DNA from: Candidatus Fermentibacterota bacterium
GTDB lineage: Bacteria; JAFGKV01
DNA: 43,342 nucleotides
Direction of reading: 5' to 3'
Assembly (NCBI GenBank): GCA_030620115.1
Contig: JAUXFG010000009.1
Coordinates: 1-43,342, forward strand
Shown here: positions 1 to 43,342 of the stretch, one piece after another
Layout: every line of letters starts with the position of its first letter
Position numbering within the stretch: position 1 is the first letter of the stretch
Position numbers and translations under genes: made by a program
The notes under the pieces: model-generated
Database searches by the model: none
Told to the model about the DNA's origin: nothing
What the model saw: only the letters and a program-made list of their open reading frames with translations

Positions 1-2
1 AA

Positions 3-515
3 GCCGGCCGTGTCTATGTGTTCAGTGGATTGTGCGGAGAGTTGCTCTACGATCTTGTATCACCCAATGTAGAGGAAGCGGGGCATTTTGGGGCTGCGAT
101 TTCAGGGTTTGTCACCGAAGAGAGAGGTGGAGGGCCTGAGTTGATCGTGGGAGCGCCGGAAGAGTGGAATGAGCGAGGCAGGGCGTATGTGTTCGGCATG
201 GTGACGGGAGTTGATGAGCTGAATGTGGAAGCTCCTCAAGACCTCTCATTGTCTGTTGTTGGGATGTCCGTTGGCGGGAATCATGCGAGGCTCATACTCC
301 GCCTCCCCTCGGAAGGCGATGTCGAAGTATCTGTCTTTGACCTTCTTGGCAGGGAAGTGAAACGGCTGCATTCGGGTTGGTTGCCGGCCGGGGCTCATAT
401 GATCACCTGGGACGGCTTGACCGGGGGCGGAAAGTGTGCTGGGAGCGGGACATATGTGTGCCGTGCCGGAAATAAAAAGATGATGGCCGTTGCCAAGCTG
501 GTGATTGTGAGATAA
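3..515 (+). CDS. FG-GAP repeat protein with FlgD-like C-terminal domain, 3' part only
   Basis: The reading frame is open from the window edge, so the start lies upstream. The first residues, AGRVYVFSG, match the end of an FG-GAP (integrin-alpha-like) blade. A second blade follows with FGAAISG, then PELIVGAP, then GRAYVFG. The last ~65 residues are a FlgD-like Ig / T9SS-type sorting domain with the signatures VSVFDLLGREV, ITWDG and GTYVCR. Such proteins are exported and sit on the cell surface, where the propeller usually binds a ligand or a partner. It is the first of four consecutive same-strand genes for secreted proteins. Because the N-terminus is missing, blade number and signal peptide cannot be judged. 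Confidence 0.75.
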   Translation, partial: AGRVYVFSGLCGELLYDLVSPNVEEAGHFGAAISGFVTEERGGGPELIVGAPEEWNERGRAYVFGMVTGVDELNVEAPQDLSLSVVGMSVGGNHARLILRLPSEGDVEVSVFDLLGREVKRLHSGWLPAGAHMITWDGLTGGGKCAGSGTYVCRAGNKKMMAVAKLVIVR

Positions 516-681
516 GGGCCCGAGGATGAGACTGGCGGCCATCGGTCGAAGGATCGGACCCTGAAGATTCATCACGGAGGACTATAGGTGGGGCTAGACT
601 GAAGACGGGCAGACAACTGCCGAGTCGCGTTTTGGAAGAGACCAATGGGCTGTTCGGCAATATCAAGAGGAGGGCGCGCCC

Positions 682-1959
682 ATGAAGATCCGTAGGAATG
701 AGACTCTGCCTGTACTGTTAATGGCCATCATTGTGGGCGGTGCATCATCGCAGGAGCTGATCTGGATGAGAGCTGAGGACCATGCGTGGGGCAGGAAACT
801 GGTCAATGACTCCCAAGGCAATGTCATCACTCTTGGACGCAGAGCAGGGGCAGGGGTATTACTGCTGAAATACACACCCTGCGGAGAGGTTGCGTGGGAG
901 CGGCAATTGTCGTTCTACGATGGTTCCGGCATCACTGTCGACCCTCAGGATAACATCATAATCTCGGCTGATGACTATGTCGTCAAGATGAACAGTGTTG
1001 GAGATAGCCTATGGGGTAGGAATCTGGAAAGCTATCTCTGGGAGACGAGCGACGTGGCGTGTGATATGGATGGGAACGTGTTCGTGGTTGGCGATGAACC
1101 GAGCATCTTCACGGTGAAACTGAGTCCTGATGGCGAGATTCTCTGGACTCAGGAGGGTGGAGGAAGTGGTGCATATGCGTGTGCAGTTGACAGTCGTGGA
1201 GATGTGATAGTGGCAGGCAAGATACTGGGAGCGGATTGGGACTGGAAGATCATCAAGTACAGCTCAGAGGGTGAGATACTATGGGAGAGGATAGAGGGCG
1301 GTCCGCTTTGGGACATCCCGAATTCAGTCTGTGTGGATAGTGACGACAACATATATGTGGCGGCTCCCTGGGTGGTGAAATACGACCCGGATGGGAATAT
1401 TATTTGGTTTGACCCTCCGGGGCTGATCGGGTCAGGATGGCTGAGCTACGGTGGCGAAGCTAACATCTACATGACGAGGAACTGGGAGTACCCAGAGATA
1501 ATCTGTGCTGATCTGGACGGGAATGTGGTGTGGAGTATGCAAGGGTTGACCGGCTGCAACGGCTCTGCCTGGAGCCCGGAGTGCCATGGGACCGGCTATC
1601 TGGCTGTTCTCCAGAGCCGGGGGGTTGATGTATCTGAGATGCTGACAACCAGGTACTATATTGGGTCTCAGAGTGGAGTGAGTGAGCCGATACCATTACC
1701 GACAATAGTGGAAGTGTACCCGAATCCCGCCAAGGATTTCGCGACCTTCCGACACAAAGATCTTGGAAACGTTCCCGGCATGGTCGCAGTCTATGATCTT
1801 GCGGGTCGATTGATCAGAAGCCTCGAAGCTTCAGACGGGATGGTGTTTTGGGACTGCCGAGACAAGGAGGGCAAACGAGTCAGTCCTGGTACATATATGT
1901 GTGGGTTGGTATCTCGGAATACTTTCCGGGGCAAGACGTACGTCGTGGTCACGCGATAG
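682..1959 (+). CDS. secreted beta-propeller protein with FlgD-like C-terminal domain
   Basis: The 425-aa product starts with a Sec signal peptide (K/R-rich start, hydrophobic LPVLLMAIIVGGASS, probable cut near residue 23). The start ATG follows an AAGAGGAGG Shine-Dalgarno. Residues ~25-330 are repeated ~40-residue units of the type D-x-x-GNVxxxG...KxxxxGEILW, as in SBBP/PQQ-like beta-propellers. The last ~80 residues are a FlgD_ig/T9SS-like domain (VYPNPAKD, AVYDLAGRLI, GTYMCG). It is probably exported and surface-attached through that C-terminal domain. No catalytic motif is visible. The gene ends 9 bp before the C25 peptidase, so the two are probably co-transcribed. Confidence 0.8.
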   Translation: MKIRRNETLPVLLMAIIVGGASSQELIWMRAEDHAWGRKLVNDSQGNVITLGRRAGAGVLLLKYTPCGEVAWERQLSFYDGSGITVDPQDNIIISADDYVVKMNSVGDSLWGRNLESYLWETSDVACDMDGNVFVVGDEPSIFTVKLSPDGEILWTQEGGGSGAYACAVDSRGDVIVAGKILGADWDWKIIKYSSEGEILWERIEGGPLWDIPNSVCVDSDDNIYVAAPWVVKYDPDGNIIWFDPPGLIGSGWLSYGGEANIYMTRNWEYPEIICADLDGNVVWSMQGLTGCNGSAWSPECHGTGYLAVLQSRGVDVSEMLTTRYYIGSQSGVSEPIPLPTIVEVYPNPAKDFATFRHKDLGNVPGMVAVYDLAGRLIRSLEASDGMVFWDCRDKEGKRVSPGTYMCGLVSRNTFRGKTYVVVTR

Positions 1960-1968
1960 GAGGTTCAC

Positions 1969-3015
1969 ATGAAGAGGACTGCACCTCTATTGGGTCTGAT
2001 CTTGATTGCCGTGCTGAGTCATCCTGCGAGAGCAGAGTGGGTGAGCTTTGGCGGTGCGCCGGGAACGCCGCCTGAGGTAACGCTGAAGGTGGACAGCCCG
2101 GGCCTGGCTGAGATCGAAGTTCGTGTCTTGGGATTCGATCTTGCAGACACGACGATAGACGGCAACACCTACTCGTTGGTCTCGCTTCCCGGAGATCCGC
2201 GACTCACAAAGCGAGGCGATCCTGCTCTGCCCAAGGTGAGCAGAAGCATCATCATCCCAGACATGGCTCACATGGCGCTTGAGATCATCGATGAAAGCCA
2301 AGAGCAGATGACGGTGCCGCCCGTGCTTCCGTCCAGAGGAATTATCATGAGATCGGAGAATCCCGACACGGTCTCTTATGTCTTCTCGAAACTCTATGAG
2401 GAAGGAGGTATGTTTCCAGTCTCCGCCGCAGGTCTCGGCAGGCCATACATACTTCGCGACTTCAGAGGAGTAGTGGCCCACGTCCATCCGTTCTCTCACG
2501 ACCCTGTCTCTGGCTCCCTCATCATCAGAACGAGGACCACGGTCAGGGTATATGAGGATGGGATTGACTCAGTTAACGTCAAGACAAATTCGAGAACTGG
2601 GAGAGGCGATCCATCTTTCATTGCACTCTACGACAATCACTTCATGAACTATCCAGGCCAGGACAACAGATACGACCTGCTGCCGGAGACAGGCGACATT
2701 CTCATCATCGCCGCAGACGGCTACGATGGAAACAGCTACTTGGAATCATTCGTCGATTGGAAGAAGAGACGAGGTCATCACGTCCATTTCTACACTTGCA
2801 GTGAGACGGATCCGCCGGCCTCGAACGGCGATAACCTCATTCAGGTTGTAAGTGACAAGTACCTGTACGAGATTCCTAACCTTGACTTCGTCATACTTGT
2901 CGGGGACGGAGCCGAGTTTGCCTCTCAGTACTGCGTTCCTGCACCGTGGGATGACGTTGAGAATGATAACAGGAACGATCCGGCAGACAAACCGTTGTGC
3001 TTTCATCGAGGGTGA
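1969..3015 (+). CDS. gingipain-like C25 peptidase, 5' part (frameshifted)
   Basis: This is the N-terminal part of a peptidase C25 (gingipain family) precursor. The signal peptide is KRTAPLLGLILIAVL...ARA. Residues ~25-220 resemble a gingipain propeptide. From ~residue 240 the catalytic fold begins with GDILIIAADGYDG, FVDWKKRRGHHV and LDFVILVGDG. The last ~10 codons before the stop are out of frame. The expected continuation (AFIEGDDYYPEL, then SRFPAG) lies in the next frame. A single extra base at about 2988-2996 (around ccgttgtgc) would explain the break. Either the gene is mutated or the assembly has an indel. The RBS AGGAGG-like stretch lies just upstream of ATG 1969. Confidence 0.75.
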   Translation: MKRTAPLLGLILIAVLSHPARAEWVSFGGAPGTPPEVTLKVDSPGLAEIEVRVLGFDLADTTIDGNTYSLVSLPGDPRLTKRGDPALPKVSRSIIIPDMAHMALEIIDESQEQMTVPPVLPSRGIIMRSENPDTVSYVFSKLYEEGGMFPVSAAGLGRPYILRDFRGVVAHVHPFSHDPVSGSLIIRTRTTVRVYEDGIDSVNVKTNSRTGRGDPSFIALYDNHFMNYPGQDNRYDLLPETGDILIIAADGYDGNSYLESFVDWKKRRGHHVHFYTCSETDPPASNGDNLIQVVSDKYLYEIPNLDFVILVGDGAEFASQYCVPAPWDDVENDNRNDPADKPLCFHRG

Positions 3016-5656
3016 CGACTATTACCCTGAGCTCCTCATCTCGCGGTTTCCTGCAGGCAATGAAGATGAGCTGGCACGCGAGCTTTCGCGGGTGGAGCAG
3101 TACGAGAGGAATCCTTCGTCGCATGGGAACCCTTGGTGGTTCACATCTGTGACAGCGATTGCCAGTTGGATGACCGACGGATCGGAGTACTATTCTGGGT
3201 GGAATGGCCGGCCAGACTTTGACTGGGCGCAAGAGATGCTACTGCTTTTCAAAGGCTATTATTCGTGCCAGGTTCCTGACCAGTGGCTCACAGAGGAGTA
3301 TTTCTACTACGGTGACGAAACTGACGAATCCTGTGATCCTGAAGACTGTCCAGTTTACCCGCAAGGGGTTGCAGATCGAGTGAATGAAGGCCGTTCCTGG
3401 CTCAGCATTCAAGCACACGGGAGCCCCGATGCTTGGTTTTTCGAGTGTATGCAGTTTGAAGGCTCGGCATTCGCTGTGTTCTGGAAGGACAACATAGATC
3501 TGCTCCAGAATGATGGAATGCTGCCTTTCGTGTTTTCAGTTGCGTGCGATGTTGCAGACTGGAACAGCGAGTCTGTGCCCACCATGACGAAGATTTGGAT
3601 GAGCGCCGGCACTGTGAACAATCCGACAGGCTCGGTAGGTTTCTTTGGGGCGGCCACCTCGCTGCCATGGACACCTCCTCAATATGCCCACATAGAGGCA
3701 GTGAAGGTCATGCTTGGATGGCCAGAGTGCTCCCCCCAGACCCATACCACCGGTGCAATTTGCTTCGCCGGCATCTCCCACATGATCGATCTGTTCTCCT
3801 GGGTCGAGGACGGAGACCCTTGGGTGTACGGCCCGTACAGGCGAGCTCTGCAATGCTGGCTCCTGCATGGCGACTGTTCGATGCAGATCCGGACGATGCC
3901 ACCGGAACCGATTGCGGTGACTCATCCTACACATGTTGGCTGGTACGGAATAGATCCTGGCGAGACAATCACCATCCCGTTGGAGATCAGCGACATAGGG
4001 CCGGATGAGAAGGTAACCGCGACAATCGTCAGAGAGAGTGGAGGCGAGGTAGAGCTTCTCGACAGGACCTACTGTACAGGCCCTGGCGTATACAGTCTCG
4101 TCGCTCCTGCGGGCCAGGATTGTATCCTTCACCTAACGGTTTCGGGATTGAACAAACAACCCTATGAAAAGGGAATCGATTTTATCGAGCGATACAGAGG
4201 TAGCCAATTCGGTGTGCAGAAGGTGCGTGGGACATTTCTTGTTGATGGCGATGTGCGTGTTCCTGTTGATCATGAATTAACAATCGAGAGGTGGTCGGCG
4301 GGTAACGGGATTTTCTATATTGCAGAAGACGATGCTTGCAACTACGGGATCTACTCAAACAAGTGTGAGTTCGTTGTTGAACACGCCGCGAAGCTACATG
4401 CCAATGTGTGGCACTTTGGATTGGACCAGGGTCTGACGGGCACGTGGGGCGGCTTTACTCTTCTGGGTCCTGGTTCAGAGCTTACTATCGAAGGGCTTCC
4501 ACAGCTCCCATGCACGATAACCAAGGCAGAGAATGGCATCTATGCGACAGATTTTGCCAGTGTTGAGTTGAGCGATTGCATTTTCTACCTATGCTCTGAT
4601 TCTGGAGTGAAGTGGATGGGTGGCGTCGCTGATGCGGATATCACGAGTACTACATTTCAGGATTGCACATGGGGCATAAGGGTTGAGGGCTGCGCTTCTG
4701 GATCCGACATCCAGGTTTCTGGTGGATGCGAATTCTCGAATTGCTGGAAGGGAATCGAAGTGGTTGGGCAGGCTAACCTCGATGTAGCAGGCAGTACATT
4801 CTATAGCAGTGGATCCGATCTGGATTGGGGTGCTGTGTTCCGGGATAACTGCTCGGGGAGTGTTTCCAATTGCACATTCGAATGCTCCGGAGGGGCCTAT
4901 CATGGGATCGATTGTCGAGCAGGCAACTCTTCGGTCACAGTAGAAGGGAACCAATTCAACGGTCCGGGCGGATTCAACTGCGCCGCCGCGATCAATAACC
5001 GGGCGATCTATGCCTTCGGGAGCAACCAGAACTTCCCAAGGATCCGGTCGAACCGAATCATTGATTTCTGGTATGCAGTTGGGGCAGTGGGTGGTAGCCT
5101 GGCGGACTTAGGTCATGAGCCACAAGGCCAATGGGGTCAAAACGAGTTCGGCAATGGCAATCCAAACAATGCGAATTGTTGTGATGTTCAATTCGCATGT
5201 CGCAGCCAAGAACCTCCTGGTACTCTGTACGCGCAGGGGAATTGTTGGAACGGCAGTCCAGACGTAAATGACGGAACCATCTGCGGCAATTGGGCGGCAT
5301 ATGTTGAGGGCGCGCCCGGCTACTGCGGGCAGCAGGACGGTGTACCACCGCTTGTGCCCGAGACGTTGGCATTGCGTGTATTAGGTCCGAACCCGTTTTC
5401 CGATGTAGTGGAGATCCAGCTTGATCTTCCTGACTGTCCGAATGAACGCGGCCTGAAGATCGAGATCGTAGACTTGGCTGGTCGGACGGTGAAGGAGTAC
5501 TCGCTTGATGAGCTCAGTATTGGAAGCCATCGACTGCAGTGGGATGGGCGAGGAGCAGGAGATCGCTTCGTGCCCAACGGCGTATACATCTGCAGGACGC
5601 GGGTCGATGGGCGGCAGCTGTCTGACAAGATCGTATTCTTGAGAGAATCAGAGTAA
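2852..5656 (+). CDS. gingipain-like C25 peptidase, 3' part with catalytic His/Cys and C-terminal domain
   Basis: This is the continuation of the C25 peptidase in the +1 frame. The frame is open from ATG 2852, but its first ~46 codons only shadow the upstream part, and true homology begins near 2990. The catalytic dyad is visible: His in QAHGSPDAW (codon 3416-3418) and Cys in VACDVADW (codon 3545-3547). After the catalytic and Ig-like parts, residues from ~450 to ~800 are rich in Gly/Asn/Cys with right-handed parallel beta-helix character (e.g. GCEFSNCWKGIEV). The end is a FlgD/T9SS-like domain (IEIVDLAGRTVKEY, LQWDGRG, NGVYICR). Joined to the 5' part it would encode ~1,229 aa, a secreted cysteine protease in which both catalytic residues survive. 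Confidence 0.75.
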   Translation: MTSTCTRFLTLTSSYLSGTEPSLPLSTAFLHRGMTLRMITGTIRQTNRCAFIEGDDYYPELLISRFPAGNEDELARELSRVEQYERNPSSHGNPWWFTSVTAIASWMTDGSEYYSGWNGRPDFDWAQEMLLLFKGYYSCQVPDQWLTEEYFYYGDETDESCDPEDCPVYPQGVADRVNEGRSWLSIQAHGSPDAWFFECMQFEGSAFAVFWKDNIDLLQNDGMLPFVFSVACDVADWNSESVPTMTKIWMSAGTVNNPTGSVGFFGAATSLPWTPPQYAHIEAVKVMLGWPECSPQTHTTGAICFAGISHMIDLFSWVEDGDPWVYGPYRRALQCWLLHGDCSMQIRTMPPEPIAVTHPTHVGWYGIDPGETITIPLEISDIGPDEKVTATIVRESGGEVELLDRTYCTGPGVYSLVAPAGQDCILHLTVSGLNKQPYEKGIDFIERYRGSQFGVQKVRGTFLVDGDVRVPVDHELTIERWSAGNGIFYIAEDDACNYGIYSNKCEFVVEHAAKLHANVWHFGLDQGLTGTWGGFTLLGPGSELTIEGLPQLPCTITKAENGIYATDFASVELSDCIFYLCSDSGVKWMGGVADADITSTTFQDCTWGIRVEGCASGSDIQVSGGCEFSNCWKGIEVVGQANLDVAGSTFYSSGSDLDWGAVFRDNCSGSVSNCTFECSGGAYHGIDCRAGNSSVTVEGNQFNGPGGFNCAAAINNRAIYAFGSNQNFPRIRSNRIIDFWYAVGAVGGSLADLGHEPQGQWGQNEFGNGNPNNANCCDVQFACRSQEPPGTLYAQGNCWNGSPDVNDGTICGNWAAYVEGAPGYCGQQDGVPPLVPETLALRVLGPNPFSDVVEIQLDLPDCPNERGLKIEIVDLAGRTVKEYSLDELSIGSHRLQWDGRGAGDRFVPNGVYICRTRVDGRQLSDKIVFLRESE

Positions 5657-5695
5657 GGCTACGTGGCCATGGCCGATAGAATTGGGAGGGTTGAC

Positions 5696-6319
5696 ATGAA
5701 GAGCAAGATCACATTCTGGGTCATGCTGGTTGTACTGGTGGCTGGAGGGCTGGCCGGGGCAGAGACACTGACACTGCAACCAATAGAAGATGCGATGATT
5801 TTTGGGGAGACGGAAGCTGGCGGATTTGAGGCGCGGCTATTGGTGAAGTTCGATCTCACGCTCGTTCCGAGAGATGCGCGGGTTGTTGATGCGAGTCTGT
5901 ACTTGGATGGGGTTCAGATTCCGAATGCTCTGGGCATGATTTGCCTGTATGCTGCACCACTCACGACAGACTGGAGCAGTGAGGATGCGGATTGGGAAGG
6001 ACCAGGAGCAGGGACAGAATGGGGCAACATCGGCGGGGATTGGGAATACACGTATGGGGACTACGGGTGTTTGGTTGCAGAGAACGAGAGGACCCCACGG
6101 TTGAATCTTACAACCCTGATAATAGGGCAGCTGAAGGATCCCAAGGCGTGGAAAGGCCTCGTCCTATTCCCGACCGAATACCCGGATGATTCCATAGACA
6201 TGCAGCTGGGTATGTTCCGGAGGCTGAAGCCGAGGTTGGAGGTTCGGTACCACCTGGGAGAGGACATTGGGAGTTCGGGGAGTGAGGCAGTGGAGAAAGC
6301 GAAGAACGAAGCCCGTTAG
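5696..6319 (+). CDS. secreted DNRLRE/CBM-like beta-sandwich protein
   Basis: The product is ~207 aa. I chose ATG 5696 because GGGAGGG lies 6 bp upstream and the protein then opens with a signal peptide (KSKITFWVMLVVLVAGGLAGA). An upstream ATG at 5663 would add 11 uncharacteristic residues. The mature part has the pattern of DNRLRE-type beta-sandwich domains: LQPIEDAMI near the start, LLVKFDL, then ARVVDASLYLDG, TTDWSSEDADW, and near the end WKGLVLFP and PRLEVRY. Such domains are extracellular and often carbohydrate- or cell-wall-associated, and no catalytic residues are evident. It is the last gene of the secreted-protein run that starts at the window edge, 39 bp after the C25 peptidase. Confidence 0.65.
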   Translation: MKSKITFWVMLVVLVAGGLAGAETLTLQPIEDAMIFGETEAGGFEARLLVKFDLTLVPRDARVVDASLYLDGVQIPNALGMICLYAAPLTTDWSSEDADWEGPGAGTEWGNIGGDWEYTYGDYGCLVAENERTPRLNLTTLIIGQLKDPKAWKGLVLFPTEYPDDSIDMQLGMFRRLKPRLEVRYHLGEDIGSSGSEAVEKAKNEAR

Positions 6320-7138
6320 AGTTGCAGGAAGCCAAGCGATGGTGTTGCGGTCGACTGCGTTGAGGATGGCGCGGATCGACCGCAACCGATCGCAGATGGA
6401 TGCCCGATTCTGCGTTTCGTTACCGGCGATAATCCAATCTGGCACGGAGGCCAAGCAGCGACGCTAGCAGACCTGAAAGGGTCAAACGCATGTTCTTGGG
6501 CTCGGAATAGAGCTGGGGTGAGGGCTTGGTAGCCTTCATGCATCCGGTTACCATGTTGCTACCAGGAGGAGAAAACTATGCGTGTTCGGCAGAACAGCAG
6601 ACGTTTCTAGACGGTTGAAATGAATAGTCTAGTAATTCCATAGGAATACTAGAAATTTCTAATGGGCCATATTCATCTGTTGATCTATCGTCGGTGATCT
6701 CGATTCTTGCCTTCTCTTTTGGATTATGGGTTCTTCCGCCTCCCCACCCAGATTCTTCAGTCGCTCCGCTCCCTCAGAATGACACGTGTTGCCACGTCCG
6801 TTGTATCGAGCATCAGCGGCCATGACCAAGCATCGAAGATCCGACGACCGGAGCATGGCCCTCCATCCTCCTCACTTCGACGTTGGATGTTGGATGTTCG
6901 ATGTTTCCGCCAGCCGGCGGATTCAATCTCCCATTCCCAAGATTCCAGATTCCCAGATCATAGATTCCTCTCGCATTTCGTTCTTTTTCCTTGTTCCGTG
7001 GGCATGGATGGGCATCTTCTTGACACGGCTGTTCTGAACGGATTACTTCGCCAGACTCTCTCTTCGAGTCATGGCAATGGCTTGCCAAGCAATGGGTTCA
7101 AGAGCCTATGCGAGACCTACAGCATGGTGTCAATACAG
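6320..7138. other. repeat-rich spacer upstream of tRNA-Lys
   Basis: No convincing gene is present in these ~820 bases. At 6563-6606 a strong Shine-Dalgarno (AGGAGGAGAAAACT) precedes a 10-codon ORF (ATG 6577, stop TAG), perhaps the remnant of a lost gene. At 6620-6660 there is an imperfect AT-rich hairpin sharing a core with the one at 30486. From ~6740 to ~6905 lies a copy of the interspersed repeat also found near 18350-18580, 30180-30260 and 36140. A TTGACA at 7020-7025 could be a -35 element for the tRNA, but the matching -10 is weak. Confidence 0.5.
6740..6905. repeat. interspersed repeat family A, copy 1
   Basis: The segment runs from CCCACCCAGATTCTTC through CAGAATGACACGT, GTATCGAGCATCA and CGGCCATGAC to GAGCATGGCCCTCCATCC and TTCGATGTT. 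The same blocks, in the same order, recur at 18345-18580. Subsets recur at 30181-30260 and 36137-36182. Copies lie only in spacers. No transposase or terminal inverted repeat is associated with it. It resembles the short intergenic repeats common in candidate-phylum genomes. Confidence 0.7.
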
Positions 7139-7214
7139 GGGGGCGTAGCTCAGTTGGCAGAGCAGCAGACTTTTAATCTGACGGTCGCAGGTTCGATTCC
7201 TGCCGCCCTCACCA
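7139..7214 (+). tRNA. tRNA-Lys (anticodon TTT)
   Basis: A full cloverleaf can be drawn. The acceptor stem pairs 7139-7145 (ggggGCG) with 7204-7210, with one G-T wobble. The D-arm starts GCTCAGTTGGCAGAGC, and the anticodon loop CTTTTAA carries TTT. The T-arm is GCAGG-TTCGATT-CCTGC. The discriminator is A and CCA is genomically encoded. The body closely resembles E. coli tRNA-Lys in the D-arm and T-arm. The anticodon stem has one mismatch at its outermost pair (G27-A43). Confidence 0.95.
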
Positions 7215-7252
7215 GGGATCTCATCGCATAGAAGGACGAGGAGGGATAGTCC

Positions 7253-7519
7253 ATGGAACAAACTATAGCGGAATTTCAAAAGTCGGCCACTGAGAAGGTA
7301 ATAGCCAAGCTTCGGGAGTATCGTGGCCGCACGTATGCCGACATCAGGGTATACTACCTGGCCAATATCTCAGACAACAGCTATGCGCCCACGAAGAAAG
7401 GAATCACGGTTGCGCCTGATATGCTCGACGAGCTGGCGAAAATGGTCGAGGGCTTGAAGGCGGCGGCAGCGGAGAACGGCGATGGGCACATGGACCAAGA
7501 GGGGGAGATCACCGACTGA
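7253..7519 (+). CDS. PC4/YdbC-like transcriptional coactivator family protein
   Basis: This 88-aa protein follows a clear GAGGAGG Shine-Dalgarno. Residues ~20-75 fit the bacterial PC4 (transcriptional coactivator p15) domain: LREYRGRTYADIRVYYL, then PTKKGITVAPDMLDELAKMVEGL. The YRGRTYVDIR and TKKGI blocks are typical of that family, whose members bind single-stranded DNA or RNA as small beta-sheet plus helix dimers. The acidic tail (ENGDGHMDQEGEITD) is low-complexity. It sits 38 bp after tRNA-Lys and may share its transcript. The specific role is unknown. Confidence 0.7.
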   Translation: MEQTIAEFQKSATEKVIAKLREYRGRTYADIRVYYLANISDNSYAPTKKGITVAPDMLDELAKMVEGLKAAAAENGDGHMDQEGEITD

Positions 7520-7665
7520 GTTTGTGGAATTTTCGATAGAGCAGAATTAGGGGTTGACGGGGGTACGGCATTTCGCCTTACATCCTCACCTAGTGGATTC
7601 TCTCACTCTGAGGCCTGGTGCCTCATATCTCGCAGTGGTGGTCACCGATGCGAGGGGAGACCGCA

Positions 7666-8613
7666 ATGCGTCAGAATCGTAGATCACGCCCACATCAGAC
7701 CGGCATGGAGATCCATAGGAAGATTACCGCCCTTTTCGCCGCCACGTCGATTCTTCCGGTATTGCTGCTCATCTATGTATCGATTGTCTATGTGGCTCCT
7801 CATACACATCCCGGAGCGGCCTTTTTGGCTTTGCTGGTGGCGTGCGTCCTGCTTTGCCTGGCGGGTTCCTGGCTGGTCATGAGGATGGCGCGTCGGCTTG
7901 GAGAGATCAGCAGATCGCTTTCGGGAGCGGCATCCGGGGTGACATCCGGTGGCGGTGATGGGTTGGCGAAGCTGAGCTCTGCGGCGAAGCTGATGAAAGG
8001 AAAGGTCGAACAGCAGAGAAGCGAGATCTGGCAGCTGAAACAGCAACAGTCTGTGCTCAAGCTTGAAATCCATAAGGCACGCGGTGAACTGGACAAAGCT
8101 GATTCCGCAGAGGTGGTGCCGGGAACCTGGGATATCGAGGGCTGGAGAGAATACTTGGCCCAGGAAGTGGAACGATCAAAGCGATACCATAAGCGGTTTT
8201 GCGTCTTGTGCGCGAAAATCCCGAACTACGAAAGTCGTATGGGCACTATCCCCAAGAGCGAGCATGACGAGGTCTCACGGGTGGTTACCGACAAGATGAG
8301 GTCTCTGGTACGCAACAGCGACCTCGTGGCGGGCTCAGCGCAGAAGTATTTCGGGATCATGCTTCCCGAGACGGATGGGGAGGGGGGGAGACAAGTTGGC
8401 TCTAGGCTTGCAATACTGTTCCCCGAACATGCGTTTGTTGCACGAGGCGCGCTCCAAGGGTTGAGTTTTCCGCTGTGCGTGGGCATTGCCACCTATCCAT
8501 TCGATGCCCGAGATCCAAAAACGCTGCTGGAACGCGCGCGGACTTCCCTCTCATTCGCAGTAAGACGTGGTGGTGGATCAGTGGCCGTGTATGACCGCCA
8601 CACCATGGAGTAG
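7666..8613 (+). CDS. membrane protein with degenerate GGDEF domain
   Basis: The product is 315 aa from ATG 7666, chosen for the GGGGAGA Shine-Dalgarno 5-12 bases upstream (earlier in-frame starts at 7618 and 7648 lack one). There are two membrane helices (residues ~20-43, ITALFAATSILPVLLLIYVS, and ~50-73). A short linker and a coiled coil (KGKVEQQRSEIWQLKQQQS...) follow, then a ~160-aa GGDEF-like fold. It keeps AQEVERSKRYHKRF, NSDLVAG, FGIMLPET, VGIATYPFDA and LLERA. The signature GG(D/E)EF is replaced by GSAQKYF, so diguanylate cyclase activity is unlikely. It has a paralogue at 18740-19726 with the same layout. It heads a run of envelope genes. A regulatory or scaffold role is inferred. Confidence 0.75.
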   Translation: MRQNRRSRPHQTGMEIHRKITALFAATSILPVLLLIYVSIVYVAPHTHPGAAFLALLVACVLLCLAGSWLVMRMARRLGEISRSLSGAASGVTSGGGDGLAKLSSAAKLMKGKVEQQRSEIWQLKQQQSVLKLEIHKARGELDKADSAEVVPGTWDIEGWREYLAQEVERSKRYHKRFCVLCAKIPNYESRMGTIPKSEHDEVSRVVTDKMRSLVRNSDLVAGSAQKYFGIMLPETDGEGGRQVGSRLAILFPEHAFVARGALQGLSFPLCVGIATYPFDARDPKTLLERARTSLSFAVRRGGGSVAVYDRHTME

Positions 8614-8663
8614 ATGGGCTGACGAGAGCGGCAGGCGAACAGCGTATCAAACCATCTTATTCT

Positions 8664-9905
8664 ATGGCGGCTATTGGGGCCGCACTCCCTCTCTTTTTCG
8701 CCATCTGCGCCTTGTCATGTAGTGGCACGCAACGATCTGAGACACCCAGCTCGTTTATCCCTTCTCCCCCCGAGATGACGATCTATCCCTTGGCGCCTGC
8801 TCCCACGTGGAGCGATATCCTCGTCCGATCCCAGACATTAGCCGGCATGCTTGCGAACCACGGTGTTTCCAGGGCAGATGTCGGTCTGATTACATCACTC
8901 CTCTCTACGAAGGTCGATCTGCGCAGATGTTTACCTGGGACCGCGATCAGAGTATACGAGGATTCGCTGGGGAGCACTCAGAAGTTGGTCTATGTGGAGC
9001 AACACAGAATGGTCGTGGCCGATCTTGCCCAGGTGCCGCCGAAAGTTTATGAAGTCCCGCAGGTTCCGGTTCGTCGGTTAGCTCACCTACATGGAACAGT
9101 GCAAGACAATCTCTATTCGTCCATGAGGGCTGTGGGGGCGTCCGCGCGGCTGATTCTGGCATTTGCCGACATCTTTGCCTGGGAGGTCGATTTCCTGACC
9201 GAGATACGGCGTGGCGACGAGTTCTATGTTGTGTATGAAGAAGCCATGGGCAACGGCGACGAGCCTGAGCCCGGGGTAGTACTCGCTGCCCTGTACGTGG
9301 GTGAACGTGGAGAGAGGACCGCGATTCGCTACGTTCCCCTCGATGCCAAGCCTGCGTACTTCGACCTCCACGGCGAAAGCCTCGTGAGAGCCTTTCTGCG
9401 ATCGCCGCTGAGCTTCACCAGGATAAGTTCGCGGTTCAGCTTCAGCAGAATGCATCCCATTCTTCGGGTGTCGAGGCCGCATCTTGGTGTTGATTATGCC
9501 GCGCCAACGGGCACCCCTGTGGTCTCCGTTGCTGATGGTAGGGTGATCTTCGCCGGCTGGAAACGCGGCTTTGGGAGGACTGTCAGCATACGTCATGCCG
9601 GGTCGTGTGAGACTCAGTATGCTCATCTATCTCGACTTGGCAAAGGCATAAGGAGGGGGACAAGAGTTTCGCAGGGTCAGCTGATGGGGTTCGTTGGCTC
9701 AACAGGCCTTTCCACGGGGCCCCACCTTGACTTTCGCTTCAAGAAGGCCGGGCGGTGGGTGAATCCCTTGACCGTGGAGAGCCCAAGGGAAGCCCCCCTT
9801 CGCGAAGCAGAGCTTCCCGATTTCGCTCCAGTAGCATCTATGTATGCGGCCGTGATGCACGACTATCCCCATCGATGGGTGGAGGCGGCGCTGGGAGTTC
9901 GGTGA
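8664..9905 (+). CDS. M23-family (LytM-like) peptidase, probable lipoprotein
   Basis: The product is 413 aa. The N-terminus is hydrophobic and has a lipobox (ALS-C19), but no positive charge precedes the core. A non-standard CTG start at 8619 would supply one. Residues ~60-250 are a helical, LysM-free N-terminal region of the OapA/MepM type. Residues ~275-375 are the peptidase domain: RPHLGVDYAAPTGTPV (first zinc His and Asp), TQYAHLS (catalytic His) and TGPHLDFRF. In the last motif the usual HxH is HxD, so the third zinc ligand would be Asp. The expected role is cleavage of peptidoglycan cross-links in the periplasm. It lies between the GGDEF-like protein and the Lol permeases. Confidence 0.8.
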   Translation: MAAIGAALPLFFAICALSCSGTQRSETPSSFIPSPPEMTIYPLAPAPTWSDILVRSQTLAGMLANHGVSRADVGLITSLLSTKVDLRRCLPGTAIRVYEDSLGSTQKLVYVEQHRMVVADLAQVPPKVYEVPQVPVRRLAHLHGTVQDNLYSSMRAVGASARLILAFADIFAWEVDFLTEIRRGDEFYVVYEEAMGNGDEPEPGVVLAALYVGERGERTAIRYVPLDAKPAYFDLHGESLVRAFLRSPLSFTRISSRFSFSRMHPILRVSRPHLGVDYAAPTGTPVVSVADGRVIFAGWKRGFGRTVSIRHAGSCETQYAHLSRLGKGIRRGTRVSQGQLMGFVGSTGLSTGPHLDFRFKKAGRWVNPLTVESPREAPLREAELPDFAPVASMYAAVMHDYPHRWVEAALGVR

Positions 9906-9969
9906 CAGAACTGGCTTGTGTCGCAGTTGACTCTCCGGTAATCCTTTGCGTGTCACAGAGGGGTGAGTC

Positions 9970-11187
9970 TTGAGGTTCGAGCTCTATCTCTCCAGAAGAT
10001 ATCTTCGCCATCCAGGCGGCAGGCGACGCATGTCGGGCATGATGTCCATTGTCGGGGTCTCTCTTGGCGTGATGCTGTTGCTCACCGTATTGGCCATTCT
10101 CAATGGGTTGGCGGATGATCTCAAGGATAGGATACTGCGCACGGAGAGCCACATCCGGATCACCAAGAGAGACGGCACGTTTTTCACCGAGAGCGAACTG
10201 ATAGATTCGACCATTCGGGCCATGCCCGGCATACGATCTTCCGCCTCATTTGTTCAGGGCGAAGTGCTGATCATCAGCCGGGGGACCACGGCCGGTGCCG
10301 TTCTCTACGGTGTGGATTTCAGCGCCGCGGGGCGAAGTGACGAACTCCAAAATATGACGAGCTCCTGGGAAGGCGTCGATGGGTTGCTCGACGAGGGCTT
10401 GGTTATCGGATCGTTGCTGGCACGGAGGCTTTTTGCCGCGCCCGGGGATACCGTTCTGGTGGCTACACCCAAGGAGCTTCTGCCACGACCAGGTGGGCGG
10501 CCACCCAAACTGAAACAGATGGTGGTGTCATGCGTATTTGAGTCGGGGCTCCCGGAGTACGATGCAGCGCTGGCCTTCATCCCGGTAAAGGAGGCGATCT
10601 CGCTGCTCCGAGGGCAGGGGACCAGCGGGGTGGAAGTATGGCTTTCCAACCCGCAAGATGCACCTCGCACAGCCGAGAGAATCGCCGAATTTCTTGATGG
10701 CGGAGAAGAGTTTCGTGTACAGCATTGGGGTCAGCTCAACAAGACTCTTTTCAAGGCACTGCGCCTCGAGAAGATGGCGATGTTTCTCGTCCTGGCCTTG
10801 GTCATCATCATCGCGGCGCTCAACATTACTGGCGGCATCCTTCGAAATGTGATGCAGCGTAGAGGTGAGATCGCCATTATTTTGACCATGGGATGTCGAC
10901 GCCGTTCGATCCTGACTGTATTCATTCTCGAGGGGATCCTCACAGGCGTGGTGGGCGCGCTTTTGGGGGGTCTCCTTGGAATTGGGCTGTCATGGGTCAT
11001 TACGGTGACCGGAGTTCTCTCTGTGCCGGGGGATCTTCTTCCCTTCCCGACGCTCCCACTGGCGATGCGGGCCATGGATTTTATTCTTGTGGGGCTCTCC
11101 ACGGTTCTGATTACGACGGTCAGTGCCGCATACCCCGCGTACAAGGCATCAAGAATGGATCCGGTAGCCATCCTGCGGGACATATGA
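9970..11187 (+). CDS. LolC/LolE-family lipoprotein-releasing ABC permease, first copy
   Basis: The product is 405 aa, starting at TTG 9970 after AGAGGGGTGA. It has the MacB/FtsX permease layout: a short cytoplasmic start (RFELYLSRRYLRHPGGRRR), one N-terminal membrane helix (residues ~20-45), a ~200-residue periplasmic domain, and three C-terminal helices from ~270. The family block NITGGILRNVMQRRGEIAIILTMG is clear, and the protein ends PAYKASRMDPVAILRDI. Such permeases, with ATPase LolD, lift lipoproteins from the inner membrane toward LolA. It overlaps the next permease gene by four bases (ATGA). No LolD ATPase lies in this window. Confidence 0.85.
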   Translation: MRFELYLSRRYLRHPGGRRRMSGMMSIVGVSLGVMLLLTVLAILNGLADDLKDRILRTESHIRITKRDGTFFTESELIDSTIRAMPGIRSSASFVQGEVLIISRGTTAGAVLYGVDFSAAGRSDELQNMTSSWEGVDGLLDEGLVIGSLLARRLFAAPGDTVLVATPKELLPRPGGRPPKLKQMVVSCVFESGLPEYDAALAFIPVKEAISLLRGQGTSGVEVWLSNPQDAPRTAERIAEFLDGGEEFRVQHWGQLNKTLFKALRLEKMAMFLVLALVIIIAALNITGGILRNVMQRRGEIAIILTMGCRRRSILTVFILEGILTGVVGALLGGLLGIGLSWVITVTGVLSVPGDLLPFPTLPLAMRAMDFILVGLSTVLITTVSAAYPAYKASRMDPVAILRDI

Positions 11188-12404
11188 TGAACCTCGTGTT
11201 CGGTCTCTCCACACGTATGGCGTTTTCGCGAACAGGGCAGATATCACGGGTCATCTCATTGCTCTCGGTGGCGGGTATCGGGCTCGCTGTGGCGGCTCTT
11301 CTCATCGTGATGGCGGTGGTGAATGGTTTTAGAGAGCAGTTTGCACGGGGGCTCCTCCAGGCGGAACCTCATGTTGTTGTGCGGACCTTCGGCCGGCCTC
11401 TTTTTGAGGAAAGCAGCCTCGCGCCGGAGCAGATCGAGCGAATCTCGGGAGTAGTACGGGCCGCGCCATTTCTGTCCCAGGAAGTGTTGGTGGCGTGCAG
11501 GGGGAAGGCTGCCGGCGGCCTCGTCCGCGGAGTAGACAGTACGAAGGGTTTGCTTCCCGTACCCGGGACCGTCATTTCGGGGAGCTGGCCCGGGGGTTCC
11601 GCGCCCGGCCTCCGCCCTCTTTGTCTCGGCAAGGAACTCGCTTTGCGTTTGCAGGCCGGCGTGAGGGATACGGTTGTGCTGGCGACTTTTCTGACGCGGG
11701 GCGGAGTGATCCAATTGAGAGCGCCCCGCGTGCAGCAGTTCCTTGTAGGGGCCATACTTGATACCGGCGTCTATCAATACAACAATTCAATCTGCCTTGT
11801 GGATCTGGAGAACGCTCAGGAATTCTATCGACAGGAAGGCCTCATGAGCGGAATAGAGGTGGAGTTGGACGATCCATTGGATGCCCGGCATATGGCCAGA
11901 GCAATCAGCGACAGCCTGGGCTATCCGTTCTACAGCACGAGCTGGCAAGAACTGAACGCGGCAATGTTCTCAATGTTGGCATTGCAGAAGAAGGCACTGT
12001 TTCTTATCCTGACTCTCATGATCGTTGTTGCGGCAGCCAATGTGGTGAGCGGGCTGACGGCATTGGTGACGGCGCGCAGGAAAGAAATCGGGGTACTCAT
12101 GGCCATGGGCGTCAGTAGATCGGGCATTGTACGGATCTTTTTCGCAACAGGAGTTGTCGTGGGGATTGTGGGGCTTGGTTCCGGGCTGATTCTTGCCGCT
12201 GCCCTGGTGGTATTTGCCAATACCACCCATCTTGTGGATCTTGCAGCCGATGTGTATCAGATCGACTATCTTCCATTGCGACTTGAATTGATGGATGTGG
12301 CGCTCGTCTCCCTGTCTGCCATTCTGGTGGCTGTGGGCTCAACGGTAGCACCTGCCCGCAGGGCGGGACGGCTTCTACCCATCGAGATCCTCAGGTATGA
12401 GTAG
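11184..12404 (+). CDS. LolC/LolE-family lipoprotein-releasing ABC permease, second copy
   Basis: The product is ~406 aa. I chose ATG 11184, which overlaps the stop of the upstream permease as ATGA (a second ATG follows immediately), implying translational coupling. The open frame extends farther upstream, but that part is covered by the previous gene. The topology is the same as its neighbour: LVFGLSTRMAFSRTG, one N-terminal helix, a large periplasmic domain and three C-terminal helices with NVVSGLTALVTARRKEIGVLMAMG. It ends APARRAGRLLPIEILRYE. Two unequal tandem permeases suggest a LolC/LolE heterodimer. The gene overlaps the YbbR gene downstream by 8 bases. Confidence 0.85.
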   Translation: MMNLVFGLSTRMAFSRTGQISRVISLLSVAGIGLAVAALLIVMAVVNGFREQFARGLLQAEPHVVVRTFGRPLFEESSLAPEQIERISGVVRAAPFLSQEVLVACRGKAAGGLVRGVDSTKGLLPVPGTVISGSWPGGSAPGLRPLCLGKELALRLQAGVRDTVVLATFLTRGGVIQLRAPRVQQFLVGAILDTGVYQYNNSICLVDLENAQEFYRQEGLMSGIEVELDDPLDARHMARAISDSLGYPFYSTSWQELNAAMFSMLALQKKALFLILTLMIVVAAANVVSGLTALVTARRKEIGVLMAMGVSRSGIVRIFFATGVVVGIVGLGSGLILAAALVVFANTTHLVDLAADVYQIDYLPLRLELMDVALVSLSAILVAVGSTVAPARRAGRLLPIEILRYE

Positions 12405-13407
12405 TCTTCGCCAGGCTGCATTGAAACAACTGCTTCTGGAGAATATGACACTCAAGATCAGTGCGCTTTTTCTTGGCCTGATTCTGTGGCTTCATGCCAC
12501 CAGTCTGCAGATCTACGAGCAGGAACTCTCCATCCCATTGCGGCTGACCGGCCTGAGTGATTCTCTTGTGGTGGTCTCGCCCGTTCCTTCAAGGGCGCAG
12601 GTGGCATTCAGAGGAAAGGGTGACCAGATCTGGTGGCTCTACTTGCGAAAGACCAAGGCGGTAGTCTCGCTGGAAGGTGTCGAGATGGGAGGTTCTACAC
12701 TGGAGATACCACCCGGGGCTGTTCACATTCCCTCCGGTGTGAAGATGCAAGGGGTTTCCGTCATCTTTCCCCGGCGTCTCCGAGTTGAAGTCGATAGGCT
12801 GAAACGAAAAACCATTCCCATCCTGGTCAAGACGGCCGGGCTGCCTGCCCCAGGTTATGTGCGAGTGGATGACGAGATAACCATAGAACCAGAACATATC
12901 ACCGTGGAAGGCCCTGCGGCACTTCTTGATGATCTTGACAGGGTGCACGCCGACCCCTTGGATATCTCAGGAGCGAAAGGAATAGTCTCCAAGGAGCTTC
13001 CACTCAAGTTTCCTGATAGTCGGCATCTCAGAGCGAGCACCGAAATCGTGCGAGCCGAGGCTCGTATCGAGAAGCTCTATCGCCGGACTTTCCACGTGTT
13101 TCCCGAGTTCGATGGAGAACTTCCTGATGGCTGGGAAGTTGTGCCATCATCTGTCGTGGTGCATTTCCTGGCTCCGAAGAGCGTCAAGGATTCCTTGGAT
13201 CTGGTTGATCAAGCGGCATTTGACCTTAGAGTGCTCCTTCCCGCTCGGTTGAAAGATTCGCTGCTCGTGCCCGTTTCTCTCTCCCCGCCGACGTGGATCA
13301 CACAGTGTATTGTGACTCCAGAGCAGCTCCTGTTGCGAGCGGTGCCGGAAGGAAGCGACAGTATCGTTTCCGATGTCGGCCATCTCTTTTCACCAACAGG
13401 CTCGTAG
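12397..13407 (+). CDS. YbbR-domain membrane-anchored protein
   Basis: The product is 336 aa. It begins with a cytoplasmic stretch and one membrane helix (ENMTLKISALFLGLILWLHAT), a typical YbbR/CdaR start. Three YbbR-like repeats follow, recognised by LSIPLRLTGLSDSLVVV, then PILVKTAGLPAPGYV...ITIEPEHITVEGPAALLDDLDRV, then a C-terminal divergent unit. In Firmicutes, CdaR regulates the CdaA diadenylate cyclase. Here there is no cdaA or glmM beside it, so that role cannot be transferred. It is probably co-transcribed and translationally coupled with the Lol permeases (8-bp overlap). Confidence 0.8.
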   Translation: MSSLRQAALKQLLLENMTLKISALFLGLILWLHATSLQIYEQELSIPLRLTGLSDSLVVVSPVPSRAQVAFRGKGDQIWWLYLRKTKAVVSLEGVEMGGSTLEIPPGAVHIPSGVKMQGVSVIFPRRLRVEVDRLKRKTIPILVKTAGLPAPGYVRVDDEITIEPEHITVEGPAALLDDLDRVHADPLDISGAKGIVSKELPLKFPDSRHLRASTEIVRAEARIEKLYRRTFHVFPEFDGELPDGWEVVPSSVVVHFLAPKSVKDSLDLVDQAAFDLRVLLPARLKDSLLVPVSLSPPTWITQCIVTPEQLLLRAVPEGSDSIVSDVGHLFSPTGS

Positions 13408-13430
13408 AACGGGTCTGATCTGACTGTCCC

Positions 13431-14456
13431 ATGAACAAGTACGTTTGCGCAATCCATCTTCATACTCGCTACTCTGACGGCAATGCCGATGTGGCGGAAA
13501 TCGTGACCGAGGCCCGGAGAGCCGGCGTGGACGTGGTGATGATCACGGATCACCATACCATGGCGGCCGCCAAGCATGGATTCGCAGGATGGCACGAAGG
13601 GATTCTTGTCATTGTTGGGTATGAGCATTCAGATAAACAGGACGAGAATCATCTGCTCGTTTTTGGACTCAAGGAGACCCTTGATTCTGGTTTGGAAGCC
13701 AATGAGTATGTGAGAGCAGTGAGAGAACGGGGCGGCGTCAGTTTCGTGGCGCATCCCACGGAGGAGCGGAAACACCATCCAGGCTTGAGGCCCTATCCGT
13801 GGACGGCATCTATGGCGCTCCCGTTCGATGGCGTGGAGGTGTGGAACTATCTCTCGGCCTGGGCAGAGAAGCTCTCACCGTGGTCTATGCCGTTCTACTA
13901 TCTCTTCCCGGATCTGGCCGCGGGACGTCCGGATTCGGCGGCGCTTTCGCTCTGGGATAGATTGAGGGAAGAACGGCAGACCCCAGGTCTCGCGGGCTTG
14001 GATGCGCACGCGCTGAAATACAGGTGGGGGCCGTTTCGGGCAACGGTGTTTTCGTATTCGCACTGCATGGCGAGAGTACTGACTTGTGTGGAGACCCGTG
14101 AGCCGCTCTCTGGAAGTGACGATGAGAGAGACACGAGGCTGATCCTCAAGCATCTTGCCAAGGGCAACGGGTACATGGGAAACCAGAGAATAGGTGCCTT
14201 GAAGGAGTTGTCTTCGACCATGAATGGATCAGAGGGGATCGTGTGGGGTGAGACTTTCCCGTCTGCCGTCGGCGGGGTATTAAGGCTTGAGTGCCCGTGG
14301 ACCGTGAAGGCAACACTGATTCGTTCTGGCAAGCCTGTGGCAGGAACCACCGGGAAGAAGTTCTGCTTTGCCATTGACTCGCCCGGGGTATATCGGGTCG
14401 AGTTGCGGCGGCGTGGCCGGATCTGGGTGATATCGAATCATTTTCGAGTCACATGA
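13431..14456 (+). CDS. PHP-domain metal-dependent phosphoesterase-like protein
   Basis: This 341-aa protein opens with the PHP motif I (AIHLHTRYSDGNAD) and motif II (GVDVVMITDHHTM). The third block is VIVGYEHSDK, and a further HP motif occurs in VSFVAHPTEERKHHPG. These His/Asp residues form the trinuclear metal site of PHP phosphoesterases (histidinol-phosphatase/TrpH-like). The C-terminal ~130 residues (GLDAHAL, then a beta-rich part ending GVYRVELRRRGRIWVISNHF) look like an appended beta-sandwich seen in longer PHP proteins. It starts 23 bp after the YbbR gene. No cysteine lipobox or signal peptide is seen, so it is probably cytoplasmic. Confidence 0.8.
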   Translation: MNKYVCAIHLHTRYSDGNADVAEIVTEARRAGVDVVMITDHHTMAAAKHGFAGWHEGILVIVGYEHSDKQDENHLLVFGLKETLDSGLEANEYVRAVRERGGVSFVAHPTEERKHHPGLRPYPWTASMALPFDGVEVWNYLSAWAEKLSPWSMPFYYLFPDLAAGRPDSAALSLWDRLREERQTPGLAGLDAHALKYRWGPFRATVFSYSHCMARVLTCVETREPLSGSDDERDTRLILKHLAKGNGYMGNQRIGALKELSSTMNGSEGIVWGETFPSAVGGVLRLECPWTVKATLIRSGKPVAGTTGKKFCFAIDSPGVYRVELRRRGRIWVISNHFRVT

Positions 14457-14479
14457 AAGGGTTTGCTTTGGAATAAGTT

Positions 14480-14560
14480 CGCGGTTTTGGGGCACATACT
14501 TGCCGCAGATGTCGTCTCCCCCATGTAGGGGCACGGCATGCCGTGCCCATCGGAGGCGAA
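14480..14560. repeat. interspersed repeat family C, copy 1
   Basis: The segment GCGGTTTTGGGGCACATACT, TGCCGCAGAT, TCTCCCCCATGTAGGGGCAC, GGCATGCCGTGCCC and GGAGGCG matches 30566-30660 block by block. The central GGGCACGGCATGCCGTGCCC is a 20-bp perfect palindrome able to form a hairpin. It lies between the PHP and TPR genes and includes the upstream part of the TPR open frame, which argues for the later start of that gene. Confidence 0.65.
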
Positions 14561-14585
14561 CCCGAAGCGTTCGAGAAAGGAGATC

Positions 14586-15041
14586 ATGTTTATGGCAATG
14601 AATCTCGAAGAATTGAAGGAGCGAGTGCAGGCGGATCCCGAGAATGCGGCACTACGGATGGAGTTCGGCGTGGCCCTCGCCGAGAGTGGCAGGAATGACG
14701 AGGCGGCCGTGGAGCTGGAGAAGGCCGTTGCGTTGGATCCCGCCAATGCGGAGGCGCACTACAATCTCGGAGTGCTCTATGGGAAATGCTTGCGTGAAGA
14801 TCTCGCGGTCGATGAGCTGTGGGAAGATCATTCTGATGAGGAGATCCTTTTTGAGAATGCTACCGCCCATTTCACGGCCGCTCTTGAGCTTGATCCCTCG
14901 CTCACCGCGGCGTTGAACAACCTGGGGCATCTCTATGCAATCCGTGGTTCTGTAGAGGAAGCGAAGAACTTCTTCAGGGAGTCCCTGAAGATCGATCCGG
15001 ATCAAGATGAGGTAATGGCGGATCTCAACGATCTGGGCTGA
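14586..15041 (+). CDS. tetratricopeptide repeat protein
   Basis: The product is 151 aa. ATG 14586 is chosen because AAAGGAG stands 5-11 bases upstream, and the in-frame GTG/ATG codons farther upstream fall in an interspersed repeat. It has three TPR units: residues ~20-50 (AALRMEFGVALAESGRNDEAAVELEKAV...), ~54-84 (AEAHYNLGVLYGK) and ~110-145 (TAALNNLGHLYAIRGSVEEAKNFFRESLKIDP). An acidic insertion (VDELWEDHSDEE) separates units 2 and 3. No signal peptide is present. It is likely a protein-protein interaction adaptor with an unknown partner. It ends 6 bp before the convergent glycosyltransferase gene. Confidence 0.85.
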   Translation: MFMAMNLEELKERVQADPENAALRMEFGVALAESGRNDEAAVELEKAVALDPANAEAHYNLGVLYGKCLREDLAVDELWEDHSDEEILFENATAHFTAALELDPSLTAALNNLGHLYAIRGSVEEAKNFFRESLKIDPDQDEVMADLNDLG

Positions 15042-15047
15042 TCTATG

Positions 15048-16475
15048 TCAGGACTGGATTAGCTGCCTGTATTCCTCGAGGTACAATCCGGCGATCCTCT
15101 TCCAGCAATAGGTTCCGCGGATCAGGGCTAGAGCGTTTTGACCTCGTCGTTTCTGTTCTGAAGGGCGACTCAGGGCCTCATACAGTGTTCGGGCAAGAGC
15201 GTTCACGTCGTCCACATCGCAAAACCATCCATTGGCCTGGGGGCCTGAATCCACCACGAAACTGAGTGGTCCTCCGCTCCGAGTAGCCACCACCGGGACG
15301 GCGGTGGCCATAGCCTCGAGGAACACCTGGCCAAAGGGCTCGAAATACGACGGCGCGACGAATACGTCCGCCAGATTGAGTCCCTTTGAGAGCAGCGCAT
15401 GGGGCAGCCAACCAGCAAAGAACACGTTTGACAATTCCAGTTCCTGCACCAGAGTGAATGGATGTACTCCCTCGTATTCGTCAGGCATGCCGCCCCAGAT
15501 GAGCAGATTATAGGGAGGCCATTCTGCATCTCTCGGAAAGAGCTGATTCACCTTCGCCACCGCTTTTATCAGCAATGGGACACGTTTGAAATCGAGGAAA
15601 CGGCCGACGTATATCGCCAGTGGTTTCAGGCTTCCATCTCGCATGTGCAATCTGGCCAGATCCTCATCGGTGTACCGAATACTTCCGATGATTCCGCTCT
15701 CATCCCATCCTTGCGGCTCTTCCACAAGGATCGATCTCAAGAAGGCGGACTTCTGTTCATCTCCCCATGCAAGGGGGCGGAAAAGCGATATGTCGACTCC
15801 ATTGGGGATTGTGCTGATCTCCCCATCGTCCAGGGAGAAACGAAACCTTCCCCGTTCCCGTACATCCGGACTGATGGCGAAGCAATGGTCCATGCCGTGG
15901 ATTGCCCGATCCATGATCCCTCGCCAGAAGGCATGGCGCTGGCGCTGGGTACGAGACGTTGTGCGAAGCCTGTCCATGCACTCGAGCATCTTGAGTTCTG
16001 TGCCGTGGAGCTGTGTAGCCGTTGGTGTGGAAGGGAACTCAGTCCGCGCGGCGATGTGCATATGATTCAGATGATGTAGGTGCACGATATCGGGGTCAAA
16101 GTCGCCATGGAGTTCACGGAACAGGTTCTTCCAGCAGCGGAGCAGTCTCTCATACTCCTGGCGGGTCACGGAATAGAAGACGCGGTCGGGAACATCGGGC
16201 TTGTCCTCGTAGCTCGGATGGAATGGGACGGCATAGTGTTCCGAAATTGGATTCGCTTGTCTCTGGAAACCATCCCATGCGTCGGTATAGTCCGCAATGG
16301 CAAGGGGAAGACCTTCATAGAATATGCGTGCATCGTGCTGTGGATTCCCGTGACGCAAAGATCCAGTCAAGATAAGCACATCCTGGCCGAGATCCTGCAA
16401 GGCTCTCGACAAGTAGCGGACAACCTGCGCGCTGCCCCCGCGGGGGTAGAAGATCAGGCCCATCAAGATCTTCAA
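15048..16475 (-). CDS. GT4-family glycosyltransferase
   Basis: The product is 476 aa from TTG 16475. This start follows AAAGGGAG and gives the typical GT4 opening (M)KILMGLIFYPRGGSAQVVRYL. An upstream TTG at 16511 has no RBS. The fold is GT-B. The N-terminal domain holds DPDIVHLHHLNHM and the nucleotide-sugar half has LAIYVGRFLDFKRVPLLIKAV. The donor motif is APSYFEPFGQVFLEAMATAVPVV (EPFGxxxxE), followed by TRSGGPLSFVVDSG. Retaining glycosyl transfer from a nucleotide sugar is expected. Donor and acceptor are unknown. It lies 48 bp downstream of phosphoglucomutase on the same strand, which suggests a shared glucan or glucosyl pathway. Confidence 0.85.
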   Translation of the reverse strand: MKILMGLIFYPRGGSAQVVRYLSRALQDLGQDVLILTGSLRHGNPQHDARIFYEGLPLAIADYTDAWDGFQRQANPISEHYAVPFHPSYEDKPDVPDRVFYSVTRQEYERLLRCWKNLFRELHGDFDPDIVHLHHLNHMHIAARTEFPSTPTATQLHGTELKMLECMDRLRTTSRTQRQRHAFWRGIMDRAIHGMDHCFAISPDVRERGRFRFSLDDGEISTIPNGVDISLFRPLAWGDEQKSAFLRSILVEEPQGWDESGIIGSIRYTDEDLARLHMRDGSLKPLAIYVGRFLDFKRVPLLIKAVAKVNQLFPRDAEWPPYNLLIWGGMPDEYEGVHPFTLVQELELSNVFFAGWLPHALLSKGLNLADVFVAPSYFEPFGQVFLEAMATAVPVVATRSGGPLSFVVDSGPQANGWFCDVDDVNALARTLYEALSRPSEQKRRGQNALALIRGTYCWKRIAGLYLEEYRQLIQS

Positions 16476-16523
16476 TGACTTTTTCTCCCTTTCATATTGG
16501 AGAGTCCTCAAACCTGGGGTTTC

Positions 16524-18185
16524 TCATGGAGACCCCGGTGTTTGTCGGGGCGCAAGTGTCTCAGCAATAATCTTTTGGGCGTCTTTCTGAATCAACTTCA
16601 GATGCTCAGCACCTCGAAAACTTTCAGAGTAGATCTTGTAGATATCCTCCGTACCCGAAGGCCGTGCGGCGAACCAACCACTCTCAGTGACGACCTTCAG
16701 GCCTCCGATGGGGGCGTTGTTGCCTGGTGCATGCGTGAGCTTGGCAAGGATTCGTTCGCCCGCCAGCTCGGAGGTTCTTACCGCTTCCGGCGACAGGTTT
16801 TTCAACGCCTCCTTTTCCTCGGGAGATGCGGGAGCATCCATGCGTTCATACAGGGGGCTGCCGAATCGCTCTTCAAGCAACCGGTAGTGTTCCGCGGGAT
16901 CAGATCCGGTGGAGGCAAGGATTTCCGCAGCCAAGAGGTCGAGAATGATGCCGTCTTTGTCGGTGGTCCAGACCGAACCATCCTTTCGGAGGAATGAGGC
17001 TCCGGCGCTCTCCTCGCCTGCAAAACCATAGGAGCCGTCAAGCAGGCCATCCACAAACCACTTGAACCCCACCGGAACCTCGGAGAGGCTGCGCCCCAGG
17101 TGTGTAGCGACGCGGTCGATCATCGTGCTCGAGACCAAGGTTTTGCCTACCGCGGCTTCGGCGCTCCACCCTGGCCGGTGTTGAAAAAGGAACCATACCG
17201 CCACTGCCAGGTAATGGTTTGGATTCATGAGGCCGCTGGTTCTGGTGACGATGCCGTGCCGGTCATAGTCCGGATCGTTGCCGAACGAGATATCGAACCT
17301 GTCTTTCAGACCGATGAGACCGGCCATTGCGTAGGGAGACGAGCAGTCCATGCGGATTTTGCCGTCCCTGTCTACCCTCATGAAGGAAAATGTTGGATCC
17401 AGACGGCGGTTCACCACCTCTATGTCAAGACCGTATTGTTCAGCGATGGGATCCCAGAATGCGAGGCCGGAACCTCCCAGGGGATCAACACCGATTCTCA
17501 GCCCTGCGGTGCGCACACGTTCCATGTCAATGACCGAGGATAAATCGGCCACATAGGGCGCAACATAGTCCCGTTCGTGCGTGGTGGAAGCCTTCAGCGC
17601 CTTCTCTATGGGTGTGCGTTTGATTTCCCTCAGATTCGCTTCGAGAAGCTCGTTGGCACGGTCTTGGATGAGTATTGTGGTCTCTGTATCCGCAGGTCCC
17701 GCCGCCGGGGGATTGTATTTGTACCCGCCATTGTCAGGAGGGTTGTGCGAAGGGGTGATGATTACCCCGTCGGCAAGGCCGGTAGATCTCCCACGATTGT
17801 AGGTCAGAATCGCATGAGAGATAACAGGTGTAGGCGTATAGCCCAGCCCGGTTTGAATAACCACATCGGCCCTATTGGCGGCAAAAACCTCCATGGCGGA
17901 GATGAATGCGGCCTCGGAGAGAGCGTGGGTATCCATACCCACATATAAAGGCCCCGTGATGCCCCGGGAACGCCGCAGGTCGCACACCGCCTGGGAGATA
18001 GCCACCACGTGGGATTCATTGAAGCTGCAATTGAGTGATGAACCACGATGCCCCGATGTGCCGAATTTTACTCGGTGCTGGGGTAGCGCAGGATCAGGCC
18101 GCAGGGTGTAATACGCGGAGATGAGACGCGGAACATTGATGATGAGCTCGGGGGGTACGGGGCTTCCGGCGAGTTCGTGGATCAT
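16524..18185 (-). CDS. pgm: phosphoglucomutase (alpha-D-glucose phosphate-specific)
   Basis: The product is 553 aa, close to E. coli Pgm (546 aa). It interconverts glucose 1-phosphate and glucose 6-phosphate. Visible motifs are FGTSGHRGS near residue 41, the catalytic phosphoserine loop TPSHNPP (Ser146), the Mg2+ loop NDPDYDRHG (~residue 305), the sugar-binding GEESAGAS (~390) and the C-terminal phosphate-binding [15 protein letters not shown] (~517). All catalytic residues are intact. It is transcribed together with the downstream GT4 gene and would supply glucose 1-phosphate for a nucleotide sugar. An ATG at 18185 is preceded by a GGAG-containing stretch. Confidence 0.93.
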
Positions 18186-18739
18186 GTGACCAATCTCCAG
18201 GAGTGATAGGATTCTCTTACCAAAGGCAGGCTATGCCCGAACTTCTCCACGTCTTGAGCTTCCGTCAACATCTACGCAAGATATGTAGTAACTTCTTATT
18301 GAGTCCGTGCTTCCGACCTTCTCCCCCTTTCGCATTTGCTTCCCCTTCCCCACCCAGATTCTTCGGTCGATCCGCTCCCTCAGAATGACACGTCTTGCCA
18401 CGTCCAATGCCAAGTACCCCTGTCATTCTGAGCGACCCACAGGAGCGAAGAATCTCTCAGCTCTCAACCGGAAGGATATTGGCCCAATGGAGACGCGCTT
18501 CGTGCGTCCGTCGTATCGAGCATCAACGGCCATGACGGAGCATGGCCCTCCATCCTCCTCACTTCGATGTTCGAAGCAGTGAGCTTGCCCCGAGCGGAGG
18601 TGAGAGGATGTTCGATCCCCCAATCCAGCATTAGCTTTTCTTCCCAAATCTGGATTGCGCGCGCAAGCGTTGACAGGACCATAGGTGGTCTGATAGGTTG
18701 TATACAATGGGCGAGTGTATCCGACAAAGGGGGTGAATA
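18186..18739. other. repeat-filled spacer between divergent pgm and GGDEF-like genes
   Basis: These 554 bases hold no convincing gene. About 18307-18580 is the second copy of repeat family A (see the separate entry). At 18670-18675 a consensus TTGACA lies ahead of the GGDEF-like gene. A TAGGTT 18 bases on, or the overlapping TTGTATACAA palindrome at 18698-18707, could serve as -10 or operator. The Shine-Dalgarno AAAGGGGGTG is at 18727-18735. Confidence 0.5.
18307..18580. repeat. interspersed repeat family A, copy 2
   Basis: It shares with 6740-6905 the ordered blocks CCCACCCAGATTCTTC, CTCCCTCAGAATGACACGT, TTGCCACGTCC, GTATCGAGCATCA, ACGGCCATGAC and GAGCATGGCCCTCC. It also carries a middle insertion (CATTCTGAGCGACCCACAGG and following) that is absent from copy 1. 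The CAGAATGACA and TGTCATTCTGAG blocks are mutually inverted, so the two halves could pair. Confidence 0.65.
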
Positions 18740-19726
18740 ATGGGATCGGGACGAGTGGTGCGCCCGATGGAGATGGGTAGACAGATTCAGCACCAGCTTA
18801 TCAGTATCTTTGTGGCGGCCTCCTTCCTGCCCGTTTTGTTGTTGCTCTATGTGAGTCGCGTCCTGCTGCGCTCCTCAGAGGGAGGGGGCCTCACTGCTGC
18901 TGAACTGAACGCAGTAGACAGTCTGCTGGTGGCCAGTCTCGTGCTCGCGACTGCGGGGTTTGTGCTCATGCACAAGACCACGAATCGTGTTCTCGACATG
19001 ATCTACTCGCTACGCAGAGCTATCGACCCAGGAAATGGCCATACGCATAATAACCTGGAGTTACTGAGCAGTGCGGCACGCCGGTTGAGACAGAAGGGAG
19101 GGCTGCAAGAGGGGGAAGTTCTCTCACTGAAAGACGAAATCAAAGTGCTGGAAGAAGAATTGGAGGATGTACGGAAGCAACTGGGCATTCATGCCCCTAT
19201 GCCTCGCATCACTGGGCGTTGGAACGCCCATGGCTGGGAGTCATATCTGGCACAGGAAATCGAGCGATCGAGACGATACAAGAAAGAATTTTCAGTCCTC
19301 TTCATGGAGCTAAGCAACTATTCCGAGATCACTCGTTCTCTGCCGAAGAGGGAGAGCGAGTACATCGGTCGCGTCGTGTCGGAGAAGGCCGGGGAGTTGA
19401 TCCGATCGAGTGACCTCATTGCCGGTTATCCGGACCAATATCTTGTGCTGCTTCTGCCCGAAGCGGGTTCGGAGAGCTGCATGAAGGTAGCGCATCGAAT
19501 GGCGGCGAGCCTTACCCAGGAGAGCTTCGAGTCCTTGAGCGGCGGCAGTCTCCATTTCAAGGTCCGCATCGGATATGCCAGCTACCCCTTTGATGCGATG
19601 GACGCAGGGACGCTTGTCGAACGCGCCCGTGCGGCATTGGCCTATGTAGCGAAGAAAAGAGATGGGATTCCGGTGGCCGCGTACAATAGCAAACTCATGG
19701 AGTATACACCCTTCACCGATACCTGA
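18740..19726 (+). CDS. membrane protein with degenerate GGDEF domain, paralogue of 7666-8613
   Basis: The product is 328 aa, starting at ATG 18740 behind AAAGGGGGTG. The layout matches the 7.7-kb paralogue: two membrane helices (LISIFVAASFLPVLLLLYVS, then a second near residue 55-75), a coiled coil (GEVLSLKDEIKVLEEELEDV) and a C-terminal GGDEF-like fold. The fold keeps AQEIERSRRYKKEF, SSDLIAG, YLVLLLPEAG, GYASYPFDA and LVERARAAL. The GG(D/E)EF site reads GYPDQYL, so synthesis of c-di-GMP is unlikely. A receptor or scaffold role is inferred. It is convergent with the membrane-protein gene on the other strand. Confidence 0.75.
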   Translation: MGSGRVVRPMEMGRQIQHQLISIFVAASFLPVLLLLYVSRVLLRSSEGGGLTAAELNAVDSLLVASLVLATAGFVLMHKTTNRVLDMIYSLRRAIDPGNGHTHNNLELLSSAARRLRQKGGLQEGEVLSLKDEIKVLEEELEDVRKQLGIHAPMPRITGRWNAHGWESYLAQEIERSRRYKKEFSVLFMELSNYSEITRSLPKRESEYIGRVVSEKAGELIRSSDLIAGYPDQYLVLLLPEAGSESCMKVAHRMAASLTQESFESLSGGSLHFKVRIGYASYPFDAMDAGTLVERARAALAYVAKKRDGIPVAAYNSKLMEYTPFTDT

Positions 19727-19744
19727 TCATTAGAAATCACTGGA

Positions 19745-20707
19745 TCAATTGTATGCGATCTGCAGGTAGCAAGAATCGCCGTTTCGCCGAGCGATTCCCA
19801 CTACTAGATGGTACAAGGCGAATAGCTCGAGAGAGAATGGGAGATAACCTGCATAACCCAGCAGAGGCATCTCGAAGACATGTACGAAGTCAACGTATGG
19901 GACATGGTATGTCCATTTGGGATACGACAAGTAGTTCCACATCTCCCAGAAGAATCCACACATCAAGCACCCGGTCCATAATGACAGAATAGTCCTCCAG
20001 TCACCCATGGCGGTATGCTCCAGCAACGAACGGTTCTTGAGCCATACATTGAGAGGCTCCAGAATGAAGTACACCGACAGCCATACAAAGGGAAAGAAAT
20101 AACGGGGCCATAGAAGGAGCAGCGCCATCATCGCGCAACCCGATACGAAGAGCCTGATCAAGGTTCTTCTCTCCGGCCTGATTGTCGGACCACGACCGAT
20201 TCGTTTGATCCAGGAATACGTTAAGGATAGTTCCGCGGAGCCGAATACCGCAGGCATAACCGTGGAGAAGGAGAGCGACGAGAAGAGGAAGTACTGAAAA
20301 TCAGTGAAGTGGTCTCGGCCGGCGTAGAACCAGTTTTGTGTGCGCAGATTGAGAAGTTCGAAAAGCCACCAGGCTGGAGCCGAGATGAAGAATAGCATCA
20401 CATAGGCCCGCGGGCTTCGTGTCAGTAGTGATGTGCCTTTGCGCTTCAGGACCAGCGCATCGATGGTGAGACAATACCCTAGCCAGAGTGGAAAGAATAG
20501 GATATGCGTGCGGAGTCCTGGAAGTATCCAGTTCAGGAGCCAGCTCACCAATACCAGGGCCAAGCCCAACCATCCGTGGAGCGGCCAGCCATGCAGCGTA
20601 GCTGAGCTTATTACGGGATGTCCCCCGCGAAGTCGTGCTCCCCGAATCGGTTCGATCTGTTCATCTCTTGCCCCGATCCGTCCACTGCCACAATGATATA
20701 CGTCCAA
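19745..20707 (-). CDS. polytopic integral membrane protein, unknown function
   Basis: There are seven or eight hydrophobic segments. Recognisable stretches are WLGLALVLVSWLLNWILPG, HILFFPLWLGYCLTIDALVL, YVMLFFISAPAWWLFELLN, LIRLFVSGCAMMALLLLW and CGFFWEMWNYLSYPKWTYH. The many conserved-looking Trp/His residues suggest an enzyme or pore, but I do not recognise a family with certainty. The start is unclear. The only standard start upstream of the hydrophobic core is TTG 20707, which overlaps the FG-GAP gene by 97 bases. A later TTG at 20569 would truncate the first helix. A rare start near 20600, coupled to the upstream stop, is also possible. Confidence 0.6.
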   Translation of the reverse strand: MDVYHCGSGRIGARDEQIEPIRGARLRGGHPVISSATLHGWPLHGWLGLALVLVSWLLNWILPGLRTHILFFPLWLGYCLTIDALVLKRKGTSLLTRSPRAYVMLFFISAPAWWLFELLNLRTQNWFYAGRDHFTDFQYFLFSSLSFSTVMPAVFGSAELSLTYSWIKRIGRGPTIRPERRTLIRLFVSGCAMMALLLLWPRYFFPFVWLSVYFILEPLNVWLKNRSLLEHTAMGDWRTILSLWTGCLMCGFFWEMWNYLSYPKWTYHVPYVDFVHVFEMPLLGYAGYLPFSLELFALYHLVVGIARRNGDSCYLQIAYN

Positions 20708-22146
20708 TTATCGGCAGGATCACCGATACCACTTGAGCTTGGCCACGTGGTAGTCGCGGAGGAGAGATCCTGCAGCCTGTATTCATAGTCCGGGGGATCG
20801 AGACTCGGTATGAAGTAGGCCTTATTGGCTGCACCGTAAACCCAATAGCCCGTGGCGCCGTGCCACGGTGTCCATTCCAGCACGAGATCTGATCCGGACA
20901 TATTCCCGGCCAGAGTCATAAGCGATCCAAGCGAGTGGAGATATGCTGAGCCAGAATAGGCGCCGTTGTCATCGTCCCAGTAGGCGCCCACCATCGCACG
21001 GGAGCTATCCATGGAGACTGCATAGCCGAATATGTCGCCCGCTGCGCCATCGTGTGCGGTGAGTTTCGCCTGTTCCGCCCATGCACTGCCATCATACTGG
21101 AAGATATACGCCGAGCCGGATCTATCTCCGTCATCATCATCCTCATCAGCCCCAACCACGGCCCAAGTCCCATTGGTGGATACGCAGCAGCCGAATCTAT
21201 CCCATCCTGCACCGTCGCTTGCCGTGAGCTTTGGTTGTTGTTCCCACTCTATGCCATTATGATGGAAGACATATGCCGCGCCTACATTACTGTTGTCGTA
21301 GGGCGCTCCGACCAGTATCGTGGTATCATGAATCGATACGGAGAAGCCGAACCATTCATATGGCGCGCCATCATTTGCGGTAAGCTTTGCCTCCTGAGTC
21401 CATGTGATGCCACTACGATGGAACACATAAGCCGAGCCTGAATCCGTCCCAAGATCATCATCACGGTATGCCCCCACAACCAGATAATCACCATCTACAG
21501 AGACTGACCTGCCAAACAGGTCCCATTGCTCGCCGCTGCTTATGACAAGCTTTGCCTGCTGAGTCCACGTGCTGCCGCTACGATGGAACACGTAGGCCGC
21601 GCCCGAGGAATCCACACCCTCATTGTGGAAGTCCGCACCCACCACCACATAATCGCCGGAGATGGATACGGATTTTCCGAAATTGTCCCGAGCCTCGCAG
21701 TCGCTTGCGGTAAGCTTCGCCCGCTCAACCCAATCCCCAGCCTCATGATGGAAGATATAGGCCGCGCCGCAGTCTTCTCCACAGTGATCATCACCAATGG
21801 CGCCCACCACCACATAGTCACCATCTATTGCCGCTGAAACCCCAAAGCTGTCCCCCGCGGCACCTTCTCCCGCCAGGAGTTTCGCCTGCTGGATCCAACT
21901 GCCGCTCACATGATGGAAGACGTAGGCTGCTCCGGAATTACTTCCGTTTTCTTGATCGCCTTTGGCACCTATCACCGCATAGTCATGATCAATGCAGACT
22001 GATGCCCCGAAATTCTGATAGGCCGCGTTATCACTTGGCAGAATTTTGATCTGGTCCATAGCGTGGACAGCACTGCTGACAAGAGCTATCATCATGAGAG
22101 CCCATATCTGCCAGCGGAATATCCTTGCAGCTCCTGGATCTGTCAT
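20611..22146 (-). CDS. secreted seven-repeat FG-GAP beta-propeller protein
   Basis: The product is 511 aa from ATG 22146, chosen for the AAGAGGAAGT Shine-Dalgarno and a signal peptide (RIFRWQIWALMMIALVSSAVHA). Seven near-identical ~57-residue units follow. Each has the pattern FGxSVSIDGDYVVVGAxxDD...SGAAYVFHxxGxxWxQQAKLxAxDGA. The C-terminal ~90 residues are a fibronectin-like part (VLEWTPWHGATGYWVYG) without a FlgD-type sorting domain. The expected location is the periplasm or cell surface. Strong repeat similarity suggests recent internal duplication. The upstream spacer holds a tandem decamer. Confidence 0.8.
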   Translation of the reverse strand: MTDPGAARIFRWQIWALMMIALVSSAVHAMDQIKILPSDNAAYQNFGASVCIDHDYAVIGAKGDQENGSNSGAAYVFHHVSGSWIQQAKLLAGEGAAGDSFGVSAAIDGDYVVVGAIGDDHCGEDCGAAYIFHHEAGDWVERAKLTASDCEARDNFGKSVSISGDYVVVGADFHNEGVDSSGAAYVFHRSGSTWTQQAKLVISSGEQWDLFGRSVSVDGDYLVVGAYRDDDLGTDSGSAYVFHRSGITWTQEAKLTANDGAPYEWFGFSVSIHDTTILVGAPYDNSNVGAAYVFHHNGIEWEQQPKLTASDGAGWDRFGCCVSTNGTWAVVGADEDDDDGDRSGSAYIFQYDGSAWAEQAKLTAHDGAAGDIFGYAVSMDSSRAMVGAYWDDDNGAYSGSAYLHSLGSLMTLAGNMSGSDLVLEWTPWHGATGYWVYGAANKAYFIPSLDPPDYEYRLQDLSSATTTWPSSSGIGDPADNWTYIIVAVDGSGQEMNRSNRFGEHDFAGDIP

Positions 22147-22217
22147 AGGCACTTCCTCTTGGTGAAGGGTACGATAGGCGACCATTCCTGCCGGCCCCTC
22201 ATTCCCGAGGGCAAGCG

Positions 22218-22257
22218 GGGCTATGATGGGCTATGATGGGCTATGATGGGCTATGAT
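22218..22257. repeat. four perfect tandem copies of the decamer GGGCTATGAT
   Basis: Positions 22218-22227, 22228-22237, 22238-22247 and 22248-22257 are identical, followed by TGTCAAGG. The array lies 72 bases upstream of the FG-GAP gene start on the other strand and ahead of the radical SAM gene. The ten-base period equals about one helical turn, so each copy would present the same DNA face. No known binding site is recognised. Confidence 0.9.
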
Positions 22258-22362
22258 TGTCAAGGATAGGGCAAGCTATGCGAAAAATCAACCATGATCA
22301 GCGATATCCCCAGGAAGAGGAAGAGAGATTCTTCGTTTCCTGCGGTCACCCGAATCACAGAG

Positions 22363-22391
22363 TTGCGACATGTGTGCATTCGTGTTAGGAT
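22363..22391 (+). promoter_or_regulatory. possible sigma70-type promoter for the radical SAM gene
   Basis: The -35 candidate TTGCGA (22363-22368) and the -10 candidate TAGGAT (22386-22391) are 17 bases apart, each matching four of six consensus positions. The start codon is ~97 bases farther on. Confidence 0.35.
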
Positions 22392-22487
22392 CTGTCCTCA
22401 ATCCTTTGTCTCGATTACGCCGCAACTACGCCCTCCGTGGCTTCGTAGGATTTTGTCCGGAGCTCGCCGGGTATGTGAGGATACGTC

Positions 22488-23555
22488 ATGGGAGTATGTG
22501 CAATCTGCGGGCGTGAAGCCCCAACAATCTCGAAAACGCTGGGACTCTGTTGCGCCTGTCTGCTGAACGAGTCAGAAGCGAGTAAGCAGCGAGTGGCTGC
22601 GGTCCATGGGGAAACGCGTGTTTCGTTCAATCTTCCCCCAGCACCGTGCCGAAGCGACGGCGGCATCACATGCACACTGTGTAGCAATGCATGCACTCTG
22701 CTTGAGGGCGAACGCGGCTTCTGTGGTTTGCGAATCGTGCGCGATGGGCGTCTTGTGCATCTCGCTGGTACGCCTCGGCGAGGCCTTGTCACCTGGCATC
22801 GCGATCCGCTGCCTACGAATTGCGTGGCTGACTGGGTCTGCGAAGGCAAGAATCATCAGGGGAGCCACAATCTTGCGGTCTATTATGAGAGTTGTACAGC
22901 GAACTGTCTCTACTGCCAGAACTGGCATTATCGCAAGATGACTCCCGAAAAGCGAAAAGGGGTGAGCGCCAAGGAACTTGCGTCTGCCGCGACGGACCAA
23001 ACATTCTGCGTTTGCTTCTTTGGCGGTGATCCCACATCCCAGATGCCGCACGCGCTTGCTGCGGCACGTTCGTTTGCCCGCAGGGGCATCAGGGTGTGCT
23101 GGGACACGAATGGGACGATGCATCCGAAGCTACTGGAGCATGCACTCGAGCTCTCCCTTGAGACCGGCGGTTGCATCAAGTTCGATCTCAAGGCTTCTGA
23201 CGATGCGCTCCACACCGCCCTTACAGGCATATCGAAGCAGCGCACCCTAGAGAATTTCGTCATGGCTGTTCGTCGCTCTGCCGATCGGCCGGATCCGCCC
23301 CTTGTTATCGCCAGTACGCTTCTGGTGCCGGGATACGTGGAAGCGCAGCAAGTCGGCAAGATTGCCAGGTTCATCGCATCTCTGGATACTACAATCCCCT
23401 ACACACTTCTCGGGTTTGCACCACAGTTCTATATGAGTGATCTCCCCTATACATCCGTCGAACACGCCGCCGAGGCTGAATCAGCGGCGCGGGCGGCCGG
23501 TCTCCAACGGGTACGGATTGGCAACCGCAATCTCATTGGATGGCAGCAAGGCTGA
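22488..23555 (+). CDS. PflA-like radical SAM protein with N-terminal Cys-rich domain
   Basis: The product is 355 aa. The radical SAM cluster motif is in YYESCTANCLYCQNWHY (CX3CX2C, residues ~130-140). The fold continues with the glycine motif FGGDPT and with WDTNGT and KFDLKASDD. The N-terminal ~90 residues carry zinc-ribbon-like cysteines: CAICGRE, CCAC, CTLCSNAC and GFCGLR. This matches PFL-activase-like proteins of the AmmeMemoRadiSam-associated group, which use SAM and a [4Fe-4S] cluster to make a radical. No glycyl-radical enzyme, AMMECR1 or Memo gene lies nearby, so the substrate is unknown. The start is ATG 22488 behind TGAGGATA. Confidence 0.8.
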   Translation: MGVCAICGREAPTISKTLGLCCACLLNESEASKQRVAAVHGETRVSFNLPPAPCRSDGGITCTLCSNACTLLEGERGFCGLRIVRDGRLVHLAGTPRRGLVTWHRDPLPTNCVADWVCEGKNHQGSHNLAVYYESCTANCLYCQNWHYRKMTPEKRKGVSAKELASAATDQTFCVCFFGGDPTSQMPHALAAARSFARRGIRVCWDTNGTMHPKLLEHALELSLETGGCIKFDLKASDDALHTALTGISKQRTLENFVMAVRRSADRPDPPLVIASTLLVPGYVEAQQVGKIARFIASLDTTIPYTLLGFAPQFYMSDLPYTSVEHAAEAESAARAAGLQRVRIGNRNLIGWQQG

Positions 23556-24275
23556 GAGTTCGCGGCTCACGCCGCCTTAGCCGTCTTCAATAGGTTGGAA
23601 ACTTCACAAACGAGTCAAATCTTGCGCTGATGCTTGATGCTGGAAGGAGAACGGAACGATCCGGGTTCCATCCAGTATCCAGTGACCAGCAACCAGCATC
23701 GCTACGCCTCGATCAATGCGCTATGGCATCATCACTCGTCGGTTTGAGGCGCAGCTTCGCCAGGGCATATCAAGAAGAGGTTTCGGCTGCAACCAACCGG
23801 GCGCATCGGCGTTGTACTATATGGTAGCTCGCCCGCCGGCGGAACCATCCTTTTCCTTCCCGATAGCACCATCGGCGTGGTCCATTTTTTTGGCGGCAAT
23901 GTTGTCAGATTTGACACCGAAGGAACTCCGGCTGGATTGCTGATACCTGGAGGTGACGATCCCACAAAAGGAGGCTTTCGAAACCTCAGAAACCTAAGGT
24001 TTCGGGGCGGCAATCTCGTGGCTTGTGGAGGGATGATGGCGGCTTCACCAGGAGGAAACGCGCGGCGTACGAGCTATCTCGCGAGCATCACCGACGAGGG
24101 AAGCGAGAAGGCACGATACCTGGAAAAAACCACAGAGACAGAGCCATATCGGCAGTCGCAGTCCCGCGGTGGACGCGGGATGAGAAGTCCGGGATAGGAT
24201 GTATGCATTCGAGCTGCCTTCTGGGCTGGCTTCCAACTTCACAGAAACCTGTTGATATTGACGGAATAGTGAATA
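23556..24275. other. spacer with a decayed reading frame and a repeat fragment
   Basis: The spacer is about 720 bases. Between ~23762 and 24197 one + frame is open and reads IGVVLYGSSPAGGTILFL, then GVVHFFGGNVVRFDTEG and LLIPGGDDPTKGG. It has no start or RBS and drifts into low-quality sequence, so it looks like a gene remnant. CCAGTATCCAGTGACCAGCA at ~23671 is a simple short-repeat phrase. At 24158-24194 lies a terminal piece of the TAACCCG-type repeat. Confidence 0.45.
24158..24194. repeat. repeat family B (TAACCCG type), end fragment
   Basis: GCAGTCCCGC, GGACGCGGGAT and GAGAAGTCCGGG match, in reverse complement, the left end of the full copy at 42052-42242. A few bases are missing between the inner hairpin and the terminal repeat. 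Confidence 0.65.
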
Positions 24276-25430
24276 TTGTACATTCCAAGAGTATTACGGC
24301 CTCCCAAGAAGAGCTTCTTCCTGCTGGGCCCACGCGGCACGGGAAAGAGCACATGGCTGCGCGCTACCTTTCCTGATGCACACACTATCGATCTCTTGAG
24401 CGAAGAGATCTATCAGCGGCTTTTGGCGAGTCCTGCGGTGTTCGGCGCTGAACTTCGTGCGCTACGGCCGGGGTCCTGGGTTATCATTGATGAAGTACAG
24501 CGATTGCCGAACCTTCTGAACGAGGTCCACAAGGCAATCGAGGAGCAACAGCTGCGCTTTGTGCTTTGCGGATCAAGCGCCCGCAAATTGAAGCGAAGCG
24601 GGGTGAACCTATTAGGAGGACGCGCGTTACACCGCTCGATGCATCCGTTCGTGCCGGAAGAGCTTGGAGCCCGGTTCGATCTTGAGGCGGCTCTCCAATA
24701 CGGGTTGCTGCCCATCGTGTGGGCTTCAGAAGAGCCTGCGGAAGCATTGAGGGCCTACACAAGGATATACTTGAAGGAAGAGATCAAGGCGGAAGCGCTC
24801 GTGAGGAATCTCCCTGGATTCGCTAGGTTTCTGCCCATTGCGGCTCTTTTCCACGGACAGGTCGCCAACATCAGCAACGTGGCAAGAGAAGCCGGTGTGG
24901 CACGCACAACGGCATCGGGGTATTTCGAAATACTCGAGGAGACGCTGGTGTGCTTCCGAATTCCGGGCTATGAAGCGAAATTGCGAGTGAGAGAGCGCAA
25001 ACTGCCGAAGTGGTACTGGTGTGACCCGGGCGTGGCGCGAGCCATGAAACATTCGACGCTGGGAGATCCAGCTCCAGAAGAGCGTGGTGCGTTGTTCGAA
25101 GGGCTTGTGGCCCAGTTGATTCGAGCGTATCGAGACTATCGGGGATTGTGCGACGAGTGCTACTATTGGGCACCCGCCGGGCGATTCCAGACCGAAGTCG
25201 ACTTTCTGCTCCAACGAGATGGCGAATTCGTGGCGATTGAGGCCAAATCCGGCTTACGGTTTGCTGAAGGATGGTGCCGGGGATTACGTGCGGTGAGCAA
25301 ACTCGAGGGGCTGCGTCGCCGTCTGCTGGTTTATCCGGTCGGCCCGAGGCTCGTGACGCACGATGGCATCGAAGTGCTCCCTCTGGTGGATTTTGCGAAT
25401 TTGATGGCACGCGAGGAGGTATGGTTGTGA
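24276..25430 (+). CDS. AAA ATPase with DUF4143-type C-terminal domain
   Basis: The product is 384 aa. TTG 24276 is chosen because it gives the family-typical opening MYIPRVLRPPKKSFFLLGPRGTGKST. Walker A is GPRGTGKST (~residue 18-26), Walker B is SWVIIDEVQR (~68-77), and the sensor region is LRFVLCGSSARKLKR. After an arginine-rich linker (GGRALHRSMHPF) comes the DUF4143 nuclease-like half with RTTASGYFEILEET, EVDFLLQRDGE and FVAIEAKSG. The ExK-containing end resembles a PD-(D/E)XK fold. These ATPases are widespread orphan accessory genes of unclear function. No antitoxin or methylase partner is adjacent on this strand. Confidence 0.85.
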   Translation: MYIPRVLRPPKKSFFLLGPRGTGKSTWLRATFPDAHTIDLLSEEIYQRLLASPAVFGAELRALRPGSWVIIDEVQRLPNLLNEVHKAIEEQQLRFVLCGSSARKLKRSGVNLLGGRALHRSMHPFVPEELGARFDLEAALQYGLLPIVWASEEPAEALRAYTRIYLKEEIKAEALVRNLPGFARFLPIAALFHGQVANISNVAREAGVARTTASGYFEILEETLVCFRIPGYEAKLRVRERKLPKWYWCDPGVARAMKHSTLGDPAPEERGALFEGLVAQLIRAYRDYRGLCDECYYWAPAGRFQTEVDFLLQRDGEFVAIEAKSGLRFAEGWCRGLRAVSKLEGLRRRLLVYPVGPRLVTHDGIEVLPLVDFANLMAREEVWL

Positions 25431-25610
25431 AGTCCGGAAGGGAGAGCATCATAGGGAACGTCGAAGCCTTTCTCGCTCGCCTTCGTAAGGACTATGTCCT
25501 GTGCGGCGCCAGATGTGGCGGAACGAGCGACACATCGAGGATGATTCTGCAAGCCCAATATCACATGTCAAGGCCCCAGAGTTCCACATACGATTCATCG
25601 TTTTCTGCTC

Positions 25611-26267
25611 TCATGTGACTATCAATCTGATTCTCTCAGCCGTCTTTTCCCCGATCCCTTCAACGGATTGGAGTTCTTCACTCGTGGCACTAATCACGGC
25701 TTCCACATTCCCGAAGGTATCAAGGAGCCGCTTCGCCATTTCCCTACCGATTCCTGGCAGACCCTGCAAAATGAACAGCTTCCTTTTCTTTTCTCCTTTC
25801 GGTCGATAGCCTCCCCGCTGAACGGCCCCTTGTGCGATTGATTTGAGCTGCCGTGCAGCATAGACGATGAGACGTGCTGTTTCCGAGGGTCCTCTTGAGC
25901 GAAGAATAGGTATTCCCAAAACCAGACTCACTGTAATGATCGCTCCCTGCATGGCTTCTCGACGAACCCCTGTCTCTGAAGCGGTCTTTGCCTTTCCCTC
26001 GAGGATAAGCACGCCATCATGATCAGAACGAGCCAGCCTAACCGTTTGGCCAAAGAGCCTTCCATCAATGATTGAGATGGCAAAATCATCCAGGGTTTTT
26101 CTTTCAAAAAGTAGATTACTGCCTGCTAAATAATCTCCCAATCGAAGCCTCTGGATCTTCGTCTCAACACCGTCTATCTGGTTCAAGGCCTCTATGACGC
26201 CGCTTTGCTGTTCTCGATCGTCAACGATCACACTGATTCTGATGGCGTTTGACTTCATAATAAGCAT
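25611..26267 (-). CDS. ERCC4-family nuclease with C-terminal helix-hairpin-helix domain
   Basis: The product is 218 aa. The N-terminal half is an ERCC4 (XPF/Mus81/Hef-type) nuclease: VIVDDREQQSG, LRLGDYLAG, then the catalytic FERKTLDDFAISIIDGRLFGQ (ERKxxxD signature) and DGVLILEG. The last ~60 residues form a tandem HhH domain: LPGIGREMAKRLLDTFG and SVEGIGEKTAERI. Intact catalytic residues predict a structure-specific endonuclease acting on branched or flapped DNA. The family is best known in archaea and eukaryotes, so transfer is possible. It lies 200 bp downstream of the putative restriction nuclease on the same strand. No helicase is fused. Confidence 0.85.
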   Translation of the reverse strand: MLIMKSNAIRISVIVDDREQQSGVIEALNQIDGVETKIQRLRLGDYLAGSNLLFERKTLDDFAISIIDGRLFGQTVRLARSDHDGVLILEGKAKTASETGVRREAMQGAIITVSLVLGIPILRSRGPSETARLIVYAARQLKSIAQGAVQRGGYRPKGEKKRKLFILQGLPGIGREMAKRLLDTFGNVEAVISATSEELQSVEGIGEKTAERIRLIVT

Positions 26268-26467
26268 GATCCATAGGATAGGGTAGTTGCCCAGAGAGAT
26301 TCAATTGACAATACGAAGCCCACGAAGGATACCATGAGATCAATAGCTCTCTTGTCTGCAATGGTGCCCCGGGAGCATCCTTCTATCCTGAACATCAGAG
26401 CCTGCGCGATCGAAAGAGTCCCATTCCCAGGGGAATTCCTTGCCGCCCGGGCGTGTGATCCAAGATT

Positions 26468-27514
26468 CTATTCCTTGCCTGCAAAATGCCTTAGCTCACT
26501 GAACTCAACCATCATATCTAAATTCCGGGGGGTGAAGACCTTTCCTTGAGTCGCCATTATGAGCTTCTTCATGTCTTCACGTCTGACGCCGACGCCCCGA
26601 CCGGCGATACAAGCAATGATTTGAAAGCGGGGGGTACGATGGGGTTCGCCTTCAATGCTTATCGAATGAAGGTGCTGAATACGAGTGACTTTATCGCGGG
26701 CAGTTCCGTCATCTTCTGTCAGTTTCGCTTCAATGACAACCCGAGGATTATACTCGCTTGGAATTACGAAATCAGGAGCCTGGTCAAAGCCTGGGATGCG
26801 CTCCGCTCTCTTCGTCTTGCGATAGCTCACTCGGCACCTCGTAAGCACATCCTCGACTGCGGACTCGAGGCTGTCACCAATGAGTTCACTTACTGAATCC
26901 CGGTGTGCAGCAAAGGGACGACCAAGAAATCGCTCATAAAGCAGCATCGCATAGGGAACTCCAAGCTGTGCCACACTCCTGAGGCTGACGGATCCATCCT
27001 GAGTATCGTCCTTCTGAAGTCGATGAAGCGTCTCCTTCCCTCCTTCTGGCACGCCCTCTTGCAGAAGACCACAAGCTGCGGTGATCAAGGCTTTCACGCG
27101 CTCGACGGTTGTTGGATTCATCTTCAAAGATATCAAAGGCGCCATTCGTATCTTTCGATCCAGACTTCTGACGTACCCCTGCGTGACAGCAACGCCGGTC
27201 CGCTGAGAGGCGATGTAGGCCCACTCGGGAGGCGTCAAGCCGAGGATAGAGCGTACGACTACCAGCGCAATTGGCACTTCGAAAACCACCGACTCGATTT
27301 TCGCAGGAGAGAAGTCATGAAATGCGTCTGTTGCCTTTTTCAGTGCCTCATATCCTTCCTCGAAATCACGATACTCGACGAACCCTTTCCCCTTAGGCAT
27401 CACAAGAAATTCCGATTCCAGGCAGGAGAACACCGCAGTCACGAAGGAATCTATATTTGCCTCAATCTCTGACGGGGACGCTTCAAAAGGCAATTTCATT
27501 GTGGATGCCCTCAT
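26468..27514 (-). CDS. PD-(D/E)XK restriction-endonuclease-like protein
   Basis: The product is 348 aa. The start is ATG 27514, behind GAGGAG. It overlaps the methylase gene by 32 bases, implying coupled translation. Residues 1-200 are helical and unfamiliar. The C-terminal third holds a PD-(D/E)XK core: QAPDFVIP (Asp248), then VVIEAKLTEDDG (Glu262, Lys264), TRIQHL and FQIIACIAG. The methylase neighbour makes a restriction endonuclease the most likely role, cutting unmethylated DNA. Recognition site and subtype cannot be read. I do not recognise the N-terminal half, so this could be a little-studied restriction family. Confidence 0.7.
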   Translation of the reverse strand: MRASTMKLPFEASPSEIEANIDSFVTAVFSCLESEFLVMPKGKGFVEYRDFEEGYEALKKATDAFHDFSPAKIESVVFEVPIALVVVRSILGLTPPEWAYIASQRTGVAVTQGYVRSLDRKIRMAPLISLKMNPTTVERVKALITAACGLLQEGVPEGGKETLHRLQKDDTQDGSVSLRSVAQLGVPYAMLLYERFLGRPFAAHRDSVSELIGDSLESAVEDVLTRCRVSYRKTKRAERIPGFDQAPDFVIPSEYNPRVVIEAKLTEDDGTARDKVTRIQHLHSISIEGEPHRTPRFQIIACIAGRGVGVRREDMKKLIMATQGKVFTPRNLDMMVEFSELRHFAGKE

Positions 27515-29687
27515 ACTTGTCTTTCTCCTCTAATACGAAGGAGAGTTGCCCAACCCTTGATGTGGTTAACATGTCGCGAAGGTGTAGGGAAACACTCTCA
27601 ATGCCCCCAAGAGCAGTGATTTCCCGGGAAACGCGACTAATTCGATCTTGAATTTCAAGCGCCCGATCCCAATGAAGTCGAAGCCGCCATATTGCTAGCC
27701 GAATCAGATGTCCGTAAGCTATGCATCGGAGATCCCCCGCCGAGACTTTCATTCCTGCGTCTTCCAAGCTTTCGGAATCAGCTCTAACCAGTGCTGAGAT
27801 TTCTTCTGATGAATCGACAATCCAACGTCTTGGAATCCTCCCGGTGGAACGGCATACAAAAACAGTATCCACGATGGAAGAATCCGTACCATGGATGTGA
27901 ATCGATCCACCCATCTCCGCCGGGCAGGGAAACGAGGCAGTGCAGATGAGTTCGGCATCAAGGAGGGCCACTGCGATGGGCAAATATGCCTCGAGCTTGT
28001 TATGATGATATGTGAACACAAATGGGTGTCCCCGTTTCAAAGATCTCGCCATTCTGCAATAAACATTGGACAGTCCTGCCGCAAAATGCTCAAGCCCCCT
28101 GTCCATGGAGAGGTTGCCCGTCAGCTCCTCCGGATTTCGTGTTGATGGCCTGGAGAACTCGGGATTACCATCATGAACCAATCTTCTCAGCCAAACATAA
28201 CAGAAGTCCATCAGTTCGGCGTACTGAACGTTTCCGAAGTATGGCGGATCGGTCAGAACTGCATCGAGACTTCCCTCGGGCAAATCGAGAGAGATCGAAC
28301 TCTCGCAACTTATCTCAGCTCTCTTCACAGGACTTCTGGAATCGCGAGTCCGGCCAATCCATTCGCCATCGATGTAGATCCGCTGTTTTTTCTTGCCAAC
28401 GAACACGTGCTCGAATGGATGGCGACAGTATCGTTTGGCCTTTCGATATTTCTCGATGATGTTCAGCCATCCCCCGCTGCCAACGGTATTACCGGCCCCA
28501 TTGAGTATCCCGAGGAGGTTTGATTCACACTGTATCAGGCCGACCGGAAATCCATGTACTGAAAAGATGTCAAGAGACTTCAGTGCCATCTTATCATATC
28601 GGCACAACATGTTTTGATAGCGCAACAGGTCGGATAGATTGGTGGCCAGAGCATTGTGGAGGCGCGCATCTCCCAGGGTGGAAATATGCCTGCAGCTCAG
28701 TTCGAGGCCCAATAGCTGGCGCGAATTGAACATCTCCAGGTACTTGATGTATCCCCATCGATGCAATCTGTCCGATTCATCCCCAGGTAGGATTTCATCA
28801 TCAGGGACAAACTCGGCGTCCGATGTCCGCCACTTGCGGTCGGCTTCAGCGAATTTCTGTAGATCTTCTGGATCGGGTTTCTTGAAAAACCGACCTGTGT
28901 GGTCTGGCTTGCATATTGGGCAGTAATACTCGATCGCGAACATACGATGACGGAGGGGACCAGAGGAGCGCCTTGGGTAGGAATTGACGTGACTACAAAA
29001 GGGACACACACATCGGCCATTTCTCGCCGGACCACGCACACTCAATTTGCGTGAGCATGAGGAACATTTGCCTGGTTGTTTTCTATCCGAGCGTTCATTG
29101 AGATCGCCGCAATTGGGACAGATGAAAACATTGAGAGGATGTCGTTTATCCTGCGCCAGGAGGTATCCGGGAAAGAGGTCAATGCTCTCTCCGCACTTTG
29201 AGCAACGAAGGGTCTTTACCCAGATGAAATACTTCACCTGCGCATCAGGGGATCGGCATTTGGAGCAGCGCGTTCGGTAGAGGGCGCCTACCTCTGTCCG
29301 GAGGTGATGCACGAGGGCACTCGTAGCCTTGGTATACTCCTCTAAGTCGATGTCTTCGATCTCCTCTCGTACTATCCAGTAGGCCATCGGATTGATATCA
29401 AAGCCCAGTACATCACAGCCAAGTCGATTGGCCTCCAAGACTGGAGTGCCTCCGCCCATGAATGGATCTGCGACTACTACTCCTTTGAGATCGTTCGATT
29501 GATAGAACGTCTTCTGGAGAGAATCATCGACGAATTCCGACAGGATAATGCCGCGAAATAGAGTCCCTGGCCTCCGAGCAAACCATTTATGGACCGCGAT
29601 TATCGGTCTGTAGTTCTGCTGGATCTGTTTCTCTCTCAGTGCCATTCGGGCGACAAAACTGACGTCGAAGCCTCTCTCGATGGACAT
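27483..29687 (-). CDS. zinc-ribbon adenine-specific DNA methylase (COG1743/DUF1156-like)
   Basis: The product is 734 aa from ATG 29687 (AGGATA upstream). An earlier in-frame start at 29777 adds 30 atypical residues. The start, ALREKQIQQNYRPIIAVHKWFARRPG, is characteristic of the family. SAM-binding motif I is VVADPFMGGGTPVLEANRLG (~residue 75). Residues ~160-290 contain six CxxC pairs (CSKC, CSKC, CPNC, CSSC, CPFC, CPIC), i.e. about three zinc ribbons. The catalytic motif IV is TDPPYFGNVQYAELMDFCYVWLRR (~residue 480). It should methylate an exocyclic amine, probably adenine N6. With the overlapping nuclease it forms a likely restriction-modification unit. Confidence 0.85.
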   Translation of the reverse strand: MSIERGFDVSFVARMALREKQIQQNYRPIIAVHKWFARRPGTLFRGIILSEFVDDSLQKTFYQSNDLKGVVVADPFMGGGTPVLEANRLGCDVLGFDINPMAYWIVREEIEDIDLEEYTKATSALVHHLRTEVGALYRTRCSKCRSPDAQVKYFIWVKTLRCSKCGESIDLFPGYLLAQDKRHPLNVFICPNCGDLNERSDRKQPGKCSSCSRKLSVRGPARNGRCVCPFCSHVNSYPRRSSGPLRHRMFAIEYYCPICKPDHTGRFFKKPDPEDLQKFAEADRKWRTSDAEFVPDDEILPGDESDRLHRWGYIKYLEMFNSRQLLGLELSCRHISTLGDARLHNALATNLSDLLRYQNMLCRYDKMALKSLDIFSVHGFPVGLIQCESNLLGILNGAGNTVGSGGWLNIIEKYRKAKRYCRHPFEHVFVGKKKQRIYIDGEWIGRTRDSRSPVKRAEISCESSISLDLPEGSLDAVLTDPPYFGNVQYAELMDFCYVWLRRLVHDGNPEFSRPSTRNPEELTGNLSMDRGLEHFAAGLSNVYCRMARSLKRGHPFVFTYHHNKLEAYLPIAVALLDAELICTASFPCPAEMGGSIHIHGTDSSIVDTVFVCRSTGRIPRRWIVDSSEEISALVRADSESLEDAGMKVSAGDLRCIAYGHLIRLAIWRLRLHWDRALEIQDRISRVSREITALGGIESVSLHLRDMLTTSRVGQLSFVLEEKDKYEGIHNEIAF

Positions 29688-30180
29688 GTGCTCTATCCTT
29701 TGACCAGGATGATATGATTCGGAATGCAATAAGGCCCATAGATGGCGTGAAGCGTGCTGGAGATCAAGTGAACTCAATCATGGAGCAGATAAGGCTCGAC
29801 ATCTTGGGGATGTTGGTTTCGAACGTGCATAAACCTGAGATCTCTCAAAAATCTGAACTGTCGTCTCCAACTCCGCATCTCAGAAATCACGACCAATAAA
29901 CAAGACAATGGACGCCTTCGTCCATATAAAGGCCATCACTGCCGAGCTCATTCCTGTCTGACGATCGCACGTCGACCAAGCTATGCCGACACTATCAACA
30001 GGGAAACGCTTGAGGAGTTCGTTTCATGCTCTGACCTGGCAAAGAACGAAGTCATTGGCTTGAGAATAGAGAATAGGATTGTAGCTTTTCGGAGTTGAGA
30101 GGCGCTCGTCATGGATCTGATGGATTCTCTCCCTCGGTTCAGTTTGTATGATGGAGGAACGTCCGACCGCCGCCGGATCG

Positions 30181-30260
30181 CGTCCGCAGTATCAGTACCA
30201 ACGGCGGCCATGGCGAAGCATCGAAGATCCGACAACCGGCGGATGGCCCTCCAGCGGAGG
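30181..30260. repeat. interspersed repeat family A, partial copy 3
   Basis: ACGGCGGCCATGGCGAAGCA, TCGAAGATCCGACAACCGG and ATGGCCCTCCAGC correspond to CGGCCATGACCAAGCATCGAAGATCCGAC and GCATGGCCCTCC of copy 1. The polypyrimidine 5' part is missing. Confidence 0.6.
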
Positions 30261-30485
30261 GGATTCATGGTTGTGATGCAATATGAGAACAACATTCACG
30301 ATATTTTCCGCGTGAGTGCTTGATTGGTCAAATCTTCATGTTTAATGCTTGCTCATGGTGAAGGCCGATATGTCTTGCGATCGATGGCTTTGCTGACGGC
30401 GGAATCGTGGACTGATTCCCAGAAAGCATTAGAGGCCGTTGCCAAATGACAGGGATCTCCTCGCGGACGAAAGATCGGGAGGAAA

Positions 30486-30529
30486 ATTGAATAGTCTAGT
30501 AAATCTATGGATTTACTAGACTATTCAAT
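30486..30529. repeat. perfect 20-bp-arm AT-rich hairpin
   Basis: The left arm is ATTGAATAGTCTAGTAAATC (30486-30505), the loop TATG and the right arm GATTTACTAGACTATTCAAT (30510-30529). All 20 pairs are perfect. The 15-base core TGAATAGTCTAGTAA recurs at 6620-6635, where it forms a shorter, imperfect hairpin. No T-tract follows, so it is not a typical intrinsic terminator. Confidence 0.9.
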
Positions 30530-30565
30530 CTTGCGACGACCGAGCCAAGGGTTCGCGTAAGAATA

Positions 30566-30660
30566 CATCGGCGGTTCTGACGCACAGATTTGCCGAAGAT
30601 TTGGTCTCTCCCATGTAGGAGCATCCGCCAGCTGGCGGACCGTGCCCGCCAGAGGCGTAG
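30566..30660. repeat. interspersed repeat family C, copy 2
   Basis: It matches 14480-14560 in order: GCGGTTCTGACGCACAGATT, TGCCGAAGAT, TCTCCCATGTAGGAGCA and CGTGCCCGCCAGAGGCG. Its central palindrome is altered by an inserted CCGCCAGCTGGCGG motif, a palindrome also present inside repeat family B. Confidence 0.65.
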
Positions 30661-31147
30661 TCCCGCGTACTGCGCGGGATTGGGTATGGAAGTCTTGGAG
30701 TGCGATAGTCCAAAGGGGAAAAGCGGTGTAATCTCACCGGCTAGCGTCTTTGTCCGTCACATCTACGTTTCTTGCGTAGATGCTGGCACTAGCTTCTCGC
30801 GAGTTCTGGTGCCCTCACGGGGAGCCACAGAGCTGAGGATCTTCTTCTTTCCGTTGCGGAAATCAAGGATGCTATGCATCTTGTGAAAGAGGCTGCTCGT
30901 GGGGATTTGTGCCAAGACGGAGTGTCTTGTGCGCTTGCGCCATGGGCCAAGCTTGTTGTCTGTTGTGGATAAAACACAATCCGCAGAGCGAGCAGCTTTG
31001 AGTTTTGTTCTTCACCTCACCTCAATCCTCTCCTCAAGGAGAGGAAGTGTCCGGAACGGCCAGAGCTCCTTCTCATTTGAGGAGAAGGGTGGGATGAGGT
31101 TGTCAAAGGTGCGGCCGGCGCTAACTCGTGGAAGCACCGTGCTTCCT

Positions 31148-31175
31148 TTGTCATGGGATGGGCACAGATTATTGT
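31148..31175 (+). promoter_or_regulatory. candidate promoter for the flavodoxin-fold gene
   Basis: TTGTCA (31148-31153) and TATTGT (31170-31175) are 16 bases apart. The start codon lies 45 bases downstream of the -10, with AGGGGAGAA as Shine-Dalgarno. Confidence 0.4.
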
Positions 31176-31219
31176 GAGGCGCCAGACAAGTAAGGCATAA
31201 GGTAAGGGGAGAAGCTAGA

Positions 31220-31849
31220 ATGCAAGTTCTGGGCATAGTTGGCTCGATGAGGAAGATGAGACACACGAATACGCTTGTGAACCGAGTCATTAGCGATATG
31301 AGATCCATCGACTCCGATGTAGAAGCGGACGTCGTCTATATTGCCGACAAGACCATCCATCCTTGTAGAGTGGTATGCTCAGATCATTGTTCCAATAATC
31401 CGTACCAATGTTCGATCACAGATGACGCTACTGAAATCCTGCATTTGATGATGAAAGCAGATGTATTGGTAATTGGCGCGCCGCTGTACTTCAGAGCTCC
31501 ACCCGCGAGATTCCAGGCGTTGATTGAACGGCTTGTCTCCATCTTCTTCTTTTACGAGACTCAAGGGGATGGAGATGAGAAGTCACCGCTTATCGGAAAA
31601 CCTTGTGGTCTGATAGGTGTGACAGAGTATTCAAATCCCCACCAGATACTTGAATATCTGCATGACTTCTGCATCTTGTTGAAGATGAGGCCAGTGGTGC
31701 TTGAGAGATTTCCCTATTTGGGTGTTGCGGGCCAGGGCGACATAAACGAAGATGTGATATTCAATCCTGTTGAGAGGTCAAAGGATCTAGCGCGCGCGTT
31801 AATCGAGGAAGTGCATAAGCATCGTTCCATGACCCGCGCAGGCGGGTAA
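31220..31849 (+). CDS. NADPH-dependent FMN reductase / multimeric flavodoxin-like protein
   Basis: This 209-aa protein has the flavodoxin-fold start VLGIVGSMRKMRHTNTLVNRV (phosphate-binding loop for FMN). It then has DVLVIGAPLYFRAPPARFQALIERL, the flavin-ring contact segment of the WrbA/NADPH-dependent FMN reductase group, followed by GKPCGLIGVTEYSNP. A Cys-rich insert (HPCRVVCSDHCSNNPYQC) near residue 48-66 is typical of the iron-sulfur flavoprotein branch and may bind a cluster. The last residues and stop codon (GGGTAACCC) fall at the edge of an inserted repeat, so the original C-terminus may have been altered. The partner is unknown. Confidence 0.75.
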   Translation: MQVLGIVGSMRKMRHTNTLVNRVISDMRSIDSDVEADVVYIADKTIHPCRVVCSDHCSNNPYQCSITDDATEILHLMMKADVLVIGAPLYFRAPPARFQALIERLVSIFFFYETQGDGDEKSPLIGKPCGLIGVTEYSNPHQILEYLHDFCILLKMRPVVLERFPYLGVAGQGDINEDVIFNPVERSKDLARALIEEVHKHRSMTRAGG

Positions 31850-32085
31850 CCCGAACTTCTCACCGGCCTTTGTCGCGAAGCGGTGTAGTTGGTTGTGGCA
31901 GCAAGACTTGCGACCGAGGACCCCGGCTCTGTCAGGGCGTAGCCTGGCTCCCGGCTATGTATGACAACGCCGTGGCAAGCCGCCGTGGCGAAGCCCGAAG
32001 GCGTATCCCCTGTCCGCCAGCTGGCGGACAGCAGGCAGGGCCAAATGCAGCGTTGCAGCCGAAAGCCGGTGAGAAGTCCGGGTTA
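31847..32085. mobile_element. MITE-like repeat family B, full copy 1 (239 bp)
   Basis: The ends are inverted repeats: left TAACCCGAACTTCTCACCGG, right (reverse complement) TAACCCGGACTTCTCACCGG. The match continues a few bases inward (CTTT/TTTCGG). Internal blocks GAAGCCCGAAGG, CCGCCAGCTGGCGG and GCAGGCAGGGCCAAAT recur inverted in the 42052-42242 copy. It encodes no protein and starts with the TAA that terminates the upstream flavoprotein gene. No clear target-site duplication is visible. Confidence 0.7.
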
Positions 32086-32173
32086 ACCCGGACGTAGGAT
32101 CATCTAACCAGCCGCTCCATCGGATGATGTGCCACCGCCGTAGGGTTCGCATTTACCGGGAAACGATGATGTC

Positions 32174-32201
32174 TTGACATCACCTGATGGGATGCTATAA
32201 T
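32174..32201 (+). promoter_or_regulatory. near-consensus promoter giving a probable leaderless antitoxin mRNA
   Basis: TTGACA (32174-32179) and TATAAT (32196-32201) are both perfect and 16 bases apart. Transcription should start near 32208, exactly at the antitoxin ATG. There is no Shine-Dalgarno in between (GCAACC). Confidence 0.8.
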
Positions 32202-32207
32202 GCAACC

Positions 32208-32453
32208 ATGAGAACAACGCTGACAATTGATGATGATGTCCTCGATCGGGCACGTGCTGCTGCGGCCAAGCTTCACACATCCTTCCGTCATGTGGTGAAT
32301 GAAGCTCTGCGTGCGGGACTGGAGGAGGTCGAGAGGCCCGCGTCTCACCGTCCATACCGTACGGACCCTCATCCCATGGGCCTCCGAACAGGGTACAATC
32401 TTGATAATATCCAGGAATTGCTGGCCCAGGCGGAGACAGAGGATTTCCGTTGA
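32208..32453 (+). CDS. VapB-like ribbon-helix-helix antitoxin
   Basis: The product is 81 aa. ATG 32208 gives the standard opening MRTTLTIDDDVLDRARAAA, a ribbon-helix-helix strand-helix start. FRHVVNEALRAGLEEV follows as the second helix. The C-terminal tail (RTGYNLDNIQELLAQAE) would wrap the toxin. It pairs with the VapC gene, which it overlaps by four bases. RHH antitoxins repress their own promoter as a complex with the toxin. The promoter directly upstream is near-perfect and would make a transcript starting at or next to the ATG. Confidence 0.8.
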   Translation: MRTTLTIDDDVLDRARAAAAKLHTSFRHVVNEALRAGLEEVERPASHRPYRTDPHPMGLRTGYNLDNIQELLAQAETEDFR

Positions 32454-32881
32454 TACTCGTCGATGCCAATATCCTCCTCTACGCCGAGGATAGCCTCAGC
32501 CAACGTCACGAGCAGGCCCGGGAATGGTGGGACACGCAGCTCTCGGGTTCGGCGCCAGTCTGCCTCTGCTGGACGGTTATGAATGTTTTCATTCGCATCG
32601 GCACCAATGCACGTGTTTTCCAGCGCCCACTCTCGCCGGACGAGGCCATCGAGCGCATCGGTGGTTGGCTGTCCCAGCCATGCACCAGGGTCGTCGCGCC
32701 CACACAACGCCACTGGGACATCTTCAGCGAAATGTTGATGGGCGGGCAGGCAACAGCCAACCTTGTGACTGATGCCCATATAGCCGCTCTCGCCATTGAG
32801 TATGGTTGCGTGCTGCAATCCACCGACTCGGACTTCTCCCGCTTCCCCATGCTCAAATGGGAGAACCCCCTTGCTGGATGA
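32450..32881 (+). CDS. VapC-like PIN-domain toxin
   Basis: This 143-aa protein starts at TTG 32450 within the antitoxin stop region (TTGA overlap). PIN motifs are MILVDANILLYA (first Asp), then ARVFQRPLSPDEAIERI, VTDAHIAALAIEYG (acidic cluster) and STDSDFSRFP (last Asp pair). All four acidic positions of the metal site are present, so RNase activity is expected. The antitoxin-toxin order and overlap are typical of VapBC. Target RNA is unknown. Confidence 0.85.
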   Translation: MILVDANILLYAEDSLSQRHEQAREWWDTQLSGSAPVCLCWTVMNVFIRIGTNARVFQRPLSPDEAIERIGGWLSQPCTRVVAPTQRHWDIFSEMLMGGQATANLVTDAHIAALAIEYGCVLQSTDSDFSRFPMLKWENPLAG

Positions 32882-32920
32882 AGAAGGGGAGCGAACACAC
32901 AAGACCGCAGGGAGAATGGG

Positions 32921-33221
32921 ATGAAAAGACCTGAACCAGTACTCATCGGTTTCTTCCCCAAGAGAACCGCGCACCGTGATGACTGGATCAAGAATCACAC
33001 AGTCGAAGAGATATGCAGTGTCAGTAACTGCATTTCAAAGGGACCAGACGATTGGATTGATCATCGGAAACACAACACCACTTGAGGATGCTTGGCGCAT
33101 CACTCAGGAGATCGCGAGAGACAGCAAGGAGAAGCAGGCCTGGGAGCCCGGCCCATATTTTCTGCTTGAGGTTTATCGGAAACGAAAACATAGGCGAATA
33201 ACCGAATCCAACGGACAGTGA
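32921..33221 (+). pseudogene. small conserved-looking protein broken by a one-base frameshift
   Basis: From ATG 32921 (AGGGAGAATGG upstream) the frame reads MKRPEPVLIGFFPKRT, then VEEICSVSNCISKGPDDWID and stops at TGA 33083-33085. In the +1 frame the protein-like sequence continues as EDAWRITQEIARDSKE, then PGPYFLLEVYRKRK to 33221. Skipping one base near 33082 gives one ~99-residue product. EICSVSxCISKGPEDWID reminds me of a small uncharacterised family, but I cannot name it. The downstream frame has its own ATG (32976), but its first ~30 residues look non-coding. This is either an indel in the assembly or a real mutation. Confidence 0.55.
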
Positions 33222-33282
33222 TCCCGTGAACGGTCACAATAAGCATAGATGACACCATCCGTCGACGAATGCAGGTGGTCTG

Positions 33283-35145
33283 CTATTCGAGATAGCCTTG
33301 TGCCCGGAGTTTCTCACGGAGTTCCGGCGTGAGATGGATGATCGTGGACTCCCGCGTGAGCTCTAGACGGTCGGCCCGTTCCCGACAGGCCTGTAGATGG
33401 GTGTCAAGCATCTCACCGAGGGAAGCCTCCGTCTCAGGATGCCGGACTGCTTGTTCCACTTTCTCCAGGGGATCGGTCTCAATATGGTAGAGCATGGTCT
33501 CTTCGGAGTCGGGAGAACGAATCAATTTCCATCCGTCTACCGAGATGGACTTCAGTTCCCGGTAGAATTGGAGCCCCTCTCCGTATTGGGGAACCGTGGT
33601 TTTCGAACCGTCATGGAAGAGGGAACGGCCCGGAAGGTCTCTCGGCGGTTCAAGACCGGCAAGACCTGCGACCGTTGGCAGAAGATCCACCAGGCTGGAT
33701 AGTCTGTCATCTATGTCTCCGCACTGGATCCTGCCAGGCCAGGAAATTACGAGCGGTATCTCCATGAGCTCAGAGTACACGGTATGCCCATGCATCACAT
33801 TGTCGTGCTCCCAAAACTCCTCACCGTGATCCGAGGTCACGATCACCACGGTTGAATCAGCAAGGCCCGCCTCGCGCAGGGAAGATAGGACTCTCCTCAT
33901 CTGGCTGTCCACATACCTGATCTCTCCAGAATAGAGCGCCCGTATCCTGCGCCGATCCGCTTCTGAAATCCGACCACCCTGGCGCAGGGTCATCATGCTC
34001 CCCGACGTCATGCGGAAGGGGCCACGATAGCCAGGTTCCATCGGGGGACGAAAGCCGGGCGGCGGCCTATACGGATCATGCACATCGTTGAAGTGAAGCC
34101 AGAGGAAGAAGGGGGATGGGGGGGCGCTCTCCAGAAAAGAACAAACTTGATCTGCAACATCCTGTGCTGACTCGGGGGGCGCATCGCTGGCGACCATGCG
34201 GAGGTGGCTGATGAGCCGATACACCCGGTATCCGAAGAATGCCTGATATTGCGCCGCAGGCTCGGGGGGCGCTCGATGATTGAAAATCTCGAACCCCTGA
34301 CTCATCCCAAATACCGGACGGAGCCAGATGTTCGACACTATGGCGTGTGTATGGAATCCGTGTTCTCCGAGGAACTCAGCCATGGTCTGGAAATGGTTGC
34401 TCAGCCGATTTCGCGCGGTCAATACTCCTGTGGTGGAAGGATAGTGACCGGTCATGAGGCTGGCGAGACTGGCAAGGGTCCACGGAGAACAGCTTGAGGC
34501 GTTGCTGAACATTCGTCCCGATGCGGCCAGTGAGTCTGCGCAGGGTGTTGTTTCTGGGGGGCCACCGTAGCAGCCGAATCCATCCCTTCTAAGGGTATCT
34601 ACCGTGATGAGGAGAATGTTGGGGCCGGAGCCGGCCCCGGCCGATGGAATTAGTCGAGAGTCCCTGCCTCCTCCCTCCATGACGGCAGGAATTCCAAAGC
34701 AGATGGGGACTATTGAGAGAAGCAGGAACCAAAGCCTTGTGGGCGCCAGCCTGATGATTGCTGACGCCCGGCGAGCCCCTTCTCGGGCTATGAAGAAAGC
34801 AAGCAACATCACGCCAATCACGCTTGGCCATCGACCGGGCTGGAGAAACATGATATTTATGACTCGTGGAAACGTCATGGCGAGAAGCCAGGGAGTGATG
34901 ACGAGGAAAACCAACCATCCCACAAACCGGTCGCGTCTTCTTAGGGCAGGCACAAGAAAAAGAACCAAACCGAAGATGACCGTAACAGGCGGATAACCGC
35001 CAAGGGCCAGCAGAGCCCCGCCCATGGTTTCACTTGTGGAAAACAGTGAACGCCAGGAGCGAATACACTCCAAAACAGCCAATAGCAAACCAAGTAACCA
35101 GGCGGCCGATATGGCACTCCTCATGCGAATGTGTGGCTCAGGCAT
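33283..35145 (-). CDS. membrane-anchored sulfatase-like hydrolase (alkaline phosphatase superfamily)
   Basis: The product is 620 aa. The start ATG 35145 follows GGAGAGA. The N-terminal ~160 residues contain four or five membrane helices (ISAAWLLGLLLAVLECI, VTVIFGLVLFLVPAL, GWLVFLVITPWLLAM, SVIGVMLLAFFIA, LWFLLLSIVPICFG). The catalytic domain is exported: NILLITVDTLRRDGFGCYG (metal Asp), then the nucleophile region SCSPWTLASLASLMTGHYP, then WLHFNDVHDPYRPPP and IVTSDHGEEFWEHDNVMHGHTVY (metal Asp/His). In the sulfatase consensus CxPxR the Cys is present but the Arg is Thr. The SPWT form is common in phosphoglycerol-transferase-like sulfatase relatives. Substrate is unknown. Confidence 0.8.
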   Translation of the reverse strand: MPEPHIRMRSAISAAWLLGLLLAVLECIRSWRSLFSTSETMGGALLALGGYPPVTVIFGLVLFLVPALRRRDRFVGWLVFLVITPWLLAMTFPRVINIMFLQPGRWPSVIGVMLLAFFIAREGARRASAIIRLAPTRLWFLLLSIVPICFGIPAVMEGGGRDSRLIPSAGAGSGPNILLITVDTLRRDGFGCYGGPPETTPCADSLAASGRMFSNASSCSPWTLASLASLMTGHYPSTTGVLTARNRLSNHFQTMAEFLGEHGFHTHAIVSNIWLRPVFGMSQGFEIFNHRAPPEPAAQYQAFFGYRVYRLISHLRMVASDAPPESAQDVADQVCSFLESAPPSPFFLWLHFNDVHDPYRPPPGFRPPMEPGYRGPFRMTSGSMMTLRQGGRISEADRRRIRALYSGEIRYVDSQMRRVLSSLREAGLADSTVVIVTSDHGEEFWEHDNVMHGHTVYSELMEIPLVISWPGRIQCGDIDDRLSSLVDLLPTVAGLAGLEPPRDLPGRSLFHDGSKTTVPQYGEGLQFYRELKSISVDGWKLIRSPDSEETMLYHIETDPLEKVEQAVRHPETEASLGEMLDTHLQACRERADRLELTRESTIIHLTPELREKLRAQGYLE

Positions 35146-35171
35146 GGATCTCTCCCCAACTCAGCATATGC

Positions 35172-35188
35172 GTCGGCATGATGCCGAC
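35172..35188. promoter_or_regulatory. palindromic operator candidate over the sulfatase transcription start
   Basis: GTCGGCATGATGCCGAC has perfect 8-bp arms around a single central base. It abuts the predicted -10 of the sulfatase promoter on the minus strand. The expected start point (~7 bases past the -10) falls at its centre, a classical repressor position. Confidence 0.5.
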
Positions 35189-35217
35189 ATTTCAAGTCGT
35201 CGAATCATATTTGACAA
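35189..35217 (-). promoter_or_regulatory. candidate sigma70-type promoter for the sulfatase gene
   Basis: On the minus strand TTGTCA (35217-35212) and TGAAAT (35194-35189) are separated by 17 bases, matching five and four of six consensus positions. The start codon is 44 bases downstream of the -10. Confidence 0.45.
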
Positions 35218-35562
35218 GATAACCCGGCTATGTGGCTCTGCAACACTCGATCGCAATCCCACCATGCAAGAATGATGTCGCATTCCGGCCCGGATATCTC
35301 ATCAAACCAGCATGCCGCGCGGGACCATCTTGCGCTTCGGGTCCTCGGCTTTGCTCCATTCTGCCCTTCGACCTAGTACACCGTCTCGGAAGTTTTGTGC
35401 TCTGTTTTGGCAATTCAAAATGAGACGGTATTAGGAGATGATGAACCACAGAGACATCTCCGGATTCTGCGATACGGGCGCGGGTGGGTGACATTGCCGG
35501 CTGCTGTGAAGGATGTAGAATTGCCGGAAACAGGTACAGAACCTCTGAAACACGATACTAGC

Positions 35563-35591
35563 TAACCCGCACTTCTCACCGGCTTTCGTCG
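35563..35591. repeat. repeat family B, left-end fragment
   Basis: TAACCCGCACTTCTCACCGG followed by CTTTCGTCG matches the terminal repeat of the complete copies. The rest of the element is not seen downstream. Confidence 0.7.
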
Positions 35592-35746
35592 TTCAATGGC
35601 CACATATCACTCGTCATTTGCCCCTCTGCCTGCCCTGAGTCGTTGCTTTCTCTTTCAGCAGAGGTTATGTATGTGCATGTGTGCGCTACTGATAACGATA
35701 CACCATATTGGGCGCACCTCCGTTCCCGGTTTTCTGGTAGAAGCAC

Positions 35747-36149
35747 ATGAACAGACGTGACGTCATATCTCGACTCGCAGGCATGATTGCCGATATCCGA
35801 TTAGGTCATCCGGTTCGTGTCGGAATTGACGGTGTTGATGCCGCAGGCAAGACCGTTCTATCCGATGAACTGGCAGGGTCGGTTCGGGCAAGAGGCCGCC
35901 ATCTGATTCGAGCGTCTGTCGATGGATTTCACAATCTTTGTTGAAGCCGGTTTCGATGTCACAGTCCAGAGAGCATACCGGCGAAGCCCTTCGGAGTCAC
36001 CGGAAGCCATACGTGAGAGCTATCGGCGGCGATACATTCCCGGACAGAAGATATATCTCGAAACCGCATACCCCTTGGAGAAAGCAAACGTTATTCTTGA
36101 TAACAACGACATTCAGAATCCAAAGCTGAGAATCAATCGGCGGCCATGA
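35747..36149 (+). pseudogene. uridine-kinase-like gene with internal deletion and frame change
   Basis: The 5' part (ATG 35747) reads VRVGIDGVDAAGKTVLSDELA (Walker A GVDAAGKT) and RASVDGFHN, as in uridine/nucleoside kinases. It stops at 35942-35944. The 3' part in the next frame reads DFTIFVEAGFDVTVQRAYRR, then YIPGQKIYLETAYP and VILDNND, the usual C-terminal third of the same family. The middle (~60 residues, expected after DGFHNP) is missing. The sequence at the join, GATTTCACAAT, could encode both GFHN and DFTI. This points to a deletion between two short direct repeats. The product would lack part of the nucleotide/substrate site. Confidence 0.7.
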
Positions 36150-36182
36150 CGGAGCATGGCCCTCCATCATCCCAACTTCGAT
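36137..36182. repeat. interspersed repeat family A, partial copy 4
   Basis: CGGCGGCCATGACGGAGCAT, GGCCCTCCATC and ACTTCGAT match the core of the copies near 6.8 and 18.5 kb. Its first bases form the 3' end of the kinase remnant (codons for NRRP and the stop). Confidence 0.65.
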
Positions 36183-36421
36183 CTTTTCCTTTTCTCCCTC
36201 CTTCCTGCTTTTCAGCTCAATAGCTTATCAGCTCAACAGCTTCTCCCTCTCATTGACACCATGGCGCTCGTCGCCCATCTATTCGCAATGAAGGGTTGTG
36301 TGAGGTCATGTTCGATTGCCTGTGGGCCGCGTGGCAATGCCTCAGGATGGCACATTGGTCACAACGTGTGACTTGCGTGGCGATGTCAAACCGGTTCTTG
36401 GGAATAATGCGGGAGAGGCTC

Positions 36422-37834
36422 ATGAAAACGATTCTATCATTGTCATTCATTCTGATCGTGATGTTCTCTGACGTTGCGAAGACGTCAGCGCCAGAAGAAA
36501 AGGAACTGGAAGCAGTATCGCTCGGCGAATCCATCGGGACAGAGATCGACAAGACGGAACGCGAATACTATCGCCTTTTCCCAGACATCGAAGGATTCCA
36601 ATCAGCGCGACTCATTCCAGTGTCGCGTTCAAAGCTCCGATTGGAATATTCTTATGAGACGGCTCTTGGGCTGCAACCGAAATCCCGACATGTCACTGCC
36701 GATGCGTTTGAGATGACAAGGCTTCACATCAAGTTAACGGATGATTATCATCGATCTCTGAGCCAAAGGATTGAAGATCGAGAGCCGGAAGCCGAGATGC
36801 TCTATCGGCTGGCTCTCAAATATGCTGCCGAAGCCAGCTACGACATAAGCTCACAGCTCCTCGGCGATCTTCTCATCGAATACCCCGACAGCCGTCAGGC
36901 CGCGGTTGCCAATAAGTTCTATGGGGATATTGAGCAGCTCCGAAGAACGAAGAAGGCATTGTTCTTCAAGGGATCCTTGGTGGATCAAAGCGGAAGAATG
37001 AACCTGCTGATTTTCAGCGGCTACTATGGTCTCTGGTTGGGCGTTGCAACGCCCATGGCCCTGGATGCGGAATCTGCGCAGGCCTATGCAGCGGGGCTTC
37101 TACTGGGGGGGCCTTTGTCAGTTCTTCTATGTCATGAGCTTACGAAGGATGCGAACATCAGTGACGGCAGAGCTACGATGATATCCTTGGGCGGTCATCT
37201 CGGCACATGGCAGGGCATAGGTTGGGCGGCCGTGGCTGATCACGAAGCAAAGCAAGTCATAGGTACGGGAGAGCTCTGCGGTTTAGCAGGTATCGGTGCC
37301 GCGACTCTCTTGACAAGCAAAGCGAGCTTCTCTGAGGGGCATGCTGAACTCACAAGCTCCGGTCTGGGGTGGGGCGCCTGGTTTGGGGCCGTGTTCGCCG
37401 CACTTGCCGACCATGATGGCGACGATGTTTTGCGAGACATGCTGATAGGAAGCGATCTCCTGGTCTTGGGCACTGCCATCGGGGCCAGGGATGTTCGCAT
37501 GAGCAAGACGCGGGTGAGGCTCATAAACCTCGCCGGCGTACTGGGCACGGTATTTGGCTTCGGAATCGACCTCTTGGTTGAAGTGGATGACGCCTCCACT
37601 GCTTTTGCAGTTGCCGGGCTCGGAAGTGTCGGCGGTCTGGTCATGGGCGCGCATCTCACAAAGGACTACGACAAAGGGAGAGAGCTATCGTTCTCTACAA
37701 ATAGCTCCGGTGTTGGCTTCGCGCTCAATGAAAACGATATGCCATGGGGCATTTCCCCGAGATTCGCATTCGAACATCGACCACATGACGGGAAAGGGCT
37801 AACCTCTTCCATCGGTTTTCAGATCACCTTCTAA
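36422..37834 (+). CDS. exported Gly-rich protein of unknown function
   Basis: The product is 470 aa from ATG 36422 (GGGAGAGG upstream). The frame is open farther upstream, but that part has no RBS. It has a signal peptide (KTILSLSFILIVMFSDVAKTSA), a charged helical N-terminal part (~residues 25-190, with the TPR-like stretch ASYDISSQLLGDLLIEYPDSRQA), then about five glycine/alanine-rich hydrophobic segments. Examples are LIFSGYYGLWLGVATP, GGHLGTWQGIGWAAVADHE, GLGWGAWFGAVFAALADHDGDD and INLAGVLGTVFGFGIDLL. These repeat a G-x-x-xG-x-W/F theme. It ends GFQITF, an aromatic terminus as in outer-membrane barrels. The stop TAA coincides with a repeat-B end (TAACCCGAACTTCTCA). I do not recognise the family. 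Confidence 0.7.
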   Translation: MKTILSLSFILIVMFSDVAKTSAPEEKELEAVSLGESIGTEIDKTEREYYRLFPDIEGFQSARLIPVSRSKLRLEYSYETALGLQPKSRHVTADAFEMTRLHIKLTDDYHRSLSQRIEDREPEAEMLYRLALKYAAEASYDISSQLLGDLLIEYPDSRQAAVANKFYGDIEQLRRTKKALFFKGSLVDQSGRMNLLIFSGYYGLWLGVATPMALDAESAQAYAAGLLLGGPLSVLLCHELTKDANISDGRATMISLGGHLGTWQGIGWAAVADHEAKQVIGTGELCGLAGIGAATLLTSKASFSEGHAELTSSGLGWGAWFGAVFAALADHDGDDVLRDMLIGSDLLVLGTAIGARDVRMSKTRVRLINLAGVLGTVFGFGIDLLVEVDDASTAFAVAGLGSVGGLVMGAHLTKDYDKGRELSFSTNSSGVGFALNENDMPWGISPRFAFEHRPHDGKGLTSSIGFQITF

Positions 37835-37848
37835 CCCGAACTTCTCAG
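37832..37848. repeat. repeat family B, terminal fragment at a stop codon
   Basis: TAACCCGAACTTCTCAG matches the terminal 16 bases of the complete copies. Its first three bases are the stop codon of the upstream gene. Confidence 0.6.
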
Positions 37849-37858
37849 ACTCCAAAGA

Positions 37859-37888
37859 AGAAGGGCGGGTCCGAAGACCCGCCCTTCT
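37859..37888 (-). terminator. intrinsic-terminator-like hairpin after the RRM gene
   Basis: AGAAGGGCGGGTC (37859-37871) pairs with GACCCGCCCTTCT (37876-37888) around the loop CGAA, a 13-bp GC-rich stem. On the minus strand it is followed by T-rich TCTTT. It lies 49 bases after the stop of the RRM gene and may also stop transcription from the opposite, convergent gene. Confidence 0.7.
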
Positions 37889-37936
37889 ATCGACGTTTCT
37901 CAACGGCACCGGGCAAATTATGCCCGGCGTCGTCTA

Positions 37937-38206
37937 TTACCAAGAGCGCCTGGGGCGACGCTCCTCGCGTTGTCTTGCTTCATTGACCTTGAGAGCGCGT
38001 CCCCCAAAATCAGTACCATTCAGCGCTTCCATGGCTGTCATGGCGTCTGCATCATCCATTTCGACAAAGGCAAAACCCCGAGCCCTGCCGGTCTCCCGGT
38101 CCATGATTACATTGACCGTGTGGACGGTACCGTGCTCAGCAAAGAGAGCGCGGAGTTCATCTTCATTTGCGGTGTAGGGAAGATTACCTACATAGAGCTT
38201 CTTCAT
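37937..38206 (-). CDS. RRM RNA-binding protein
   Basis: This 89-aa protein is a single RNA recognition motif. RNP2 is KLYVGNLPYTA (residues 3-13) and RNP1 is RGFAFVEM (~43-50), with the aromatic residues needed for RNA stacking. ALNGTDFGGRALKVNEAR completes the fold, and a basic Arg-rich tail (RQREERRPRRSW) follows. The start ATG is preceded by GAGGAG at 9 bases. Proteins of this size and form occur widely in bacteria and are often cold-inducible. No partner gene is next to it. A GC-rich hairpin follows as a terminator. Confidence 0.95.
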   Translation of the reverse strand: MKKLYVGNLPYTANEDELRALFAEHGTVHTVNVIMDRETGRARGFAFVEMDDADAMTAMEALNGTDFGGRALKVNEARQREERRPRRSW

Positions 38207-38479
38207 ACTGTCTGACTCCTCAGAAAAATTCGTCGCGGCCGAGTAAACAACTTATAGAACTCGGTCACAACAGAAGAACAGCGAACCAATGAACGGTTTC
38301 TGCTGGATATGTCAATAGAGAAGCTATCTTGTTCTCGCTCCGATATGGCGCAAGTCGAGTCCTAATAGCCGTGACACGTGATGGTCGTCCGCCGCGAGCA
38401 GCCCGACGATTCCTTGCTTATAGGCACGTGCAATGACATCATGTCCGTGTACACAATCCCTCAACTGACGGAGTCTTCC
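38207..38479. other. short divergent spacer
   Basis: It separates the RRM gene (-) from the beta-helix remnant (+). A TATAAG-like -10 on the minus strand (about 38250-38258) could serve the RRM gene with a long leader, but its -35 is weak. A minus-strand frame through 38324-38450 reads DVIARAYKQGIVGLLAADDHHVSRLLGLDLRH, which looks coding-like and could be the tail of a lost gene. Confidence 0.35.
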
Positions 38480-39914
38480 ATGAATTCGAAGCTCGTTTTG
38501 ACACTCATGATTATGTTTCTCCTCAGTGCGCCATGCCTGGCCCAACACGAGCTATCCCTCGGCCAGGTTGAGCTGCACGCCACATACCGTTCTATCGGAA
38601 TTACCATTCCATTTGCAGGAGATGCGAACGGCAACTCCACACACCTCCTCGAGCACCGGTCTTTTGGCTCCACCGAGTGGCGGCAGGCACATCCTCTTTC
38701 ACGCGTCAGCAATAACTCCTTCATTGGAAGCATCGTTCTACTGGAACCTGGAACCGTCTATGAAGTGAGAGCCTCCTTTTCTGATCCCGATGGAGTCACG
38801 GGCTCGCCGGCAGCCGGCTCAATCTCAACGCGCGATGATGAGATGGGCTCACCCAGCGGTACGCACTGGTACGTATCACCTGATGGTGAGGATAGAAACC
38901 CCGGGGTCATCGCGAGCGATCCTTTCGAGACCCTCGAGCATGCGCTCTACACGGCCCAACCCGGAGATGCCGTGCATCTATTGGAAGGCACATACCATCA
39001 GGCCGCGGAAGTCTCAACCCACGGATCGAGCTCAGGGCAGGCGATCTACGTGCGGTCAGAGGGTAACGACGCGGTCTTTGACGGGTCTGACCCGGATCTC
39101 CTGTTCAACCCGGGGACATGGTCTTCAGAAGGGGGAGATATCTATAGTGTCGACGTGACGTACAGCCCGTTTTTCGTGGCAGTCGAAGATAGCCAGCTCT
39201 ATAGCTGCACTTCATGGGACGATTTCGAAGGCGACGTACATGGGCTCGAAAAAGGCTACTATCAGAATCCCTCCGATCGTCTCTACCTGCGATTTCCTCA
39301 GCTTCGAGACCGACGTCTATGGCAATGTTCTCACCCATATTCCGGACGACCTCATAGAGACCGATGGAACATCTTCAAACATCAGGATATGGGGCAATAC
39401 TTTCAGCATCTTTCATATGGGTATTTCCGTAGCTCCAGGCGATCTCGGCCCCACATATGTCTTCCGGAACCTGTTCTACGATTACGGCAATACGCTCACC
39501 AATACTGCGGACGGCTTCCCCGCCAGCCAGGTCAAATTCAACCACGGCTACAGCACAGTCACAGGACCGATGTTCTTCTACCACAACACGTCGTCTGGAA
39601 CTAACGGAAACATCAGCGCGCTGTTGCTCAAGACACCTGGGATCTGGGAGATGCTGACCTGCCGGAATAACATATGGCTTGGGAATTACTACGCCCTGGA
39701 GGATTGGAATGGCTCGAGACCGTGCAGCTTTGATTACGACTGCATGCACACCACCGGCTCCCGCCCCTACGCGAGAATCAACGGGACAACGCATCAGACC
39801 TTTGCCGACTACCAGATCGCCACAGAGCAAGAACCCAACGGCTGGGATATCGAGCCTCTGTTCGAACACCCCTTGACCGGGGATTTCCGCCTGGCGACAG
39901 GCTGCGTACTATGA
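38480..39914 (+). pseudogene. secreted right-handed beta-helix protein, broken by deletion/frameshift
   Basis: From ATG 38480 (GGAG upstream) the frame has a signal peptide (KLVLTLMIMFLLSAPCLA). An Ig-like domain (~25-110) follows, then a pectate-lyase-like opening: GTHWYVSPDGEDRNPGVIASDPF, DAVHLLEGTYHQAAEVST and YVRSEGNDAVFDGSD. It runs sensibly to SDRLYLRFP (~39290). The C-terminal part continues one frame over: SFETDVYGNVLTHIPDDLIETDGTSSNIRIW, ISVAPGDLGPTYVFRNLFY. A typical member has more beta-helix coils between these blocks, so bases are probably missing as well as out of frame. The join GCGATTTCCT can be read in both frames. The C-terminus (ATGCVL) is also abrupt. Confidence 0.6.
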
Positions 39915-40138
39915 TGTCCGGGCTCTGCAGAGCGGGCAGGAAGGCGAGCCTTCTCCAACCAGAGTCGGCCGATTCTCGATAGGTCTTGACTGATGTTTTG
40001 CGCGATAGATCAAACGGCGCCGAATGCTTTGCCGAGCCGGAGATCGCTTGATCAAACCGGATAGGTGAGCCCGCCAAGAACCCCTTTCAAGGGCGCTTCC
40101 AAGAGAAAGCCAACCTCCTCATTACTCGAATTTTCCGC
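39915..40138. other. spacer, no gene seen
   Basis: A little over 220 bases follow the beta-helix remnant without a convincing frame. The sequence GGAGATCGCTTGATCAAACC is unremarkable. It may hold the lost 3' end of the beta-helix gene. Confidence 0.4.
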
Positions 40139-40167
40139 TTGCATAACCCAAGCGAGACAACTACTAT
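40139..40167 (+). promoter_or_regulatory. candidate promoter for the receiver-DnaA fusion gene
   Basis: TTGCAT (40139-40144) and TACTAT (40162-40167) are 17 bases apart. The start codon lies 23 bases beyond the -10, with GAGGAGG as Shine-Dalgarno at 40178-40184. Confidence 0.4.
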
Positions 40168-40189
40168 TCTGGTATATGAGGAGGAAGCC

Positions 40190-42049
40190 ATGAATAGTGA
40201 ACGAATACTCGCTATCGATGATGAGCCGGAGGTTTTGCAGATAGTCAGCAGGTGCCTCGAAGAGCATGGCTATGAGGTGCTTCAAGCTGCCGATGGGGAG
40301 GAGGGGCTGGAAGCGATCCAATGCGAACGCCCTGATCTCATCATCAGCGACATATTGATGCCGAAAATCGATGGCTTTGAGCTCATCCAGATGCTCAGAG
40401 CTGATCCCCTTATCGGCGCCACTCCTTTCATCATCTTGAGCGGGAGAGGCGAAGCAGCGGACCAGATAAGGGGGTTGGATCTCGGTGCAGACGACTACAT
40501 AACAAAGCCATTCGACTTCTCGGTGCTTGTGGCCCGGGTGAGGGCGTTGCTTCGTCGATCGGCAGTGCTCAAGAAGAGAACCTCCCCCGCTCCCGAAGGG
40601 CCATTTGCGTCGGAAGGTCTCGAACAGTTGGCCGGCTATAGGTTTGAGAATTTCGTTCTGGGAAACGGAAACCACCTTGCATATGAAGCGGCGAAAGGTG
40701 TGGCTGAAAAACCTGGCTCACGATTCAACCCCCTGTTCTTGTATGGAGAACCTGGCAGAGGAAAGACGCACCTGATGTGCGCGCTGGCAAATGATGTCCA
40801 TGAAAAAGATAGCAGCATCAAGGCCCTCTACCTGACTTCTCAGCTTTTCAGCGATCAAATCCTCGAAGCTTACGAGAATAGGCGTGTACACGAGCTATGG
40901 CAGGCATATTTGGAATCAGATTTGCTCATCATCGACGACATCCAATTTCTTGCCATTTCACCAAGCCTTCAGTCCGTGGCTGCCGGCTTTCTCGCCGAAA
41001 TGTATGCCCAGGACAAACAGATAGTGATATCCAGTGACAGGAGGCCTGAAGAGCTCCAAACCATCACATCTGAGATCATTGAAGGGTTTGCGCTTGGTGT
41101 GGTTATCAAGATGGATCAACCTGACGCGACCCTGCGATCCATGATCCTGCGGACCAAGGCAAAGCAGAACAACTGGCCTGTTGACGACCTCCTTCTTGAC
41201 TACCTTGCGAACAAGATCGAGTCCGATGTTCGGACGCTCGAGGGAATTGCGAAGAAACTCGTGGCCCTCAAGACACTGAGAGGAGTATTGCTCAATGAGG
41301 AACTCGTAGATGATCTCGTGAAAGAGGTTACCGAATTGGAGATCCCGGAAGGCATCCGTGTGGAAGGGCGGGGAGTTTCGGCCGAAGCTTCGTGCGCAGT
41401 TCACGAGTTGCATGATGAAGCGTCTGAGGTGGTTCAGGAAACTGAGAAAGTAACCGGCTTGATCGAGGAATGCTCAATCGATCCAAAGCCTGCAAGGATT
41501 TGGGGGCTGCCGGAAGAAGTCGCCGCAGAGATTCCGAGTACGGGAGCAGAGATTGTGGTGGTGTTGGGGACTTCCGGTGCGTTAGTCACCGATGTAATCG
41601 ATGCTCTGGGGGGAACACGAGAGGAAGTGGCGCTTATCCCAGAAGGCAAACGATGGGCATACATGGTCTTGAGTGAACAAACCGGCAAAGAGTGGATTCT
41701 GCTCGGATCAAACTGTTGGGGCGAAGGATGTTCGCTTTCGGCTGCGATTCAGGGGAATAGGCCTCCCGTCTTCCTTATAGTCCTCGATAGCCGTACTCTG
41801 AAAATACAGAATGCTCGAGCCTTAGTATCCTCGGCAGGAGAACAGAACCGCATGGCGGTGATTACGGTAGGAACCATCGTGGATACCTACGCGAACAAGA
41901 GAGACATGACTATTCTTTTGACGAGTACACGGAGGCTTTTCAGGGTTTCCCCTCAGGTCCCGATTCTTCTGAGCTCTGCGGTCAATGTTGATGAATGCAG
42001 GAGATGGCTCAAAGCCGCGCTCGGATCTGAATTCAGGGGAGAGAAGTAG
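40190..42049 (+). CDS. response-regulator receiver / DnaA-like AAA+ / degenerate GTPase-like fusion protein
   Basis: The product is 619 aa from ATG 40190 (GAGGAGG 6 bases upstream). Residues 1-125 are a CheY-like receiver: acidic Asp10/Asp11, phospho-acceptor Asp54 (IISDILMP), Ser84 and Lys106 (ITKPFD). Residues ~147-365 follow DnaA domain III: YRFENFVLGNGNHLAYEAAKGVAEKPGSRFNPLF in outline, Walker A GEPGRGKTH (186-194), Walker B LLIIDD (245-250), sensor I ISSD, and sensor II in SDVRTLEG (Arg348). DnaA box VII (RLRSRF) is IIEGF here, so the arginine finger is absent. No DnaA domain IV HTH follows. Residues ~450-612 alternate strands and helices like a Ras-type GTPase (IVVVLGTSGALVTD, VFLIVLDSRT, MAVITVGTIVD, PILLSSAVNVDEC), but the P-loop lacks GK[ST]. 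A phospho-regulated, DnaA-interacting or signalling ATPase is inferred. Confidence 0.8.
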   Translation: MNSERILAIDDEPEVLQIVSRCLEEHGYEVLQAADGEEGLEAIQCERPDLIISDILMPKIDGFELIQMLRADPLIGATPFIILSGRGEAADQIRGLDLGADDYITKPFDFSVLVARVRALLRRSAVLKKRTSPAPEGPFASEGLEQLAGYRFENFVLGNGNHLAYEAAKGVAEKPGSRFNPLFLYGEPGRGKTHLMCALANDVHEKDSSIKALYLTSQLFSDQILEAYENRRVHELWQAYLESDLLIIDDIQFLAISPSLQSVAAGFLAEMYAQDKQIVISSDRRPEELQTITSEIIEGFALGVVIKMDQPDATLRSMILRTKAKQNNWPVDDLLLDYLANKIESDVRTLEGIAKKLVALKTLRGVLLNEELVDDLVKEVTELEIPEGIRVEGRGVSAEASCAVHELHDEASEVVQETEKVTGLIEECSIDPKPARIWGLPEEVAAEIPSTGAEIVVVLGTSGALVTDVIDALGGTREEVALIPEGKRWAYMVLSEQTGKEWILLGSNCWGEGCSLSAAIQGNRPPVFLIVLDSRTLKIQNARALVSSAGEQNRMAVITVGTIVDTYANKRDMTILLTSTRRLFRVSPQVPILLSSAVNVDECRRWLKAALGSEFRGEK

Positions 42050-42051
42050 TT

Positions 42052-42242
42052 TAACCCGGACTTCTCACCAATCCCGCGTCCGACGCGGGACTGCAGCCGC
42101 CGATTTGGCACTGCCTGCTTTCCGCCAGCTGGCGGAAAGAGGATACACCTTCGGGCTTCCGTCTCCGCTCTTCGAGCTTCGCCGGGACAGTCACAGCCAA
42201 CTACACCGCTTCGCGACGAAAGCCGGTGAGAAGTGCGGGTTA
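42052..42242. mobile_element. MITE-like repeat family B, full copy 2 (191 bp)
   Basis: It is bounded by TAACCCGGACTTCTCACC and GGTGAGAAGTGCGGGTTA, an 18-bp inverted pair with one mismatch. The inner right flank CCGCTTCGCGACGAAAGCC matches, inverted, the left flank of copy 1 (TTTGTCGCGAAGCGG). The interior holds CCCGCGTCCGACGCGGG and CCGCCAGCTGGCGG hairpins. It is in opposite orientation to copy 1. It starts two bases after the stop of the fusion gene and carries no ORF of note. Confidence 0.75.
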
Positions 42243-42271
42243 AGTTCGATGCTGCAAGTAGTGGATCTTGA

Positions 42272-42300
42272 TTGACCTGAGTGGCCGCCTGGTGTATCAT
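42272..42300 (+). promoter_or_regulatory. promoter of the Phd/VapC module
   Basis: TTGACC (42272-42277) and TATCAT (42295-42300) are 17 bases apart, each five of six to consensus. The antitoxin ATG is 34 bases downstream with GAGGAGGGG as Shine-Dalgarno. Confidence 0.6.
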
Positions 42301-42333
42301 GAGGCCACAAGCTTACGCAAGAGGAGGGGAACC

Positions 42334-42627
42334 ATGCAGACCGTTGGAGTGCGACAACTGAAAGACCATTTGGCTGAGTACTTGCGCGCCGTGCGCCACG
42401 GAGACGTCGTTCTGGTGACCGTGCGCGGGGAGCCCACTGCCCGCTTGGTCCCAGTCTCCGTGGGGCGAAAGACAGCACTGCCACCCGAAATCGAAACGCG
42501 CATGTGGGAACTCGCCGCAGAGGGCTTCCTGGTCTGGAACGGAGGAGGCATTCGGGTTCCCGAGCCCGTAGGTTCCAACCAAGGTCCGGCATTGCTTAGT
42601 GACCTCGTGGTTGAGGATCGGGATTGA
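42334..42627 (+). CDS. Phd/YefM-family antitoxin
   Basis: This 97-aa protein starts at ATG 42334 behind a strong GAGGAGGGG. The N-terminal half is the Phd/YefM DNA-binding fold: MQTVGVRQLKDHLAEYLRAVRHGDVVLVTVRGEPTARLVPV in outline. The C-terminal ~45 residues form an acidic tail (LLSDLVVEDRD) that would occupy the toxin active site. It overlaps the PIN toxin gene by four bases. Autorepression through the promoter at 42272-42300 is expected from the family. Confidence 0.85.
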   Translation: MQTVGVRQLKDHLAEYLRAVRHGDVVLVTVRGEPTARLVPVSVGRKTALPPEIETRMWELAAEGFLVWNGGGIRVPEPVGSNQGPALLSDLVVEDRD

Positions 42628-43088
42628 TTGTCTACGCTGACACAAGCGCCTTGGTCAAGCTGTTTGTGTCAGAGGAGGGTTCGGAAGCGACCAGAAACAT
42701 GCTTCAAGGGGTCCATGTGATGGGGACCGCTATCTTGGCTCGGGCCGAAGTGGGAGCAGCCCTGGCCCGAGCTGCGAGAAGGGGCATCCTGTCTGAAAAG
42801 GATGCGTTGGAAGCCCGGCGAAGACTAGAACTCGTATGGCCCACGTGGATTCGCATTGCCGTGGACGAGGCGCTAGTCCTTCGCGCAGAGACACTTGCGT
42901 GGAGGCATGTCCTGCGAGGATATGATGCCGTTCACCTGGCGGCAGCGGCTGTCTGGCAGGAAAGGATCGGTCAACCTGTCACAGTGGCTACTTTCGACAA
43001 GGAGTTATGGTTGGCAGCCCGCTCAGCCGGGTTGCGGGTCTGGCCGCAGCAGACGAGCAACTCCGAGGGCCATGGGGGCAAGGCCTGA
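42624..43088 (+). CDS. VapC-like PIN-domain toxin
   Basis: This 154-aa protein starts at TTG 42624 inside the antitoxin stop (TTGATTG). It has the PIN opening MIVYADTSALVKLFVSEEGS (first Asp, then Lys), the conserved ILARAEVGAALARA (Glu), YDAVHLAAA (Asp) and TVATFDKELWLAA (Asp). All catalytic acidic positions are present, so it should be an active RNase controlled by its neighbour. It belongs to a different PIN subgroup from the toxin at 32.5 kb. The tail (SNSEGHGGKA) is low-complexity. Confidence 0.87.
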   Translation: MIVYADTSALVKLFVSEEGSEATRNMLQGVHVMGTAILARAEVGAALARAARRGILSEKDALEARRRLELVWPTWIRIAVDEALVLRAETLAWRHVLRGYDAVHLAAAAVWQERIGQPVTVATFDKELWLAARSAGLRVWPQQTSNSEGHGGKA

Positions 43089-43342
43089 TAATCATGTGGA
43101 GCCTACAGCTCGGAGAGTGACTGGTGCGGATCAGCAGAGACTGATCACGAACCTACCTGCCTGTCTCGAGCAAGGTCGAGAGGAACGAAATAGCGGGAGC
43201 GGATAGGAGAAGGGAACGACACCGAACCGGGGTAGTGGAAAGAGTCGAGCGAAAAAGAAGTCGTTTTTCGCACGGAGGGGTCTTTTTTCTCTTGGCTCAC
43301 CCTCTTGTCTGAGACTCCTGTACTATCGCGAGTCTCATTCAC
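43089..43342. other. downstream flank, no gene seen
   Basis: About 250 bases after the toxin gene. A minus-strand open frame here has no RBS and no recognisable domain. GAGACT (about 43311) and AGTCTC (about 43331) form a short inverted pair near the window edge. Confidence 0.4.

Follow-up and report, generated by a model that had tools for sequence, protein, structure and literature searches.

A family of proteins in Candidatus Fermentibacterota combining a receiver, a DnaA-type AAA+ domain and a predicted Ras-fold pseudoGTPase domain

The window, by which we mean the whole stretch of 43,342 nucleotides analysed here (contig JAUXFG010000009.1 of assembly GCA_030620115.1, a Candidatus Fermentibacterota bacterium), encodes a protein composed of a receiver, a DnaA-type AAA+ domain III and a predicted Ras-fold pseudoGTPase domain, without domain IV. 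This order of domains was confirmed. The AAA+ domain of DnaA is commonly regarded as a part of replication initiators and of regulators close to them. For the present protein we rather favour another role, that of an NtrC-like AAA+ ATPase, descended from DnaA and gated by phosphorylation, which acts on proteins and not on origins, with a process of the envelope or of the pilus as the likeliest one served.

Domain architecture

The open reading frame lies on the forward strand, from an ATG at 40190 to a stop at 42047-42049 (40190..42049, 619 aa plus stop), and a Shine-Dalgarno-like GGAGGA was read 5′ of the ATG (40180..40185, +). Pfam placed Response_reg and Bac_DnaA in the protein, and nothing C-terminal of Bac_DnaA. 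Comparisons were made over a set of 12 full-length proteins conserved across three genomes, four each in the source genome and in G001 and G002, which belong to the same phylum and are both of genus g2.

The CheY-type receiver occupies residues 6-118 (40205..40543, +; Pfam PF00072, E 9.5e-30, and site table). The acid pair, phospho-Asp, Thr/Ser and Lys of PF00072 response regulators are all present (D10 D11, D54, S84, K106); D10, D11, D54 and K106 are invariant across the 12 homologues, and position 84 is S or T. Its sequence matches in the PDB were OmpR/PhoP-type receivers. The DnaA-type AAA+ core follows at residues 150-306 (40637..41107, +; PF00308, E 1.4e-43, PDB alignment to 1l8q/3r8f and 8btg, site tables), and then a lid with the sensor II Arg348, reaching to about residue 384 (41108..41341, +; the TIGR00362 match extends to residue 382, the helices of the model to 384). 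Walker A reads GEPGRGKTH (residues 186-194) and Walker B IDD (residues 248-250). Invariant in 12/12 proteins are GxGKTH, both Asp of Walker B and the Arg of sensor II, whereas the x positions of Walker A vary and DD is preceded by I or V; these motifs accompany the PF00308 match, as in a DnaA-type domain III. Matches among PDB sequences were domain III of B. subtilis (8btg/8bv3), T. maritima (2z4r) and A. aeolicus (1l8q/3r8f) DnaA; identity to solved DnaA structures amounts to 32-37% across about 230 residues. An assignment to IstB/DnaC was rejected, PF01695 scoring 34 bits against 149 for DnaA.

The DnaA equivalog model TIGR00362 matched the AAA+ part alone, residues 145-382, with 224 bits for a cut-off of 343.9, and the match ended at position 340 of the 437 in the model. 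Pfam gave no match to the DnaA C-terminal domain in the window protein, which is consequently left without the domain IV helix-turn-helix by which an initiator recognises DnaA boxes. The ssDNA-contact residues of initiators are not kept either. At the positions aligned to those of A. aeolicus DnaA, which we take to be K188, R190 and T191, the window protein has S257, S259 and L260, and all 12 proteins read S-x-S-[LM] with both Ser invariant, at positions that also vary among initiators, T. maritima for example (PDB alignment). Finally, the arginine finger of box VII, as in Hda, is missing from the window protein: box VII reads IIEGF, and Gly299 stands where A. aeolicus DnaA has its finger Arg. 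The earlier note, made from the letters of the window, had described this last loss for the one protein that it treated; in the family it concerns 9 of the 12 members, and Arg is found in this column only in the C65 protein and in the G1_C20/G2_C199 pair.

A linker, predicted to be disordered (residues ~385-433, 41342..41488, +; pLDDT below 50 at 384-433), leads to the C-terminal domain (residues ~434-613, 41489..42028, +), for which Pfam has no matching family. We predict with good confidence that it adopts a Ras-like G-fold, based on a structure model, Foldseek, a profile search and the site table. The AlphaFold model made from the 12 sequences (pLDDT 85.5, pTM 0.85) has its elements in the order of the Ras G domain, b1-a1-b2-b3-a2-b4-a3-b5-a4-b6-a5, the match being judged by this order. 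The best 50 Foldseek matches in the PDB were FeoB, Rheb, Rab, Ypt32, Ras/Rap/Rho, GIMAP or pre-60S assemblies, where the matching chain is presumably the GTPase Nog1 (E values starting at 1.6e-6, TM near 0.5), and a profile search of PDB sequences gave GTPase Der as best match (E 0.012). The former P-loop reads GTSGALVT in the window protein. Because none of the 12 proteins has the GK[ST] P-loop, DxxG or NKxD, we consider the domain a pseudoGTPase. Sequence comparisons were less telling: hhalign of the C-terminal profile with single GTPases returned no match, in a single-sequence comparison that is weak and in which the receiver control was likewise negative. A resemblance to COG2229/SRPRB GTPases in particular was not borne out by the sequence, the support extending to the Ras-like fold only.

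The main features listed in the earlier note thus hold: a 619-aa fusion of a complete receiver (Asp54, Lys106) to a DnaA domain III with Walker A, Walker B and sensor II, no domain IV, and a C-terminal part with Ras-like element order in the models, without GK[ST]. The note had advised a structural comparison of the three segments, and saw its reading at risk if the AAA+ part were of the IstB/DnaC clade, if two genes had been merged in the assembly, or if the C-terminal region were a known non-GTPase domain. Models of the full protein and of the C-terminal domain were compared with the PDB; the first objection falls with the bit scores, the third with the predicted Ras fold, and the second is taken up with the family below.

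In the full-length model the relative placement of the modules is unreliable (pTM 0.46). With this model the best Foldseek matches were DnaA, and the receiver-AAA+ regulators NtrX, NtrC4 and LuxO were returned as well. The matches to these regulators, together with the order receiver, AAA+, third domain, would fit an unusual NtrC-type transcription factor. We give this explanation a very small chance: the AAA+ domain is that of DnaA and not of the sigma-54-interaction family, with no Sigma54_activat match in the window protein up to E 1, and the C-terminal domain is predicted to be a G-fold, not an HTH. A DNA-binding regulator of this type was accordingly rejected.

The G-fold itself invites a comparison with motility systems, in which the pseudo-G domain would mimic MglA and bind roadblock proteins, the receiver controlling polarity. 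RomR, a response regulator tied to MglA/MglB, is a precedent (PMC3441718), and G001 has an MglA-like GTPase beside roadblock genes, which are found in G002 too. We nevertheless judge such a polarity or motility adaptor improbable, as the source genome, 98% complete, contains no roadblock/LC7 gene and yet keeps all four proteins; hhalign, here again a weak single-sequence comparison, also showed no relation in sequence between the C-terminal domain and the MglA of G001.

Paralogues, neighbouring kinases and distance to dnaA

The window protein, which the earlier note took singly, is one of four full-length paralogues in its genome, the others being C65 (55% identity to it), C116 (48%) and C253 (44%). 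In total the source genome has 12 Bac_DnaA domains in 11 proteins. Only one, on contig C78, has domain IV and is a true DnaA, and four are DnaA proteins bearing MshEN (C14a, C14b, C14c and C283). C200 is shorter, with receiver and AAA+ only. The C160-type paralogue (L016:5932-7452), kept in all three genomes, has a receiver-like domain without the phospho-Asp, a DnaA AAA+ and a proline-rich tail. In each of G001 and G002 there are four proteins of full length, with one like C200 and one like C160. In a tree, the window protein pairs with C65, and the C126/C168 proteins are closest to the two (98/98); C253 was matched to C218/C384 by common gene neighbourhood, and the tree leaves their join open.

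The recurrence in three genomes, with four members each, indicates that the fusion is old and real. That it would come from an assembly or gene-calling error, or from a decaying gene, has a negligible probability: apart from the draft state of the genome (296 contigs), which probably stems from an uncultured organism, nothing was found to favour it, and the 12 full-length homologues have no internal stops and keep their active residues invariant. A merger of two genes during assembly was rejected on this ground.

Outside the phylum the architecture was not seen. Among 386 genomes searched, the C-terminal domain was present in the three genomes of the source phylum only, and a full-length profile, with the best three candidates per genome scored, detected no receiver-DnaA fusion in the 383 others, where the listed matches start at or near the AAA+ part. 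No further fusion was found in 44 genomes, about 41 of them new, from the phyla of G014, G107 and G131, a search that matches weaker than E 1e-72 would escape. Altogether the fusion occurred in 0/424 other genomes, an absence that applies to these samples. Open-access papers, searched with few terms and mainly by titles and abstracts, described neither a receiver-DnaA nor an MshEN-DnaA fusion, consistent with the remark in the earlier note that no system of this architecture was known to it.

A histidine kinase gene lies directly beside 7 of the 12 family loci, in three orthogroups. It is immediately upstream in all three genomes for the C253 orthogroup, the kinase and its partner in the C253 operon being at L062:6564-7760 and 7764-9686; for the C78/C49 pair (G001/G002) a kinase with a cNMP-binding domain is immediately downstream; and kinases flank the C126/C168 pair, a hybrid one carrying Hpt directly upstream and a second, convergent one on the other side. 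With 28-36 HisKA genes per genome and an estimated 3,700 or so genes, the chance of such an adjacency is about 2% per locus. No adjacent kinase was found at the window, C65 (near a contig end), C116 and C20/C199 loci. The neighbouring kinase for which the earlier note recommended a search is therefore a property of the family and not of the window copy; the closest relatives of the window/C65 pair are those beside the hybrid kinases.

For dnaA, another neighbour to be sought, adjacency was not observed. One orthogroup in one genus comes within some 13 kb of it: in both genomes of g2, the C126/C168 genes are about 12-13 kb away (L057:2189-17831, L221/L050; G002:C168, G001:C126), with yidC-, jag- and TldD/PmbA-like genes in between. 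This proximity may be simple synteny. It could also be taken, along with an AAA+ domain that is unmistakably of the DnaA clade and the Arg retained at the finger position in 3/12 members, as a sign of replication control, the proteins being Hda-like, entering mixed AAA+ assemblies with DnaA and tuning initiation under two-component command. We find this unlikely. The finger Arg is lost in the other members, including the window protein, and the ssDNA-contact residues in all; with four paralogues in each genome, and two shorter types also fused to a receiver, there are many proteins for a single initiation switch; the dnaA contig of the source genome has no family member; and the nearest relatives by domain III are not DnaA (see below). 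A phospho-switch, for replication or for another AAA+ task, had been suggested beforehand, and its replication branch is weakened by these observations, so that we prefer the other task.

The window also contains two similar GGDEF-family proteins (7618-8613 and 18740-19726, +), probably not active cyclases since their motifs are degenerate (GSAQKY and GYPDQY). A DUF1156-type DNA methyltransferase is found beside a 348-aa protein without Pfam match (26468-29777, -), which may be its restriction partner, and a Phd/YefM antitoxin and PIN-domain toxin pair is located just 3′ of the Rec-DnaA gene (42298-43088, +). A defence system was considered and rejected, as PADLOC matches were weak and partial only.

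MshEN-DnaA proteins as probable sister group, and a pilus operon

A tree of 70 DnaA-type domains III, from which Hda itself was left out, included 18 receiver-fused domains. These group together (98/93), then join the MshEN-DnaA proteins C14b and C283 (99/99), and the whole stands apart from all canonical DnaAs. The MshEN rows are long-branched, and the sister grouping is therefore good but not final. MshEN is a known type of c-di-GMP receptor domain (PMC5013675), and the copies in C14c and C283 come near the 24-residue motif published there, without following it exactly.

The three C14 proteins belong to a type IV pilus operon (L009, contig C14, 2623-19244), C14b lying inside it. The operon comprises a prepilin, a PilD-like peptidase, the three MshEN-DnaA proteins (983, 409 and 1993 aa), an MshEN-like-only protein and PilB/GspE; prepilin, PilD and PilB were identified by reading the sequence. 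The 1993-aa protein combines two DnaA AAA+ domains with a long coiled coil. The part with the peptidase and the MshEN-DnaA proteins is kept in G001 (L063). The four loci with the C-terminal domain are not themselves in pilus operons, and the process in which they take part is thus deduced from their sister proteins. An envelope machine is likely because these carry MshEN instead of the receiver and are in some cases encoded within the pilus operon; we infer that envelope or pilus function is more likely than control of the origin.

Other DnaA-type AAA+ proteins were encountered in more distant genomes. In G014, a 2132-aa protein (L198:6958-13356, -) whose N-terminus resembles a DnaG-type zinc finger contains numerous TPRs and ends in a DnaA AAA+; long relatives occur in the same family (G162, G301). 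Two proteins of G107 (L200:893-2998 and L201:924-3017) each carry a tandem pair of DnaA AAA+ domains and lack domain IV. In G210, a non-initiator DnaA-AAA+ protein is followed by two stand-alone CheY-like receivers (L204:2293-5470), possibly an unfused version of the same pairing. DnaA engines combined with MshEN, TPR or tandem AAA+ may form a wider class.

Proposed mechanism and comparison with known systems

For a phosphorylation-gated ATPase acting on proteins, we propose the following scheme. A histidine kinase or Hpt protein would phosphorylate Asp54, altering the packing of the receiver on an AAA+ ring or filament by the logic of the NtrC class. ATP-dependent oligomerisation, possibly between different paralogues, would then expose the pseudo-G domain, which would serve as a docking arm to bind, recruit or remodel a protein partner. 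Mixed oligomers are possible, since finger-bearing and finger-less copies coexist in every genome. The machine would no longer contact DNA, and would probably help to build or place an envelope machine, for instance a type IV pilus or a secretion system.

More tentatively, these proteins could represent a new class of signal-transduction ATPases, in which the DnaA AAA+ engine, freed from replication in several deep bacterial lineages, is combined with exchangeable inputs (receiver, MshEN, TPR arrays) and runs the phospho- or nucleotide-controlled assembly of envelope machines, this phylum having added a pseudoGTPase docking domain and four paralogues with kinases of their own. If so, the engine of the initiator would be a module open to general reuse, able to keep its ATPase, lose its contact with DNA and come under two-component control, and response regulators would gain a new type of output. 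Given the finger-bearing and finger-less copies and the neighbouring kinases, the idea can be tested on purified proteins.

Among known systems, DnaA itself (TIGR00362, PF00308) shares AAA+ domain III with the family, which differs in having no domain IV, no basic ssDNA-contact residues and usually no arginine finger, and in adding a receiver in front and a pseudo-G domain behind. A DnaA-type AAA+ without domain IV is also found in Hda and other short DnaA paralogues, but not the two fusions; at the N-terminus, where Hda has its clamp-binding motif, the window protein has a receiver, and in the present family the finger is mostly lost and the relatives by domain III are MshEN-DnaA proteins, in a tree without Hda. 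NtrC, NtrX and LuxO offer the same succession of receiver, AAA+ ATPase and third domain, and probably a similar phospho-gated assembly, whereas our AAA+ clade is that of DnaA, with no match to the family contacting sigma-54 and no DNA-binding domain. The MshEN-DnaA proteins (C14a/b/c and C283) likewise place a signal-input domain on a DnaA-type AAA+, with C14b and C283 as sister group of this AAA+; their input is however MshEN, and they have no pseudo-G domain. RomR-MglA/MglB (PMC3441718) links a response regulator with a Ras-like module, but through separate proteins, with an active GTPase and no AAA+. Lastly, the pseudoGTPase domains of p190RhoGAP (PMC5593906) provide a case of a Ras-fold without nucleotide binding inside a larger protein, although in a eukaryotic and unrelated context.
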